NCBI RefSeq assembly: GCF_000377945.1
Contig: NZ_KB898933.1
Location: 7,482 to 71,481 of the forward strand
Length of the DNA: 64,000 nt
DNA from: Thioalkalivibrio sulfidiphilus
GTDB lineage: Bacteria; Pseudomonadota; Gammaproteobacteria; Ectothiorhodospirales; Ectothiorhodospiraceae
Direction: 5' to 3'
The translations under genes and the position numbers were made by a program. Every line of letters begins with the position of its first letter. Position 1 is the stretch's first letter. The notes under the pieces were generated by a model. The model made no database searches and was not told the DNA's origin. It was given only the letters and a program-made list of their open reading frames with translations. Positions 1-64,000 of the stretch are shown piece by piece.

Positions 1-153
1 GTCAGTTGTCAGTTGTCAGTTGTCAGTTGTCAGTTGTCAGTTGTCAGTTGTCAGTTGTCAGTTGTCAGTTGTCAGTTGTCAGTTGTCAGTTGTCAAAAGA
101 GCATGGACCAGGTCATGTTCATGTCAAGGTTTTTGACCACTGACCACTGACAA
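1..153. repeat. Heptamer array GTCAGTT x13 with degenerate inverted arm
   Basis: Thirteen perfect tandem copies of GTCAGTT fill bases 1-91, and the array probably continues beyond the left edge. A short degenerate inverted arm with the units TGACCAC and TGACCAC follows at 133-153, just before the terminator of the LysM lipoprotein gene. The 7-bp period gives an open frame that repeats every 21 bases, but no gene is called from it. It is the longest array in the window. Confidence 0.95.
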
Positions 154-165
154 GGGACAAAAAAC

Positions 166-195
166 AAAAAGGCCCGCACAGGGCGGGCCTTTTTG
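166..195. terminator. Bidirectional rho-independent terminator
   Basis: A 7-bp GC stem (GGCCCGC at 171-177 pairing with GCGGGCC at 183-189) is flanked by a run of A on the left and a run of T on the right. It can therefore terminate transcription from either side. It lies 20 bases beyond the stop codon of the minus-strand LysM lipoprotein gene. Confidence 0.85.
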
Positions 196-214
196 TGCAT
201 CAGGTGACGCCAGA

Positions 215-694
215 TCAGCGCATGGGGCGCAGGCCGTACTGATCCAGGTAACGCAGGTCGGAACTCTCGACGCGACCCAGTTCCCAAGCACCACGGGTAC
301 GGGCGTGGTTCACGGCCGCATCCACATCAGCACTGGAGGGGTTGAGCTGCACCGTCAGGCGCTGACCGGGGAAAATCAGGTCGGCGTCGCGGATCTGGGA
401 GGCGTTGGCCCTGTAGATCAGCGGCCACTGGTACGGGTTGCCGTACACGGAGCTGCGACCGGAGATCTTCCACAGGCTGTCACCGCGCACCACCTCGTAG
501 GTCATGGTGGTGGGCGCAGCCGGCGGCGGCGGAGCCGGGGCCGGGGCCGGCGCGGCACGGGGGGCCGGAGCAGGTGCCGGGGCCGGGGCCGGGGCCGGTT
601 CGGGTTCCGGGGCCGGCTGGGTGGAGGCACATCCGACGGTCAGCCCAAGGGCAATGGCGCCGGCAAGGACAAGCCGCAGCTGTTTCGTATTCAT
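215..694 (-). CDS. LysM-domain lipoprotein with Ala-Pro linker
   Basis: Predicted envelope lipoprotein of 159 residues that would bind peptidoglycan. The start is the ATG at 694: GGAGC lies upstream, and translation opens with MNTKQLRLVLAGA, a lipoprotein signal ending in the lipobox GLTVGC. After the lipidated Cys (about residue 22) comes a linker of roughly 40 residues made almost only of Ala-Pro and Glu-Pro. A LysM domain follows at about 65-115, with the motif YEVVRGDSLWKIS and ending PGQRLTV. The linker should span the periplasm between membrane and cell wall. The adjacent gene on the same strand is also a lipoprotein. The specific role is unknown. Confidence 0.85.
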   Translation of the reverse strand: MNTKQLRLVLAGAIALGLTVGCASTQPAPEPEPAPAPAPAPAPAPRAAPAPAPAPPPPAAPTTMTYEVVRGDSLWKISGRSSVYGNPYQWPLIYRANASQIRDADLIFPGQRLTVQLNPSSADVDAAVNHARTRGAWELGRVESSDLRYLDQYGLRPMR

Positions 695-913
695 GTCTAA
701 AGCTCCTGATTTTTGGGAATTCTTTGAGCGGGCATACAACACGGCACTACGTGTGACCAAGCTACCACCGTGAAACTTGAGGCGTCAAGAAGAAGCAGAG
801 ACGCACGTCACGGAACGGCTTATCGAGACGATGATTGGTAGAGGCAGAATATTGAGCGGTGAGAAATTCCGATGCAGTGCCCTGCACAGATCCGATGTGC
901 CCAGGGGATCAGA

Positions 914-1219
914 TCAGGGGATCGCGTCCAGCGCTTCCTGGCGCGCCTTCAGGGCCTCGTTGCGGGCCTGCGCGGCCTTGTCACGGGCAGCCCGGTATTC
1001 TCCCGCCTGCAACAGGGTCTCGGCGGACTCGAGCAGGCTGCGGGCAGTCTCGTAGGAGGGTGCGGCGCGCTGGGGGGCGCCCACCTGCTCCGCCGCCCGT
1101 AGGGCCTGACGCGCGTCACTCATCTCCTGGACAGGGGCGGTGGCGGCACATCCGGCGAAGGCGAGCACCGACAGGTATAATGCGATCACAAGCGCGGTGC
1201 GCAGTCGTTGACTCCACAT
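914..1219 (-). CDS. DUF4398-type lipoprotein
   Basis: Small predicted outer-membrane lipoprotein of 101 residues. The chosen ATG at 1219 gives a clean signal peptide (MWSQRLRTALVIALYL...) with lipobox LAFAGC. The longer frame would add 20 hydrophilic residues in front of it. The mature part is a predicted helical segment rich in Ala, Arg and Glu (ARQALRAAEQ, ARDKAAQARNEALKAR), typical of DUF4398 proteins that are often found beside OmpA or LysM proteins. It lies upstream of the LysM lipoprotein on the same strand with a 219-bp gap. Function is not known. Confidence 0.7.
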   Translation of the reverse strand: MWSQRLRTALVIALYLSVLAFAGCAATAPVQEMSDARQALRAAEQVGAPQRAAPSYETARSLLESAETLLQAGEYRAARDKAAQARNEALKARQEALDAIP

Positions 1220-1347
1220 GGGGCAGGATTCGGGCGTAAAAGGCGGGCTGGGACTAAGGTTGGTTCCCGACGCTATCACCCACCCCCCATGCCGTCAAGA
1301 CACGCCCCAGGTACCAACCTGATTCACCGAGAGCAAAAGGCAGCCCG

Positions 1348-2667
<1,320 letters not shown>

Positions 2668-2679
<12 letters not shown>

Positions 2680-2741
2680 GAAGTGAGAAGTGAGAAGTGG
2701 GACTTAACTTCGCACTTCCAAATTCACACTTCCCACTTCAC
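2668..2741. repeat. Inverted heptamer element, AGTGAGA family
   Basis: The left arm (about 2668-2710) carries AGTGAGA units ending in AGTGGGA. The right arm (2711-2741), read on the minus strand, gives the units AGTGGGA, AGTGTGA, ATTTGGA and AGTGCGA. The arms are imperfectly complementary and can form a long hairpin between the convergent DUF2069 and hda genes. Both stop codons are inside it, as are the last 11 sense codons of hda. Related unit orders recur at 14544-14657 and 26068-26167. Confidence 0.9.
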
Positions 2742-3438
2742 CCCCCTCCCCCAGCACCGCCCGGGCGAACGGCAGGGTCACCCGGCGCTGATCCCGCAGG
2801 GACGCCTGTTCCAGACGCTCCAGCTGCACCATGAGCGTGGCGAGATCACGGGCGCAGGTGCGCAGCAGAAACTCCCCCACATCCTCGGGCAGATCGAAGC
2901 CGCGGCGGCGGGCGCGTTCCACGAGCACGGCACGCTTGCCGGCATCATCCAGGGGCTGTAGCTGGAACACCGGCCCCCAGACCAGGCGTGAGCCCAGGTC
3001 AGGCAGTGCTGCCGACAGGGCCCGCGGGGCATGGGTATCGGCAAGCACCAGCCGGGTATCGCGGCACCTCGAGGCGTTGATGAGGTTGAACAGGCCCGTC
3101 TCCGTCTCCACACACCCGACCAGTGCACTGATGCCATCCAGGCAGACCAGATCCAGCTGTTCCAGGCCTTCCAGGGCGTGTGCACCGCCCTGGCGCAGCA
3201 GGAAGGCAGGGAGGTAGGCGGCGCGGCGACCCCACAGGGAGGCCTCGTGACAGGCGGCCTGCAGCAGGTGGGTCTTGCCGCTGCCGGGCTCGCCGTAGAG
3301 ATAGAGCTGGCGTTCCCCCTCGCCCCGGGCCAGGGCGCGCAGGCTGTCCACGGCCAGGCCGTTGGCACCTGCATGGAACGCATCGAAATCGGACCCGTCC
3401 GGCAGGGTCACGTCCAGGGTCAGCTGGCGCGCCTGCAT
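2704..3438 (-). CDS. hda: DnaA regulatory inactivator Hda
   Basis: AAA+ protein that, bound to the sliding clamp, stimulates hydrolysis of DnaA-bound ATP and so prevents re-initiation of replication. The start at 3438 places the clamp-binding motif RQLTLDV at residues 4-10, as in other Hda proteins. The longer frame has no family support. Walker A is GEPGSGKTHLL and Walker B lies in LDLVCLDGI. The normal family end (TLPFARAVL) is followed by a short tail, whose last 11 residues EVGSVNLEVRS are encoded by the AGTGAGA-family repeat. The start codon lies one base after the stop of a small coupled ORF. Confidence 0.93.
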   Translation of the reverse strand: MQARQLTLDVTLPDGSDFDAFHAGANGLAVDSLRALARGEGERQLYLYGEPGSGKTHLLQAACHEASLWGRRAAYLPAFLLRQGGAHALEGLEQLDLVCLDGISALVGCVETETGLFNLINASRCRDTRLVLADTHAPRALSAALPDLGSRLVWGPVFQLQPLDDAGKRAVLVERARRRGFDLPEDVGEFLLRTCARDLATLMVQLERLEQASLRDQRRVTLPFARAVLGEGGEVGSVNLEVRS

Positions 3439-3439
3439 G

Positions 3440-3580
3440 TCAGCCCCCGGGCTTGGCCGAATCGCCCGCATAGAGTGCGCTGCCCCGGTAGTCCGCATGG
3501 GCGTGGCGCACCAGCACCGCCAGTACCGCGGCCGCAGGCAGGGTCAGCCGCTGGCTTGCGGCACCGGGCTGTGTGTTCAT
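3440..3580 (-). CDS. Small ORF coupled between pgsA-like and hda
   Basis: Candidate 46-residue protein (begins MNTQPGAASQRLTLPAAAVL, ends SAKPGG). The case rests on spacing: its ATG overlaps the pgsA stop as ATGA, and its TGA is one base before the hda ATG. It thus fills the gap exactly and keeps the DUF2066-pgsA-hda chain translationally coupled. A short hydrophobic stretch is present at 13-23. RHAHAD followed by a D-S-x-x-P-x-G pattern faintly recalls the start of SixA-type histidine phosphatases, but that is too weak to assign. It could also be just a coupling leader. Confidence 0.4.
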   Translation of the reverse strand: MNTQPGAASQRLTLPAAAVLAVLVRHAHADYRGSALYAGDSAKPGG

Positions 3581-4134
3581 ACGCCGGGCTGCCGGGCGGC
3601 CAGGGCGCGCCGGGACCAGCCCACCACGTAGGCCACGCCGCTGGAGACGGTGGTCACCAGGACGATGCCCACCAAGGCATCCAGGTAGAGCTGGGGCAGG
3701 GAAATGACCCCGGCGTTGACCAGCACGGACAGCACCAGCACGATCTGGAAGAAGGTGTTGAGCTTGCTGATGAGCAGGGGCTGCATTTCCAGGCTGCGGG
3801 TCACCGCCCGGTAGGCCAGGGCCCCGAGGATGATCACCACGTCGCGGGCCACCACCAGCACCATGAGCCACCAGGGGATCAGGCCCACCCAGGCCACGGT
3901 GAAATAGGTGCCCATCATGAGCACCTTGTCCGCCAGGGGGTCCAGATAGCCGCCCAGCCGGGTGTGCCAGCCGTTGCGGCGCACCAGCCAGCCGTCCAGG
4001 CCGTCGGAGATACCGGCCAGCAGCAGGAGCGCCAGCACCCAGCCGTAATGCCCATTCAGCAGCGCGAGCACGATGGGCAGCGTCAGCAACAGACGCAGCA
4101 CCGTGATCGCATTGGGCAGTTGGCGCAAACTCAC
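3577..4134 (-). CDS. CDP-alcohol phosphatidyltransferase (PgsA-like)
   Basis: Inner-membrane enzyme of 185 residues with about five or six hydrophobic segments. It carries the CDP-alcohol phosphotransferase motif at residues 45-71 (SDGLDGWLVRR, then LGGYLDPLADK), whose Asp residues bind the metal and CDP. The family transfers a phosphatidyl group from CDP-diacylglycerol to an alcohol, for example glycerol-3-phosphate. In this genomic position (between DUF2066 and hda) it may be a PgsA paralogue rather than the housekeeping enzyme, so no symbol is given. It overlaps both neighbours by ATGA. Confidence 0.8.
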   Translation of the reverse strand: MSLRQLPNAITVLRLLLTLPIVLALLNGHYGWVLALLLLAGISDGLDGWLVRRNGWHTRLGGYLDPLADKVLMMGTYFTVAWVGLIPWWLMVLVVARDVVIILGALAYRAVTRSLEMQPLLISKLNTFFQIVLVLSVLVNAGVISLPQLYLDALVGIVLVTTVSSGVAYVVGWSRRALAARQPGV

Positions 4135-5219
4135 CGGGACAGACGCAGGCTGACGCTGCTCATGTGCTGTTCATGGAAGGGCAGATCGGCGGCCGTTTCG
4201 GCGGGTGCCAACACCCGGCCCAGACGCACGCCCCGCTCCAGGTCCCGAGGGCTGCCGCGCAGCCGGGTGATAAACACCGCCTGACCGGCCTCGAGTCGGT
4301 GGGGTCGGATCTCCGCCACCACGCTCAGTTCCGCCAGGTACTGACGCACCGCCTGAAACTCAGCGAGGCTGTTCACGCCATCGACTGTCACCAGCACGTG
4401 ATCCTCGCTGGCCAGCAGCCCGGCGATGGCCAGGCGCCGACCCAGGGCGTCGGCGACACGCTGCAGTCCCTCGTCCAGGGCGGCCTCCAGGGTGTCTGCC
4501 TCGACCGTGAAATCCTCCTGCTGCTCCTGGCCCATGAGCCGCCAGCGTCCGCTCCACAGGCCGCCACGGCGCTGCACATGGGCGGCCAGCACGAAGCGGC
4601 TGGCATAGCGGCCCGAGGCCTGGAGCACCGGTTCGTGGAAACCACCGGCCAGGTCTGCGTAACTCACCGCTGCCTGGTCCTGAAGATCCATGACGGGGAA
4701 TACCAGGCGCAGGCCGCGATCCCGTGCCACCCCTGTCAGGATCTGCTGCAATGGCCTACCCTCTTCGCCGCCCAGCACGACGCGACGACCCTCGTCCACG
4801 GTCGCCAGCCAGAGCAGCACGGAGGGACGATCAGCACCCCATACGGGCAGCCCGCGCTCGGCCAGCTGGCGCTCCAGGGCCGCGACGTCGAACAACACCT
4901 CCAGGCCCGGCTGATTCTCACCCAGGTCCACGTAGCGGAAACGCTGCACATAACGGGAGGCCGCGGCACGTATGTCGGCCAGGCGGGGGTCGGCGAGTAC
5001 CTGCCGATCACCGGAGAGCTTCAGTAGGACCCGATCAAGAGCGGCCTCGAATCCCGCCTGCCGAGCGGGTCGGTCCCGGTCCGGCACGGGCACAGTGGCT
5101 TCGTGCAGCCCGCTACCGGCGGCCTGGGCCACGCCGCCGGCAACGGCCAGCCAGGCCCACGCCAGAACCAGGATCAGGGCAAGAATCGGCAGACGACGCG
5201 GCAAGAGTCGCAAGTTCAT
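4131..5219 (-). CDS. DUF2066 secreted protein
   Basis: Protein of 362 residues with an N-terminal signal sequence (MNLRLLPRRLPILALILVLA... cut near AQAAG). The mature part matches DUF2066 proteins (TVPVPDRDRPARQAGFEAALDRVLLKLSGD), which sit between purM and hda in many gammaproteobacteria. Probable periplasmic protein of unknown role. It is divergent from purM and begins a coupled run with the PgsA-like gene, the small ORF and hda. Confidence 0.82.
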   Translation of the reverse strand: MNLRLLPRRLPILALILVLAWAWLAVAGGVAQAAGSGLHEATVPVPDRDRPARQAGFEAALDRVLLKLSGDRQVLADPRLADIRAAASRYVQRFRYVDLGENQPGLEVLFDVAALERQLAERGLPVWGADRPSVLLWLATVDEGRRVVLGGEEGRPLQQILTGVARDRGLRLVFPVMDLQDQAAVSYADLAGGFHEPVLQASGRYASRFVLAAHVQRRGGLWSGRWRLMGQEQQEDFTVEADTLEAALDEGLQRVADALGRRLAIAGLLASEDHVLVTVDGVNSLAEFQAVRQYLAELSVVAEIRPHRLEAGQAVFITRLRGSPRDLERGVRLGRVLAPAETAADLPFHEQHMSSVSLRLSR

Positions 5220-5362
5220 GGGAGAGACGGCGTTTTCGCTTGGATTGAGAGTCCGCTAACATATCACAGTTGACCCTGACGTGAGCCCGACTGACCGCAC
5301 CGCTTTACACCCCCTCACGGCCTCCTTAACATCGTTTGCCCCCCAACCCCAGGGACCCGTTC

Positions 5363-6433
5363 ATGCCCCATTCCGACCCCAGCTCCAAGGACACGACACC
5401 CGGCCTGCGCTACCGCGACGCGGGGGTCGACATCGACGCCGGCAATGCGCTGGTGGAGCGCATCAAGCCCCACGCCCGACGCACCCATCGCCCCGGCGTG
5501 CTGGCGGGCCTCGGCGGCTTCGGCGCCCTGTTCGAACTGCCCGTGGGCAGATTCAAGGAACCGGTCCTGGTCTCCGGCACCGACGGCGTGGGCACCAAGC
5601 TGCGCTTGGCCATGCAACTCAAGCGCCACGACACCATCGGCATCGACCTGGTGGCCATGTGCGTGAACGACGTGGTGGTGCAGGGGGCGGAGCCGCTGTT
5701 CTTCCTGGATTACTACGCCACCGGCCGGCTGGACGTGGACGTGGCCGCCGACGTGGTCAAGGGCATCGCCGACGGCTGCGAGCTGGCCGGCTGTGCCCTG
5801 GTGGGCGGCGAGACCGCCGAGATGCCCGGCATGTATGCCGAGGGCGACTACGACCTGGCCGGTTTCACCGTGGGCATCGTGGAGAAGTCCCGGATCCTGG
5901 ACGGCCGCCTGGTGCGCGAAGGCGACGTGATGCTGGGCCTGGCCTCCTCCGGCCCCCACTCCAACGGGTACTCCCTGATCCGCAAGGTCCTGGAGGTCAG
6001 CCAGGCGGACCTGGACCAGCCCTGCGGCGACACCAGCCTGGGCGAGGCCCTGCTGGCCCCCACCCGCATCTACGTGCGCCCACTGCTGGCCCTGATGCAG
6101 AAGCAGCCGGTGCACGCCCTGGCCCACATCACCGGCGGCGGCCTGCTGGAAAACATCCCCCGGGTCCTGCCGCCCGGCACCTGCGCCCGGCTGGACCCCA
6201 ACGCCTGGACCCGACCGCCGGTGTTCAACTGGCTGCAGGAGGCCGGCCAGGTGCAGCCCCGGGAAATGCTGCGCACCTTCAACTGCGGCATCGGCATGGT
6301 GGTGATCCTGCCCGCCGAGGGCGTGGACAGCGCCCGCGCCCACCTGACCGAGGCCGGCATCGAGTCCTGGGTCCTGGGGCAGATCGGCGCCAGCGAGCAC
6401 GTGCCGCCCCATGTGGAACTGATCACTGAATGA
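5363..6433 (+). CDS. purM: Phosphoribosylformylglycinamidine cyclo-ligase
   Basis: AIR synthetase, fifth step of purine synthesis: converts FGAM to aminoimidazole ribotide with ATP. Protein of 356 residues from the ATG at 5363, which has AGGGA upstream; nine extra in-frame residues before it lack family support. Recognisable blocks are [14 protein letters not shown] at the N-terminus, [33 protein letters not shown] and [16 protein letters not shown], the last being the glycine-rich nucleotide-binding segment. The stop overlaps the purN start as ATGA, so the two purine genes are coupled. Confidence 0.97.
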
Positions 6434-7101
6434 CCCTGCCGGAACCGATGCCGGTGGTGGTGCTCATCTCCGGCACCGGCACCAACCTGCAGGCATTGAT
6501 CGACGCCATCGCCGCCGGCGAGGTGCGGGCGCGCATCGCGGCGGTGATCAGCAACCGCCCCGGCGCCGGTGGCCTGGAACGGGCCCGGCGGGCGGGCATC
6601 CCCACCCACGTGCTGGACCACACCGGTTACCCGGACCGGGCCGCCTTCGACGCCGCCCTGGCAGCCGCCATCGACCGCTATCAACCCGGCCTGGTGGTAC
6701 TGGCCGGCTTCATGCGCATCCTCACCCCCGGCTTCGTGGAGCACTATGCCGGACGCATGATCAACATCCACCCTTCCCTGCTGCCGGACTTCCGCGGCCT
6801 CAACACCCATGAACGGGCCCTGCGCGCCGGGGTCAAAGAACATGGCGCCAGCGTCCACTTCGTCAACAACGAGCTGGACGGCGGCCCCGTGATCATGCAG
6901 GCCCGGGTTCCGGTCAGGTCCGACGACACCCCCCAGACCTTGGCCGCACGGGTCCAACAGCGGGAACACCGCCTCTATCCCCGGGTGGTGGGTCTACTGG
7001 CCGATGGCCTCCTGAAACTCCAGGGCGGTGAGGTATGGTTCGACGGTACGCCGCTGGACGCCCCCCTGGACCTGGACGCGCAGGCATCCGCAGAGGATTG
7101 A
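6430..7101 (+). CDS. purN: Phosphoribosylglycinamide formyltransferase
   Basis: GAR transformylase, third step of purine synthesis, using 10-formyltetrahydrofolate. Protein of 223 residues. It has [18 protein letters not shown] for the phosphate loop, [22 protein letters not shown] with the catalytic His, and [15 protein letters not shown] with the catalytic Asp. The ATG overlaps the purM stop. A DUF3108 gene follows after five bases, which is the usual gammaproteobacterial order. Confidence 0.97.
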
Positions 7102-7106
7102 TCAAC

Positions 7107-7823
7107 ATGGCATGGAACACCCTCAGCACCCGGCTCGCACTGCTCATCCTGCTGCTCGGCGCCGGCCCCCCGGCCCTGGCGATGCCCCCGGCCCATACCG
7201 CCTTCTACGAGGCCGTCGCCTACGGCAACACCCTCAAGACCCGCAGCACCGTGAACTACGAACCCGGGCTGGTGCGCATGAGCCTGGACGCCCGGATCGT
7301 GGGTTTCCTGCGCATCCTGGGGCGCTTCGAGATGTCCCGGGAAAGCATCCTCAGCAACAGCCCCGAAGGCCTGCGCCTGCTGGAAAGCCATCACAGCGAG
7401 ACCCAGCCCCGGCGCAGCCGCGAGGTGCACACCCGCTTTGACTGGGACGCGCACCTCGCGCGGGGCACCCAGGACGGCAAGCCCTTCGAGATCGAGGTGC
7501 AGGACGGTACCCTGGACTACCTCTCCGTGCTGATGATGCTCATGCAGGAACTGCGCACCGGCAATGTCGAGGCCCGTGAAACCGTGGAAGTGGTGGAGCG
7601 CCATCGCCTGCGCACCTACACCCTGATCCGGGAAGGCAACGAGCGGCTGCAGACAGACCTCGGCCGCCTGGACACGGTGAAGATCACCCGCCGGGACGAG
7701 GAGCGGGGTATCGCCCTCAGTGCCTGGTTTGCCCCTGAACTGCACTACATCCCGGTACGCTTCGACTACGAGGCCGACGGGCGCATCTACGCCCTGAGAA
7801 TCACCGGGGTGGAGTGGCATTGA
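7107..7823 (+). CDS. DUF3108 periplasmic protein
   Basis: Protein of 238 residues. The start at 7107 gives a signal peptide (MAWNTLSTRLALLILLLGAG, cut near ALAMP). The mature domain matches DUF3108 proteins found after purMN, with the blocks YEPGLVRMSLDARIVGF and VRFDYEADGRIYALRITGVEW. These are beta-rich periplasmic proteins of unknown function. It is spaced five bases from purN, so it is probably the last gene of the purMN operon. A repeat element follows directly. Confidence 0.82.
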   Translation: MAWNTLSTRLALLILLLGAGPPALAMPPAHTAFYEAVAYGNTLKTRSTVNYEPGLVRMSLDARIVGFLRILGRFEMSRESILSNSPEGLRLLESHHSETQPRRSREVHTRFDWDAHLARGTQDGKPFEIEVQDGTLDYLSVLMMLMQELRTGNVEARETVEVVERHRLRTYTLIREGNERLQTDLGRLDTVKITRRDEERGIALSAWFAPELHYIPVRFDYEADGRIYALRITGVEWH

Positions 7824-7830
7824 GCTTTGC

Positions 7831-7893
7831 GTGAGGGGTCAGGCGTCAGGCGTGGATGCTTGTACGCCTATCCCCTGCCCCTTCACGCCTCAC
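7831..7893. repeat. Inverted heptamer element, GTCAGGC family
   Basis: The left arm reads GTGAGGG, GTCAGGC, GTCAGGC, GTGGATG. The right arm, read on the minus strand, gives GTGAGGC, GTGAAGG, GGCAGGG. It lies in the 126-bp gap between two plus-strand genes and could form a hairpin that separates the purMN operon from the flavoprotein gene. Confidence 0.75.
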
Positions 7894-7949
7894 CTGGCGA
7901 AACACCTCTGATCAACCCGAATCACACACCCAAACACCGGTAACACACC

Positions 7950-9359
7950 ATGAGCGAACACTTCGACCTGGCCGTGATCGGCTCCGGACCGGGCGGCTAT
8001 CGCGCCGCGATCCTCGGCGCCCTGCGCGGGCTCAACGTGGCCATCATCGAGAAGGCCGACTGGGGCGGCTGCTGCCTCAACCGGGGCTGCGTGCCCAAGA
8101 AGGACTGGTACCACACCGCGAAACTCATCGCCGCCCAGCGCCACTTCGCCGGGCGCGGCATCGAGGGCACGCTCACTGCGTCCATGGACAGCGCCTGGGA
8201 ACACCAGGAGACCGTGGTGGCCAGCGTGCAGCAGAGCTACGTGGACTACATGAAGCACCTGAAGATCAGCGCGCTGCAGGGCGCAGCCCGCTTCAAGGAC
8301 ACCCATACGCTCGAGATCACCGCCAGCGACGGCAGCACGCAGCTCATCCAGGCGAAGCACAGCATCATCGCCACCGGCGCCACCGCCTTCGTGCCGGCCC
8401 CCTTCGAGGCCGTGGACGGCAAGGTGCTGACCAGTGACATGCTGTTCGACAGTCCGCCGCCGAAGGGCAAGCGCGTGGCGGTGATCGGCAACGGCGTGGT
8501 GGCCACGGAGTTCGCCTTCATCTTCGCCATGCTGGGCAAGGAGGTGGTGTGGCTGTCGCGCTCCGCCGCCCTGCGCAAGATCCCCTTCAGCCCCCAGGCC
8601 ATGGGCGCGTTGAAGACCGCCTTCAAGGAACACGGCATCGAGCACCGCCAGGACGTGGGCTTTGAGTCGGTGGACACCGCCGGTGACGGCGTGGTGATCA
8701 CCCTCAAGGACGGCGAAAAGATCCAGGTGGACTGGGTGTGTCTCGGCACCGGCCGCACGCCCCACACCGAGGACCTGGGCCTGGAGGCCGTAGGCGTGAA
8801 GCTGGACCGCGACGGCTTCGTCAAACGCAACGACTTCCTGCAGACCGATGCCGCGAACATCTACGCCATCGGCGACGTGGCCAGTCCCTGGATGACCGCC
8901 AACCACGCCCTGTCGGACGCCACCGTGGCCGTGGACAACCTCATCAACGGCAACACCCGCAAGCAGGACGGCCTGCAGGTGCCCATCGTCATCTACAGCG
9001 CCATCGAGATGGCGCGCCTGGGCATGGACGAGGACATGGCCGAGGACGAGGAGCTGGAACCGGCGGTGGGCTTCGCCGCCTTCGAGACCTCCCCCTGCGC
9101 CCTGGGCCAGGACGACACCGCCGGCTTCGTGCGCCTGATCGGCGACATGGATTCCGGCGCCCTGCTGGGCGGTGAGATCGTGGGTGGCGAGGCGGGCGAA
9201 CTGATCCACCTGCTGTCGCTCGCGCCTAACCGGGAGACGGCGCTCAGCTGGATCGCCAAAGGCGTGTTCAACCACCCGGCCCGGGCGGAAGAGGTCCTCA
9301 ATGCCACCGAGACCCTGGCGAGCAAGTGGGGGCTTGCGGATCAGGTGTTCGACGCCTGA
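7950..9359 (+). CDS. Dihydrolipoamide dehydrogenase-like flavoprotein disulfide reductase
   Basis: Protein of 469 residues of the class I pyridine nucleotide-disulfide oxidoreductase family. FAD is bound by VIGSGPGGYRAAI at the N-terminus. The redox pair is GGCCLNRGCVPKK (C-x4-C, near residues 44-49). VAVIGNGVVATEFAF binds NAD(P)H, and IYAIGDV closes the FAD site. The C-terminal NHPARAEE retains the catalytic His and Glu of the HAHPT-SE motif, although the surrounding sequence differs from true Lpd. No E2 or E3-complex gene is near, so the substrate may not be lipoamide; sulfur oxidisers carry several such paralogues. No gene symbol is given for that reason. Confidence 0.82.
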   Translation: MSEHFDLAVIGSGPGGYRAAILGALRGLNVAIIEKADWGGCCLNRGCVPKKDWYHTAKLIAAQRHFAGRGIEGTLTASMDSAWEHQETVVASVQQSYVDYMKHLKISALQGAARFKDTHTLEITASDGSTQLIQAKHSIIATGATAFVPAPFEAVDGKVLTSDMLFDSPPPKGKRVAVIGNGVVATEFAFIFAMLGKEVVWLSRSAALRKIPFSPQAMGALKTAFKEHGIEHRQDVGFESVDTAGDGVVITLKDGEKIQVDWVCLGTGRTPHTEDLGLEAVGVKLDRDGFVKRNDFLQTDAANIYAIGDVASPWMTANHALSDATVAVDNLINGNTRKQDGLQVPIVIYSAIEMARLGMDEDMAEDEELEPAVGFAAFETSPCALGQDDTAGFVRLIGDMDSGALLGGEIVGGEAGELIHLLSLAPNRETALSWIAKGVFNHPARAEEVLNATETLASKWGLADQVFDA

Positions 9360-9373
9360 TCGATGAGGCACAC

Positions 9374-9390
9374 GGGGCGCAACGCGCCCC
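9374..9390. terminator. Hairpin between convergent genes
   Basis: A 7-bp stem of only G and C (GGGGCGC pairing with GCGCCCC) with a 3-base loop lies in the 39-bp gap between the flavoprotein gene and the convergent phosphatase gene. There is no T-tract, so intrinsic termination is uncertain. Confidence 0.45.
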
Positions 9391-9398
9391 GGTGATGA

Positions 9399-10109
9399 TC
9401 ACTCCCGCCGGAGGATACGCTCCACCAGCAGATTGCCGAGTCGACCGGAACGGTACTCGCGGTTGATCTTGTCGGCGTCGTAGACCTGTTCCACCCAGGT
9501 GCTGAAGTCCATGGGCGTCTCTGCCGCATCGCGCCGGTACTGCCTGAAGATCTCGTCCAGCACGCCGGTGCGGCCGATGCGCAGATGCCCGTAACGCAGC
9601 CGCAACTGCGCCGCGGCCTCGTCCGCGTCGCGCCCCTCGTGCATGGCCAGATACACCGCCGACATGAGGCCCGCCCGGTCCGCCCCCGACTTGCAGTGCA
9701 TCAGCGCCGGGTAGTTGAGCACCTGAAACATGCGCGCCGCCGCGAGCAGGGTCTCCCTGGGCGGCGCCCGCTTGGAGCTCACGGAAAAATTCACCAGCTC
9801 GATGCCGAAGCGCCGGCAGGCCTCCGCCTCCAGGAGATAGGCACCGGTATCCCCCTCGCCCCGAAGATTGACGATGGTCTTCACGCCGAGATCGGCCATC
9901 TGTTTCACATGGGCCGGCGAAGGCTGCGCGGAACGGTACATGCCCGGCGCCACCTGGTGTCGGTTGCTGTACAGGGCGCGGATGAAGCCGTGATCCACCA
10001 GCAGCAGCTCAAAGCGCCCGAGAAAACGCTGCCAGGGCGTGCGCATGTCTCCCCGGGCCCGGGAGACGACCCGGGCAAGCTTTCTGCCCACGGAATTGAT
10101 GTAGCGCAT
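9399..10109 (-). CDS. Dual-specificity/tyrosine phosphatase-like protein
   Basis: Protein of 236 residues. The start is the ATG at 10109, overlapping the upstream gene's stop as ATGA. The active-site loop LMHCKSGADRAG (about residues 133-144) has the full HCx5R signature with the catalytic Cys and Arg. MYRSAQPSPAHVKQMADLGVKTIVNLRGE is the N-terminal block typical of these small cytoplasmic phosphatases, which in some bacteria act on phosphoinositide-like or phosphoprotein substrates. The substrate here is unknown. It is coupled to an unknown 231-residue protein, which is a candidate partner or target. Confidence 0.8.
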   Translation of the reverse strand: MRYINSVGRKLARVVSRARGDMRTPWQRFLGRFELLLVDHGFIRALYSNRHQVAPGMYRSAQPSPAHVKQMADLGVKTIVNLRGEGDTGAYLLEAEACRRFGIELVNFSVSSKRAPPRETLLAAARMFQVLNYPALMHCKSGADRAGLMSAVYLAMHEGRDADEAAAQLRLRYGHLRIGRTGVLDEIFRQYRRDAAETPMDFSTWVEQVYDADKINREYRSGRLGNLLVERILRRE

Positions 10110-10804
10110 CAGGGCAATCGGGCCCGCAGGGCATCCCGGTCGAACCACCATTTGCCGCCCACGATGGCGTCCACGATCATGCCGAGCCGCGGGAAGAGCT
10201 TGTCGATGTTGTTGAGCTCGTACATCTCGATCCAGGTCTCCAGGGTCTCCTGGTCCTCGATGCCCCGGTGACGCCGGGCCACCTTGGCGATGATCTGGTT
10301 GGTGAGGAAGGTGAGATTGTCCCGTTCCTTGCCCTCGGTGCGCAGGCCGGCGATGTAGTGGGCCGCCATGGCCGCCACCGCCGCGCCATCGGCATTCTCC
10401 GGGGTCTCCTCCACCACGTGTCCCAGCATGGTCACCGTGGTGTGGGCCTTCACCGGGTAGGTGACCGAGAGCCACACGCCGTGGCCCAGGGCCACGATGG
10501 ATTCCGCCTGCTCCGCCTGGTAGAGCAGCTCGCAGGCCTCCACCGCCTCCTGCCACGCCTCGGCCTCGATCAGCTCGTCCAGCAGCGGACGCACCGTCTC
10601 CCAGACCTCGCCATGGCGCTCCAGTCCCAGGCGCGCCTCCGCCATGTCCAGCAGCAGGTGCACCCGCTCCATGAAGGGGGTGTCCGCCGGCAGGGCGGCG
10701 AGCTTCACCTGCATCTCCGCCAGCTGCTGCTCCATCGCGGCCTGTTCCGCGGCCAGCATACCGGTGAAGGGATTGCCGGGTCGGGTCTCGGGGTTCTGAT
10801 CCAT
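10109..10804 (-). CDS. Conserved hypothetical protein coupled to phosphatase
   Basis: I do not recognise a family. The chosen start at 10804 gives a 231-residue soluble, acidic, largely helical protein (MDQNPETRPGNPFTGMLAAE...). The N-terminal region is heptad-like and Gln/Glu-rich, and a central part (PLLDELIEAEAWQEAVEACELLYQ) suggests helical repeats. There is no signal peptide or membrane segment. Its stop codon overlaps the start of the HCx5R phosphatase, so the two proteins are likely made in fixed ratio. Divergent from the rhodanese gene at 10929. Confidence 0.65.
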   Translation of the reverse strand: MDQNPETRPGNPFTGMLAAEQAAMEQQLAEMQVKLAALPADTPFMERVHLLLDMAEARLGLERHGEVWETVRPLLDELIEAEAWQEAVEACELLYQAEQAESIVALGHGVWLSVTYPVKAHTTVTMLGHVVEETPENADGAAVAAMAAHYIAGLRTEGKERDNLTFLTNQIIAKVARRHRGIEDQETLETWIEMYELNNIDKLFPRLGMIVDAIVGGKWWFDRDALRARLP

Positions 10805-10928
10805 CTTGTCTTGCTCCGGGTGCGCCCGTGGGTCGTAGGGCCAGTGCCCGTGTTGTACCGAAGCCCCGGGGTGATGGCAACCGCCCAATCGGTATACTCA
10901 AGGACCCGACACCGCCCCCGAGGATCCC

Positions 10929-11402
10929 ATGAAGACCTACGAAACTCTCGTCGCCGAGGCCCTGACGGTGGTCCCCGAGATCCTGCCCTGGGACCTGCAG
11001 AGCCGTCTCGAGCAGGCCCCGCCTCCCCTGCTGCTGGACGTGCGCGAGCCCGAGGAATACGCCGCCATGCACATCCCCGGCAGCCTGCACGCACCCCGGG
11101 GCATCCTGGAGGCCGCCGCCCAGTGGGGCTTCGAGGAGACCCTGCCCGAACTGGTCCGGGCGCGGGATTCGGAGGTGGTGGTGATCTGCCGCTCCGGCCG
11201 GCGCAGCGCCCTGGCCGGGCGCACCCTGGTGGAGATGGGCTTCACCCAGGTGCAATCGCTCAAGATGGGCGTGCGCGGCTGGAACGACGACGGCGGTGCG
11301 CTGGAAGATGCCGACGGCAACGAGGTGGACCCGGAACTGGCGGACGAGTACTTCCGGGCGCGGGTGCGGCCGGAGCAGATGGGGCCTGAAGGCAGTGGCT
11401 AG
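10929..11402 (+). CDS. Rhodanese-like sulfurtransferase
   Basis: Single-domain rhodanese of 157 residues. LLLDVREPEEYAAMHIPGSLHAPRG is the substrate-side motif, and VVVICRSGRRSALAG contains the active-site loop CRSGRRS with the persulfide-forming Cys. The domain lies at about 25-125, with a charged C-terminal tail. No signal peptide, so it is probably cytoplasmic sulfane-sulfur transfer. It is one of two short rhodaneses in the first 15 kb, which fits a sulfur-oxidising host. Its stop codon TAG falls inside a heptamer array. Confidence 0.85.
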   Translation: MKTYETLVAEALTVVPEILPWDLQSRLEQAPPPLLLDVREPEEYAAMHIPGSLHAPRGILEAAAQWGFEETLPELVRARDSEVVVICRSGRRSALAGRTLVEMGFTQVQSLKMGVRGWNDDGGALEDADGNEVDPELADEYFRARVRPEQMGPEGSG

Positions 11403-11510
11403 TGGCAAGTCTCAAGTGGCAAGGGAAACCACCCTCACCCCGACCCTCTCCCTGAGGGAGAGGGGGAACGCTTTTTTCCTTGCCACTAGCCACTTGCCAC
11501 TGGCCACTTA
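11395..11510. repeat. Inverted GTGGCAA heptamer arms around a 21-bp palindrome
   Basis: Four direct heptamers (GTGGCTA, GTGGCAA, GTCTCAA, GTGGCAA, then GG) form the left arm at 11395-11424. Their complements at 11478-11510 form the right arm. Between them sits a perfect 21-bp palindrome built on CCCTCTCCCTGAGGGAG at 11444-11464. The stop codons of both convergent genes (rhodanese TAG, MotB-like TAA) lie in the arms. The same compound structure recurs at 37454-37613. Confidence 0.93.
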
Positions 11511-12791
11511 ATTCGGCGCCGATGACAGACGCATCTCGATGCGCCTGTTACGCGAGAAAGCGGCCTCCGTGCTGCCCGCGTCCAGGGGGTGATACTCGCC
11601 GAAACCTGCCGCCGCCAGGCGGCGGGGTGCCACGCCTCGGCTGATCAGGTAATAGACGATGCTCTGGGCCCGGGCGCTGGACAGCTCCCAGTTGGACGGG
11701 AACTGCTCGGTGCGGATGGGACGCCGGTCGGTATGACCTTCCACCATGAGCACCCAGCCGATGTCCCCGGGGATGCGGGCATCGATCTCGCGGATGGTGC
11801 GCGCCACCCGGTCCAGGCGCTCGCGGCCCTCGGGGCCGATCTCCGCCGAGGCGGTCTCGAAGAACAGCTCCGACTGGAAACGGAACCGGTCGCCCACGAT
11901 CTGGATGTCCTCCACGTCCGAGAGTACCTCCCGCAGGCGGCCGAAGAACTCGGACCGGTAGCGGGAGAGTTCCCTCACCTCCTCGGCCAGGGCCAGGTTC
12001 AGGCGCTCGCCCAGATCGGCGATCTCCACCCGCTGGGCCTCGATGGTCTCCTCCCGGGCGCGCAGGGTCTCGTTGAGGCGCGCCAGCTGCTGCTCCAGGT
12101 CCTGCATCTGGCGCCGCAGGGCATCCACCCGGGCCTGGGCGTCGGCGGTGAGGCTGCGCTCCTCGGCCAGGGCGCGGTCCCGCTCCTCGATACCGGCCGC
12201 CAGGTCCTGGATGCGGATCTCCCGGGCCTCGATCTCCCGCTGGGCCAGCAGGGTGGTCTCCTGCGTCTCCGCCAGGCGTGCCTCGAGGGCGCGACTGCGG
12301 TCCCGCAACTGTCCGGCAGCGGCCTGGCTCTCCTCCAGTTCCGAGGCCAGCCGCCCCACCTGGGACTCCAGGTCCTCGCGCAGGCGGCGCAGGGCGTCGA
12401 TGTCCTCCTGCAGGGAGGCGATCTGAAGCAGGCGCGCCTCCAGGGTCTCGGCCTGCTGCCTCAGTTCCGCCTGGCTCTGGTCGACGCTCTGCTGCAGTTG
12501 CTCCCGTTCGGCCAGGGTCACCTGCAGGCGTCCGGTCAGGGCCTGGACACGCTCGCGCAGGTCCTCGGCCTCGGCCTCGCGCATGGACAGGGTCTCGGCC
12601 AGCTCCGTGACCCGGGTCTGCAGGGTCTCCAGGGCCCGGTGGCGCTCGAACAACACGTCGGAGAGGTAGAACTGGGAGACCACGAACAGCATCAGCAGGA
12701 ACACGAACACCAGGACCACCGTGGCGAGCACGTCCACGAAGCCCGGCCAGATGTCGGTGCTACGGCTGCGGCGTCGGCTGGTGCTGATCAT
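11508..12791 (-). CDS. MotB/OmpA-like stator protein with long coiled coil
   Basis: Protein of 427 residues with three parts. One N-terminal membrane helix (about 16-45) starts WPGFVDVLATVV, and Asp20 sits at the position of the proton-binding Asp of MotB. Residues about 50-280 are an almost continuous coiled coil rich in Glu, Arg, Gln and Leu. The C-terminal OmpA/MotB peptidoglycan-binding domain (about 300-420) has EGHTDRRPI and SNWELSSARA. It is predicted to anchor an ion-driven motor to the cell wall. It follows the MotA/TolQ-like gene by 7 bases. No flagellar, tol or tonB gene is nearby. The pair resembles Zorya ZorA/ZorB in layout, but no zorC, zorD or zorE gene is present. Confidence 0.82.
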   Translation of the reverse strand: MISTSRRRSRSTDIWPGFVDVLATVVLVFVFLLMLFVVSQFYLSDVLFERHRALETLQTRVTELAETLSMREAEAEDLRERVQALTGRLQVTLAEREQLQQSVDQSQAELRQQAETLEARLLQIASLQEDIDALRRLREDLESQVGRLASELEESQAAAGQLRDRSRALEARLAETQETTLLAQREIEAREIRIQDLAAGIEERDRALAEERSLTADAQARVDALRRQMQDLEQQLARLNETLRAREETIEAQRVEIADLGERLNLALAEEVRELSRYRSEFFGRLREVLSDVEDIQIVGDRFRFQSELFFETASAEIGPEGRERLDRVARTIREIDARIPGDIGWVLMVEGHTDRRPIRTEQFPSNWELSSARAQSIVYYLISRGVAPRRLAAAGFGEYHPLDAGSTEAAFSRNRRIEMRLSSAPN

Positions 12792-12798
12792 GTCCGGC

Positions 12799-13944
12799 TC
12801 AGTCCCGTCCGCCTTCGCTCACCCGGGCCACGGTGCGGGTGAGCAGCCGGATCTCCTCGCGCAGGGTGTCCACCAGTTCGGATCGCTCGGCCCCGAGGGT
12901 GTCGCGCACCCCGTCGAGACTCTGGGACAGGCGCTGCAGCTGCTCGCGCAGCTGCTGGTCGGTGTCGCTGCGCTCGGACGTGGATGTGGCCAGGGCCTGC
13001 AACACGCCCTGCAGTTCGCCCTGGGTGCGCACCACGCCCAGCAGGGCCTTGTGGTCGCTGCGGGCCTGCTCCGCCAGGGCACCCACTTCGCCGATCAGGG
13101 CCTCCAGGCGCTGATCCGCCGCACGGCGGGTCTCCTCGCCCTTGCTCATGATGCGCTGCAATTTATCCAGGCTGTCGGCGGTCTGCTCCAGCAGGGCCTG
13201 GATGTAGGCGGGCACGCTGCCCTCCCCCTCCGCGACCAGGGCGCCGCTGGACAGGCGCGTCTGGCCTGCCAGCCATTCCTCCAGCTCGTTGTAGAAGCGG
13301 TTCTGGGCATGCCCCGCCTGCAGGTCGATGAAGCCGAGCACCAGGGCGCCGGCCAGGCCGAACAGGGAGGAACTGAAGGCGGTGCCCAGACCCGAGAGCG
13401 GCGCCTCCAGGCCTGCCTGCAGGCCGCGAAAGGCGGTGCCCACGTCCTCGCCGCCCAGGTTCAGGCCGCTGATCACGGCGCTCACCCCGCCCAGGGTGTC
13501 CAGCAGACCCCAGAAGGTGCCCAGCAGGCCCAGGAACACCAGCAGTCCGATGATGTAGCGGGAGATGTCCCGGGATTCATCCAGGCGCGAGCGGATGCCG
13601 TCCAGCAGGGTACGCAGGGAGGTGGTGGAGAGGGTGAACTGCTCGCCATGACGGCCGGTGAGCAGGCGGGCCATGGCTCCCAGCAGGCGGGTGCGGGGCA
13701 GGATGGCGGCATCGGGGGCGTCGGCGCGACGGAACCGCTCGATCCACCGGGCCTCGGGGGCCAGGATCAGCACCTGGCGGTAATTGATCACCAGGCCGGC
13801 CAGGAGCACCAGCAGGATCAGTCCGTTGAACACCGGATTGGCCATGAAGGCCCGGGCCAGGGGCACCGAAAGCACCGCCACCACCAGCGCCACCGCCAGC
13901 AGGAACAGGCTCATCCAGATCAGGGCATTGCGGGTGTTGCGCAT
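12799..13944 (-). CDS. MotA/TolQ/ExbB-like proton channel protein with coiled-coil tail
   Basis: Protein of 381 residues. The ATG at 13944 was chosen over one five codons upstream because GGGAGG lies at ideal spacing. There are two N-terminal membrane helices (7-29, 37-54), a cytoplasmic section, and two channel helices: FLGLLGTFWGLLDTL at about 137-151, and GLGTAFSSSLFGLAG further on, the family signature. A cytoplasmic tail of about 150 residues is predicted as coiled coil. It should form a pentamer around a dimer of the MotB-like protein and couple ion flow to rotation. The long tail is unlike TolQ or ExbB. Co-transcribed with the MotB-like gene. Confidence 0.82.
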   Translation of the reverse strand: MRNTRNALIWMSLFLLAVALVVAVLSVPLARAFMANPVFNGLILLVLLAGLVINYRQVLILAPEARWIERFRRADAPDAAILPRTRLLGAMARLLTGRHGEQFTLSTTSLRTLLDGIRSRLDESRDISRYIIGLLVFLGLLGTFWGLLDTLGGVSAVISGLNLGGEDVGTAFRGLQAGLEAPLSGLGTAFSSSLFGLAGALVLGFIDLQAGHAQNRFYNELEEWLAGQTRLSSGALVAEGEGSVPAYIQALLEQTADSLDKLQRIMSKGEETRRAADQRLEALIGEVGALAEQARSDHKALLGVVRTQGELQGVLQALATSTSERSDTDQQLREQLQRLSQSLDGVRDTLGAERSELVDTLREEIRLLTRTVARVSEGGRD

Positions 13945-14025
13945 GACACCTCCCGGCACAATCCATGGAACCGTCTGGGAGGGTAACCGCTATTCGGTGT
14001 TCTGATCCACCTCGTGCCGGATCTA

Positions 14026-14138
14026 TAACCGCGACGCAAAGGCGCAAAGGCGCGAAGTACCGCAAAAAGGCTTCTTGAATACATTCAAAATCATTTCTTT
14101 GCGTACCTATGCGTCTTTGCGCCTTTGCGTCGCGGTTA
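14026..14138. repeat. Inverted octamer element, CGCAAAGG family
   Basis: The left arm (14026-14060) begins TAACCGCGACGCAAAGG and repeats CGCAAAGG with period 8. The right arm (14103-14138) is its near-perfect complement, ending in CGTCGCGGTTA. The 42-bp loop is AT-rich. It lies between two co-directional minus-strand genes (rhodanese and the MotA-like gene) and can form a hairpin of about 35 bp. Confidence 0.9.
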
Positions 14139-14147
14139 CGAAGTAAC

Positions 14148-14525
14148 TCAGCAGGCCTCCGGGGACTTCTGCACCGGCTGGCCCTTGGAGACCCAGCCCT
14201 CGAAGCCGCCGGCGAGCGAGGTAAGCTTGCCGAAGCCCATGCGCTGCAGGGCAACGCAGGCGAGCGCGGCGCGGCCGCCGGTGCGGCAGTAGACCAGGAT
14301 CTCGGCATTGGGGTCCTTGAGCACCGGGTGCTCGCCCACCTTGAACTCCAGCACGCCCCTGGGCACGTTCACCGCGCCGGGCAGATGCCCCTGCTCGAAT
14401 TCACCCGGCTCGCGCACGTCCAGCACGATCGCGTCCTTCTCCATCAGCGCGTAGGCGCCGTCGTGATCGGTCTCCCGGATCTGCTGCCTGGCCTCGGCCA
14501 CCAGTTGCTGTGCGGTCATGGACAT
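14148..14525 (-). CDS. Rhodanese-like sulfurtransferase
   Basis: Protein of 125 residues. The ATG at 14525 follows a GGGGG-containing ribosome site; a second ATG two codons on is possible. The rhodanese fold has IVLDVREPGEFEQGHLPGAVNVPRG and the active loop VYCRTGGRAALA, with the catalytic Cys in CRTGGR. It shares a DVREP-E-GHLPGA layout with the rhodanese at 10929 but is not a close copy. Cytoplasmic. Repeat elements flank it on both sides, so it is probably its own transcription unit. Confidence 0.85.
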   Translation of the reverse strand: MSMTAQQLVAEARQQIRETDHDGAYALMEKDAIVLDVREPGEFEQGHLPGAVNVPRGVLEFKVGEHPVLKDPNAEILVYCRTGGRAALACVALQRMGFGKLTSLAGGFEGWVSKGQPVQKSPEAC

Positions 14526-14543
14526 GGATAAAACCCCCTTTTT

Positions 14544-14657
14544 GAAGTACGAAGTGTGAATTGGGAAATGGGAAGGAAAGTGCAAAGTGAGAATTGGGAA
14601 GGGAGTTACTGAGTGCCTTTACTTCCCACTTCCCAATTCCCACTTCCCACTTCCCAG
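14544..14657. repeat. Inverted heptamer element, AGTGGGA family
   Basis: The left arm (14544-14603) contains the units AGTACGA, AGTGTGA, ATTGGGA, AATGGGA and then a second short run. The right arm (14621-14657), read on the minus strand, repeats AAGTGGG and AATTGGG. It separates pmbA from the downstream rhodanese gene and abuts the rhodanese ribosome-binding region. Unit order resembles the elements at 2668 and 26068. Confidence 0.88.
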
Positions 14658-14659
14658 TT

Positions 14660-16003
14660 TTATTCACCCGCCACCGTCACCTGTTCGAGCAGCAGCGAAC
14701 CGGTGCGGATATTACCGTTGACGTTTACGTCGCGTCCCACGGCCTGGATGCCTTTCAGGAGTTGCCTGAGGTTACCGGCAACCGTGATCTCCTCCACGGG
14801 ATAGGCGATCTCGCCGTTCTCCACCCAGAAGCCAGCGGCGCCCCGGGAGTAGTCACCGGTGACCAGGTTGATGCCGTGGCCGATGAGCTCGGTCACCAGC
14901 AGGCCGGTACCCAGGGTGCGGATGAGATCATCCAGGTCCTGCTCGCCGGGCTCGATGGTGAGGTTGTGCACGCCGCCGGCGTTGCCGGTGGTGGTCATGC
15001 CCAGCTTACGGGCCGAGTAGCTGTCCAGCACGTAACCCTGCAGCACGCCGCCGGTGACCAGGTCACGGGGCCGGGTGGCCACGCCCTCGCTGTCGAAGGG
15101 CACGCTGCCCAGCGCGCCGGGCAGGTGGGGCTGTTCGTGGATGCGCACGAAGTCCGGGAACACCGACTGACCCAGGGCATCCACCAGGAAACTGGCCTTG
15201 CGGTACAGGGCGCCGCCACGCACGGCACCGACGAAATGCCCGATCAGGGAACGGGCCATCTCCGGCACGTAGATGGCCGGACACTGGCGGGTGGTGAGGC
15301 GCCGCCCGCCCAGGCGGCGCACGGCACGCCGGGCCGCCTCGCGGCCCACCGCCTCCGGGCTTTCAAGCGCGGCAGGGTCCCGGGCCACGGAATACCAGTA
15401 GTCCCGCTGCATCCCCTGCTCGTCCGCGGCCACCACGGAGCAGCTCAGGGAATGACGGGTGCCCGTGTAGGCACCGAGGAAGCCGTGGCTGTTGCCGTAC
15501 ACCGCCATGCCGCGCATGGTGTTGGTCGAGGCACCCTCGGAGTTGATGATGCGCGCGTCGAATTCCCGGGCCGTGGCCTCGCAGGCGCGGGCCAGTTCGA
15601 TGGCGTGTTCCACGGACAGATCCCAGGGATGATCCAGGTCCAGGTCCGGCCAGTCCTTCGCCATGAGTGCCGGGTCGGCGAGACCGGCGCAGCTGTCCTC
15701 CGCCGTGTAGCGGGCGATGCGGCAGGCCGCCTGCACCGCCTCGCGCAGGGCCTGCGGCGCCAGGTCCGAGGTGCTGGCCGTGCCCTTGCGCTGGCCGAAG
15801 TAGACCGTGATGGCCACGCCCTGGTCCTTGTGGTGCTCCAGGGTCTCCACCTCGCCCAGGCGCACGTTCACGGACAGCCCGAGGTCATTGCTGGCCGCCG
15901 CCTCGGCGCTGCTCGCGCCCGCCTTGCGGGCCTCGTCCAGCATCTGCTCGACAATGGACTCCATGGTCTGCTGATCCCTGGGAAGGGCCTGAATCGCTGT
16001 CAT
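14660..16003 (-). CDS. pmbA: Metalloprotease subunit PmbA/TldE
   Basis: Non-catalytic partner of TldD in the TldD/TldE protease, which cleaves unfolded peptides such as microcin B17 precursor and CcdA. Protein of 447 residues from the ATG at 16003, with AGGA upstream. Landmarks are SVNVRLGEVETLEHHKDQGVAITVYFGQRKGTASTSD, FDARIINSEGAS, and the C-terminal GDYSRGAAGFWVENGEIAYPVEEITVAGN. As expected for TldE, no HExxxH motif is seen. tldD lies 1.2 kb away on the same strand, separated by darP and a small gene. Confidence 0.95.
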   Translation of the reverse strand: MTAIQALPRDQQTMESIVEQMLDEARKAGASSAEAAASNDLGLSVNVRLGEVETLEHHKDQGVAITVYFGQRKGTASTSDLAPQALREAVQAACRIARYTAEDSCAGLADPALMAKDWPDLDLDHPWDLSVEHAIELARACEATAREFDARIINSEGASTNTMRGMAVYGNSHGFLGAYTGTRHSLSCSVVAADEQGMQRDYWYSVARDPAALESPEAVGREAARRAVRRLGGRRLTTRQCPAIYVPEMARSLIGHFVGAVRGGALYRKASFLVDALGQSVFPDFVRIHEQPHLPGALGSVPFDSEGVATRPRDLVTGGVLQGYVLDSYSARKLGMTTTGNAGGVHNLTIEPGEQDLDDLIRTLGTGLLVTELIGHGINLVTGDYSRGAAGFWVENGEIAYPVEEITVAGNLRQLLKGIQAVGRDVNVNGNIRTGSLLLEQVTVAGE

Positions 16004-16130
16004 GTGTTTTCCTGAGTCTGTATCGGATCCGGATCGCGACCCGGTCCTGAATTTCAATGTAAGATCGATGTGTGCGTCACAAGCCACGCAGGAACGCCGA
16101 ATCAAGCGAAGCTATGTTCAAGGCGCTTTT

Positions 16131-16175
16131 CTTAGCGCTCTCCGCGAACCCTCTGCGCCCTCTGCGTTTCCGCTG
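16131..16175. repeat. Single arm of a CGCAGAGG-type array
   Basis: Tandem units of about 9 bp (CTCTGCGCC, CTCTGCGTT and degenerate relatives) occur in the divergent gap between pmbA and darP, just upstream of the darP start. The left counterpart at about 16083-16112 is strongly degenerate, so this appears to be a decayed or half element. Confidence 0.6.
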
Positions 16176-16185
16176 TTGAATTTCC

Positions 16186-16704
16186 ATGATCCAGTTCGAG
16201 GCACCCGTGTACGAAGACGACGACGAACACTACATCAGCCGCAACCAGCTCAAGCGCGAGGCCGAGGAGGCCCAGGCCCTGGGCGAACGGCTGATCACGC
16301 TCAAGGAAACGGAGCTCGCGGCCCTGGATCTGCCCGAGCCCCTGCTGGAGGCTATCCGCGCGGCGCGCAACATCCGCCAGCACGGCGCCCTGCGTCGTCA
16401 GCGCCAGTACATCGGCAAGCTGATGCGCAAGATCGACATCGAGCCGATCCGCGCCGCCCTGACCGAACGGGAACAGGACCGTCACCGTGACGCCCGGGCC
16501 TTCAAGGCCCTGGAGGCCTGGCGCGAGCGCCTGCTCAAGGAAGACGACAAGGCCCTGAACGCCTGGCTGGCCGAGCATCCGGAGAGCGATGCCGCAACCC
16601 TGCGGGATTTCATCGACACCGCCCGCAACGCCCCCAACGCCGCGGCTAGAAAGACCGCCTCCCGCGCCCTGTTCCGCTACCTGAGCGAGCAGTCAAGTCG
16701 GTAG
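16186..16704 (+). CDS. darP: Ribosome biogenesis factor DarP (YjgA)
   Basis: Protein of 172 residues of the DUF615/YjgA family, which binds late 50S assembly intermediates. An acidic N-terminus is followed by YISRNQLKREAEEAQALGERLITL and the basic, helical block RRQRQYIGKLMRKID at about 65-80. Cytoplasmic. It lies divergent from pmbA, the classic neighbour in gammaproteobacteria. Its upstream region is occupied by a degenerate repeat arm; no strong Shine-Dalgarno is seen. Confidence 0.92.
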   Translation: MIQFEAPVYEDDDEHYISRNQLKREAEEAQALGERLITLKETELAALDLPEPLLEAIRAARNIRQHGALRRQRQYIGKLMRKIDIEPIRAALTEREQDRHRDARAFKALEAWRERLLKEDDKALNAWLAEHPESDAATLRDFIDTARNAPNAAARKTASRALFRYLSEQSSR

Positions 16705-16730
16705 TTCGGGCCTACGTATTTTGTCCTTCC

Positions 16731-16763
16731 CTTGCAACTTGCCACTTGAGACTTGCCACTGCC
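16731..16763. repeat. Half element of CTTGCCA heptamers
   Basis: Four heptamers (CTTGCAA, CTTGCCA, CTTGAGA, CTTGCCA) lie between the convergent darP and a small minus-strand gene. They are the complement of the GTGGCAA family. No inverted partner is seen on the other side. Confidence 0.85.
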
Positions 16764-16764
16764 T

Positions 16765-17028
16765 TCAAGCACTCGCCCCGTGCTTGTTCACCGCCGTGCG
16801 GTTGCCCCAGCGATCCAGGTCATCCACCTGCACGCCGACCCACCAGAGCGGTCCTACGCTGTCGCGGGTGTAACCGCCCACCAGCTGCTGACCCTCGGCC
16901 AGCTTCACATGGGGCATGAAGGCCTCGGCGGCCTCGCGGCTGCGGAACACGTGCCACTGCACCACGTGATCCTTGCCATGGCCTTCCGGCAGGGCCAGTT
17001 CATGGGCCAGAAAGTCTTCGTCGACCAT
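16765..17028 (-). CDS. Small conserved protein of unknown function
   Basis: Protein of 87 residues whose start is set by a textbook AGGAGGT seven bases before the ATG at 17028; an upstream extension in frame has no support. The sequence (FLAHELALPEGHGKDHVVQWHV..., ending TAVNKHGASA) is soluble and contains several Trp and His. The pattern VVQWHVFRSREAAEAFMPHVK recalls dimeric alpha-beta barrel monooxygenase-like proteins, but the resemblance is weak. Its C-terminal codons border a heptamer array. Cytoplasmic; role unknown. Confidence 0.6.
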   Translation of the reverse strand: MVDEDFLAHELALPEGHGKDHVVQWHVFRSREAAEAFMPHVKLAEGQQLVGGYTRDSVGPLWWVGVQVDDLDRWGNRTAVNKHGASA

Positions 17029-17097
17029 AGTCACCTCCTGTTGTCTGTCGTGTCTTTCCTGAAAATCTGTCTTCGATTCGTTGATCATTGAAAGCAT

Positions 17098-17193
17098 AAC
17101 CGCAAAGAACGCCAAGGGATGCGCGAAGGTCTCGAAGGTTTTCACCATGAATCTCTATGTACCCTCTGCGTCTTTGCGCCTTTGCGTTGAAGC
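17098..17193. repeat. Inverted octamer element, ACGCAAAG family
   Basis: The left arm (17098-17139) contains CGCAAAGA, ACGCCAAG and degenerate copies. The right arm (17159-17193) has TCTGCGTC, TTTGCGCC and TTTGCGTT. It lies in the gap between tldD and the downstream small gene. Same family as the elements at 14026, 36192 and 43686. Confidence 0.82.
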
Positions 17194-17202
17194 TTTTGGC
17201 CT

Positions 17203-18648
17203 TTAAGTGCTCGTGCCGCCCACGGTAAGACCGTCCACCTTGAGCGTCGGCTGACCCACGCCCACGGGCACGCTCTGGCCGTCCTTGCCGCAGGTGCCGA
17301 CACCGGCGTCGAGCTTCAGGTCGTTGCCCACCATGGACACCCGGGTGAGCACCTCGGGACCGTTGCCGATCAGGGTGGCGCCCTTGACCGGGCGGGTCAC
17401 ACGGCCGTTCTCGATGAGATAGGCCTCCGAGGCGGAGAACACGAACTTGCCGGAGGTGATGTCCACCTGGCCGCCGCCGAAGTTCACCGCGTACAGGCCG
17501 TTCTTGACGCTTTCCAGGATCTCGCCGGGGTCGTGTTCACCGGCCAGCATGTAGGTGTTGGTCATGCGCGGCATGGGTAGGTGGGCGTAGGACTCGCGCC
17601 GGCCGTTGCCGGTGGTGGGCACGCCCATGAGCCGGGCGTTGAGCCGGTCCTGCATGAAGCCGCGCAGCACGCCGTTCTCGATGAGCGTGGTGCACTGGGT
17701 GGGGATGCCCTCGTCGTCCACGTTCAGGGAGCCGCGCCGCCCGGCCAGGGTGCCGTCGTCCACCACGGTCACGCCGGGGCTGGCCACCTGCTGACCGATG
17801 CGGCCGCTGAAGGCGGAGGTCCCCTTGCGGTTGAAGTCCCCTTCCAGACCGTGGCCGACCGCCTCATGCAGCAGCACGCCGGGCCAGCCGGGGCCGAGTA
17901 CCACAGTGAGCGTGCCCGCCGGGGCGTCCACCGCCTCCAGGTTCACCAGGGCCTGGCGCACCGCCTCGCGGGCATAGCCCAGGGCGCGCTCCTCGTCCAG
18001 AAAAAACTCATAGCCGGAGCGTCCGCCGCCGCCGGAGGAGGCCTGCTCCCGGCGCCCGCCCTTGCCTTCCACGATCACGTTCACGTTCAGGCGCACCAGG
18101 GGGCGTACGTCGGCGGCCAGGGTGCCGTCGGTGTTGGCCACCATGATCACCTCGTGCACGCCGTTGAGGCTCACCATCACCTGGCTCACCCGGGGATCGA
18201 GGCGCCGGGCCTCGGCGTCCACCCGGTGCAGCAGGTCGATCTTGGCCTGCTCGTCCAGGGTGGCCAGCGGGTCCAGGGGGGCATAGAGACTGTGGCCGGC
18301 CTGGTCGCGGCGCATGGCCGCGGTGCCGCTCGTGGCCGCGCGGGCGATGGCCCGGGCCGCCGAGGAGGCCTCCAGCAGGGTGGGCATGCGGATGTCGTCG
18401 GAATAGGCGAAACCGGTCTTGTCGCCGCTCAGGGCGCGCACGCCCACGCCCTGCTCGATGTTGTAGCTGCCGTCCTTGACGATGCCGTCCTCCAGGGACC
18501 AGGACTCGTGGCGGGTGAGCTGGAAGTACAGGTCGCCGCCGTCGATGCCCGGCCCCATGAGGCCGCCCAGGACGCGGTCGAGATCGCCCTCGGTGAGGCC
18601 GGCCGGCTCCATGAACTGTTGCTTGGCGATCTGCAGGACTTGGGACAT
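17203..18648 (-). CDS. tldD: Metalloprotease TldD
   Basis: Catalytic subunit of the TldD/TldE zinc protease. Protein of 481 residues of normal length. The zinc-binding motif is [13 protein letters not shown] at about 260-272. Other family blocks are [18 protein letters not shown] near residue 67, [12 protein letters not shown], and the C-terminal [24 protein letters not shown] with its conserved Cys. Cytoplasmic. It is downstream of the nitrilase-like and yhdP genes on the same strand, the standard gammaproteobacterial order. Confidence 0.96.
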
Positions 18649-18771
18649 GGGAGGGTTGCTCCTTGGGAATGTGGCGAAGCCGGCGCGGGTGTCCGCGCAA
18701 CGGTCTTTAGATCACAGTGGGGCCCCGGCGCGGGCAATTCAACCCGACGGGACCCCGGGGTATTGGCGCGA

Positions 18772-19614
18772 TCAGCTGATGGCGCAGCTCAGGCGGCGGT
18801 GCTGCAGGCTCGGGAAGCTGCGCCGGATGGAGGCAATACGCTCCGGATGCAGTTCCCCCAACACCACCCCCGAACCCCGCGCCAGGCGGTCCAGGACCTG
18901 GCCCCAAGGGTCCACCACCATGCTATCGCCGTGGGTCTCACGGCCGTTGACGTGGTAGCCACCCTGGGCCGCGGCCACCAGGTAGACCTGGTTCTCGATG
19001 GCCCGGGCCCGGATCAGGGCCTCCCAGTGGGCGCGGCCGGTGATGGCGGTGAAGGCCGACGGCAGCGCCAGCAGGTCCATGCCCTGGTCCATCATGCCGC
19101 GAAACAGCTCCGGGAAGCGCAGGTCGTAGCAGATGGCCACGCCCAGCCGGCCGAAGGGGGTCTCCACCACCACCGCGGACTCTCCGGGCATGGTGGTCTC
19201 GGACTCGTGGTAGGACTCGTCGCCCTCGGGCAGTTTCACGTCGAACAGGTGGATCTTGTCATAGCGGGCCACCCGCTGGCCCTGGTCGTCGTAGACCAGG
19301 CAGCTGGCGTAGACACGCCCCGGATCGGCGCTCCTGAGTGGAATGGTGCCGCCCACGATCCACAGGCGGTGACGCCGCGCCAGGTCGGCCAAGAAATCCT
19401 GCATCGGACCCTGGCCATCGGCCTCGGCGATCTCCAGCTTGTCGCTCTCCTTCATGCCCATGTGGGCGAAGTTCTCGGGCAGCACCACGAGCCTGGCACC
19501 GGCCGCGGCGGCCTCGCCCACCAGCCGGGCGGCCTCGGACAGGTTGGCGGAGACATTGGGACCGGAGGCCATCTGGATGGCGGCGAGCAGGGTCGGCTTG
19601 GTTTCGGTTTTCAT
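18772..19614 (-). CDS. Carbon-nitrogen hydrolase (Nit1/omega-amidase-like)
   Basis: Nitrilase-superfamily protein of 280 residues. The catalytic triad is visible: Glu in VVLPENFAHMG, Lys in RYDKIHLFD and Cys in GVAICYDLRFPEL. Length and motif text fit the Nit1 branch, which in other organisms removes deaminated glutathione. The ATG at 19614 is chosen; a TTG seven codons upstream is possible and neither has a strong ribosome site. It lies between yhdP and tldD, where a YbeM/Nit homologue is commonly found. Confidence 0.85.
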   Translation of the reverse strand: MKTETKPTLLAAIQMASGPNVSANLSEAARLVGEAAAAGARLVVLPENFAHMGMKESDKLEIAEADGQGPMQDFLADLARRHRLWIVGGTIPLRSADPGRVYASCLVYDDQGQRVARYDKIHLFDVKLPEGDESYHESETTMPGESAVVVETPFGRLGVAICYDLRFPELFRGMMDQGMDLLALPSAFTAITGRAHWEALIRARAIENQVYLVAAAQGGYHVNGRETHGDSMVVDPWGQVLDRLARGSGVVLGELHPERIASIRRSFPSLQHRRLSCAIS

Positions 19615-19646
19615 GCTGGGCGGCTTGTCCGGCAAGTTGACGGGGA

Positions 19647-19988
19647 TCAGGGTTGGACCAGCAGGTCCACACGCTCAATGACACCGGGATCGGCGCGCAG
19701 TTCGATACGGGACGAGGGAATGCCCAGGGCCACCAGCCAGTCGCGCAGTTCCGAGGCCCACAGTTCACCCTGCTCATCCTGGGGGTGACGGATCTGCAAG
19801 CGCCGATCGGCGCTTGCCTGGAGCGCCGCCACGGTGTCGCGCAGGGGCGTGAGGGCGATCAGGGATTCGGCGCTGCGGGGACGCGACCAGGTGTCCGCAT
19901 CCAGGCTGGGCGCCGGCGGCTGCGCGGACAGGGCGAGGGGCATCAGCAGGCAGGAGAGGCACAGGGCCCGGAGCAGGTGTTCGAACAT
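19647..19988 (-). CDS. Small periplasmic hypothetical protein
   Basis: Protein of 113 residues beginning with a clear signal peptide (MFEHLLRALCLSCLLMPLAL, cut near ALSAQ). The mature part is about 90 residues and ends RIELRADPGVIERVDLLVQP, a pattern like an OmpA- or BON-like beta-alpha unit, without a confident family. It stands between yhdP and the nitrilase gene with short gaps on both sides, so it is probably in the yhdP operon and may act in the same envelope pathway. Confidence 0.65.
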   Translation of the reverse strand: MFEHLLRALCLSCLLMPLALSAQPPAPSLDADTWSRPRSAESLIALTPLRDTVAALQASADRRLQIRHPQDEQGELWASELRDWLVALGIPSSRIELRADPGVIERVDLLVQP

Positions 19989-20046
19989 GCCGTCACTATA
20001 CCAAGTCAGCCGAGCCCGTGTCTGTCCTCGGCAAGCCGGCCTCAGC

Positions 20047-23000
20047 CTACTGGGCCTCCTCCACGGGCCTGGCCAGCACCTCCACCCGGGGTTCGTCCCA
20101 GGAGCCGGTGATGCGGTATTCCACCCGGGAGGCCTCGTCGATGCGCCGCCCCATGCCCAGCAGGCGGTCCATGACGAACACGGCCACGCCCGCGACGGGC
20201 CCGCCCAGGATGGCGCCGGCCACCGGCAGGGTACTGCCCACCCGGGGCATCACCGTGATCTTCTGGTCGTAGTCCCGGGCCACGATCCCGGTGCGCCCCT
20301 CGATCTGCACCCGGGCGGCGGCGCTCTGGATGTTGAGATCCGAGGTATAGGCATCGCTGTCCACGAAGCGGATGTTGCCCTCCATGCGGTCGAAGGCGAG
20401 CCCGCGCTGGAAGAGGTCACGGAAGTCCAGGGCCAGGCGGCGGGGGATCATGTTGAGACTGAACAGGCCCAGCAACCGCCCCGCCCCCGGCTCCACCTCG
20501 GTGAGACGGCCATCCCGGACCTCCAGCTTCACGTTGCCGGTCAGCCCCTGCCAGGTGAAACGGGTGGCCGCATCGGGCCAGCGCATCTGGCCTTCCAGTT
20601 TCGCCGTGCCGCGGTGGAAGCCGTGCTCGAAGCCCAGGTCCGTGAGTGCCTCGCCCACGTCCTCGCTGTCGATGGCGAAGCGCAGCTGGGTCTGGTGCCG
20701 GTCAGTTCCGCTCACCCGCCAGTCGCCGGTGACCCGCATCCGCGCATGGTCCCGGGCGCTGGAGAGCTGCAGGTGGTGGATCTGCAAGCCCTCGCGGATG
20801 CGGGTGGCCTCGATACGCACGTCCCGGAAAAACCGGCCGTCCAGCACCAGGGTGTCTACGCTGCCCCGGATGCCGGGCAGCTCCCGGGGATCCAGCCGCC
20901 CGGCCCCACCCTCGCCGGCACCCTCTACGGCCGCGGCCAGCTGATCCAGGTCCAACAGCTCCAGGTTCAGGGTCAGGGGCGCCACCCCGGTGAAGTCATG
21001 GGGGATGTCCAGCTGGCCGCGCAGGGCATTGGAGACCACCTGGGCCTCCCAGCGCTGGGGGGTGCGGTCGGCCTGGATCTGCAGGTCGCGGAACAGCCGG
21101 TCTCCACTGCGCAATGCCCCGATGTGCACATCCAGGCGATCCACCAGCTGCTCCGGGGCGGCCTGGGCACCGGCCGTGCGCGGTACTCGCTGCCGCAGGG
21201 CCAGCCAGTCGTCCAGGGGGAGATCCTCGATCCTTCCTGCCAGTCGCACACCTCGCTCGGGCATGCGCGCCGTGCCGTCGTTGAAACGCAGCTCGCCCCG
21301 GGCTGCGCGCCCCGGGGCGGCCGTGCGCAGGCGCATGGACAGCAGCTGCCCCAGGTCCAGGGCCAGGGGCTGCACTCCGGCCTGGGTCAGCGGCACGGTC
21401 AGGGTGATGGGCAGGGTGCGTGCGGCGGGCTTGGCCAGGGGCTCGGGCAGGTTCGAGCTGACACCCCGCAGGTCCGATTGCAGGCGCAGGGTGGTGGCGC
21501 CGCCATCCAGGGGCGCGGTCAGGCGGGCCTGCCAGCGGGCCCGGCCCGCGAGTCTGGGCGCGAGCAGTTCGGGCAGCACCGTACGGAAGGACTCGATCCG
21601 CTGCAGGCCCTCCCCGTCCACGGTCAGCGGCCCGCCCCTGGGCATGCGGGCCGCAAGCGTCACCGTCTCGCCGTGAAGGTTTGCGCTGACCCCCTCGGCG
21701 TTCACCGTGGCCTCGGTGAAACGCACCTGGCCCTGGAGGTCCGTGAAATCCACCGGATGACCGGAGAGCGTCAGGCGGTTCCCCTTGAGGGTCACCGTGC
21801 CCTGGGCGGTGGTATTGGCGGTGCCGCCCTCGCGCCGGGTCAGGGGGATGCGCAGGGACAGATCCAGGTGGCTGTCGCCCTGGGCGCGGGAATTATCCAG
21901 CAGGTCATCCAGCCCGCGCACCAGGGGGCTCTCGCGCACGTAACGCAGCATGTCCTGGAGCGGGCCGTCCACCTGCCCCTGTATCTGCAGCACCGTGTTG
22001 TGATAATCCTCGATCACCACCGTGGTGTCGTGAATGGCCGCCCCGAAGATGCGCCCCCGGGCTGACTCCGCACGCATGCCCCGGTCGGTGAAGATCAGCT
22101 CGCCCGCCAGGGCGTCGATGGCAGGCCAGCCCCGCTGGTAGTCCAGCAGGCCGTCCTCCACCCGGGCGCGCACCTCGAACTCCCCTTCCCCCTCCTCGAA
22201 GGGCAGCTGGGTGAACGGCCCCCGGTAGACCACGGTGCCCTCGGTGACACGGCCCGCCCTGATGCTCTCGCTCAGCCAGCGCGCAGTGTCCCGGGGCAAG
22301 ATGTGCACCGGCAGATAGGCGGCGGTGCGGCTGCCGTCCACATCTGCAAAGCCCATCTCCAGCACCATGCCCGGGCGCTCGCCCAATTCCACCTCGGCCC
22401 ACCCCCAAGCACGGATGTCTGCGTTGTGCACCCGTATCCCGTCGGCGGCGAGATGCAGCCCGTCCGCGCCGCGCTCGATCTTCAGGCGGGTGTCCAGGCC
22501 ATCCAGCCACAGGGCATCGGCAAACAGCCGGGGGGCCTCGAATCGCAGTCCACGGCTGGCCAGGGTCACATCACCGCCCTCCTCGTGGAGGCTGAAACTG
22601 CCTGCCAGGCCATGGAAACCGGGGATCTTGTCCAGGGGATTCACGCCCAGTTCGCGGAACTCGCCCTGCATCACCCCCGTGGGCCGGGCATCCTCCTCGA
22701 CGGGCAAGCGGACATTGAAACGCGCCTCCCGGATCTCTCCCGTGGGCGCCAGGCGTTCGAGCAGGTGGCGCTGGTCTTCCTCGAGCAAGGCCGGCTGGGC
22801 CAGCAGCAGCGCGGAGAGGCGCTCCAGGCTCATGCCCTCCAGTTCGCCCCAGACCTGGCGGCCTTCGTCCCGGGGCTGGAAGGCCAGGGACAGCCCCATG
22901 GGCGAGCCGTCCTCGATGCGGGTATCGTGCAGGCGCAGCTGCCAGCCCCGGCCGCGTCGCTCCCACAGCAGGTCGGTACGCAGCTCGGCGAACCTGTGTG

Positions 23001-23961
23001 CCGGCGCATCCTCTGAGACAGGGCTGAAGCGCAGGTCCCGGGCACGGGCCCGGGCACGCAGCCGGTCCGGTTCACCCGCCGACAGACGTCCCCAGACCTC
23101 CAGGTCCAGGATCCCCGAGTCCGCATGCACGCGACGCATCAAGGCATGTTCCGGGAGCCCTTCGATGATGACCCCTTCGCCATGCACATAGAATTCGCCG
23201 CGCCAGCTCTCGCGCATCCCGGGATCGCCGCGCAGGTCCAGGCCCACGGCCAGGGCGGCACCCAGTTCCCTGGGCAGGAACACCTGGCCCGCCAGGCGCA
23301 GGCGATCGGCATCCACGGCCACGTCGAGGTTGAGATCATCGAAGCGGTAATCCAGGGCGAGGATCTCGTCGCTGAAGCGCAGGCGGCTGGACTGGAGCTG
23401 GAAGCGGGTGCCGGCGAGCAGGTCCAGCACCCGGGTCCCGGGGGCGGCGGGGGCATCCTCGCCGGCCGCCGGGGCGAAACCCGCGCCGCTGATCTGGACA
23501 CCGCCCTCCGCGTCCCGGTGGATGTGCACGTCGGCACCCAGCACGCGTACCGAATGCACCCGCAGCTGGCGGTGCCAGAGACTCAGGATGGCGCGCACGC
23601 CCACGTCCACCTGCGCCACCTGGAGGGCCGGGGTGGTGTCGTCCTCGCCGTAGATGGCCACGTCGTCCAGCAGGATGCGCGGACCCAGCAGGCGCCAGCG
23701 GGCATCCAGGGCGCCGATCTCCACCCGGTGGCCCAACAGGGCTCCCAGCTCGGCGGCCATCTGCTCCCGGTACTCGGAGGCCATGGGCAGCACCAGGCGC
23801 AGACTGGTGACCAGCACCGCCAGCAGGATCAGTACGCTGGCCGTGATCCAGATCGCCGCGGTCTTGAGGCGACTGAGCCAGCCCCGCCAGGCCACACGCA
23901 CACCCCCGGCACGATCATGCCGCGGGCTTTCAGGCTCCTGGGGCTGTGGCTTCTCGGACAT
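20047..23961 (-). CDS. yhdP: YhdP family AsmA-like protein
   Basis: Very large envelope protein of 1304 residues, close to the family length. One membrane anchor near the N-terminus (IWITASVLILLAVLVTSLRL, about 37-56) is followed by a long periplasmic beta-rich part of AsmA/DUF3971 type. In Enterobacteria YhdP, with TamB and YdbH, forms a bridge that moves phospholipids to the outer membrane. The C-terminus (PVAGAILGGPVAGVAVFVMDRLLGMGRRIDEASRVEYRITGSWDEP) is the most conserved part. Its start is 12 bases after the rng stop, and the rng-yhdP order is typical. Confidence 0.93.
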   Translation of the reverse strand: MSEKPQPQEPESPRHDRAGGVRVAWRGWLSRLKTAAIWITASVLILLAVLVTSLRLVLPMASEYREQMAAELGALLGHRVEIGALDARWRLLGPRILLDDVAIYGEDDTTPALQVAQVDVGVRAILSLWHRQLRVHSVRVLGADVHIHRDAEGGVQISGAGFAPAAGEDAPAAPGTRVLDLLAGTRFQLQSSRLRFSDEILALDYRFDDLNLDVAVDADRLRLAGQVFLPRELGAALAVGLDLRGDPGMRESWRGEFYVHGEGVIIEGLPEHALMRRVHADSGILDLEVWGRLSAGEPDRLRARARARDLRFSPVSEDAPAHRFAELRTDLLWERRGRGWQLRLHDTRIEDGSPMGLSLAFQPRDEGRQVWGELEGMSLERLSALLLAQPALLEEDQRHLLERLAPTGEIREARFNVRLPVEEDARPTGVMQGEFRELGVNPLDKIPGFHGLAGSFSLHEEGGDVTLASRGLRFEAPRLFADALWLDGLDTRLKIERGADGLHLAADGIRVHNADIRAWGWAEVELGERPGMVLEMGFADVDGSRTAAYLPVHILPRDTARWLSESIRAGRVTEGTVVYRGPFTQLPFEEGEGEFEVRARVEDGLLDYQRGWPAIDALAGELIFTDRGMRAESARGRIFGAAIHDTTVVIEDYHNTVLQIQGQVDGPLQDMLRYVRESPLVRGLDDLLDNSRAQGDSHLDLSLRIPLTRREGGTANTTAQGTVTLKGNRLTLSGHPVDFTDLQGQVRFTEATVNAEGVSANLHGETVTLAARMPRGGPLTVDGEGLQRIESFRTVLPELLAPRLAGRARWQARLTAPLDGGATTLRLQSDLRGVSSNLPEPLAKPAARTLPITLTVPLTQAGVQPLALDLGQLLSMRLRTAAPGRAARGELRFNDGTARMPERGVRLAGRIEDLPLDDWLALRQRVPRTAGAQAAPEQLVDRLDVHIGALRSGDRLFRDLQIQADRTPQRWEAQVVSNALRGQLDIPHDFTGVAPLTLNLELLDLDQLAAAVEGAGEGGAGRLDPRELPGIRGSVDTLVLDGRFFRDVRIEATRIREGLQIHHLQLSSARDHARMRVTGDWRVSGTDRHQTQLRFAIDSEDVGEALTDLGFEHGFHRGTAKLEGQMRWPDAATRFTWQGLTGNVKLEVRDGRLTEVEPGAGRLLGLFSLNMIPRRLALDFRDLFQRGLAFDRMEGNIRFVDSDAYTSDLNIQSAAARVQIEGRTGIVARDYDQKITVMPRVGSTLPVAGAILGGPVAGVAVFVMDRLLGMGRRIDEASRVEYRITGSWDEPRVEVLARPVEEAQ

Positions 23962-23973
23962 GGGTCTCAGCGG

Positions 23974-25455
23974 CTAGAGCAGCACCACGTCGAACTGCTC
24001 CTGGGTGTAGAGGCTCTCCACCTGGAAACGGATGGGGATGCCGATGAATTCCTGCAACTGGGCGACACTGGCGGATTCCTCATCCAGCAGCAGGTCCACC
24101 ACCGTCTGGGAGGCCATCACCAGCAGTTCCTTGGCATCGAACTGGCGCGCCTCGCGCATGATCTCCCGGAACATCTCGTAGCACACGGTCTCGGCGGACT
24201 TGAGATAGCCCCGCCCTGAACAGGTGACGCAGGGTTCGCACAGGATGCGTTCCAGGCTTTCACGGGTGCGCTTGCGGGTCATCTCCACCAGGCCGAGCGG
24301 CGAGACCTCGCACAACTGGCTCTTGGCGTGATCCTTCTCCAGGGCCTTCTCCAGGGCGCGGAACACCTGGCGCTTGTGTTCCTCCTGGGTCATGTCGATG
24401 AAATCGATGATGATGATGCCGCCGAGATTCCTCAGGCGCAGCTGCCGGGCGATGGCCTGGGCCGCCTCCAGGTTGGTCTTGAAGATGGTCTCTTCCAGGT
24501 TGCGATGACCGACGAAGGCGCCGGTGTTGATGTCGATGGTGGTCATGGCCTCGGTCTGATCGAAGATCAGGTAGCCGCCGGACTTGAGCTCCACCTTGCG
24601 CTCCAGGGCCTTCTGGATCTCGTCCTCCACGTTGTAGAGATCGAAGATGGGCCGCTCGCCCGGGTAGTGCTCGATGCGGCCCAGCAACTCCGGCACGTAG
24701 CTCTCGGCGAACTCCGTCACCTTCTGCACCGTCTCGCGGGAGTCGATGCGGATCTTCTCCAGTTCCACGCCCACCATGTCACGCAGGATGCGCAGGGTGA
24801 GCGGCAGGTCGGTGTAGACCTCGGAGCCGGGTGGGACCTGCTTGACCCGCTCGCTGATGGAGTGCCAGAGCTTGTGCAGGAAGTCCACGTCGTTGCGCAT
24901 GGCCTCCTCGCTGGCCGCATCCGCGGCGGTGCGCACGATGAAGCCGTGGCCCTCGCCCTTCTCCGCCAGCACCGATTCCATGAAGCCCTTCAGGCGCGCT
25001 CGTTCGGCCTCGTCCTCGATGCGCGTGGAGACGCCGATGGTCGGGCTGTTGGGCATCAGCACCAGGTAACGGGAAGGCACGGTGATGTAGGTGGTCAGGC
25101 GTGCGCCCTTGGTACCGATGGGATCCTTGATCACCTGCACCAGCACATCCTGCCCTTCCCGCAGCAGTTTCTGGATGGGTTCCGTGGGCTTGGCACCCTC
25201 GCCGTTGGGCAGTTCCTCGCGCTCCACGGGCGCCACGTCCGAGGCATGCAGGAACGCGGCACGCTCCAGGCCGATGTCCACGAAGGCGGCGTCCATGCCG
25301 GGCAGCACCCGGCTGACACGGCCCTTGTAGATGTTGCCCACTAGCCCGCGGCGGCGCGCGCGCTCCATGTTCAGTTCCACCAGCACGCCGTTCTCCACCA
25401 GGGCCACGCGGGTCTCCTGGGGAGTGACGTTCATCAGTATCTCGGTGCCCATCAT
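23974..25455 (-). CDS. rng: Ribonuclease G
   Basis: Endoribonuclease of the RNase E/G family that matures the 5' end of 16S rRNA. Protein of 493 residues from the ATG at 25455, which overlaps the maf stop; a longer in-frame reading only covers maf in another frame. It has an S1 domain (GNIYKGRVSRVLPGMDAAFVDIG, about 38-125), the catalytic block IDFIDMTQEEHKRQVFRALEKAL with metal-binding Asp residues, and a zinc-link Cys pair in CEPCVTCSGRGY. It lacks the long C-terminal scaffold of RNase E, hence the RNase G call. Confidence 0.95.
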   Translation of the reverse strand: MMGTEILMNVTPQETRVALVENGVLVELNMERARRRGLVGNIYKGRVSRVLPGMDAAFVDIGLERAAFLHASDVAPVEREELPNGEGAKPTEPIQKLLREGQDVLVQVIKDPIGTKGARLTTYITVPSRYLVLMPNSPTIGVSTRIEDEAERARLKGFMESVLAEKGEGHGFIVRTAADAASEEAMRNDVDFLHKLWHSISERVKQVPPGSEVYTDLPLTLRILRDMVGVELEKIRIDSRETVQKVTEFAESYVPELLGRIEHYPGERPIFDLYNVEDEIQKALERKVELKSGGYLIFDQTEAMTTIDINTGAFVGHRNLEETIFKTNLEAAQAIARQLRLRNLGGIIIIDFIDMTQEEHKRQVFRALEKALEKDHAKSQLCEVSPLGLVEMTRKRTRESLERILCEPCVTCSGRGYLKSAETVCYEMFREIMREARQFDAKELLVMASQTVVDLLLDEESASVAQLQEFIGIPIRFQVESLYTQEQFDVVLL

Positions 25456-26057
25456 GTGGTTTGCATTTCCTTTGAAGCCGCAGCACCGTGACCGCCATGG
25501 GCCACGCCGAAGGCCTCCAGTAATTGACCTGTCTCGAACAGGGGCAGCCCCACCACGCCGGTGTAGCTGCCCTCGATGTGTTCCACGAACAGCGCGCCCA
25601 GCCCCTGGATACCGTAGGCGCCGGCCTTGTCGGCGGGCTCGCCGCTGGCCCAGTAGTCGCTGATCTCCCGGGGCGAGAGGGTGCGAAAGCGCACCCGGGT
25701 CTCGGCGCATTTCAGCGCCTCCCGGTCCCCGTGCACGAGGGCCACCGCGGACAGCACCCTGTGGGTGTTCCCGGACAGACGTCCCAGCATGTGCAGGGCC
25801 TCGTCGCGATCGGCGGGCTTGCCCAGTATGACCCCGTCCAGGGTCACCACGGTATCGGCCCCCAGCACCGGCAATCCGCTCGACTGGGCCATCCATCCCG
25901 CCCGGGCCTTGGCCAGCGCCATGCGCTCGGCGAAGGCCCGGGGCGCCTCACCAGGCAAAGGCGTCTCGTCCACGTCCACCGCCTGGACCCGGTAGGTGAC
26001 GCCGATCTGCTCGAGCAGTTCACGGCGACGGGGAGAGGAGGAGGCGAGGATCAGCAT
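25452..26057 (-). CDS. maf: Maf family nucleotide pyrophosphatase (YhdE-like)
   Basis: Protein of 201 residues that hydrolyses dTTP/UTP and modified nucleotides. The start is certain from LASSSPRRRELLEQIG at the N-terminus. ADTVV and KPADRDEALHML are further active-site blocks, and AGAYGIQGLGALFVEHIEGSYTGVVGLPL marks the YhdE branch. It overlaps rng by ATGA. No Shine-Dalgarno is visible: an AGTGCGA-type repeat arm begins 10 bases before the ATG. Confidence 0.94.
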   Translation of the reverse strand: MLILASSSPRRRELLEQIGVTYRVQAVDVDETPLPGEAPRAFAERMALAKARAGWMAQSSGLPVLGADTVVTLDGVILGKPADRDEALHMLGRLSGNTHRVLSAVALVHGDREALKCAETRVRFRTLSPREISDYWASGEPADKAGAYGIQGLGALFVEHIEGSYTGVVGLPLFETGQLLEAFGVAHGGHGAAASKEMQTT

Positions 26058-26067
26058 AGAGGTGGAT

Positions 26068-26167
26068 GAAGTGCGAAGTGTGAATTTGGAAGTAGGAACA
26101 AAAGGCCGAAAACCCGCTCGATCTTACCGCCTTTCACTTCGTACTTCCCAATTCACACTTCGCACTT
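26068..26167. repeat. Inverted heptamer element, AGTGCGA family
   Basis: The left arm (26068-26098) reads AGTGCGA, AGTGTGA, ATTTGGA, AGTAGGA. The right arm (26135-26167), read on the minus strand, reads AGTGCGA, AGTGTGA, ATTGGGA, AGTACGA. The arms are nearly complementary with a 36-bp loop. The element fills the rlmH-maf gap; the rlmH stop codon overlaps its edge. Confidence 0.93.
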
Positions 26168-26636
26168 ATTCACGGTGATACGGGTGCCCACGCAACAGAC
26201 TCCACGCCCGGTAGACCTGCTCGGCGAGGATCACCCGCACCAGGGGATGGGGGAAGGTGAGCGGCGACAGGGACCAGACGAGATCGGCGCGGGCGCGGCA
26301 GGCATCGGTCAGGCCCTCGGGGCCACCCACCAGCAGGGCGAGATCCCGGCCCAAGTGCATCCACTCGTCCAGGCGGCGGGAGAGTTCGGCGGTGGAGAAA
26401 CTGCGGCCCTTCTCATCCAGGGCGACGACGAGACAATCCTTGGGGATCGCCTCCAGCATGCGCGCCCCCTCGGTCTCGGCGATGCGGGCCAGATCGGCGT
26501 TCTTGCCCCGCTTGACCGCCGGGATCTCCTTGAGGATGAGGCTGCACTCGGCAGGCAGGCGGTTGGCGTACTCGGCGTAGGCGGCGTCGACCCAGGCGGG
26601 CATGCGCTCGCCCACCGCGATCAGGTGAATGCGCAT
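26166..26636 (-). CDS. rlmH: 23S rRNA pseudouridine-1915 N3-methyltransferase
   Basis: SPOUT-fold methyltransferase of 156 residues that methylates pseudouridine 1915 in helix 69, using SAM on the 70S ribosome. [20 protein letters not shown] is the N-terminus, LVGGPEGL the knot's SAM-binding loop, and LSPLTFPHPLVRVILAEQVYRAWS the C-terminal knot helix. Its start overlaps the rsfS stop by one base. Usual length. Confidence 0.96.
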   Translation of the reverse strand: MRIHLIAVGERMPAWVDAAYAEYANRLPAECSLILKEIPAVKRGKNADLARIAETEGARMLEAIPKDCLVVALDEKGRSFSTAELSRRLDEWMHLGRDLALLVGGPEGLTDACRARADLVWSLSPLTFPHPLVRVILAEQVYRAWSLLRGHPYHRE

Positions 26637-27013
26637 CAGCGGCGCAGGCGCTTGACCTTAGTCACCGGCTCGGACTCCTCGGCGGCGGAGGCGTCGGTGA
26701 GCCAGAGCTTCTCCAGGTTGTAGAAGTCACGCACCCGGGGCAGCATCACGTGCACCACCACGTCGTTGAGGTCCACCAGGACCCACTCGTTGTCCCCCTG
26801 TCCCTCGGTGCCGAGCGGCATCACCCCGGCCTCCTTGGCCTTGACGATCACACTATCGGCCAGGGCCTTCACGTGCCGGTCGGAGGTGCCGCTGGCGATC
26901 ACCATCATGTCGGTGATGGCGGTCTTGCCGCGCACGTCGATGGCCTTGATGTCCTGTCCCTTGAGATCCTCGAGGGCCTTGACGACCAGTTCGGTGAGTT
27001 CTTCTGTCTGCAT
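26636..27013 (-). CDS. rsfS: Ribosomal silencing factor RsfS
   Basis: Protein of 125 residues that binds L14 (uL14) on the 50S subunit and blocks subunit joining during starvation. The family core is [35 protein letters not shown], followed by [29 protein letters not shown] ribosome site precedes the ATG at 27013. It lies between nadD and rlmH as in most gammaproteobacteria. Confidence 0.96.
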
Positions 27014-27029
27014 GTCTTCCCCGTGTGGG

Positions 27030-27692
27030 CTAAGCGAAGCGCGTGGCCGCGCCCTGAGTCGGTGAGGCGTCCAGGTACAGGCCCTGGACGCGGATGTAAT
27101 CGAGCACGCTGCTCGGCATGAGGTAGCGCGGGCTCTCTCCCCGGCGCAGCATGGCGCGGATGGCGGTGGCGGAGATGTCCAGCTGGGTCACCGGCTGGAA
27201 CCACACCGCGCCCGCCGGCCGGGCACGCAGTTCATGGAGATCCCGGGTCGCCGCCTCGGTGGCCCAGTCGCCCAGATCGTGGGAGGCCGGGCTGCCGGGC
27301 CGGTGGGCCACCACGATATGCGCGAGCTTCAGTATCTCCTCCCAGCGATGCCAGGAAGGCAGTCCGGCGAAGGCATCCATGCCCATCATCAGGCACAGGG
27401 GCATGTCATTGCCCAGCTCGGCGCGCAGGCTCTCCAGGGTGTCCACGCTGTAGGAGGGGCCGTCCCGGTCCAGCTCACGCCGGTCCACCACGAAGCCCGG
27501 CTGACCGTGCACCGCCCGCTCCACCATGGCCTGGCGATGCTCCACGGAGGCCACCGGGGTACGCCGGTGCGGCGGGATGCGGCAGGGCACGAAGCGCACC
27601 TCGTCCAGCCGCAGGTGTTCCATGACCTCCAACGCCGGGCGCAGGTGCCCGAAGTGGATGGGATCGAAGGTGCCGCCGAGGATACCTAGCAT
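27030..27692 (-). CDS. nadD: Nicotinate-nucleotide adenylyltransferase
   Basis: NAD biosynthesis enzyme of 220 residues that adenylates nicotinate mononucleotide. [17 protein letters not shown] holds the GxFxPxHxGH nucleotide motif, and [10 protein letters not shown] is the ISATxxR motif. The ATG at 27692 fits the family start, but there is no Shine-Dalgarno: a perfect GTGGCAA-family hairpin ends seven bases before the ATG. A GTG at 27746 inside the array would add 18 residues (VARTAFLATCHLPLATAF) and cannot be excluded. Confidence 0.94.
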
Positions 27693-27699
27693 GAAGGCA

Positions 27700-27767
27700 G
27701 TGGCAAGTGGCAAGTGGCAAGTGGCAAGGAAAGCGGTCCTTGCCACTTGCCACTTGCCACTTGAGAC
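27700..27767. repeat. Near-perfect GTGGCAA heptamer hairpin
   Basis: Four GTGGCAA units plus GG (27700-27729) are followed by an 8-base loop and the inverted arm at 27738-27767. Twenty-eight of 30 positions are complementary, the exceptions lying in one GTCTCAA unit. It occupies the whole proA-nadD gap and forms the nadD leader. This is the cleanest copy in the window. Confidence 0.97.
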
Positions 27768-27773
27768 TGGGCG

Positions 27774-29057
27774 TCAGCCCCGTACATGTCCATCGCCCAG
27801 CACGATGTACTTCAGGGTGGTCAGCCCCTCAAGCCCCACCGGGCCCCGGGCATGGAGCTTGTCGGTGCTGATGCCGATCTCGGCGCCGAGGCCGTATTCG
27901 AAGCCGTCGGCGAAGCGGGTGGAGGCGTTGACCATCACGGAGCTGGAATCCACCTCGCGCAGGAAGCGGCGCGCCCGGGTGTAGTCCTCGGTGATGATGC
28001 TGTCGGTGTGGTGGGAGCCGTAGGTGTTGATGTGCTCGATGGCGGCATCGAGGCCGTCCACCACGCGCACCGCCAGCACCGGGGCCAGGTATTCTTCGAA
28101 CCAGTCCTGCTCGGTGGCCTCCTTGATGCCCGGCAGGATGGCCCGGGTGGCCGCGCAGCCGCGCAGCTCCACGCCCTTCTCCTCAAAGGCCTGGCCCAGC
28201 GGCGGCAGGAGCCTGTCGGCCACGGCGCGGGAGACCAGCAGGGTCTCCATGGTGTTGCAGGTGCCATAGCGGTGGGTCTTGGCGTTGACCGACACCTTGA
28301 GCGCCTTGTCGGGATCGGCGCCGTCGTCCAGGTACACGTGGCAGACCCCGTCCAGGTGCTTGATCACCGGGATCAGGGATTCCTCGCTCACCCGGGCGAT
28401 CAGCCCCTTGCCGCCCCGGGGCACGATCACGTCCACGAAGTCCTTCATGCGCAGCAGCGCGCCCACGGCGGCGCGGTCGGTGGTGGCCACCACCTGCACC
28501 GCGTCACCGGGCAGGCCCGCCTGTTCCAGGCCGGCGCGGATGCACTCGGCCAGGGCACGGTTGGAGTGGAAGGCCTCGGAGCCGCCGCGCAGGATGCAGG
28601 CGTTGCCGGACTTCAGGCACAGCCCCGCCGCGTCCACGGTCACGTTGGGGCGGGACTCGTAGATGATGCCGATCACCCCGAGCGGCACGCGCATGCGCCC
28701 CACCTGGATGCCGCTGGGGCGGTAGTTGAGATCGGAGATGGCGCCCACCGGGTCCGCCAGGCTGGCGATCTGGCGCAGGCCCTCGGCCATCACCGCGATG
28801 CGCTCGGGGGTGAAGGCCAGGCGGTCCAGCAGGGCCGCGTCCAGGCCATTCTGCTCGCCGGCCTCCAGATCCTTGCGGTTCTCGACCATCAGGGCCTCGG
28901 CTCGGTCCTCGATGATGCTGGCCATGGCCATGAGCGCGGCGTTCTTGGCGCCGGTCTCCGCCCGGGCGAGCGCGCGGGAGGCCGCGCGCGCGCGCCGCCC
29001 CATCTCCTGCATCTGCCGCTCGATCTCGCCCGTCATGTTCTCAACCACTGCGTTCAT
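27774..29057 (-). CDS. proA: Glutamate-5-semialdehyde dehydrogenase
   Basis: Second enzyme of proline synthesis; reduces gamma-glutamyl phosphate with NADPH. Protein of 427 residues with the aldehyde-dehydrogenase fold. The catalytic Cys is in [14 protein letters not shown], and [34 protein letters not shown] is the cofactor-side block. The C-terminus [27 protein letters not shown] is typical. Insertion of proA between holA and nadD is seen in several gammaproteobacteria. proB is not in the window. Confidence 0.96.
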
Positions 29058-29084
29058 TCCGTCATCCCAGTGAATTCACTACCC

Positions 29085-29156
29085 CCGTAGGTCGGGCTTC
29101 AGCCCGACGCCGGCGCTTCGATGGGCACCGCTGTCGGGCTGAAGCCCGACCTACGG
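29085..29156. repeat. Perfect 24-bp inverted repeat with self-palindromic arms
   Basis: The left arm (29085-29108) starts CCGTAGGTCGGGCTTCAGCC and the right arm (29133-29156) is its exact complement, with a 24-bp loop. Each arm also contains its own internal GTCGGGCT-AGCCCGAC palindrome, so cruciform or tandem hairpins are both possible. It is of the GTAGGTCGGG...CCCGACCTAC kind dispersed in many proteobacterial genomes. It lies between holA and proA. Confidence 0.95.
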
Positions 29157-29162
29157 TCTGTT

Positions 29163-30185
29163 CTACGATGCGGGGCGTCCGAACAACGGACGCCCTGCCA
29201 AGCCTATTGTTAATTGTAACAACTCATCCCAGGCGCTGCCCGGTGCCTGGCCCTTGATCACCCGGTCCGTTCGGGCGCACAGGGCCAGCAGGGACCGCCA
29301 GGCGGGGGCCCGGTGCCGGGACAGGGCCTTCTTGACCAGGGGCGCCCGCTTGGCCCAGACGCTCTTCATGGCCTGGGCGGCGGGGGTGCCCGCCTCCATC
29401 TGCTCGGCGATATCCGTGAGGCTGCGCACCTCCCGGGACAGGGCCCAGAGGATCAGCACCGCATCCACCCCCTCGCCGCGCAGGCCGTTGAGCACGTGCA
29501 CCGCCCGGGCGCTGTCGCCGGCCAGCGCCGCATCGGCCAGGTCGTAGATGGTGTAGCGGGCGGCGTCGGAGACTGCCTCCAGCACCCCGTCGGCGTCCAG
29601 GGGGCCCTCGCCCCGCAGCAGGGCCAGCTTCTCCACCTCCTGGGCGGCGGCCAGCAGGTTGCCCTCCACCCGCTCCGCCAGCAGGCGCACCGCCGGCTCG
29701 TCGGGCACGAGCCCCCGGCTGCGCAGGCGCCGGGCGATCCAGCCGGCGGTCTCGGCCAGCGACAGGGGCCAGACCTGGAGCATCACCCCGGCCTGTTCCA
29801 GGGACTTGACCCACTTGCTGTTGGCCGCGCTCTTTTCCAGCTTGCCCGCGTGCACCAGCAGCAGGGTGTCCTCGGGCAGCCGCTGGCAGTAGGCCTCCAG
29901 GGCCTTGGCCCCCTGGGTGCCCGGCTTGCCCGTGGGCAGGCGCAGTTCCAGGATGCGCCGCTCGGCGAACAGGGACAGGCTGTCCGAGGCGGCCGTCAGC
30001 GCGCCCCAGTCAAAACTCCGGTCGGCGGTGAACACCTCCCGCTCCGTGTAGCCGCGGGTGCGCGCCGCGGCACGCACCGCGTCCGCCGCCTCCATGAGCT
30101 GCAGGGGCTCGTCGCCCGCGAACAGGTACACCGGGGCGAGGCCCTGTTCCAGGTGACGGGCGAGTTGTTCAGGCTTCAGGCGCAT
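29163..30185 (-). CDS. holA: DNA polymerase III delta subunit
   Basis: Clamp-loader subunit of 340 residues that opens the beta sliding clamp. The N-terminus MRLKPEQLARHLEQGLAPVYLFAGDEPLQLMEAADAVR is the HolA signature including the GDEPL clamp-interaction region. EGNLLAAAQEVEKLALL and SDAARYTIYDLADAALAG mark domain III. There is no Walker A motif, as expected. Downstream of lptE with a repeat element in the gap. Confidence 0.95.
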   Translation of the reverse strand: MRLKPEQLARHLEQGLAPVYLFAGDEPLQLMEAADAVRAAARTRGYTEREVFTADRSFDWGALTAASDSLSLFAERRILELRLPTGKPGTQGAKALEAYCQRLPEDTLLLVHAGKLEKSAANSKWVKSLEQAGVMLQVWPLSLAETAGWIARRLRSRGLVPDEPAVRLLAERVEGNLLAAAQEVEKLALLRGEGPLDADGVLEAVSDAARYTIYDLADAALAGDSARAVHVLNGLRGEGVDAVLILWALSREVRSLTDIAEQMEAGTPAAQAMKSVWAKRAPLVKKALSRHRAPAWRSLLALCARTDRVIKGQAPGSAWDELLQLTIGLAGRPLFGRPAS

Positions 30186-30195
30186 GGAACTTGGG

Positions 30196-30359
30196 GAATG
30201 GACAGGATGAACAGGATTTTTTCAGGATTAACAGGATTCATGAATGTTTGAAGACCTTGGGATAGTCTGCCGGTACCCGGGGCGAATCCGTGATTCGCAG
30301 TTCACACCCAATACTTGTTCCTGTCCATCCTGAAAAAATCCTGTTCATCCTGTCCATTC
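30196..30359. repeat. 41-bp inverted repeat, ACAGGATGA family
   Basis: The left arm (30196-30236) starts GAATGGACAGGATGAACAGG. The right arm (30319-30359) is complementary at 39 of 41 positions. Arms contain units of about 9 bp (ACAGGATGA) interrupted by a T6 run, and the 82-bp loop is unique sequence. It fills the lptE-holA gap. Similar GGATGAACAGGAT repeats occur widely in bacterial genomes. Confidence 0.95.
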
Positions 30360-30370
30360 AGATATAAGCA

Positions 30371-33540
<3,170 letters not shown>

Positions 33541-33592
33541 CTACACTCATGAACGAGACATCCCGCCCAATCCGTTCTCCCAGGAGGTACCC

Positions 33593-33958
33593 ATGCACCC
33601 CGACATGAACGAGATCCTCAACCCCAGCGCCGCCAGCCATGACCCCGCCTTCCGCCATGCCCCGTCCGGCTGGAGTCGGGACGAGGCCATCCGGGCCGCC
33701 CAGGCCGATGGCCTGACACTCACCGAAGATCACTGGGAAGTGGTGCGCGCCCTGCAGGAGTTCTACGCCCGTCATCAGGACACCGGCATCAACCTGCGCG
33801 AGCTGCACGATGCCCTGGACGAGAAGTTCCACCGTCAGGGCGGGCGCAAGTACCTGTTCGGCCTGCTGCCCGGCGGCCCCGTGGCCCAGGGCTGCCGCCT
33901 GGCCGGCCTGCAGCCGCCCGCCGGTGCCGTGCAGTCGGGCTTCGGCAGCGTCGCCTGA
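33593..33958 (+). CDS. DsrC/TusE-family sulfur-carrier paralogue lacking the penultimate Cys
   Basis: Protein of 121 residues whose start follows CAGGAGGT. The DsrC/TusE fold is clear: GWSRDEAIRAAQADGLTLTEDHWEVVRALQEFY, NLRELHDAL and RKYLFGLLPGGPVAQGCRLAGLQPPAG. In DsrC two Cys lie 11 residues apart at the C-terminus; here the inner one is present (C101) but the outer, penultimate one is Ala112, and eight extra residues follow. It cannot form the DsrC trisulfide or intramolecular disulfide. Family members with altered cysteines have been proposed to be regulatory. Divergent from leuS, with no dsr genes adjacent. Confidence 0.85.
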   Translation: MHPDMNEILNPSAASHDPAFRHAPSGWSRDEAIRAAQADGLTLTEDHWEVVRALQEFYARHQDTGINLRELHDALDEKFHRQGGRKYLFGLLPGGPVAQGCRLAGLQPPAGAVQSGFGSVA

Positions 33959-33970
33959 TCCGCCTGGCGC

Positions 33971-34010
33971 AGGATACACAGCCCCCGCCCCGCGGGCGGG
34001 GGCGTGATCC
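33971..34010 (+). terminator. Strong GC hairpin after the DsrC-like gene
   Basis: Two nested inverted segments: an outer AGGAT/ATCCT pair and an inner stem GCCCCCGCCC pairing with GGGCGGGGGC. It starts 12 bases after the stop codon. There is no T-tract, so it may be a partial terminator or an mRNA-stabilising hairpin. Confidence 0.5.
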
Positions 34011-34042
34011 TGTCCGCAAGGCTTGATCCCTCTGCGGGTTTG

Positions 34043-34222
34043 CTCCATGCCGACGGCAGCTGGCGCTGGCACCCCTCCAATGCCTCTCCCGTGCTGGACG
34101 AATCCGGCCGCGTCAGCGCCTACATGGGGATTGCCCGGGAGATCACCCAGCGCAAGCAGCAGGAGGCGCAGATACACCACCTGGCCCACCACGACCTGCT
34201 CACCGGTCTGCCCAACCGCTCT
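34043..34222 (+). pseudogene. Remnant of a PAS/PAC-GGDEF signalling protein
   Basis: About 60 codons in one frame read like the end of a PAS/PAC domain followed by the beginning of a GGDEF domain (HADGSWRWHPSNASPVLDES, YMGIAREITQRKQQEAQ, HHDLLTGLPNRS). Upstream sequence contains no PAS start, and downstream the frame loses similarity right after LPNRS, so the GGDEF catalytic motif is missing. No plausible ribosome site. It is most simply a deletion remnant of a diguanylate cyclase gene. Confidence 0.75.
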
Positions 34223-34327
34223 ATTCACCCGGACGGGATTGAGCCCAAGACCCTCCCGCAAGCCTGGTCGATACATGGCCGGCGATTTCCCTGATAGACA
34301 TTCAGGCTCTACCAAGGAAGCACGGAC

Positions 34328-35329
34328 CTACCAGCCACCGTAGGGCGCCCAGATGTCCGCCTCGATGCCCGCATCGATGCGCGCCTGGATCGCCACCTGA
34401 TCATGATGCTCGCGCAGTTTCTGGGCCACGTAGCTGCCGAGCGGCATCTCCCGAAGCTGTTCCGGGTGGCGCTCCGTCAACTCGAACCATGCGATCAACC
34501 GCTGCTCCAGACGCGCCGGCCCCGGCTCACGCAGATAGGCCTTGAGCGCAAAATAAAAGCGCAGGGTGTTGCGCTCGATCATGCCGCGCATGCCGCTCAC
34601 ATGGACGGGCCGGCCCGCCTCGTCCACCCCTTCCACCGTGAAGCCGATGCGGTCACGACCAGCCACCGAGAAATACAGCGCAAGGGTCATGCGCCCCAGG
34701 GCGCCATAGCGCAATGCATAGCGCATCCGCAGGAGACTGCGCTCCGTATCCAGGCGCATCGCGGAAAGCTCCAGGGAGAGATCTCTCAGGCCATGGGGAC
34801 CACGCTCTGCCTGCAAGCGAACGAGAAACGTCTCCGTGTTTAAGTGCTGGGCCTCGAAGCGCATGCCCAGTCGTTCGACCACCTCCGGATCCTGGTAACG
34901 CTTCCGCCCGATATGCAGTCGGATCTCCTGACCCGGATGGGCCTCGTTGCGCTCAAGCACACAGGCCTTGATGTTGAAGTGCAGAAAGAAGACTTCACAC
35001 CAGGCCTCGGCACTGTCGAGCTGGCGGACAAGCGTCTCGAAGGGGACGTCCAGGATGGCGTGGACCTCGCCATGGACAGCACCCCTCTCCTCCACCGAGA
35101 CCAGATGCACGGGCTCTCCATCGAGCGGGCTGGTGCGGATCGCCTCGAGAATAGCGGCCTGATCAGCGTGCAGCCCGGCCAGGGCGTCCCGGCCAGGGCA
35201 CAGCATCAGCAACAGGCACAGCAGGCACAGCCATCGCCCCGGCAGGCGGCCCCTGATCGAGGACCCGCCGCAAGCACCGGGACCGCATACGCCACTGACC
35301 CGGAAGGCTCCCGATACCCCCGTACCCAT
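34328..35329 (-). CDS. Secreted hypothetical protein
   Basis: Protein of 333 residues; the start at 35329 follows AGGAGGT at nine bases. A signal sequence core (RWLCLLCLLLMLCPGRDALAG, about 31-51) sits behind an unusually long, Gly-rich N-region. The mature part has VHAILDVPFETLVRQLDSAEAWCEVFFLHFNIKACV with two Cys that could form a disulfide, and a beta-rich region (RYALRYGALGRMTLALYFSVAGRDRIGFTVEG). The fold may be START/SRPBCC-like but I cannot place it in a family. Probably periplasmic. It stands alone on the minus strand. Confidence 0.7.
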   Translation of the reverse strand: MGTGVSGAFRVSGVCGPGACGGSSIRGRLPGRWLCLLCLLLMLCPGRDALAGLHADQAAILEAIRTSPLDGEPVHLVSVEERGAVHGEVHAILDVPFETLVRQLDSAEAWCEVFFLHFNIKACVLERNEAHPGQEIRLHIGRKRYQDPEVVERLGMRFEAQHLNTETFLVRLQAERGPHGLRDLSLELSAMRLDTERSLLRMRYALRYGALGRMTLALYFSVAGRDRIGFTVEGVDEAGRPVHVSGMRGMIERNTLRFYFALKAYLREPGPARLEQRLIAWFELTERHPEQLREMPLGSYVAQKLREHHDQVAIQARIDAGIEADIWAPYGGW

Positions 35330-35609
35330 CGCATTCCACCTCCTGCAAGCTCACAGGATCACCCGATCGGACTGGCCCCATGCACGCCCCGGACACATCA
35401 TGGCCCGATCGCACCACGCCTGTCTGCCCAAGACAGAAGTCCCGGAACACAGACCATAGCACTCCGCCTGATCGGGGACGCGCCGACCACCCGGCATCAA
35501 TGACTGATGCAGCTCAATTTGCCGCGGGAATCCGATAGCCATCCACCCCGGGACTTGGTAGCCTTCGAAAAAACATTCACCCGCGAGCCCCACCGCACGG
35601 AGGATTCCC

Positions 35610-36140
35610 ATGAGCGAGCAAAAGCACGAAGAAAGCGTCAAGGACCGCCTGGCCCACGCCTACGACCGTATGCTGGAGCGGGTGCGCCACAGCCTCGAGA
35701 CTGCCGAACACAAGGTGGCGCCGACCCTGGAGCATGCCCTGGAGGCGGCCCGGGAAAAAGCGGTGGAACTGGGTGAGATCACCCGGGAGGAAGCGGAGAA
35801 GGTGGGCGACTACGTGCGCCGCGACCTGCACGACATGGCGGACTACCTCAACGAGGTGAGCGACGACTACCGCAAGTGGTTCCGCATGGACCTGCAGCTG
35901 ATCGAGGCCAGGATCATGGACCTGCTCGGCTCCATCGCCGACCGCACCCGTGTGGAGATCGCCGAGATCGCCGCCCGCGCTGCGGTGCGCGAACGCCACA
36001 CCGGCGAGATCACCGGCCCCGGCGTGCTCATGTGCACCGAATGCGGCGAGGAACTGCACTTCAAGAGCAGCGGCCACATCCCGCCCTGCCCCAAGTGCAA
36101 GTCCACCACCTTCCGGCGCACCCGCGGCGAAACATCGTAG
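35610..36140 (+). CDS. Zinc-ribbon containing protein (DUF1451/YbeL type)
   Basis: Protein of 176 residues. The ATG follows GGAGGATT. Residues 1-120 are a charged, helical, probably coiled-coil region. The C-terminus (about 137-172) is a zinc ribbon with two Cys pairs, MCTECGEELHF and CPKCKSTTFRR. This matches the DUF1451 family, represented by YbeL in E. coli, whose role is unknown. Cytoplasmic. It lies convergent to dsrS with a repeat element between them. Confidence 0.82.
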   Translation: MSEQKHEESVKDRLAHAYDRMLERVRHSLETAEHKVAPTLEHALEAAREKAVELGEITREEAEKVGDYVRRDLHDMADYLNEVSDDYRKWFRMDLQLIEARIMDLLGSIADRTRVEIAEIAARAAVRERHTGEITGPGVLMCTECGEELHFKSSGHIPPCPKCKSTTFRRTRGETS

Positions 36141-36191
36141 GCGCGGCGACCCCGCCGCGAACCTCTCCGGGATAAGCCAAAAGTCCCTATC

Positions 36192-36281
36192 TCACGCAGA
36201 GGGCGCAGAGACGCGGAGATCGCAGAGATTTTTTGACATCAATTCTTTGCGCCCTCTGCGTCTTTGCGTCCTCTGCGTTAA
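36192..36281. repeat. Inverted octamer/nonamer element, ACGCAGAG family
   Basis: The left arm (36194-36228) has ACGCAGAGG, GCGCAGAG, ACGCGGAG and ATCGCAGAG. The right arm (36244-36280), read on the minus strand, has ACGCAGAG, GACGCAAAG, ACGCAGAG and GGCGCAAAG. It sits between the convergent zinc-ribbon gene and dsrS. Confidence 0.88.
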
Positions 36282-36297
36282 CTACCGATTACCGAGT

Positions 36298-37431
36298 TCA
36301 TCTACCCCGCAGGCGATGCAGATGCGGCATGAGCGGCCCGGTCACCGGCTCGATGCTCTGGCGCAGGGCGATACCGACCGAGTCCGACAGGCCGAAGATG
36401 GGGGCAATGAGCTGCTCGCCCACGCAGGCCAGGACCCGCAGGCTTTCCAGCAAGGGATGATCCTGTTCCGGCAGGGCTGACCTGAGCGCGGCCAGCTCGC
36501 CGCAAAGCCGCGCATCCGCCGGCCCCGTGTCCGGTGCGGTGCAGGCCGCCAGCAGGGATGCCATGTCCCGGTAGCGGGCCTCGGCGGGCTTGATGGGGGC
36601 GAAGTAGGCCTCGATGGCCTCGAACAACTGGATCACCACACCCTGATCCGCACTGCGACCCAACACCCCTTCCACCGTCTCCAGCCAGGCCTGGCCCTGG
36701 GGACTCAACAGCCGCATCAGCAGCCGGGCGTGGGCATTGCCACTCTCGGCCAGGGCCGCGAGCAATGGTTCCAGCTCGGCCAGGCGCGGATGGGGCGGCT
36801 GCTGCGAGGGCAGTGCATCGGGCAGGGTCTTCAGGAAACCCACCCGAAAGGCGGGCTTGCGCTGGCCCCGGGACCAGAGGGAGGCCTGCACCTGCTCGCT
36901 CACCAGTCCGGGCTGCAGCACCAAGCGCACGGATTCCGCCACCTTCTGGCTGTCCTCCTCGTAGGGCATGAACTCCACCAGGAATTCCGCCAGCACCCGG
37001 CCCATGTCGCTTGCCGCCACCTGTGCCCGGCGCAGCATGGCCCGTGCATGGTCCGGGGACTGGTCCACCCACCAGGCGTGTCGGGCGATCTCCTCGGTGA
37101 GGCCTTCGGCATGCACCACCGCCGCGACCGCCTCCGGCTCGCCCAGACGCAGCAACTTGGTGAGGCTCTCGGTGCGGGCGTGGCCCGTGCGGGTCCAGCG
37201 GTGCATGAAGCGGGGGTAGCCGTGGGGGGAACCCAGCACCTGGTTGGAGATCATCTCGCGCACCTGGCGCAGGTATTTCTCCTCCGGGCAGTTGGGATGC
37301 AGCTGCACCTTGGCCTCGCCCCGGGGCGTGAGCCCCACCACCAGCAGCTTGCCCTCGTCGATGCGCAGGGCCTGGAGCTCCTGCTTGAGGAGGACGTTTA
37401 ATCGCAGGCTGTCTTCTGGGCTCAGGTTCAT
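36298..37431 (-). CDS. dsrS: DsrS-like sulfur metabolism protein
   Basis: Soluble protein of 377 residues. The layout and text (LSPEDSLRLNVLL at the N-terminus, then LRIDEGKLLVVGL, HPNCPEEKYLRQVREMISNQVLGSPHGYPRF, RRAQVAASDMGRVLAEFLVEFMPYEE) match what I know of DsrS from sulfur-oxidising gammaproteobacteria. There it is encoded at the end of, or apart from, the reverse-dsr cluster and is of uncertain function. Here no dsrAB or other dsr gene is adjacent. The ribosome site is weak and a repeat element lies directly upstream. Recognition is from memory of the family, not from an alignment. Confidence 0.68.
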   Translation of the reverse strand: MNLSPEDSLRLNVLLKQELQALRIDEGKLLVVGLTPRGEAKVQLHPNCPEEKYLRQVREMISNQVLGSPHGYPRFMHRWTRTGHARTESLTKLLRLGEPEAVAAVVHAEGLTEEIARHAWWVDQSPDHARAMLRRAQVAASDMGRVLAEFLVEFMPYEEDSQKVAESVRLVLQPGLVSEQVQASLWSRGQRKPAFRVGFLKTLPDALPSQQPPHPRLAELEPLLAALAESGNAHARLLMRLLSPQGQAWLETVEGVLGRSADQGVVIQLFEAIEAYFAPIKPAEARYRDMASLLAACTAPDTGPADARLCGELAALRSALPEQDHPLLESLRVLACVGEQLIAPIFGLSDSVGIALRQSIEPVTGPLMPHLHRLRGR

Positions 37432-37453
37432 GGTTCAACCAGTGGTTGTAATG

Positions 37454-37613
37454 AAGTGGCAAGTCTCAAGTGGCAAGTGGCAAGTTAAACCACCCTCACC
37501 CCAGCCCTCTCCCTGAGGGAGAGGGAGCAACACCAGACATAACACCCTGCCTTAAATCGTGGTGAGGTTTGATATGGTTGTACCTTGCCACTAGCCACTT
37601 GAAACTAGCCACT
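37454..37613. repeat. Compound element: heptamer arms with 21-bp palindrome core
   Basis: The left arm (37454-37485) has GTGGCAA, GTCTCAA, GTGGCAA, GTGGCAA. The right arm (37583-37613), read on the minus strand, has GTGGCTA, GTTTCAA, GTGGCTA, GTGGCAA. The core at 37505-37525 is identical to the palindrome at 11444-11464, and the bases before it also match. The spacer after the core is longer here. It lies between the VWA-protein gene and dsrS. Confidence 0.93.
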
Positions 37614-37618
37614 CGCGT

Positions 37619-38884
37619 TCAGTTCAACTGAACGCGCTGCCCCCAGGGCACCGGCGTCTTGCCCTTCACCAGCCACACCACGGGATAGTGGGGCGGCAGC
37701 GGGGGGAAATCCCCCTGGGCGTCGGTGAAGTAGACCAGCAGGTCCGGCTGGCGGTCGAGGCTCGCGATCCAGTCGAATACGGGCCGGAAGTCGGTGCCGC
37801 CGCCGCCCTGGAAGGACTCGGGCAGGCGCAGGGCCTCCCAGGGCTCGAACACCCAGGGACCATCGGCATTCATCTGGTGGTCGCAGGCGTGCAGGGTGAC
37901 CCGGGCGCGGATCTGGCCCTTGATGGCGTCCACCTCGGTGATGAAGTCGGTCATCTCCTTCGCAGACACGGAACCGCTGGTGTCGAGCAGCACCACCACG
38001 TCCAGGTTGTGACTCCTGAGGTTCGGCAGGATGGCGGGCTCGCCGCGCCTGGACGAGGGGCGGCTGTAGCTGTAGTCGTCCCGGGCCTGGGCGCTCATGT
38101 AGCGGGCCAGCAGCATGCGCCAGGGCAGCTGGGGTTGCAGCAGGTGATCCACCAGTCGCGCCATGTCGCTGCTGAGCTTGCCCGCCTGCATGGCCTGCTG
38201 GGCGGCGCCGGCCAGACGCTGGCGCCACTGCACCGCCAGTTCCTCCCGCTCCTGGTGGCCGAGGGGCGGGGGCGGATGGTCACCGCCATGGTGCTCGTCG
38301 GTCTCCCGTTCGGGACGCTCGGCTTCGTTCTGCCCCTCGCCGGGATCCTGCTGCGGGTGCTCGTCGCGGCGCTTGCCCCTGCCCTCCCCGGACTCCGGCG
38401 GCGGCTGCTTGCCCTTGCCGCTGCGCTGCTCCTCGGGCCGATCGTAGACGTGCTGGTCCAGGGTCGAGTCGTTTTCGTTGTCCTGGATGAAGGGGTAGAT
38501 CTCCTCGGCGGACATGCCCTCGTAGCTGCGCTCATACAGCATGCCCGGCGGCGGCGTGAGGCCGTCGTTGATGAGGATGGGATTGATGGCGTAGTCGCAG
38601 GCGATGTCCCAGAGGTGCTTGACCCGGTGACCGCGACGGGCGAAGTGCCCCAGGGCGCAGTGCAGGGCCTCGTGGGCCAGCATGTACTGCACCTCGGCCA
38701 GGTTGAGCTTGTCGATGTACTCGGCGTTGTAATAGAGCTTGCGCGCGTCCGTGGCGGTGGTCCTGCACCAGTCGCCGGCGGGCTCAAGCGGCAGGCGCAG
38801 GACCAGGGCGCCGAGAAACGGCTTGTCCAGGATCAGGCGCGTGCGTGCCGCGCCCAGCTTCGTCACCACATCGGGTTTGCTCAC
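37619..38884 (-). CDS. DUF2201 metallopeptidase/VWA-like protein
   Basis: Protein of 421 residues from a GTG start at 38884. The N-terminal domain (about 1-130) has YMLAHEALHCALGHFARR, an HExxH zinc-peptidase motif, and the helix ACDYAINPILIND. A charged, low-complexity linker (about 150-210, many Glu, Arg, His, Pro) follows. The C-terminal VWA-like domain has VVVLLDTSGSVSAKEM, a MIDAS-like DxSxS, and GGGGTDFRPVFDWI. It lies directly after a MoxR ATPase gene, so the pair probably acts as a MoxR-VWA chaperone-like system on an unknown cofactor-bearing or secreted target. Confidence 0.87.
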   Translation of the reverse strand: MSKPDVVTKLGAARTRLILDKPFLGALVLRLPLEPAGDWCRTTATDARKLYYNAEYIDKLNLAEVQYMLAHEALHCALGHFARRGHRVKHLWDIACDYAINPILINDGLTPPPGMLYERSYEGMSAEEIYPFIQDNENDSTLDQHVYDRPEEQRSGKGKQPPPESGEGRGKRRDEHPQQDPGEGQNEAERPERETDEHHGGDHPPPPLGHQEREELAVQWRQRLAGAAQQAMQAGKLSSDMARLVDHLLQPQLPWRMLLARYMSAQARDDYSYSRPSSRRGEPAILPNLRSHNLDVVVLLDTSGSVSAKEMTDFITEVDAIKGQIRARVTLHACDHQMNADGPWVFEPWEALRLPESFQGGGGTDFRPVFDWIASLDRQPDLLVYFTDAQGDFPPLPPHYPVVWLVKGKTPVPWGQRVQLN

Positions 38885-38897
38885 GGAACCTGCCCGA

Positions 38898-39944
38898 TCA
38901 GTTCTCGTAAAGCATCAGGTCCGCCACCTCGGTGGCCCAGCGACCGAACTCCGGCACCGCGAACAGCGGCTCGCCCAGGGCCCGGTGCATGTCCATGATC
39001 ATCATTACGCCCATCTCCCGCTGCGGGAACACGCCGGCGTAGTTGAGGATGTTTCCCCAGACCACCGGCGCCTCCTGCGCCTCCCGGGCACGGATGGCGC
39101 GCCCCACCAGGGCGGCGGCCACGGCGTACTGCAGGTCGATCTCCCGGGGCGCCGGCAGGCGCTCGCCGCCGATGATGGCGTCCAGATCCGGCAGATCCTC
39201 CAGGTGGGCGAGGAAGGCGGCCAGTTCGATGCCGGCGGCCTGGCCGACACAGGCCTGCAGGGCGCCGGAGAGCAGCTCCGGCTGGCCCTCGAACTTCTGC
39301 AGGGCCCGGTGGGCGAACTCCCAGGAACGGGGCGAGGGGAAGGCCACGGGGTTATGGGCCGGGTCGAAATCGAACAGCAGGTCCGGGCGGAAACGGATGA
39401 AGGCGATGATGCGGTCGTCGATGCCGGCGCCGTAGGCCCAGGCGGCCCAGTCGTCCACGTTCAGGTCCACCTCGAAGTGGGAGAATCGGTTGGCGAGCGG
39501 CGCGGGCATGGTGTAGGTCACGCCCCGGTCGCCCTGGCGGTTGCCGGCGGCGAAGATGGCCCAGCCCTCGGGCACCTGGTAGTTGCCCAGGCGCCGGTCG
39601 AGGATCAGCTGGTAGGCGGCGGCCGAGACACTGGGAGGCGCCGAGGTGATCTCGTCCAGGAACAGGATGCCCTCGGGGCCGTGCCGCTCGGCATCGGGCA
39701 GCATGGAAGGGATGGCCCATTCCACCCGGTCGCCGTGCTTGAAGGGGATGCCGCGCAGGTCCGAAGGCTCCATCTGGGAGAGGCGGATGTCGATCAGCGG
39801 CACGCCGTGGCGGTTCGCCACCTGGGTGATCATCTGGGACTTGCCCACCCCCGGCGGGCCCCAGAGCATCACGGGGGTGTGATGCCCCGAACGGGTGCTC
39901 TGAAACTCCCGGTCCAGCACTTGCAGCAACAGCGCGGGTCGCAT
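38898..39944 (-). CDS. MoxR-family AAA+ ATPase
   Basis: Protein of 348 residues. Walker A is MLWGPPGVGKSQMI (about 26-39), Walker B is GILFLDEITSAP, and sensor-1 is IFAAGNRQGD, with an arginine-finger region near APLANRFSHFEVD. The ribosome site AGGAGC is close to the ATG. MoxR proteins work with VWA-domain partners to mature enzyme complexes; the partner is the next gene, 13 bases on. Closeness to dsrS suggests a possible role in sulfur metabolism, an inference only. Confidence 0.9.
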   Translation of the reverse strand: MRPALLLQVLDREFQSTRSGHHTPVMLWGPPGVGKSQMITQVANRHGVPLIDIRLSQMEPSDLRGIPFKHGDRVEWAIPSMLPDAERHGPEGILFLDEITSAPPSVSAAAYQLILDRRLGNYQVPEGWAIFAAGNRQGDRGVTYTMPAPLANRFSHFEVDLNVDDWAAWAYGAGIDDRIIAFIRFRPDLLFDFDPAHNPVAFPSPRSWEFAHRALQKFEGQPELLSGALQACVGQAAGIELAAFLAHLEDLPDLDAIIGGERLPAPREIDLQYAVAAALVGRAIRAREAQEAPVVWGNILNYAGVFPQREMGVMMIMDMHRALGEPLFAVPEFGRWATEVADLMLYEN

Positions 39945-40212
39945 GACGCTCCTCAGGCAAAAAACTTGATCAAACCGATGAGACTACCGGAGGAGCAGCG
40001 CCCGCCGCAAAACCACATGGGAGAGGGTCGCACTACCCATTGGGGATAGACGGGGTCCCTGCACCAGGGCCGTGCAGGGATGGGGCATTGCCGCCCGGTT
40101 TCGTGCACGGCGGCCCGGCAATGCGCCGTCTGCCCCGAAAAACGCGCCGCTCATCCAGCCCGCATCTTGCTGTGGGTATCGGTGAGACACACAACCACAA
40201 CAGGGATGCCCC

Positions 40213-42051
40213 ATGCTCCAACTCCTACGCCCATTGACCCTGCTTGGCGCCTTCAACCCCGACACCGTCAGCAACAAGGCACCGCCCGCCGACCCGGTCC
40301 CCGTCGACAGCGCTTCGGTCAGACCCGAACCCCTGCCCGTGCCATCCGCCGTGCAACTCATGGCCCTGGCCCGACGCCTGCTGGAACACGCGGAACAGGG
40401 CAGTGCCAGCCTGGCCCAGCGCATGGACGAGATGGACCAGCGCTCCAGCACGCTGAAGATCGCCCTGGATGCGGCGGAATCCCAGATGCAGCAAAGCCTG
40501 GGCTCGGCGGAGGCCCTGGAGGGCGAGATCGCCACCGGCGTGCAGGACACCCAGCGCCACATTGGTGAGGGACTCGCCCGCATCGACGGGGAACTCACCC
40601 GCCGGCTGGCCGAAACCACGCAGATCGTCTCCCTCATCGAGGGCATCGCCAACGAGCTCAACCTGCTGGCCATCAACGCGGCCATCGAGGCCGCCCACGC
40701 GGAGCGTTACGGGGCCACCTTCGGCGTGGTGGCGGAGCGCATCCGGGAGCTGGCGGGATCGACCCGCAGCCATGCCCAACGCATCAAGGAACAGCTGGAA
40801 TTCAGCGACCTGCACGAGGCCCTCGAACGCTTCCAGCAGGACACGGGAGACACCCTGGGCGCGCTGGCCGACAGCACCTCGGCATCTACCCGCCGGCAAC
40901 TGGGCAATTTCCAGCACATGCACGCGCACCTGCAATCGGTGCGGGACAACAACAAGGTGATCTTCGAGGTGCTGGGCCAGAGCCAGTCGGCGGTGGAGCG
41001 GGTCGCGGGCAAGACCCGCTGGAGCCGGTCGCTGCTCGCCGAGGGCACGACCGCGCTGGAACAGGGCGGCGAGCCGGCCCTCACCCGCCTGCTGCAGGAC
41101 CGGGATCTGCTGCGCGCACCGGACTTCGACCGCCTGGCCGAGATCCGCCGGCGCGGCGTGCTCCGGGTGGCCATCGAGCCAGACTTCAAGGGCCTGTCCT
41201 TCAGGCGCCGTCCCGGCGACCCCCTGCAGGGCCTGGATGCGGACTACGCCCGGGCCTTCGCCCGCTGGCTCGGCGTGGAGTGCCAGTTCCTGGAGTGCCC
41301 CTGGGACCAGTGCACCGAACTGCTGGCCGCTGGCCGTGCCCCGGGAGAACCGGAGGCGGATCTGGTGTGGAGCGCCCTGCCCCCCAATGCCAGCTACCGT
41401 GACGTGGCCTTCTCGGAATCCTATACCTACCTGCCCTATGCCCTGGCCCGGCGCAAGGGGGATACCCGCATCAGCGGCATCGCCGACCTGGAGGGACGGG
41501 TGCTGGGCTGCATCAACGACCCGGCCGCCTTCGACACCCTGGCCGGCGCGGGCCTGCGCTGGCCGGCCAACCAGGACCAGCCAGGAGGCCGGGTGCGGCT
41601 GGCCAACCTGGTGGCCTACTCCGACCAGGGGCGCATCCACGACTGCCTGGCGGATGGTCTGGTGGACGCCTTCGCGGTGGACCGGCCCATCTACTGGTGG
41701 GCCTGTTACGGTGAGGACAGCCCCTGGCGCGGACAGATCGAACTGCTGCCTGCCCCCATCAGCGCCACCCCCTGGTACTACGCCGCGGGGGTGTCGGCAG
41801 AGCCCTCCGGCTATCACCTGCTGGCGGCGCTGAACCGTTTCATTGGCGAGTTCCGGGGCAGCCCGGAACGCCGCGCCATCGAGCAGCGCTGGCAGGGCCA
41901 GGTGCTCGACGGCACCCAGAGTTACCGGCAGGAACCCGGCGACCTGCCGGGGGAAGCGGAGTTGCGAAAGCGCTACCTGGAGCATTGCCAGAGACTCGGC
42001 ATCGAGCCCAGGCCTGCGGAGGATGCCGATCCGCGGCGACTGTCCGCCTGA
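40213..42051 (+). CDS. Soluble chemoreceptor-type signalling domain fused to C-terminal substrate-binding domain
   Basis: Protein of 612 residues. Residues about 45-285 are a helical MCP signalling region whose hairpin tip (145-182) is well conserved: IANELNLLAINAAIEAA then YGATFGVVAERIRELAGST. Residues about 314-565 are a family-3 solute-binding domain (RGVLRVAIEPDFKGLSFRR, GLDADYARAFARWLGV, AFSESYTYLPYALARRKGD). No signal peptide or transmembrane helix is seen, although residues 1-14 are hydrophobic, so both parts appear cytoplasmic. The order is the reverse of common receptors, where the sensor is N-terminal and periplasmic. No che gene is nearby. Ligand unknown. Confidence 0.82.
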   Translation: MLQLLRPLTLLGAFNPDTVSNKAPPADPVPVDSASVRPEPLPVPSAVQLMALARRLLEHAEQGSASLAQRMDEMDQRSSTLKIALDAAESQMQQSLGSAEALEGEIATGVQDTQRHIGEGLARIDGELTRRLAETTQIVSLIEGIANELNLLAINAAIEAAHAERYGATFGVVAERIRELAGSTRSHAQRIKEQLEFSDLHEALERFQQDTGDTLGALADSTSASTRRQLGNFQHMHAHLQSVRDNNKVIFEVLGQSQSAVERVAGKTRWSRSLLAEGTTALEQGGEPALTRLLQDRDLLRAPDFDRLAEIRRRGVLRVAIEPDFKGLSFRRRPGDPLQGLDADYARAFARWLGVECQFLECPWDQCTELLAAGRAPGEPEADLVWSALPPNASYRDVAFSESYTYLPYALARRKGDTRISGIADLEGRVLGCINDPAAFDTLAGAGLRWPANQDQPGGRVRLANLVAYSDQGRIHDCLADGLVDAFAVDRPIYWWACYGEDSPWRGQIELLPAPISATPWYYAAGVSAEPSGYHLLAALNRFIGEFRGSPERRAIEQRWQGQVLDGTQSYRQEPGDLPGEAELRKRYLEHCQRLGIEPRPAEDADPRRLSA

Positions 42052-42075
42052 GCTGCCGGCGCGCCCTGACAACCC

Positions 42076-42091
42076 CCGGCCACAAGGCCGG
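42076..42091. terminator. Hairpin between convergent MCP-like gene and lnt
   Basis: CCGGCC, a 4-base loop ACAA and GGCCGG form a compact hairpin in the 40-bp gap. It ends exactly at the lnt stop codon. There is no T-tract on either side, so termination strength is uncertain. Confidence 0.5.
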
Positions 42092-43615
42092 TCAGGCCCG
42101 CAGCCAGCGGCGTCCCAGCAAGCCCACGGCCAGCAGGACCAGGCTGAGCCACACCGCCACGCTGTTGCCCCACAGGGCAAAGGGCGTGCGCCCGGTGCGC
42201 GGCTGGGCGTGGGCCGTGAGCACGTCCACCTCGAACTGGGGCGAGGTGGCGATCAGCTCGCCGCGGTGACCGATCACGGCGGACACGCCGGTGTTGGTGG
42301 CGCGCAGCATGTCGCGCCCGGTCTCGAGCGAACGCATGCGCGCGATCTCCAGGTGCTGGTGGGGGGCGATGGAATCGCCGAACCAGGCATCGTTGCTCAC
42401 GTTGATCAGCAACTTCGCCTCGGGCAGGGCATCGATCACCTGCCCGCCGAAGGCATCCTCGTAGCACACGGACATGCCCACGGGCAGATCGCCCACGTAC
42501 ATGAGCGGACGCCAGCTGCCCTTGGAGAGATCCGACATGGGGATCTCCAGCCAGTCATTCAGCCACATGAGCAGGCCCCTCAGGGGCAGGTACTCGCCGA
42601 ACGGCACCAGGTGGCGCTTGTGGTAGGCGGCGGGTTCCGCGGTGGCATGCACGATGCTGTTGTACATGGCGCCGGTCTCGAAGTCGTAGACGAAGATGCC
42701 GGTGATCAGCGCCCCGCCCCGGGCCTCCACCGCATCGGCCAGTTCCATCATCGGCTCGTGGACCTCGTGATAGAAGGCGGGGATGGCCGTCTCGGGCCAC
42801 AGCACGATGTCCACGGCTTCGGCCTCGTCCAGGACCTTTCGAGTGAGCCCGCCGTAGAGCGCCAGGGCCTCATCGATGCTATCCGGACCCCACTTCTCCT
42901 CCTGGGCCACGTTGCCCTGGATGAGATGCACGGCTAGCAGCCCCCCCTCGGGCCGGGTCCAGTCCACCCGGGCAAGCCCCAGGCCCGCGAGCCACAGGCA
43001 CAGCACGGCGGCTGCGCCCACGCCCAGGACCCGGGGTGTCCAGCGCACCAGGGCCCAGGCCAGCAGCCCGGCCATGAGTGCGGCCACCAAGCTCGCGCCG
43101 TAGGCACCCACCACCGGCACGTAGCCGGCCAGGGCCGTATCCACCTGGGCGGTGCCCAGCAGCAGCCAGGGGAAGCCGGTGAGGAACCAGCCCCGCCACC
43201 ATTCCCACAGCACCCAGGCGGCCGGGAAACACAGCACCAGGGCCGCAACCGGCAGGCGCGGGGCGAAGCGGGCCAGCAGGTAGCCGAGCAGCGCCGGATA
43301 CAGGGCCAGCACCGCCACGAACAGGGCGGTGATCAGGGCCGCCAGGGGCGCGATGGCGGAACCGAACAGGTGCAGGCTGTAATAGATCCAGGACACCCCC
43401 GCGCCGAACATCCCCAGACCGAACAGGTAGCCCCGCCACGCGGCCCGGCCCGGCGCCTGGTCCCACCACAGCAGGAACAGCGCCGCCGGCGCCAGCACGG
43501 CGAACACGCGCAGTTCATAGGGGGCGAAGGCCAGGCTCAGCGACACGCCCGCGACGAGGGCCAGGAGGTGGCCGAGACGGGGATGGGTCTCGAGGAAGGA
43601 GATGACCGGGTTCAT
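42092..43615 (-). CDS. lnt: Apolipoprotein N-acyltransferase
   Basis: Inner-membrane enzyme that adds the third acyl chain to lipoproteins. Protein of 507 residues from the ATG at 43615; 34 further in-frame residues upstream are not conserved. About six to eight N-terminal membrane segments are followed by a periplasmic nitrilase-like domain. The triad is visible: Glu in VLWPETAIPAF, Lys in YHKRHLVPFGEYLP and Cys in GMSVCYEDAFGG. It lies downstream of corC as in many gammaproteobacteria, but with a 395-bp repeat-filled gap. Confidence 0.96.
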   Translation of the reverse strand: MNPVISFLETHPRLGHLLALVAGVSLSLAFAPYELRVFAVLAPAALFLLWWDQAPGRAAWRGYLFGLGMFGAGVSWIYYSLHLFGSAIAPLAALITALFVAVLALYPALLGYLLARFAPRLPVAALVLCFPAAWVLWEWWRGWFLTGFPWLLLGTAQVDTALAGYVPVVGAYGASLVAALMAGLLAWALVRWTPRVLGVGAAAVLCLWLAGLGLARVDWTRPEGGLLAVHLIQGNVAQEEKWGPDSIDEALALYGGLTRKVLDEAEAVDIVLWPETAIPAFYHEVHEPMMELADAVEARGGALITGIFVYDFETGAMYNSIVHATAEPAAYHKRHLVPFGEYLPLRGLLMWLNDWLEIPMSDLSKGSWRPLMYVGDLPVGMSVCYEDAFGGQVIDALPEAKLLINVSNDAWFGDSIAPHQHLEIARMRSLETGRDMLRATNTGVSAVIGHRGELIATSPQFEVDVLTAHAQPRTGRTPFALWGNSVAVWLSLVLLAVGLLGRRWLRA

Positions 43616-43685
43616 CGGATCAGGCACGGGTTCGGATTCGGCCGGTAGTGTACCGGATGGGCGTGAAGGCAGGATAAAAGCCCTC

Positions 43686-44007
43686 AACGCAAAGACACGA
43701 AGACGCCAAGAACGCAAAAAAGCTCAATTGATGCTGATAAAAAACCCGGTACAAAGCTCCGTAGGATGGGCAAAGCAACGCGTGCCCATGCCGGCAGGGT
43801 CTGATGGGTGCGCTGCGCTTCACCCATCCTACGTGCCACGCTGAAACAAAAAACCCCATCCTCTCACGGAGCCACAGAGGCACGGAGAAAAGGCGTTACG
43901 TTCAAAAAGCCTTCCCCGTGGCTCCGTGCCCCCGTGAGAGAACAAGCTTTTGGCTTTTTCAGAAGTTCCCTTCACGTCTTGGCGTCTTCGCGACTTTGCG
44001 TCGAGGG
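43686..44007. repeat. Nested triple inverted repeat in the corC-lnt gap
   Basis: Outer arms at 43686-43720 and 43970-44007 are octamers (ACGCAAAG, ACACGAAG, ACGCCAAG) and their complements. Inside lies a GTAGGATGGG inverted repeat (43760-43776 with 43817-43833). Next to it, still inside the outer arms, is a third pair (43861-43887 with 43914-43940) built on CTCACGGAGCCAC and its complement. Together they fill almost the whole 395-bp intergenic region; no gene is seen in it. Confidence 0.9.
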
Positions 44008-44010
44008 CCT

Positions 44011-44880
44011 TTACTCCCCGTCCACCGACGGCTCCACATCCTCCCGAAGCCGCATCTCCAGCAGGTGCACGCGGCGGTTGTCGGCGCGCAGGACGCGCAC
44101 CTGGAAGCGGTCGAACACCAGTTCGTCGCCGCGCTTGGGCACGTGGCCGAAGCGGTTGACTACCAGGCCGCCGATGGTGTCGAACTCCTCCTCGCTGTAG
44201 TCGGTGGAAAAGTACTGGTTGAACTCGTCGATGGGGGTGAGCGCCTTGACCGTATAGCGGCCGCTGGGGTGGCGCATGATGTGGGTGAGGTAGTCCTCGA
44301 TGTCGTGCTCATCGTCGATCTCGCCGACGATCTGCTCCAGCACGTCCTCGATGGTCACCAGCCCCGCCACGCCGCCGTACTCGTCCACCACGATGGCCAT
44401 GTGGTTGCGGCTGTTGCGGAACTCCTTGAGCAGCACGTTCAGACGCTTGCTCTCGGGCACGAACACCGCCGGGCGCAGCACGTCGCGCATGTCGAAGTCT
44501 TCGGTGTTGCCGTCCACGAAATAGCGCAGCAGGTCCTTGGCCAGCAGGATGCCCAGCACCTCGTCGCGGCTGTCGCCCACCACCGGAAAACGGGAATGGG
44601 CCGACTCGGTGATCACCGGCAGGATGTCCATCAGCTGCCCGTCGCCGCGCACCACATCCATCTGCGCCCGGGGCACCATGATGTCGCGCACCTGCATCTC
44701 GGCCACCTGCAGCACGCCCTCGATCATGCCCAGGGCATCCGGGTCCAGGATGTCCCGCTGGTGCGCGCTGCGCAGCAGGTCGATGAGCTGCGCCCGGTCC
44801 CGGGGCTCGCCGGTGAAGGCAAGACTCAGGCGTTCCAGCCAGTTCCTCAGGGGCGGTGCGTTTCTTGATTTGTCGTTCAT
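44011..44880 (-). CDS. corC: CorC/HlyC-family CBS protein
   Basis: Protein of 289 residues. Two CBS domains: VRDIMVPRAQMDVVRGDGQLMDIL at about 63-86 and the second around FDMRDVLRPAVFVPESKRLNVLL. A CorC_HlyC C-terminal domain (YTVKALTPIDEFNQYF, then FGHVPKRGDEL) follows. No transmembrane domain, as in the short CorC form. In Enterobacteria CorC is linked to magnesium/cobalt efflux and envelope homeostasis. It belongs to the conserved miaB-phoH-ybeY-corC-lnt run. Confidence 0.93.
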   Translation of the reverse strand: MNDKSRNAPPLRNWLERLSLAFTGEPRDRAQLIDLLRSAHQRDILDPDALGMIEGVLQVAEMQVRDIMVPRAQMDVVRGDGQLMDILPVITESAHSRFPVVGDSRDEVLGILLAKDLLRYFVDGNTEDFDMRDVLRPAVFVPESKRLNVLLKEFRNSRNHMAIVVDEYGGVAGLVTIEDVLEQIVGEIDDEHDIEDYLTHIMRHPSGRYTVKALTPIDEFNQYFSTDYSEEEFDTIGGLVVNRFGHVPKRGDELVFDRFQVRVLRADNRRVHLLEMRLREDVEPSVDGE

Positions 44881-44890
44881 AAAGGAAAGC

Positions 44891-45008
44891 GTCAGATACA
44901 AGTTACAAGAGACAAGAGGCAAGATCGGGGCCGCGTGACTTCGACAAGCTCTGTGTCGACTCCGGGGCCTTTTCTTGTCTCTTGCCTCTTGTAACTTGTC
45001 TCTGATCC
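44891..45008. repeat. Inverted heptamer element, GAGACAA/GTTACAA family
   Basis: The left arm (44891-44926) has GATACAA, GTTACAA, GAGACAA, GAGGCAA. The right arm (44974-45008), read on the minus strand, has GAGACAA, GTTACAA, GAGGCAA, GAGACAA. The loop is GC-rich with a small GTCGAC palindrome. It fills the ybeY-corC gap. Confidence 0.92.
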
Positions 45009-45009
45009 T

Positions 45010-45459
45010 TTATTCATAGGGATTTTCATAACCGAGCCCGGACAGTATCTCTTTTTCGAGGGCCTCCATGCGGGCCGCATCAAAGTCTTCGATGTGGTCG
45101 TGGCCCTGCAGATGCAGCATGCCGTGGATCACCATGTGGGCCCAGTGGGCCTCGGCGGTCTTGCCCTGCTCGGCGGCCTCGCGCAGTACCACCGGGGCGC
45201 AGATCACCAGGTCGCCCAGGTGGCCCTCGGCGAACTCCGGGGGCGCCTCGAAGGGAAAGGACAGTACGTTGGTCGGGCCCTGCTTGTGACGGTAGGTGCC
45301 GTTGAGTTCGGCACTCTCGGCCTCGTCCACCACGCGGATCACCACCGAGGCCTCGTCCTCATCGCCCTGCCAAGCGGCAGTGGCCCAGCGCTCCAGGGAC
45401 GCCTCGACAGGGATGTCCGCGGCCTCGCTGGCCAGCTGGATCTCGGTGTGCAGCGCCAT
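45010..45459 (-). CDS. ybeY: Endoribonuclease YbeY
   Basis: rRNA maturation factor of 149 residues, single-strand endoribonuclease for 16S 3' processing. The start is the ATG at 45459, nine bases after the phoH stop; a much longer in-frame reading only shadows phoH. The zinc motif is [11 protein letters not shown], with the family's usual Tyr replaced by His. [13 protein letters not shown] is the other conserved block. Coupled with phoH as usual. Confidence 0.93.
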
Positions 45460-45467
45460 GGCGTTGC

Positions 45468-46472
45468 TCAGTCCCCGCCCTTCTTCTCGTCTTTCTCGTA
45501 GGCCTCGATGATCCGCTGCACCAGCGGATGACGCACCACGTCCCGGGAAGTGAAGAACGTGAAGCTCACGCCATTCACGTCCTTGAGCACCTCGATCACG
45601 TGGCGCAGGCCGGACTGGCGATGATGCGGCAGGTCCGTCTGGGTGACGTCGCCGTTGACCACCGCCGTGGAGCCGAAACCGATGCGGGTGAGGAACATCT
45701 TCATCTGCTCGGTGGTGGTGTTCTGGGCCTCGTCCAGGATCACGAAGGCATCGTTGAGGGTGCGCCCGCGCATGTAGGCGAGCGGCGCCACCTCGATGAC
45801 GTTGCGCTCCATGAGCTTGGCCACGGTGTCGAAGCCCAGCATCTCGTAGAGGGCGTCGTACATGGGGCGCAGGTAGGGATCGATCTTCTGGGCCAGGTCC
45901 CCGGGCAGGAAGCCCAGGCGCTCGCCCGCCTCCACCGCCGGGCGTACCAGCACCAGGCGGCGCACCCGGTCGGTCTCCAGGGCCTCCACGGCAGCGGCCA
46001 CGGCCAGGTAGGTCTTGCCGGTGCCGGCGGGGCCGACGCCGAAGTTGAGGTCGTGGCTGCGGATGTGCCTGAGGTAGCGCATCTGGTTCGCGCCCCGGCC
46101 GCGGATGATGCCCTTGCGCAGATGCAGGGCCATGTCCTCCGGCGCCTGCGCCTCGGTCCGCTCCAGCAGCCGGTCCACGCCGGACTCCTGCAGGTGCAGG
46201 TGCACCCGCTGGGGCGACAGGGTCTCGCGGGCGGTGTCCCGGTACAGGTCCTTGAGCAGTTCCGCCGCCGCCTGGGCGGGGCGGGGATCGCCGATCACGT
46301 TGAAGTGGTTGCCGCGGCTGTTGATCTCCACACCCAGGCGCTGCTCCAACAGACGCAGGTGCTCGTCGAACTGACCGCACAGGTTGGCGAGCCGCAGGTT
46401 GTCCGCCGGCTCCAGGACGATTTCCAGGGTGACGGGCAGATCGGCAGGGGCAGGGTCGGGGGAAGGATTCAA
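45468..46472 (-). CDS. ybeZ: PhoH-family ATPase (YbeZ)
   Basis: Protein of 334 residues. A KH-like N-terminal part ([17 protein letters not shown]) precedes the PhoH ATPase core: Walker [34 protein letters not shown], and Walker [13 protein letters not shown]. It works with YbeY in ribosome and RNA processing. The only upstream start in frame is TTG at 46472 with a weak ribosome site; its leader region is next to a GATTCAA array. Confidence 0.93.
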
Positions 46473-46526
46473 GAGGCCAGGATTACCGGGAATTGAGGGC
46501 TATGGAAGGATTATAGAACGCAAGGC

Positions 46527-46603
46527 GATTCAAGATTCAAGATTCAAAGGGAAAATCTACCCCTTCAACCCACTTTGAATATTGAATCTTGAATATTGAA
46601 TTC
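46527..46603. repeat. Inverted heptamer element, GATTCAA family
   Basis: The left arm (46527-46551) has three ATTCAAG-type units and AGGG. The right arm (46569-46603), read on the minus strand, has ATTCAAT, ATTCAAG, ATTCAAT, ATTCAAA. The 17-bp loop contains CCCCTT. The right arm is coding for the last 12 residues of MiaB, and the left arm is in the phoH leader. Confidence 0.93.
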
Positions 46604-47926
46604 GGCGTCAAGCCGCCCCCTCAGGGAATTGGCCAGCGCCTCGGTGATGCGCACCTCCACGAACCGGCCCGCCAGTTCCGCTGCGCCGTCGAAATTGACC
46701 ACCCGGTTGTTGGCGGTGCGCCCGGCCATCTGGGCGGGATCCTTCTTCGACGGTCCTTCCACCAGGATGCGCTGAAGGCTGCCCACCATGGACTGGCTGA
46801 TGGCCTGGGCCATCTCGTTGATGCGCGCCTGCAGGCGCGCCAGGCGTGCCTTCTTCACCTCCAGGGGCACGTCGTCCTGCAGGGAGGACGCGGGCGTGCC
46901 GGGGCGGCGGCTGTAGATGAAGCTGAAGGACTGGTCGAAGCCCACTTGCTCGATCAGTTCCATGGTGGCCTCGAAATCGGCATCGGTCTCGCCGGGGAAG
47001 CCGACGATGAAGTCCGAGGACAGGGAGATGTCCGGTCGGGCCTCCCGCAGGCGGCGGATCTTGGACTTGTATTCCAGCGCCGTGTGGCCGCGCTTCATGG
47101 CGGCCAGGATGCGGTCGGAGCCGCTCTGCACCGGCAGGTGCACGTGGCTCACCAGCTCCGGCACCTCGGCGAAGGCCCGGATCAGACTGTCGGAGAACTC
47201 CACCGGGTGGGAGGTGGTGAAGCGGATGCGCTCGATGCCGTCCACGGCCGCCACGTAGTGGATCAGCAGGGCCAGGTCGGCGATCTCGCCGTCGTGCATG
47301 GGACCCCGGTAGGCGTTGACGTTCTGCCCCAGCAGGTTGATCTCGCGCACCCCCTGGGCGGCCAGCTGGGCCACCTCGGCGAGCACGTCGTCGAAGGGCC
47401 GGCTGATCTCCTCGCCCCGGGTGTAGGGCACCACGCAGAAGGTGCAGTACTTGGAGCAGCCTTCCATGATGGACACGAAGGCCGAGGGGCCCTCGGCCCG
47501 GGGCTCGGGCAGGCGGTCGAACTTCTCGATCTCCGGAAAGGAGATGTCCACCACCGGCAGGCCCTTGAGGCGCGCCGAGCGCACCATCTCCGGCAGCCGG
47601 TGCAGGGTCTGGGGGCCGAACACCACGTCCACGAAGGGCGCCCGTTCGCGCAGGGCCTCGCCTTCCTGGCTGGCCACGCAGCCGCCCACCCCGATCACCA
47701 CCCCCGGACGGGCCTCTTTCAGGGCGCGCCAGCGGCCCAGCAGGGAGAACACCTTCTCCTGGGCCTTCTCGCGGATGGAGCAGGTGTTGAGCAGCAGCAC
47801 ATCCGCCTGCTCCGGGTCATCGGTCAGCACCATGCCCTCGGACTCACGCAGCACGTCCAGCATCTTGCCGGAGTCGTACTCGTTCATCTGGCAACCATGG
47901 GTCTGGATGTATACCTTGCTGCTCAT
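46565..47926 (-). CDS. miaB: tRNA-2-methylthio-N6-dimethylallyladenosine synthase
   Basis: Radical-SAM methylthiotransferase that completes ms2i6A37 in tRNA. Protein of 453 residues from the ATG at 47926. The N-terminal UPF0004 domain has Cys in [17 protein letters not shown] and GVGGCVAS. The radical-SAM cluster is [20 protein letters not shown] domain follows ([24 protein letters not shown]). The final 12 residues [12 protein letters not shown] are encoded by a GATTCAA repeat arm rather than family sequence. Confidence 0.96.
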
Positions 47927-47952
47927 GTGTGCTGAATGACCAAAAAGCGTGA

Positions 47953-48028
47953 GTCCGCAAATGCACGCAAAATCAACGCGAATAAGACCAGTGCTCTCTT
48001 TCGCGTCCATTCGCGTTCATTTGCGGAC
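47953..48028. repeat. Inverted repeat, CCGCAAATG/ACGCGAAT family
   Basis: The left arm (47953-47983) begins GTCCGCAAATGCACGC and the right arm (47999-48028) ends in the complement of GTCCGCAAATGAACGC. Internal units are 9-10 bp. It lies in the 116-bp gap between ssb and miaB. Confidence 0.88.
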
Positions 48029-48042
48029 CCATTACAGGTTTT

Positions 48043-48504
48043 TTAAAATGGAATCTCGTCGTCGAAGTCGTCGGGCATGGAGGAGCGCGCCGGGGCCTCC
48101 TGGCGGCTGCCGCCCTGGCGGGACTGGCTGGGCGCATCGTCGAAGCCGCCGGTGCCGCCGCTGCCGCCACGCCCGCCGAGCATCTGCATGTCGCTGGCGA
48201 TGATCTCGGTGGTATAGCGGTCTTGGCCGTCCTGACCCTGCCACTTGTTGGTTCGCAGGCTGCCCTCAACATAGACCTGCGAGCCCTTCTTCAGGTACTC
48301 GCCGGCGATCTCGGCCAGCCTGCCGAAAAACACCACCCGGTGCCACTCGGTACGCTCTTGGCGTTCGCCGCTGTTCTTGTCCTTCCAGCTCTCGGTGGTC
48401 GCCAGATTCACTCTTGCCAAGGCGCCGCCGCTCGGCATGTACTTGACCTCCGGGTCACTGCCCAGATTGCCCACCAGAATGACCTTGTTGACGCCTCGTG
48501 CCAT
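48043..48504 (-). CDS. ssb: Single-stranded DNA-binding protein
   Basis: Protein of 153 residues with the OB fold at 1-110 ([54 protein letters not shown]). A Gly/Ser/Gln-rich linker and the acidic tip DDFDDEIPF complete it; the tip recruits repair and replication proteins. Standard length for the E. coli type. uvrA is near but separated by a transporter gene. No LexA box of the CTGT-N8-ACAG form was found upstream. Confidence 0.97.
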
Positions 48505-48593
48505 GCGCTTCGCTCCTGTGCTTGGGTGTCGTGCCGGCTCCCTGCCCGCGTGAACCAGAAACCAAAGGGGGATTGTATCAGGCCGCCCCGCCC

Positions 48594-49970
48594 TCAGGCC
48601 ACGGCAAACCGGCGCAGGGCCGCCTCGTCCAGGGCGTGGCGTTCCACCTTGAGGTAGGCCATGCCCTCCTCCCCGATCACCACCGCCTCGGCCACCCCGC
48701 GCACGGCGGTGAGTTTCATGGCCAGGCTCTCAGCCTCCTTCTCCGCCAGGGTGCCCACATTGAGCACGTAGCTGGACAGGTACCGGGGCCGGCGCATGCT
48801 CATGGCCAGCCCCAGCCAGATCAGGGTCCCCAGGGCGCCCAGCAGGAACACCCCCTGCACCCCGTACCGGGCATGCAGCAGGCCGCCCACGGCCCCGCCC
48901 ACGAAGATGCCCAGGAACTGGGTGCTGGAATAGACCCCCATGGCGGTGCCCTTGCGGTCCGGGGGGGCCATCTTGGCGATCAGGGACGGCAGGCTCGCCT
49001 CCAGCAGGTTGAAGGCGGCGAAGAACACGAACAGGGCCACCACCAGCCAGACCATGGAGCCGCCGTTGCCCGCCAGGGCCAGCTGGGCCACGCCCAGCAC
49101 GGCGATGGCGCCCACGAACACCGGCTTCATGCGCCGGTGTTTCTCCGCGTAGATGATGAACGGCACCATGGCGAAGAACCCCGCCAGCAGCACCGGCAGG
49201 TAGACCCACCAGTGCTGGGCCGAATCCAGCCCCAGGCTGTCGCGCAGCAGCAGGGGCAGCACCACGAAGTTGGCGGTGAGCACCATGTGCAGCACGAAAA
49301 TGCCCGCATCCAGGCGCAGCAGCTGGGGGTCGCGCAGCACATCGCCGAAGGTGCCCGGTACCGCCTGGGCATCCCGGTGCACCCGGGCCGTCACCGGCGT
49401 GGGGATCAGCAGCAGGGTGATACCGATGGCCACGATGGCCAGCAGGGCCGTGAGCCAGAAGATCCCCGCCACCCCCACCCAGCGGTCCAGTACCGGCCCC
49501 GCCACCAGGGCCACGGAGAAGGACACGCCGATGGTCAGCCCGATGATGGCCATGACCTTGGTGCGATGCTCCTCCCGGGTCAGATCCGCCGCCAGGGCCA
49601 GCACCACCGCCGCGATGGCCCCGGCCCCCTGCAGGGCCCGCCCGGCAATCACCCCGTAGATGGAATCGGACACCGCCGCGAGCACGCTGCCCGCCGCGAA
49701 CACCAGCAGACCGGCCACCATCACCGGCTTGCGCCCGATGCGGTCCGAGAGCATCCCCAGGGGAATCTGCAGCAGGGCCTGGGTGAGGCCGTAGATGCCG
49801 ATGGCCAGCCCAACCAGGAAGGGAGTCACATGGGCCAGCCCCTCGGCATACAGGGCAAACACCGGCAGAATCATGAACAGCCCCAGCATGCGCACAGCAT
49901 AGATGCTGGCCAGCGCGCCGGAGACGCGCAGCTCGGCGGGGCTCAGGGAATCGGAATAGCCTGATTGCAT
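48594..49970 (-). CDS. YajR-like MFS transporter with C-terminal ferredoxin-like domain
   Basis: Protein of 458 residues with 12 predicted membrane helices. The A-motif is [14 protein letters not shown] after helix 2. After the last helix, residues about 385-455 ([35 protein letters not shown]) form a cytoplasmic ferredoxin-like (YAM) domain as in E. coli YajR. Substrate unknown. It lies between ssb and the divergent uvrA, a common arrangement in this group. Confidence 0.85.
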
Positions 49971-50371
49971 GGGGTCTGGGATGGTCCTTGGATTCTGGGT
50001 CTATGCCGGGCCTGTGGGGGCGCCGGACAGGGCGGGTATCTTAGCAGACTGGGGGGGCGGGGGACGGATGGACCATTCAGGAACTGGGGAGGGTCCAGAT
50101 TTGGGTATGCGGGTCTGTTGTGTGTCGGCTGAAGCCATAAAATCAAAGGCTTCCGAGCCCCGTGCAACGGGGATCGGAAGCCTTTGACTTTGGCTTCGCG
50201 TGAACCCCAAAACCCAACTTGGCTTCGAGCCAGACCGAATCCCCCTGAACCTGGGATCCCAAACAACACATCACCCCTCACCTTAGCCCCACCCCACCCC
50301 GCAGTGTTAAGCTAGCACGTTTGCGCGACTCCCCTATCCCACGCCCCAACGGCTGCCAGACCCGACACCCC
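49971..50371. other. Divergent MFS-uvrA intergenic region
   Basis: A gap of 401 bp with no credible gene. It contains a nested hairpin at 50131-50197, several GGGG-rich stretches, and the two divergent promoters, which I cannot place with confidence. No LexA box (CTGT-N8-ACAG) is visible, so SOS control of uvrA is not supported by sequence here. Confidence 0.6.
50131..50197. repeat. Two-step hairpin upstream of uvrA
   Basis: The inner arms TCAAAGGCTTCCGAGCCCCG (50143-50162) and its near complement (50168-50187) pair around a 5-base loop. Outer GAAGCCA/TGGCTTC arms extend the stem with a small interior loop. There is no T-tract. It lies 175 bp upstream of the uvrA start and 160 bp upstream of the transporter start. 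Confidence 0.9.
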
Positions 50372-53221
50372 ATGGACAAGATCCTCATCCGCGGCGCCCG
50401 CACCCACAACCTGCAGAACGTGGACCTGGACCTGCCCCGGGACCGGCTGATCGTGATCACCGGCGTGTCCGGCTCGGGCAAGTCCTCACTGGCCTTCGAC
50501 ACCCTGTTCGCCGAGGGTCAGCGCCGCTACGTGGAATCCCTGTCCGCCTATGCGCGGCAGTTTCTGTCGGTGATGGAAAAACCCGACGTGGACCACATCG
50601 AGGGGCTCTCGCCGGCCATCTCCATCGAGCAGAAGACCACCTCCCACAACCCCCGCTCCACCGTCGGCACCATCACCGAGATCTACGACTACCTGCGCCT
50701 CCTGTTCGCCCGCGCCGGCACGCCCCGCTGCCCGGACCACGGCGAGACCCTAGAGGCCCAGACCGTGAGCCAGATGGTGGACCAGATCCTGGCCCTGCCG
50801 GAGGGCAGCAAGCTGATGCTGCTGGCACCGGTGATCCAGGACCGCAAGGGGGAACACCACCAGGTGATCGAAAACCTACGCGCCCAGGGCTACATCCGCG
50901 CGCGCATCGACGGGGAACTAGTGGAACTGGATGCGACGCCAGCCCTGGATGCCAAGCGCAAGCACCGCATCGAGGTGGTGGTGGACCGCTTCAAGGTGCG
51001 CGACGACGTGCGCGTGCGCCTGGCGGAATCCATCGAGACGGCCATCCACCTGTCCGACGGCCTGGTGCTGGTGGCCTGGATGGACGAGCCGGAGCGCGCG
51101 CCCCTGACCTTCTCCGCCCGCTTCGCCTGCCCCGTGTGCGGCTACTCTATCCAGTCCCTGGAGCCGCGCATGTTCTCCTTCAACAACCCGGCCGGGGCCT
51201 GCCCCGCCTGCGATGGGCTGGGGGTGAAGCAGTTCTTCGATCCGGAGCGGGTGGTGACCAACCCGGGGCTGAGCCTCGCCGGCGGCGCGGTGCGCGGCTG
51301 GGACCGGCGCAATGCCTATTACTTCCAGATGATCCAGTCGCTCGCCGAGCACTACGGCTTCGACATCGAGGCCCCGTTCGGCGAACTGGACGAAAAACAC
51401 CGCCAGGTGATCCTGCACGGCAGCGGCGAGCAGGTCATCGAGTTCCGCTACATCAACGAGCGCGGCCACACCACCCGGCGCAGCCATCCCTTCGAGGGCA
51501 TCCTGCCGAACCTGGAACGCCGCTACCGGGAAACCGACTCGGCCACGGTGCGCGAGGAGCTGTCCAAGTACCTCTCCACCCACGCCTGCCCGGACTGCGA
51601 GGGCACGCGCCTGAACCGCACCGCCCGGCACGTGTACGTGGGCGAGCACACCCTGCCCCGGACCACGCACCTGCCCATCGGCGAGGCCCAGGCCCTGTTC
51701 CAGTCCCTGCGCCTGCCCGGCGCCAAGGGCCAGGTGGCGGAGAAGATCGTGCGCGAGATCGCCGCGCGCCTGGATTTCCTGGTCAACGTGGGCCTGGACT
51801 ACCTGACCCTGGACCGCAGCGCCGACACCCTCTCCGGTGGCGAGGCCCAGCGCATCCGCCTGGCCTCCCAGATCGGCGCGGGCCTGGTGGGGGTCATGTA
51901 CATCCTGGACGAGCCCTCCATCGGCCTGCACCAGCGGGACAATGAGCGCCTGCTCAACACCCTGACCTACCTGCGGGATCTCGGCAACACGGTGGTGGTG
52001 GTGGAACACGACGAGGACGCCATCCGCCGCGCCGACCACGTGGTGGACATGGGTCCCGGCGCCGGCGTGCACGGTGGCCGGGTGGTGGCCCAGGGCAGCC
52101 CCCACGAGGTGGAGACCCACCCGGAGTCCCTCACCGGCCAGTACCTCTCCGGGCGGCGCGCCATCCGCGTGCCCGAGACCCGCGTGCCCTACGACCCGGA
52201 GCGGGTGCTCACCCTGCGCGGCGCCCGGGGCAACAATCTCAAGGGCGTGGATGCGAGCTTCCCCGTAGGCCTGCTCACCTGCGTCACCGGCGTGTCCGGC
52301 TCCGGCAAGTCCACCCTGGTCAACGACACCCTGTACCGGATCATGGCCCGGCACATCAACCGCGCCGGCGAGGAACCCGCCCCCTGCGATGCCGTGGAGG
52401 GTCTGGAGCAGTTCGACAAGGTGGTGGACATCGACCAGAGCCCCATCGGCCGCACCCCCCGCTCCAACCCGGCCACCTACACGGGCCTGTTCACCCCCAT
52501 CCGTGACCTGTTCTCCTCCACCCCCGAGGCCCGTTCCCGGGGCTACAACCCGGGACGTTTCTCCTTCAACGTCAAGGGCGGGCGCTGCGAGGCCTGCCAG
52601 GGGGACGGGGTGATCAAGGTGGAGATGCACTTCCTGCCGGACGTGTACGTGCCCTGCGACGTCTGCAAGGGCAAGCGCTACAACCGGGAGACCCTGGAGA
52701 TCCGCTACAAGGGCAAGACCATCCACGAGGTGCTGGACCTGACCGTGGAGGACGCCCTGGAATTCTTCCATGCCGTCCCGGTGATCCGCCGCAAGCTCGA
52801 AACCCTCATGGACGTGGGCCTCTCCTACATCCAGCTGGGCCAGAACGCCACGACGCTCTCCGGCGGCGAAGCCCAGCGGGTCAAGCTCGCCCGGGAGCTG
52901 TCCAAGCGGGAGACCGGCCGCACCCTCTACATCCTGGACGAACCCACCACCGGCCTGCACTTCCACGACGTGGAACAGCTGTTGGAGGTGCTGCACCGCC
53001 TGCGCGACCACGGCAACACCGTGGTGGTCATCGAGCACAACCTGGACGTGATCAAGACCGCCGACTGGCTCATCGACCTGGGCCCCGAAGGCGGCTCCGG
53101 CGGGGGCCAGATCATCGCCGTAGGCACGCCGGAAGATCTGGCCGCACACCCAGGCTCGCACACGGGGCGCTTCCTGGGCCCCCTGCTGGACAGCCGCCGT
53201 GGCACAGCGGCCACTGCATGA
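50372..53221 (+). CDS. uvrA: Excinuclease ABC subunit A
   Basis: DNA damage-sensing ATPase of nucleotide excision repair. Protein of 949 residues from the ATG at 50372. Two ABC modules: Walker [16 protein letters not shown] (about 31-45) and [15 protein letters not shown] in the second half; signatures [16 protein letters not shown] and [12 protein letters not shown]. Zinc modules are [13 protein letters not shown]...CPACDGLG and CEACQGDG...[10 protein letters not shown]. Length is normal. Transcribed divergently from the transporter gene. Confidence 0.98.
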
Positions 53222-53234
53222 CCCATCCTGCAAA

Positions 53235-53252
53235 TGTCGGCTTCATTTACAC
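53235..53252 (+). promoter_or_regulatory. Upstream direct repeat, distal copy
   Basis: TGTCGGCTTCATTTACAC. Fifteen of 18 bases match the copy at 53421-53438. The spacing from the sigma-54 promoter (about 270 bp) is within enhancer range. Confidence 0.45.
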
Positions 53253-53420
53253 GCTGCAAAACACGTACGTCACGGCCTCGCGTCACCGACAACCAAAGCC
53301 AGACGCTGATTAATCTTTTTTTTTCTATGACTTAGAAGAAGGCCAGGCGACAGCCGAAGATGCAGGATGTGTCCTGGAGAGAGATTCCACGCAAGCCAAA
53401 AGATGTGAAGCCCATCACGT

Positions 53421-53438
53421 TGTCGGACTGATTTACAC
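53421..53438 (+). promoter_or_regulatory. Upstream direct repeat, proximal copy (candidate enhancer site)
   Basis: TGTCGGACTGATTTACAC. It lies about 80-95 bp upstream of the -24 element, the usual place for an activator of sigma-54 promoters. It has a weak TGT...ACA dyad. A role is inferred from position and repetition only. Confidence 0.5.
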
Positions 53439-53511
53439 AAACCATCCACTATGGTGAGCAGCGCTGAAGCCAGACCGAATATCCTATTGTTTTTAATCGG
53501 CTTTTTAGATC

Positions 53512-53527
53512 TGGCACGGCTAGTGCT
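53512..53527 (+). promoter_or_regulatory. Sigma-54 (-24/-12) promoter
   Basis: TGGCACGGCTAGTGCT. The -24 GG (53513-53514) and -12 GC (53525-53526) are exactly 12 bases apart, and TGGCACG is a full match to the -24 consensus; the -12 box is GTGCT instead of TTGCT. It is preceded by T-rich DNA suited to bending. Expected transcription start is near 53538, giving a leader of about 160 bases for the PEP-CTERM gene. Confidence 0.75.
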
Positions 53528-53699
53528 TTGTGTTGAGACAACTGGACTCGGCTGACCTCTCAGCCCTGAATCACGGACAGATCCAGACCAGACACAGCAG
53601 GGAGGGTGGCACAGATGTCAGACCAACATCTGAGCCGAAACGGAGGGCTTGAAGACCAAACCCTCTTCACAACAGCAAATTGACGAAGGAAGTACGACA

Positions 53700-54281
53700 A
53701 TGCGCACACGTAACTGGACGCTCTCTCTCGTGATGCTGCTGCTTGCATTTACATTTAGTGGTAATGCACAGGCCTTGGTGCTCGGACCCGGTGATATGAA
53801 TGGAAGGTATTATCAACCGTCGGGGCAGTGTGCCGGAGAGGACAAGCAGCTCGGCTGTATTGCGGACGTATTCAGTCTGGATGACACCACCAGCCTGACT
53901 TTGCTCTACAAGTCGGATTACGGTGGCAGCGATTCCGGTCTCCTTGCAGGTTCGTACCACACGGATTACACGGGTGATCCGAACAACGCCATCATCTCAT
54001 ACATTGATGGCATGGCTGCCATCAGCTGTCCGGAATGTTATCTGGTGGTCAAGGATGGCAACGCCAATCCCAACTACTACTTCTACCAGTTCGACGAGGG
54101 TGACTGGAACGGCATCGAAACAATCTACCTGAATGGTTTTTGGGTGGGTACTCAAGGAGCCATCTCCCACGTTGCTATCTGGGGTACCCCGGTTGGCGTG
54201 CCTGAGCCCGGTGCACTGGCCCTGCTGGGCATCGGCCTGCTGGTCATGACCATGGCGGTCCGCCGCCGCCGGATCAACTGA
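53700..54281 (+). CDS. PEP-CTERM sorting domain protein
   Basis: Exported protein of 193 residues. The start follows AAGGAAG. A signal peptide (MRTRNWTLSLVMLLLAFTFS, cut near AQA) leads. The mature domain has two or three Cys pairs (QCAGEDKQLGCIAD, SCPECYLV) and is rich in Tyr, Asn, Gly and Asp. The C-terminus is a full PEP-CTERM signal: VPEPGALALLGIGLL, membrane helix, then RRRR. Such proteins are processed by exosortase XrtA and tied to exopolysaccharide. No exosortase is in the window. Codon use is less GC-biased than its neighbours. Confidence 0.9.
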   Translation: MRTRNWTLSLVMLLLAFTFSGNAQALVLGPGDMNGRYYQPSGQCAGEDKQLGCIADVFSLDDTTSLTLLYKSDYGGSDSGLLAGSYHTDYTGDPNNAIISYIDGMAAISCPECYLVVKDGNANPNYYFYQFDEGDWNGIETIYLNGFWVGTQGAISHVAIWGTPVGVPEPGALALLGIGLLVMTMAVRRRRIN

Positions 54282-54314
54282 TCCGATCATCTGATCGATC
54301 AGCAGCTGTACCCG

Positions 54315-54344
54315 CACGGGGCCTTCGGGCCCCGTGTTCTTTTA
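54315..54344 (+). terminator. Rho-independent terminator of the PEP-CTERM gene
   Basis: CACGGGGCC pairs with GGCCCCGTG around a TTCG tetraloop, followed by TTCTTTTAT. A textbook intrinsic terminator beginning 34 bases after the stop codon. Confidence 0.92.
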
Positions 54345-54396
54345 TCCCCTGCCCGCGGCAGTAAGCTGCCAGGCACTCAGGCAACACCTTCCCGGG

Positions 54397-55125
54397 TCAT
54401 GCCTCACTCCGCACCTCGTCACCCACACCAATGCCCAGTCGCTGATCGGCTCGCCCCTGATTGACCGCGATTTCAACCAGCCCAAAGGCGTTCTCGTACC
54501 AGAAGGCCGTCCCCTCTGGCACCCTAGCGAAGGTCCTTGCGTATGCGATGCGCAGCGAACCCACGAGCAGCAGCGCATCCCGGTCCAGGTGTTCGGCCCG
54601 CAGGCCGGTGACCAGGTTGCCGTAGTGATCCACGTAGATGACCTCGGCAAGATCACGCGCCCAGCCATACCCCTGCATCCCTGCAGGGTCCATGGCAATG
54701 CATTCGGGCAACCTGCCCTGCGCCAGCTCGGCCGCCACGGGCGCGAACCAGTCCCTGCCATGGAAGCTCGATGAGAGCCGTTCAGGACGCCACAGGATTC
54801 GCCACAGGCGCACCTCCCGGGCATTGCTGGCAACCCGGCTGAGAAGGCCGTTGTCGGGCCCTACGAACCAGCGGCCGTCGGCCTGGAGGATGAGCCCGTC
54901 ACGCTCGGTGCCCACCCCGGGATCCACCACGGCAAGCCAGATGCTGTCGGTGGGATAGAAGGACACCAGGGAGGCGAGCAGGTAGGCCGAGGCCCGGGCA
55001 TCGAAAACGGGCGCATCAGCGCAGGCATCCACGACCGGACGCGCGGGAGCGGCCACCTGGAGCACGGCGCGGACCTGGCCAAGGTAAGGCCCGGCAATGC
55101 CGAAATCGGTGAACAGGATGAACAT
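54397..55125 (-). CDS. SAM hydroxide adenosyltransferase (DUF62 family)
   Basis: Protein of 242 residues related to SAM-dependent chlorinase/fluorinase. MFILFTDFGIAGPYLGQVRAVL at the N-terminus and LAVVDPGVGTERDGL are the conserved SAM-binding blocks. VDHYGNLVTGL and the C-terminal YENAFGLVEIAVNQGRA complete the family pattern. Non-halogenating members hydrolyse SAM to adenosine and methionine. The ATG at 55125 has no Shine-Dalgarno: eight GTGGCAA-type heptamers lie directly before it. Confidence 0.86.
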   Translation of the reverse strand: MFILFTDFGIAGPYLGQVRAVLQVAAPARPVVDACADAPVFDARASAYLLASLVSFYPTDSIWLAVVDPGVGTERDGLILQADGRWFVGPDNGLLSRVASNAREVRLWRILWRPERLSSSFHGRDWFAPVAAELAQGRLPECIAMDPAGMQGYGWARDLAEVIYVDHYGNLVTGLRAEHLDRDALLLVGSLRIAYARTFARVPEGTAFWYENAFGLVEIAVNQGRADQRLGIGVGDEVRSEA

Positions 55126-55189
55126 GGGCAAGTGGCAAGTGGCAAGTGGCAAGTGGCAAGTGGCAAGTGGCAAGTGGCAAGTGGCAAGG
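55126..55189. repeat. Eight perfect GTGGCAA units, single arm
   Basis: Eight uninterrupted GTGGCAA copies (55132-55187) with a partial unit before and GG after. No inverted arm is present on the other side. The array touches the start codon of the SAM hydrolase and is followed, 40 bp on, by the rplQ terminator. Confidence 0.97.
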
Positions 55190-55229
55190 AAAAGCATAGG
55201 ACATGCGCGCCTGCTTGACGCTTGTGCAC

Positions 55230-55256
55230 AAAAAAGCCGGCTCAATGGCCGGCTTT
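55230..55256 (-). terminator. rplQ: Terminator of the alpha ribosomal operon
   Basis: On the minus strand AAGCCGGC pairs with GCCGGCTT around a six-base loop, followed by a T run. It starts 30 bases beyond the rplQ stop, closing the rpsM-rplQ operon. Confidence 0.92.
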
Positions 55257-55285
55257 CTTGTGTCTGGCTATCGCGCCCGGGAAGA

Positions 55286-55690
55286 TCACTCCGCCTTGGC
55301 GGACTCCACGGCAGGGGCTTCCTCGGTGAGCTCGGGACAATCCACCAGCTCCACGTAGGCCATGGGGGCATTGTCACCAGGACGGTTGCCGCACTTGAGG
55401 ATGCGCATGTAGCCGCCGGGACGGGTCTGGTAACGGGGACCCAGTTCCTGGAACAGCTTGCCGACCATTTCCTTGTCACGCAGACGGGCGAAGGCGACGC
55501 GGCGCTTGTGCACGTTGTCCACCTTGGCCAGGGTGATCAGGGGTTCGGCCACGCGGCGCAGTTCCTTGGCCTTGGGCAGGGTGGTCTTGATCACCTCGTG
55601 ACGGAACAGGGAGGCGGTCATGTTCTGGAGCGTCGCCTTGCGGTGAGCACTGTTGCGGCTCAGCTGCCGCCCACTATTACGATGGCGCAT
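55286..55690 (-). CDS. rplQ: 50S ribosomal protein L17
   Basis: Protein of 134 residues, bL17, at the rim of the exit-tunnel side of the 50S subunit. The N-terminus [20 protein letters not shown] is invariant. The acidic C-terminal tail ([16 protein letters not shown]) is variable in the family. Last gene of the alpha operon. Confidence 0.98.
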
Positions 55691-55724
55691 GGGTGTAATT
55701 CCTGTCGTTCAAACTTGGGGGACG

Positions 55725-56729
55725 TCAGCCGGAGGCCTTCTTGTCCTGATCCTTGAGACCCGGCGGGGGCCAGTTCTCAAGGCGCATGCCCATGGAAAGG
55801 CCATGGGAGGCCAGCACGTCCTTGATCTCGGTCAGGGACTTCTTGCCAAGATTCGGGGTCTTGAGCAACTCCACCTCGGTGCGCTGGATCAGGTCACCGA
55901 TGTAGTAGATGTTCTCGGCCTTCAGGCAGTTGGCGGAGCGCACGGTCAGCTCGAGGTCGTCCACGGGGCGCAGCAGTATGGGGTCGATCTCCATCTGCTT
56001 GCTCTCGGTGACGGTGCTCTCGTCGCCCTGCAGCTCGACAAACGCGGCCAGCTGGCTCTGCAGGATACCGGCGGCCTGGCGGATGGCGTCATCGGCCTCC
56101 ACGGTACCGTTGGTCTCCAGCTCGATGACCAGACGGTCCATGTCGGTACGCTGCTCCACACGGGCGCTCTCGACTTTGTAAGCCACGCGACGGATGGGGC
56201 TGAAGCTGGCATCCAGCATCAGGCGACCGATGGGACGGTCCTCGGACTCGGCGCCGCGGCGGGCGGTCACGGGCTGGTAGCCGCGGCCACGGCCCAGCTT
56301 CAGGCTCATGGACAGCTCGCCGTTCTTGGTCAGGTGCGCGATCACGTGCTCCGGATTGACGATTTCCACGTCATGATCCAGGGTGATGTCGCCGGCGGTG
56401 ACCACGCCCGGGCCCTTCTTCTTCAGGGTCAGGGTGGCCTCATCACGGTTGTGCATGCGCAGGGCGATGCCCTTGAGGTTCAGCAGGATATCGACCACGT
56501 CTTCCTGCACACCCTCGATGGAGGTGTACTCGTGGAGCACACCCTCGATCTCCGCTTCCACCACCGCGGCGCCCGGAATGGAGGACAGCAGGATACGGCG
56601 CAGGGCATTGCCCAGGGTATGGCCGAAACCGCGCTCCAGAGGCTCGAGGACCACCTTGGCCTGCCGATCGCTGACACGGGTGACCTCGATGTGGCGAGGC
56701 TTGAGGAGTTCGTTGACTTTGGTCTGCAT
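55725..56729 (-). CDS. rpoA: RNA polymerase alpha subunit
   Basis: Protein of 334 residues. The N-terminal dimerisation domain includes [20 protein letters not shown]. The C-terminal domain (about 255-320) includes [12 protein letters not shown], with the Arg equivalent to E. coli R265 that contacts UP elements, and [22 protein letters not shown]. Position between rpsD and rplQ is canonical. Confidence 0.98.
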
Positions 56730-56747
56730 TGAAGACCCCGTATTCGT

Positions 56748-57368
56748 TTACTTGGAGTAGAGCTCCACCACCAGAGACTCATTGATCTCGGCTGGCAGTT
56801 CGCTACGTTCCGGAATGCTCTTGAAGACGCCTTCCATTTTCTTGGTGTCCACTTCGACCCACTCGGGGAAGCCGAACTGCTCGGCGAGCGTCAGGGAATC
56901 CTGGATGCGCACCTGCTTCTTGGCCTTCTCGCGGACAGCCACCACGTCGGAGGGCTTGACCTGGTAGGAGGCGATGTTCACCGCCTGGCCGTTGACCTGG
57001 ATGGCCTTGTGGCTGACCAGCTGGCGTGCCTCGGCGCGGGTGGCGCCAAAGCCCATGCGGTAGACCACGTTGTCCAGACGACGCTCCAGCAGCTGCAGCA
57101 GGTTCTCACCCGTGGAGCCCTTCATGCGGGAGGCAGTCTTGTAGTAGTTGCGGAACTGGCGCTCCAGCACGCCGTAGATGCGGCGCAACTTCTGCTTCTC
57201 GCGCAGCTGCAGGCCGTAGTCGGACAGGCGCGCGCGGCGATCGCCGTGCTGGCCAGGGGCCTTGTCCAGCTTGCACTTGGTGTCGAGGGACCGGCCGCGG
57301 CCTTTCAGAAAAAGGTCGGTGCCTTCCCGGCGGCTCAGTTTGCACTTGGGACCAATGTATCTTGCCAT
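56748..57368 (-). CDS. rpsD: 30S ribosomal protein S4
   Basis: Protein of 206 residues, uS4, a primary 16S binder and in E. coli the translational repressor of the alpha operon. [22 protein letters not shown] opens it, and the S4 RNA-binding domain includes [31 protein letters not shown]. Confidence 0.98.
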
Positions 57369-57383
57369 CTGGGGAACTCCGGA

Positions 57384-57773
57384 CTAGACGCGGCGCTTTT
57401 TGGGCGGACGGCAGCCGTTATGAGGAATCGGGGTGATGTCGCTGATGTTCAGGATCTTGAAACCCGCGTTGTTCAGCGCACGCACGGCGGATTCACGGCC
57501 GGGGCCGGGGCCACGAACCAGGACTTCCAGGTTCTTCAGGCCGTATTCCTGGGCAGCCGTGCCGGCACGCTCGGCAGCCACCTGGGCGGCGAACGGGGTG
57601 CTCTTGCGGGAGCCACGGAAGCCGGAACCACCGGAGGTCGCCCAGGACAGGGTATTGCCCTGGCGATCGGTGATGGTCACGATCGTGTTGTTGAAGGTGG
57701 CGTAAATGTGCGCAATGCCGTCGGATACGGTCTTCTTGACCTTCTTCCGGGTGCGGGTCGGAGCCTGTGCCAT
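57384..57773 (-). CDS. rpsK: 30S ribosomal protein S11
   Basis: Protein of 129 residues, uS11, lining the mRNA exit on the platform. [22 protein letters not shown] and the C-terminal [18 protein letters not shown] are family hallmarks. Confidence 0.98.
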
Positions 57774-57801
57774 ATATAAAATGTCCTGTCAGAAAGCAGT
57801 A

Positions 57802-58158
57802 TTACTTGCGAATCGGACGGCGCGGACCCTTGCGGGTACGGGCATTGGTCCGGGTGCGCTGCCCACGCAGGGGCAGTCCGCGGCGATGACGGAGGCCACG
57901 GTAGCAACCGAGGTCCATCAAGCGCTTGATATTCATGGAAACCTCGCGTCGGAGGTCACCTTCCACCGGGAACTGGCTCACCGCGGCACGAAGTTTTTCC
58001 ACTTCCTCTTCAGTGAGGTCGCGGATCTTCATGTCCGGCTTCACACCCGTCGCCTCGCAGATCTTCTGCGCACGGGTGCGGCCAATGCCGTAGATCGCGG
58101 TCAACGCAATCACGGTGTGCTTGTTGTCGGGGATGTTGACGCCTGCAACACGAGCCAT
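57802..58158 (-). CDS. rpsM: 30S ribosomal protein S13
   Basis: Protein of 118 residues, uS13, in the head of the 30S subunit contacting P-site t[29 protein letters not shown] and the basic tail [16 protein letters not shown] are typical. First gene of the alpha operon. Confidence 0.98.
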
Positions 58159-58225
58159 TCGTAAATCTCCACGAACCGGCGGAAAAGCGCGGTATTTTAT
58201 CCAGTTAGTCCTGCCGAATCAATCC

Positions 58226-58339
58226 TTAGCCCTGGCGCTGCTTGTGGCGCGGATCCTTGCAGATCACGCGAACCACACCATTGCGCCGGATGACCTTGCA
58301 ATTGCGGCAGATCGTCTTAACAGAGGCACGTACTTTCAT
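58226..58339 (-). CDS. rpmJ: 50S ribosomal protein L36
   Basis: Protein of 37 residues, bL36, read directly from the sequence: it begins [19 protein letters not shown] and ends KQRQG. It keeps the zinc site C11-x2-C14, C27 and H32, so it is the zinc-binding form. It lies between secY and rpsM, its normal place. Confidence 0.97.
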
Positions 58340-58367
58340 TGCTCTATCCTCAGTCTGGACAGCTGCT

Positions 58368-59723
58368 TCAGCGCAGCATGCCCGATTTACCATAACCCTT
58401 CAGGTTCGCCTTCTTCATGAGCCCTTCGTACTGATGGGACATCAGGTGGGCCTGAAGCTGGGCCATGAAATCCATGACCACAATCACGATGATCAGCAGG
58501 GACGTGCCGCCGAAGTAGAACGGCACATTCCAGTACAGGATCATGAACTCGGGGAGCAGACACACGGCGGTGATGTAGATCGCACCCACCGCGGTCAACC
58601 GGGTCATGACACCATCGATGTAACGCTCCGTCTGCATCCCTGGACGGATGCCGGGGATGAACGCCCCGGACTTTTTCAGGTTGTCGGCCGTCTCCCGCGA
58701 ATTGAACACCAGCGCGGTGTAGAAAAAGCAGAAGAAGATGATCGCGGCCGCATAGAACATCACGTACAGCGGCTGACCCGGGGCCAGCGTGGTCGAGATG
58801 TCACGCAGCCAGGTCATCCCTTCGGCCTGGCCAAACCACGTTCCCAGCGTCGCCGGGAACAGGATGATACTGGAAGCGAAGATGGGGGGGATCACACCCG
58901 CCATGTTCAGCTTCAGGGGCAGATGGCTGCTCTGCCCGCCATACACCTTGCGGCCGACCTGGCGCTTGGCGTAGTTCACGGTAATGCGCCGCTGACCACG
59001 CTCCACGAACACCACGAAGGCCGTCACCGCCAGGGCCATGATGATGAGCAGCATCACGAAGGCCGGGGACAGCTCGCCGGTGCGGGCCAGTTCCAGGGTG
59101 CCACCAATGGCGGCCGGCAGGCCCGCCACGATGCCCGCAAAGATGATGATGGAGATACCGTTGCCGATACCCCGCTCGGTGATCTGCTCACCCAGCCACA
59201 TCAGGAACATGGTACCCGTCACCAGGGTCACCACCGTGGTGAAGATAAAACCAGGCCCCGGCGCGATGGCCATGCTCATGCCGCCGATCTGCTGACCGTT
59301 CAGGGCGATGGCAATACCGATACTCTGGAACAGCGCAAGGGCCACAGTCCCGTAACGGGTGTACTGGGTGATCTTGCGACGGCCGGCCTCGCCTTCCTTC
59401 TTCAACTGCTGCAGGCTCGGCACCGTGGCGCTGAGCAGCTGCATGATAATGGCAGCGGAGATATAGGGCATCACGCCCAGGGCGAAGATGCTCAGCCGCT
59501 CCAGGGCACCACCGGAGAACATGTTGAACATGTCCAGGATGGTGCCGCTGTGCTGGTCGAAAAACTGCGCCATGGCCACAGGGTTGATGCCTGGTACCGG
59601 GATGAAGGTCCCGATCCGGTACACCACCAGGGCCAGCAGCACGAAGACCAGACGCTGCCGGAGTTCTGTCAGCTTGCCGATCCCGCCCAGCGAGCCAGCC
59701 ATGCCTGCGCGCGGGTTCGCCAC
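58368..59723 (-). CDS. secY: Preprotein translocase subunit SecY
   Basis: Channel-forming subunit of the Sec translocon, 451 residues with ten membrane helices. The N-terminal [31 protein letters not shown], the pore helix region and the C-terminal [21 protein letters not shown] are well preserved. Four bases separate it from rplO. Confidence 0.98.
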
Positions 59724-59727
59724 TTAC

Positions 59728-60159
59728 TTACTCCTCGATCTTGCCGCCGGCGGCCTCGATGGCCTCACGGGCACCCTTGGTCACGGCAACACCCTTCAGG
59801 GTCACGGCCTTTTCCAGCTTGCCGGATGCGATCACCTTGGCACGCAGGGTCTGGGCGGGCACAACACTCGCCTTGATCAGCGCAGCCAGGTCGATGGTGC
59901 CTTCCAGGCCGGCCAGCTCATGCAGGCGGACCTCGGCGACACGCAGGGACTTGCGGGAGTTGAAGCCCACCTTCGGCAGACGGCGTTGAATGGGCATCTG
60001 GCCGCCTTCAAAGCCCACCTTGTGGTAACCGCCGGCACGGGCCTTCTGACCCTTGTGACCGCGACCAGCGGTCTTGCCCAGGCCGGAACCGATGCCGCGG
60101 CCCACGCGCTTGGCGCTGGGACGGCTGCCCGGGGCGGGCGCAATGGAATTCAGACGCAT
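59728..60159 (-). CDS. rplO: 50S ribosomal protein L15
   Basis: Protein of 143 residues, uL15. The N-terminus [26 protein letters not shown], the [10 protein letters not shown] basic stretch and the C-terminal [15 protein letters not shown] are typical. Confidence 0.98.
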
Positions 60160-60160
60160 G

Positions 60161-60349
60161 TCAGGCTTCCTCCACCTTGAGCATGTAGGAGACCTTGTTG
60201 ATCATCCCGCGGTTCTCCGGGGTGTCTTTGACCACCACCGGGCTATGAATACGGCGCACACCCAGGCCACGCACGCAGGCGATATGGGCCTTGAGGCGAC
60301 CGTTGAGGCTGCGCACCAGCGTAACCTTGAGATCTTTTGCATTCGCCAT
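60161..60349 (-). CDS. rpmD: 50S ribosomal protein L30
   Basis: Protein of 62 residues, uL30. The ATG at 60349 was chosen over an upstream TTG at 60355; [19 protein letters not shown] and [25 protein letters not shown] are diagnostic. Confidence 0.96.
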
Positions 60350-60355
60350 GATCAA

Positions 60356-60859
60356 TTACCCCAGGATCTCTTCGAGCTTCTTGCCGCGCTTAGAGGCGAC
60401 CAGCTCGGGAGCGTGAACAGCGCCCAGACCGTTGAGGGTGGCCTGAACGACGTTAATCGGGTTGCGCGAGCCGATGCACTTGGCCAGCACGTTACGCACA
60501 CCGGCCACTTCGAGTACCGCGCGCATGGCGCCGCCGGCGATGATGCCGGTACCCTCGGAAGCAGGCTGCATGAACACCTTGGCGGCACCATGACGAGCAC
60601 TCACGGCATAGTGCAGCGTGCCCTCGTTGAGCGGCACGGTGCGCATGTTCTTGCGCGCGGACTCCATGGCCTTGGCGATGGCCAGCGGCACTTCACGCGC
60701 CTTGCCGTAACCCACGCCCACCTTGCCGTTACCGTCGCCTACCACAGTCAACGCAGTGAAGCGGAACTGGCGGCCACCCTTGACCACCTTGGCCACACGG
60801 TTGACGGTAATCAGTTTTTCCTGCAGGCCGTCGGTCTCGTTGCTCTGAAAACTTGCCAT
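60356..60859 (-). CDS. rpsE: 30S ribosomal protein S5
   Basis: Protein of 167 residues, uS5, which affects translational accuracy. [30 protein letters not shown] is the double-stranded-RNA-binding region; [29 protein letters not shown] is the second domain. Confidence 0.98.
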
Positions 60860-60871
60860 GGGATCACCCTT

Positions 60872-61225
60872 TTAGAATTGCAGTCCGCCTTCACGGGCGG
60901 CATCGGCCAGCGCCTTGACGCGGCCATGGTATTTGAAGCCGGAGCGATCAAACGCCACTTCGCTCACGCCCTTGGCCTTGGCGCGCTCAGCGATCACCTT
61001 GCCAATGGCAACGGCGGCGTCCACATTGCCGGTGCCCTTGAGATCCTTGGCCAGTTCGGCTTCAACCGTGGAGGCAGCAGCCACCACCTCGGAACCGTTG
61101 GGCGCGATCACCTGGGCATAGATGTGACGCGGAGTACGATGCACGCACAGCCGATGGACGCCGTTGTGGCGGATCTGATGGCGGGTGCGGGCGGCACGAC
61201 GCAGACGAGCTGATTTCTTATCCAT
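60872..61225 (-). CDS. rplR: 50S ribosomal protein L18
   Basis: Protein of 117 residues, uL18, binds 5S rRNA. Basic N-terminus [39 protein letters not shown] and [24 protein letters not shown] are typical. Confidence 0.98.
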
Positions 61226-61236
61226 TCCGAGTCACC

Positions 61237-61770
<534 letters not shown>

Positions 61771-61782
61771 GGTCTGAATCCC

Positions 61783-62178
61783 TTAGGCAACGATGCAAAG
61801 GACTTCGCCACCCTGCCCAAGGGCACGTGCGGCACGGTCAGTCATCACGCCATTGGACGTGGAGACGATGGCAACACCCAGACCGCCGATCACCTTGGGA
61901 AGCTCGTCCTTGCCGCGGTAGATACGCAGGCCGGGACGGCTCACACGCTTGATCGTCTCGATCACGGGCTTGCCCTGGAAATACTTCAGCTTGATGTTCA
62001 GGACGGGCTTGCCGTCAGCGGCATCGACGCCGTAATCGGCAATATAGCCCTCATCCTTCAGCACCTTTGCGATGGACTCCTTGAGCTTCGAGGCAGGCAT
62101 GCTCACCTCGTTCTTGCTGGCGCGCTGACCATTGCGGATGCGGGTCAGCATATCGGCCACTGGATCGGTCATGCTCAT
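61783..62178 (-). CDS. rpsH: 30S ribosomal protein S8
   Basis: Protein of 131 residues, uS8; in E. coli it represses the spc operon. [20 protein letters not shown] and the C-terminal [26 protein letters not shown] are diagnostic. Confidence 0.98.
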
Positions 62179-62192
62179 CTGTATTTATCCTC

Positions 62193-62498
62193 TTACCAGC
62201 TCGCCTTGACCAGGCCGGGGACGTCCCCACGCATGGCGGCTTCACGCAGCTTGTTACGGCCAAGACCGAACTTGCGGTAGTAACCCTTCGGACGCCCAGT
62301 CAGGTGGCAACGGTTACGCTGACGCGACTTGGAAGAATCGCGCGGCAGCTTTTGCAGGGCGATGACCGCCTGCATACGGGTCTCATAGTCCGTTTCCGGA
62401 TTGCTGATCGTTGCCTTGAGCTCGGCGCGCTTGTTGGCGTACTTCTTGACCAGCTTGCTGCGCTTGAGCTCACGCTCCAACATGGACGTCTTGGCCAT
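62193..62498 (-). CDS. rpsN: 30S ribosomal protein S14 (long, zinc-free form)
   Basis: Protein of 101 residues, uS14. The long form lacking the CxxC pairs of the zinc form; [29 protein letters not shown] carries the RNA-binding core. L36 in this window does keep its zinc site, so the two paralogue-prone proteins differ in metal dependence. Confidence 0.97.
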
Positions 62499-62510
62499 TA
62501 ATCAAACCTC

Positions 62511-63050
62511 TCAGTGCTTGAAAGGGAAGCTGAACGCCGACAGCAGCGCGCGGGCTTCCTCATCATTCTTAGCCGTGGTGGTAATGCTAATGTTCATACC
62601 ACGCAAGGCATCGATCTTGTCGTAATCAACTTCAGGGAAGATGATCTGCTCCTTGATACCCATGTTGTAGTTGCCGCGGCCATCGAAACCCTTCGGGTTG
62701 AGGCCACGGAAGTCGCGCACGCGGGGCAGCGCGACGTTCACCAGGCGGTCCAGGAACTCATACATCGCTTCGCGGCGCAGGGTCACCATGCAGCCGATCG
62801 GGTAGTCGTCGCGGATCTTGAAACCGGCGATGGACTTGCGAGCCTTGGTCACCACGGGCTTCTGACCCGCGATGGCGGTCATGTCCGACACGGCGTGCTC
62901 AATGATCTTCTTGTCACCGACCGCTTCACCCAAACCCATGTTGAGGGTGATCTTGGTGATGCGGGGGACTTCCATGACGTTGCTGTACTGGAATTTCTCC
63001 ATCAGCTGCTTCATCACGGTGTCCCGGTAGAATTCTTTCAGCCTTGCCAT
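62511..63050 (-). CDS. rplE: 50S ribosomal protein L5
   Basis: Protein of 179 residues, uL5, contacts 5S rRNA and P-site tRNA. The ATG at 63050 is preferred over a GTG three codons upstream because it gives the usual [10 protein letters not shown] start and length. [11 protein letters not shown] and the C-terminal [26 protein letters not shown] are typical. Confidence 0.96.
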
Positions 63051-63062
63051 CTCAGCCACCTA

Positions 63063-63380
63063 TCAAGCGTCCACAACTTCGTTGTCGGACTTGAAGTAAC
63101 GCACCTTGCGACCGTCTTCCAGAATCTTGAAACCGACGCGATCACCCTTGCCCTTGGCCGGGTTGAACAGCATCACGTTGGAGACGTGAATCGGCATCTC
63201 CTTGTCGATGATGCCGCCGGGCTGACCGGCAGTCGGGTTCGGCTTCTGGTGCTTCTTCACCATGTTGATGTTCTGCACCACGACGCGGTCGTCGGCGAGA
63301 ACCTTCACCACGGTGCCGCGGCGCCCCTTGTCTTTGCCTGCGGTGACGATGACGTCGTCACCCTGTTTGATCCTTTGCAT
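63063..63380 (-). CDS. rplX: 50S ribosomal protein L24
   Basis: Protein of 105 residues, uL24, assembly initiator. The KOW motif is [41 protein letters not shown] follows. Confidence 0.98.
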
Positions 63381-63397
63381 CTCTCAATACCTCGACG

Positions 63398-63766
63398 TCA
63401 GAGCACTTCGGGTGCCAGGGAGATGATCTTCATGAACTTCTCGCCACGCAGCTCGCGGGTCACGGGCCCGAAGATACGGGTGCCGATCGGCTGCAGCTGG
63501 TTGTTCAGCAGCACGGCAGCGTTGCGGTCGAAGCGCACGACGGAACCGTCGGGACGGCGCACGCCCTTGGCGGTACGCACCACCACAGCGTTGTACACCT
63601 CGCCCTTCTTCACCTTGCCGCGCGGGATGGCGTCCTTGACGCTCACCTTGATGATGTCGCCCACGCTGGCATACCGGCGATGGGATCCACCCAGCACCTT
63701 GATGCACTGGACCTTGCGGGCCCCGCTGTTGTCGGCGGCATCCAGAACCGTCTGCATCTGAATCAT
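63398..63766 (-). CDS. rplN: 50S ribosomal protein L14
   Basis: Protein of 122 residues, uL14, the docking site for RsfS, which is also encoded in this window. [28 protein letters not shown] and the C-terminal [18 protein letters not shown] are diagnostic. Confidence 0.98.
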
Positions 63767-63802
63767 GGTCTTATCTCACCTATCCGTTACATGGGCGACC
63801 GG

Positions 63803-64000
63803 TCAGCCGGCAGCCTTCTCCAGCACCTTGACCAGGCGGAAGGTCTTGGTCTTGGACATGGGGCGGCACTCTTGCACCATCACCTTGTCACCCATGCGGG
63901 CCTCGTTGCCCTCATCATGGACGTGCAGCTTGGTGGAACGCCGGATGTACTTGCCGTACAGCGGGTGACGCACCTTACGCTCGATGAGGATGGTACGGGT
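63803..64000 (-). CDS. rpsQ: 30S ribosomal protein S17 (5' end cut by window)
   Basis: Sixty-five C-terminal codons of uS17 (begins [20 protein letters not shown], ends KVLEKAAG). The start lies beyond the right edge of the window. It is next to rplN as in the canonical spc/S10 junction. Confidence 0.96.

Follow-up and report, generated by a model that had tools for sequence, protein, structure and literature searches.

Solute-binding domains are usually treated as extracytoplasmic parts. Soluble MCPs with C-terminal sensors are already known: TlpD is a soluble chemoreceptor with a C-terminal CZB sensor (PMC13001251), and CZB is described as the regulatory domain that cytoplasmic chemoreceptors most often carry at the C-terminus (PMC8262984). 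In some bacteria, soluble receptors form double-layer arrays of their own (PMC3964821). That domains of the SBP family can serve as sensors in cytosolic signalling proteins is known in general terms (PMC9602780). Methylobacterium aquaticum 22A possesses MtpA, a cytosolic MCP for formaldehyde and methanol taxis in which only the MCPsignal domain was found (PMC10613068).

The receptor described here is encoded in a stretch of 64,000 nucleotides from Thioalkalivibrio sulfidiphilus (the window). Like the CZB receptors of TlpD/McpA type, it has no membrane helix and places an MCP hairpin in front of a C-terminal sensor; its sensor, however, is a 260-residue Venus flytrap of SBP_bac_3 type, whereas theirs is a small zinc-binding CZB domain. 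With transmembrane MCPs, including those stimulated by free solute-binding proteins, it shares the MCPsignal output and sensing by a binding protein, but the order is reversed, the SBP is covalently attached at the C-terminus and there are no membrane segments. BvgS-type sensor kinases also use a flytrap of SBP_bac_3 type as fixed sensor of a signalling protein, and BvgS VFT2 (3mpk) is among our structural matches (VIA, Z 21.5); the BvgS flytraps are, in contrast, periplasmic and N-terminal, and they drive a histidine kinase. MtpA is likewise a soluble MCP and its genus also carries the present family, yet it is not a receptor of this type, since it shows only the MCPsignal domain. What sets it apart is the SBP_bac_3 domain as C-terminal sensor. 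Our search of the literature for MCPsignal combined with a C-terminal SBP_bac_3 domain found no paper describing the architecture, many subscription papers lying outside its coverage. The features assigned to the gene and its product are as follows (window coordinates):

40213-42051, + strand: complete coding sequence of a cytoplasmic MCP with C-terminal SBP_bac_3 domain, 612 aa, a single uninterrupted 612-codon frame
40213-40347, + strand: N-terminal 45 residues including 14 hydrophobic ones, not conserved (pLDDT under 50 for residues 1-41; dN/dS 1.15 against the ortholog in genome G004)
40348-40698, + strand: N-terminal arm of the MCP coiled-coil hairpin, residues 46-162 (one predicted helix; Pfam MCPsignal)
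40636-40746, + strand: hairpin tip, residues 142-178, diverged at E164, A168, T169, G171 and R176 (family alignment; other MCP tips of the genome)
40711-41100, + strand: C-terminal hairpin arm, residues 167-296, interrupted at 195-197, where the family motif D/E-F/L-S-D lies (alignment; helices predicted at 167-194 and 198-296)
41122-41910, + strand: SBP_bac_3 domain of periplasmic-binding-protein type, presumed sensor, residues 304-566 (Pfam; identity within the family; fold matches)
41176-41178, + strand: E322, acidic position of the putative pocket, equivalent to Asp11 of LAO type (profile alignment to AncQR, 4zv1; family alignment)
41302-41304, + strand: W364, invariant aromatic residue of the pocket region, Phe in AncQR (family and profile alignment)
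41680-41682, + strand: D490, acidic position of the putative pocket, equivalent to Asp161 of LAO type (family and profile alignment)
41911-42048, + strand: C-terminal tail, residues 567-612, weakly conserved (alignment; pLDDT under 50 at 564-585 and 601-612)

Both domains are recognized by Pfam above the curated cut-offs, namely MCPsignal (PF00015) at residues 127-215 (E 1.7e-15, 57.8 bits, cut-off 34.6) and SBP_bac_3 (PF00497) at residues 317-562 (E 6.4e-14, 52.3 bits, cut-off 26.4). The sequence-only reading had described this order, an MCP hairpin followed by a family-3 solute-binding domain, and had proposed the same domain search, which bears it out. Residues 60-265 align with Tsr (1qu7) in a sequence search (E 5.6e-8). 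Pfam matches no CZB domain in the window protein or in 17 non-redundant members of the family, and in a search of the 612-aa protein against NCBIfam all matches fell far under the cut-offs, the whole protein being named by no curated family. Along the receptor no stretch reaches transmembrane-like hydropathy (maximal KD19 is 1.27, inside the coiled coil, and 0.71 in the first 60 residues), and neither the receptor nor its homologs have a conserved N-terminal signal peptide, which agrees with the earlier remark that neither a membrane helix nor a signal peptide is visible.

The full-length AlphaFold2 model is of moderate confidence (eight sequences, mean pLDDT 64, pTM 0.46). It comprises a helix at 46-162, a turn, helices at 167-194 and 198-296, and an alpha/beta domain from residue 307; the helical part forms, at the same moderate confidence, an antiparallel hairpin with its tip turn at 163-166. 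Foldseek matched the model with solute-binding folds (E about 1e-12; TM-score on the target mostly 0.75-0.80 among the best). When the binding domain was modelled alone, pLDDT rose to 79.5 and pTM to 0.82, with Foldseek E-values of 1e-16 to 1e-13. VIA placed the domain among binding proteins of amino-acid type (Z 21-23, top 23.3; rmsd about 3 A over 211-243 residues). A different fold of the C-terminal part was named beforehand as fatal to the proposed architecture; the predicted structure is that of a solute-binding protein. Since the domain is C-terminal in a soluble protein without a conserved N-terminal signal, it is a sensor domain of the SBP fold and not a transport SBP.

Full-length homologs, 38-48% identical, soluble and with the same domain order, are present in Gammaproteobacteria, in Methylobacterium and Methylorubrum and in other non-gamma families. 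Each of the 17 non-redundant members carries both Pfam domains, and a scan of 18 members revealed no obvious membrane helix. The distribution of the family is patchy and clustered. It was found in 7 of 398 evenly drawn Pseudomonadota genomes, the window's own included; of 369 genomes sampled from the window's class only the window's own carries it, and among 58 relatives in its taxonomic family a full-length copy is present in one other genome (G004; 97% identical, same place). Two non-gamma families also have members, one in 13 of 29 genomes, where most stand in tandem pairs, and the other in 10 of 17 genomes; in two gamma families members were found in 7 of 49 and 12 of 198 genomes. No full-length relative was found in the plasmid and viral sequences searched. 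In a maximum-likelihood tree gamma and non-gamma sequences are intermixed, which suggests that the family was transferred between classes. Five copies from the gamma family f36 fall, well supported, within the group of the non-gamma family f92; the deep branches of the tree, the window's included, are long and their joins are insecure.

Several observations concern individual members. In one non-gamma genus of f92 the gene usually stands in a tandem pair (L082:7762-11559; L061/L067, L058/L065, L053/L063). The second tandem copies form a clade of their own with altered residues in the pocket region (for example E to D at the 322 position, and "GASFR"), and the five f36 copies group beside them in the tree. 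The f92 tandem copies suggest specialisation of paralogs. One member (L104 of G615) is broken by a change of frame at the hairpin tip, leaving a 496-aa frame, due to either a sequencing error or decay of the gene. In another tandem pair (L088 of G453) the frame of the second copy leaves the family after about residue 502 in window numbering, in a frameshift-like manner.

Conservation is highest in the binding domain, where family members share 52-66% identity with the window, compared with 25-30% for the hairpin. Between the window and G004 the gene is under purifying selection, with dN/dS of 0.18 for the whole gene, 0.16 for its MCP half and 0.04 for the SBP domain. The ratio of 1.15 in the N-terminal 45 residues, obtained on few sites, argues against an important function for most of them. 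Cytoplasmic chemoreceptors that carry a solute-binding sensor at the C-terminus are thus a real and conserved family, and the sequence-only reading had interpreted the protein correctly in its main points. No close stand-alone relative of the SBP domain was found in the 398 Pseudomonadota genomes; the next matches are mostly frames of 260-345 aa (E 1e-18 to 1e-15), nearly all covering the first lobe only.

High conservation of the binding domain across the family, together with its dN/dS of 0.04, argues that all members would share one ligand. We mapped the pocket by sequence, through profile alignment to AncQR (4zv1), an arginine/glutamine binder. In LAO, whose known structures we take as a guide, Asp11 and Asp161 are the pocket acids and an Arg clamps the carboxylate of the amino acid. 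The window domain has the fold and the two acidic pocket positions of the LAO/HisJ/ArgBP/GlnH binders, but it is cytoplasmic, does not belong to an ABC transporter, lacks the carboxylate-binding Arg and stays far under every NCBIfam cut-off. An acid is found at the 322 and 490 positions in all non-redundant members, while the AncQR Arg lies in a segment that is inserted with respect to the family profile, with no conserved basic residue there. Because the two acidic positions are kept and the carboxylate-binding Arg is lost, the ligand might, as a cautious guess, be cationic and amine-like, without an alpha-carboxylate. It is probably not a standard alpha-amino acid. SBP_bac_3 proteins are generally predicted to bind amino acids (PMC9602780), and an amino-acid ligand is for this reason possible for the receptor too. 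A link to the SBPs of methanol dehydrogenase (MxaJ/XoxJ) was considered and dropped, since only one of 17 members matches the corresponding model (TIGR03871), and weakly.

In the window and in G004 the receptor gene lies between lnt and an AAA ATPase gene, on the opposite strand. In two congeners (G002 and G003) these neighbours directly adjoin, 208 and 91 bp apart, with no detectable receptor remnant between them; the gene was therefore either inserted at this place or cleanly lost in the other congeners. Its composition (G+C 69.7%, GC3 87%) is close to that of its neighbours (69-70% and 89-93%), so a judgement of recent transfer on this basis was abandoned: any gain left no G+C mark. The AAA ATPase is MoxR-like and adjoins a DUF2201 VWA/metallopeptidase-like protein (37619-39944, - strand), a pair kept in congeners with and without the receptor gene. 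An antisense ORF of 651 aa (40225-42180, - strand) covers the receptor gene; it is most likely a product of G+C-rich codon bias, because the + frame is the conserved one.

No che gene adjoins the receptor, and no other gene with an MCPsignal or CheW domain is present on the window's contig, as the sequence-only reading had said of chemotaxis genes nearby. The genome as a whole harbors 14 MCPsignal loci over the cut-off and ten CheW-domain loci. Given these CheW-domain loci and the 13 other MCPsignal genes, the host has a chemosensory apparatus, and strain HL-EbGr7 of this species is motile by a polar flagellum (PMC3072093). Across the genera no common gene neighbour was found that could serve as a clue to the ligand; contexts with adjoining chemoreceptor-like genes are few (L015, and L085 of G244, where at 6887-13884 the family gene is flanked by two other MCP-like frames). 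Upstream of the window gene no sigma-28-like (FliA) promoter stands above background. A sigma-28 promoter common to the family was rejected as well: the best scores upstream of its genes are mostly within the range of shuffled sequences, with a nominal p of 0.08 or less for 4 of 54 upstream regions, at differing positions.

The hairpin tip had been described as well conserved. It is recognizable, but the claim has to be narrowed. In most of the family the tip is near-canonical and contains GRGFAVVA; the window's lineage has E164, A168, T169, G171 and R176 at positions where 89-94% of the family agree on another residue. The tips of seven other MCPs inspected in the same genome are canonical. 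The window tip retains E159, equivalent to Tsr E385, and N155, and, like the tips of many gamma members, carries His where Tsr has Arg388. Because of the five changes at near-invariant positions, coupling to CheA/CheW in this lineage is plausible but insecure, and it may have been altered. The strict methylation motif [ASTG][ASTG]xx[EQ][EQ]xx[ASTG][ASTG] is absent from the window protein, and few such motifs occur across the family. Methylation sites are not found in all MCP-domain proteins; their absence weakens the attribute "methyl-accepting", not membership in the MCP domain family.

We suggest that this protein probably works as a soluble chemoreceptor of the cytoplasm and that it senses a small molecule of the cytosol with its C-terminal Venus flytrap. 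The MCP-type coiled-coil hairpin, presumably dimeric, would be the signalling part. Both termini of an MCP hairpin lie at its open base, and a flytrap attached there may act at the place where HAMP acts in membrane receptors. Binding of the cytosolic molecule would then close the flytrap, closure would shift the packing of helices at the hairpin base, and the shifted packing would change the activity of CheA at the tip. In this way swimming might be adjusted to the level of an internal metabolite.

Export or anchoring through the hydrophobic N-terminus, with the SBP sensing a periplasmic ligand, would leave the binding domain in its customary compartment. Residues 1-14 (MLQLLRPLTLLGAF) are indeed hydrophobic and nearly identical in the G004 ortholog, and the sequence-only reading saw in them a possible anchor, with export by an unseen route as alternative. 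Its hydropathy, 0.71 over 19 residues, nevertheless stays short of what a membrane segment shows; the Methylobacterium homologs do not have these residues, which are thus no family feature, and an exported MCP tip could not reach CheA. The sequence gives no support to a hidden export route, and the whole family lacks membrane helices and a conserved N-terminus, which favours the cytoplasmic placement that the same reading put first; we regard export as very unlikely. No more credit can be given to the C-terminal domain being a relative of enzymes such as cyclohexadienyl dehydratase instead of a sensor: ancestral proteins of that lineage are its best PDB sequence matches, yet identities are about 20%, one of them (AncCDT-1) is described as an amino-acid-binding precursor, and the structural matches are spread across amino-acid binders. 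The chance of an accidental fusion, frameshift or annotation artefact is negligible, even though the gene sits in G+C-rich DNA with long overlapping antisense ORFs. A frameshift joining two genes had been named as a danger to the original claim; in dozens of other genomes the two domains are likewise encoded by one frame, which excludes a joining frameshift or assembly error, and conservation of this frame across many genera and strong purifying selection, together with two congeners that keep the neighbours but cleanly lack the gene, mean that the artefact is already refuted by the family evidence.

A more serious rival, though in our opinion still an unlikely one, accepts the location and the fold and concerns the output. 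The MCP-like coiled coil would be kept but no longer feed CheA in the usual way, the protein acting, in the window's lineage, as a metabolite-responsive scaffold or as a modulator of other receptors, for example an array-disturbing partner. The five departures at the tip speak for it, as do the canonical tips inspected elsewhere in the genome and the orphan position of a gene without a methylation motif. They have to be balanced against the near-canonical tip of most family members, the retained E385-equivalent glutamate and N155, and purifying selection on the MCP half. Returning to the cytoplasmic chemoreceptor, we give about even chances to a fuller history in which a flytrap of periplasmic type was brought into the cytoplasm and placed at the C-terminus, was re-specialised for a single, probably cationic cytosolic metabolite and spread between classes of Proteobacteria, while a non-standard tip is evolving in the T. 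sulfidiphilus lineage.

If our assumptions about the conserved internal SBP sensor hold, it would add a sensor class for metabolism-linked taxis. A soluble receptor made of one polypeptide would also be a tractable object for the question of how flytrap closure passes into the MCP hairpin. The high conservation of the binding domain between classes implies that the members have a cytosolic ligand in common, and screening metabolites could reveal it directly.
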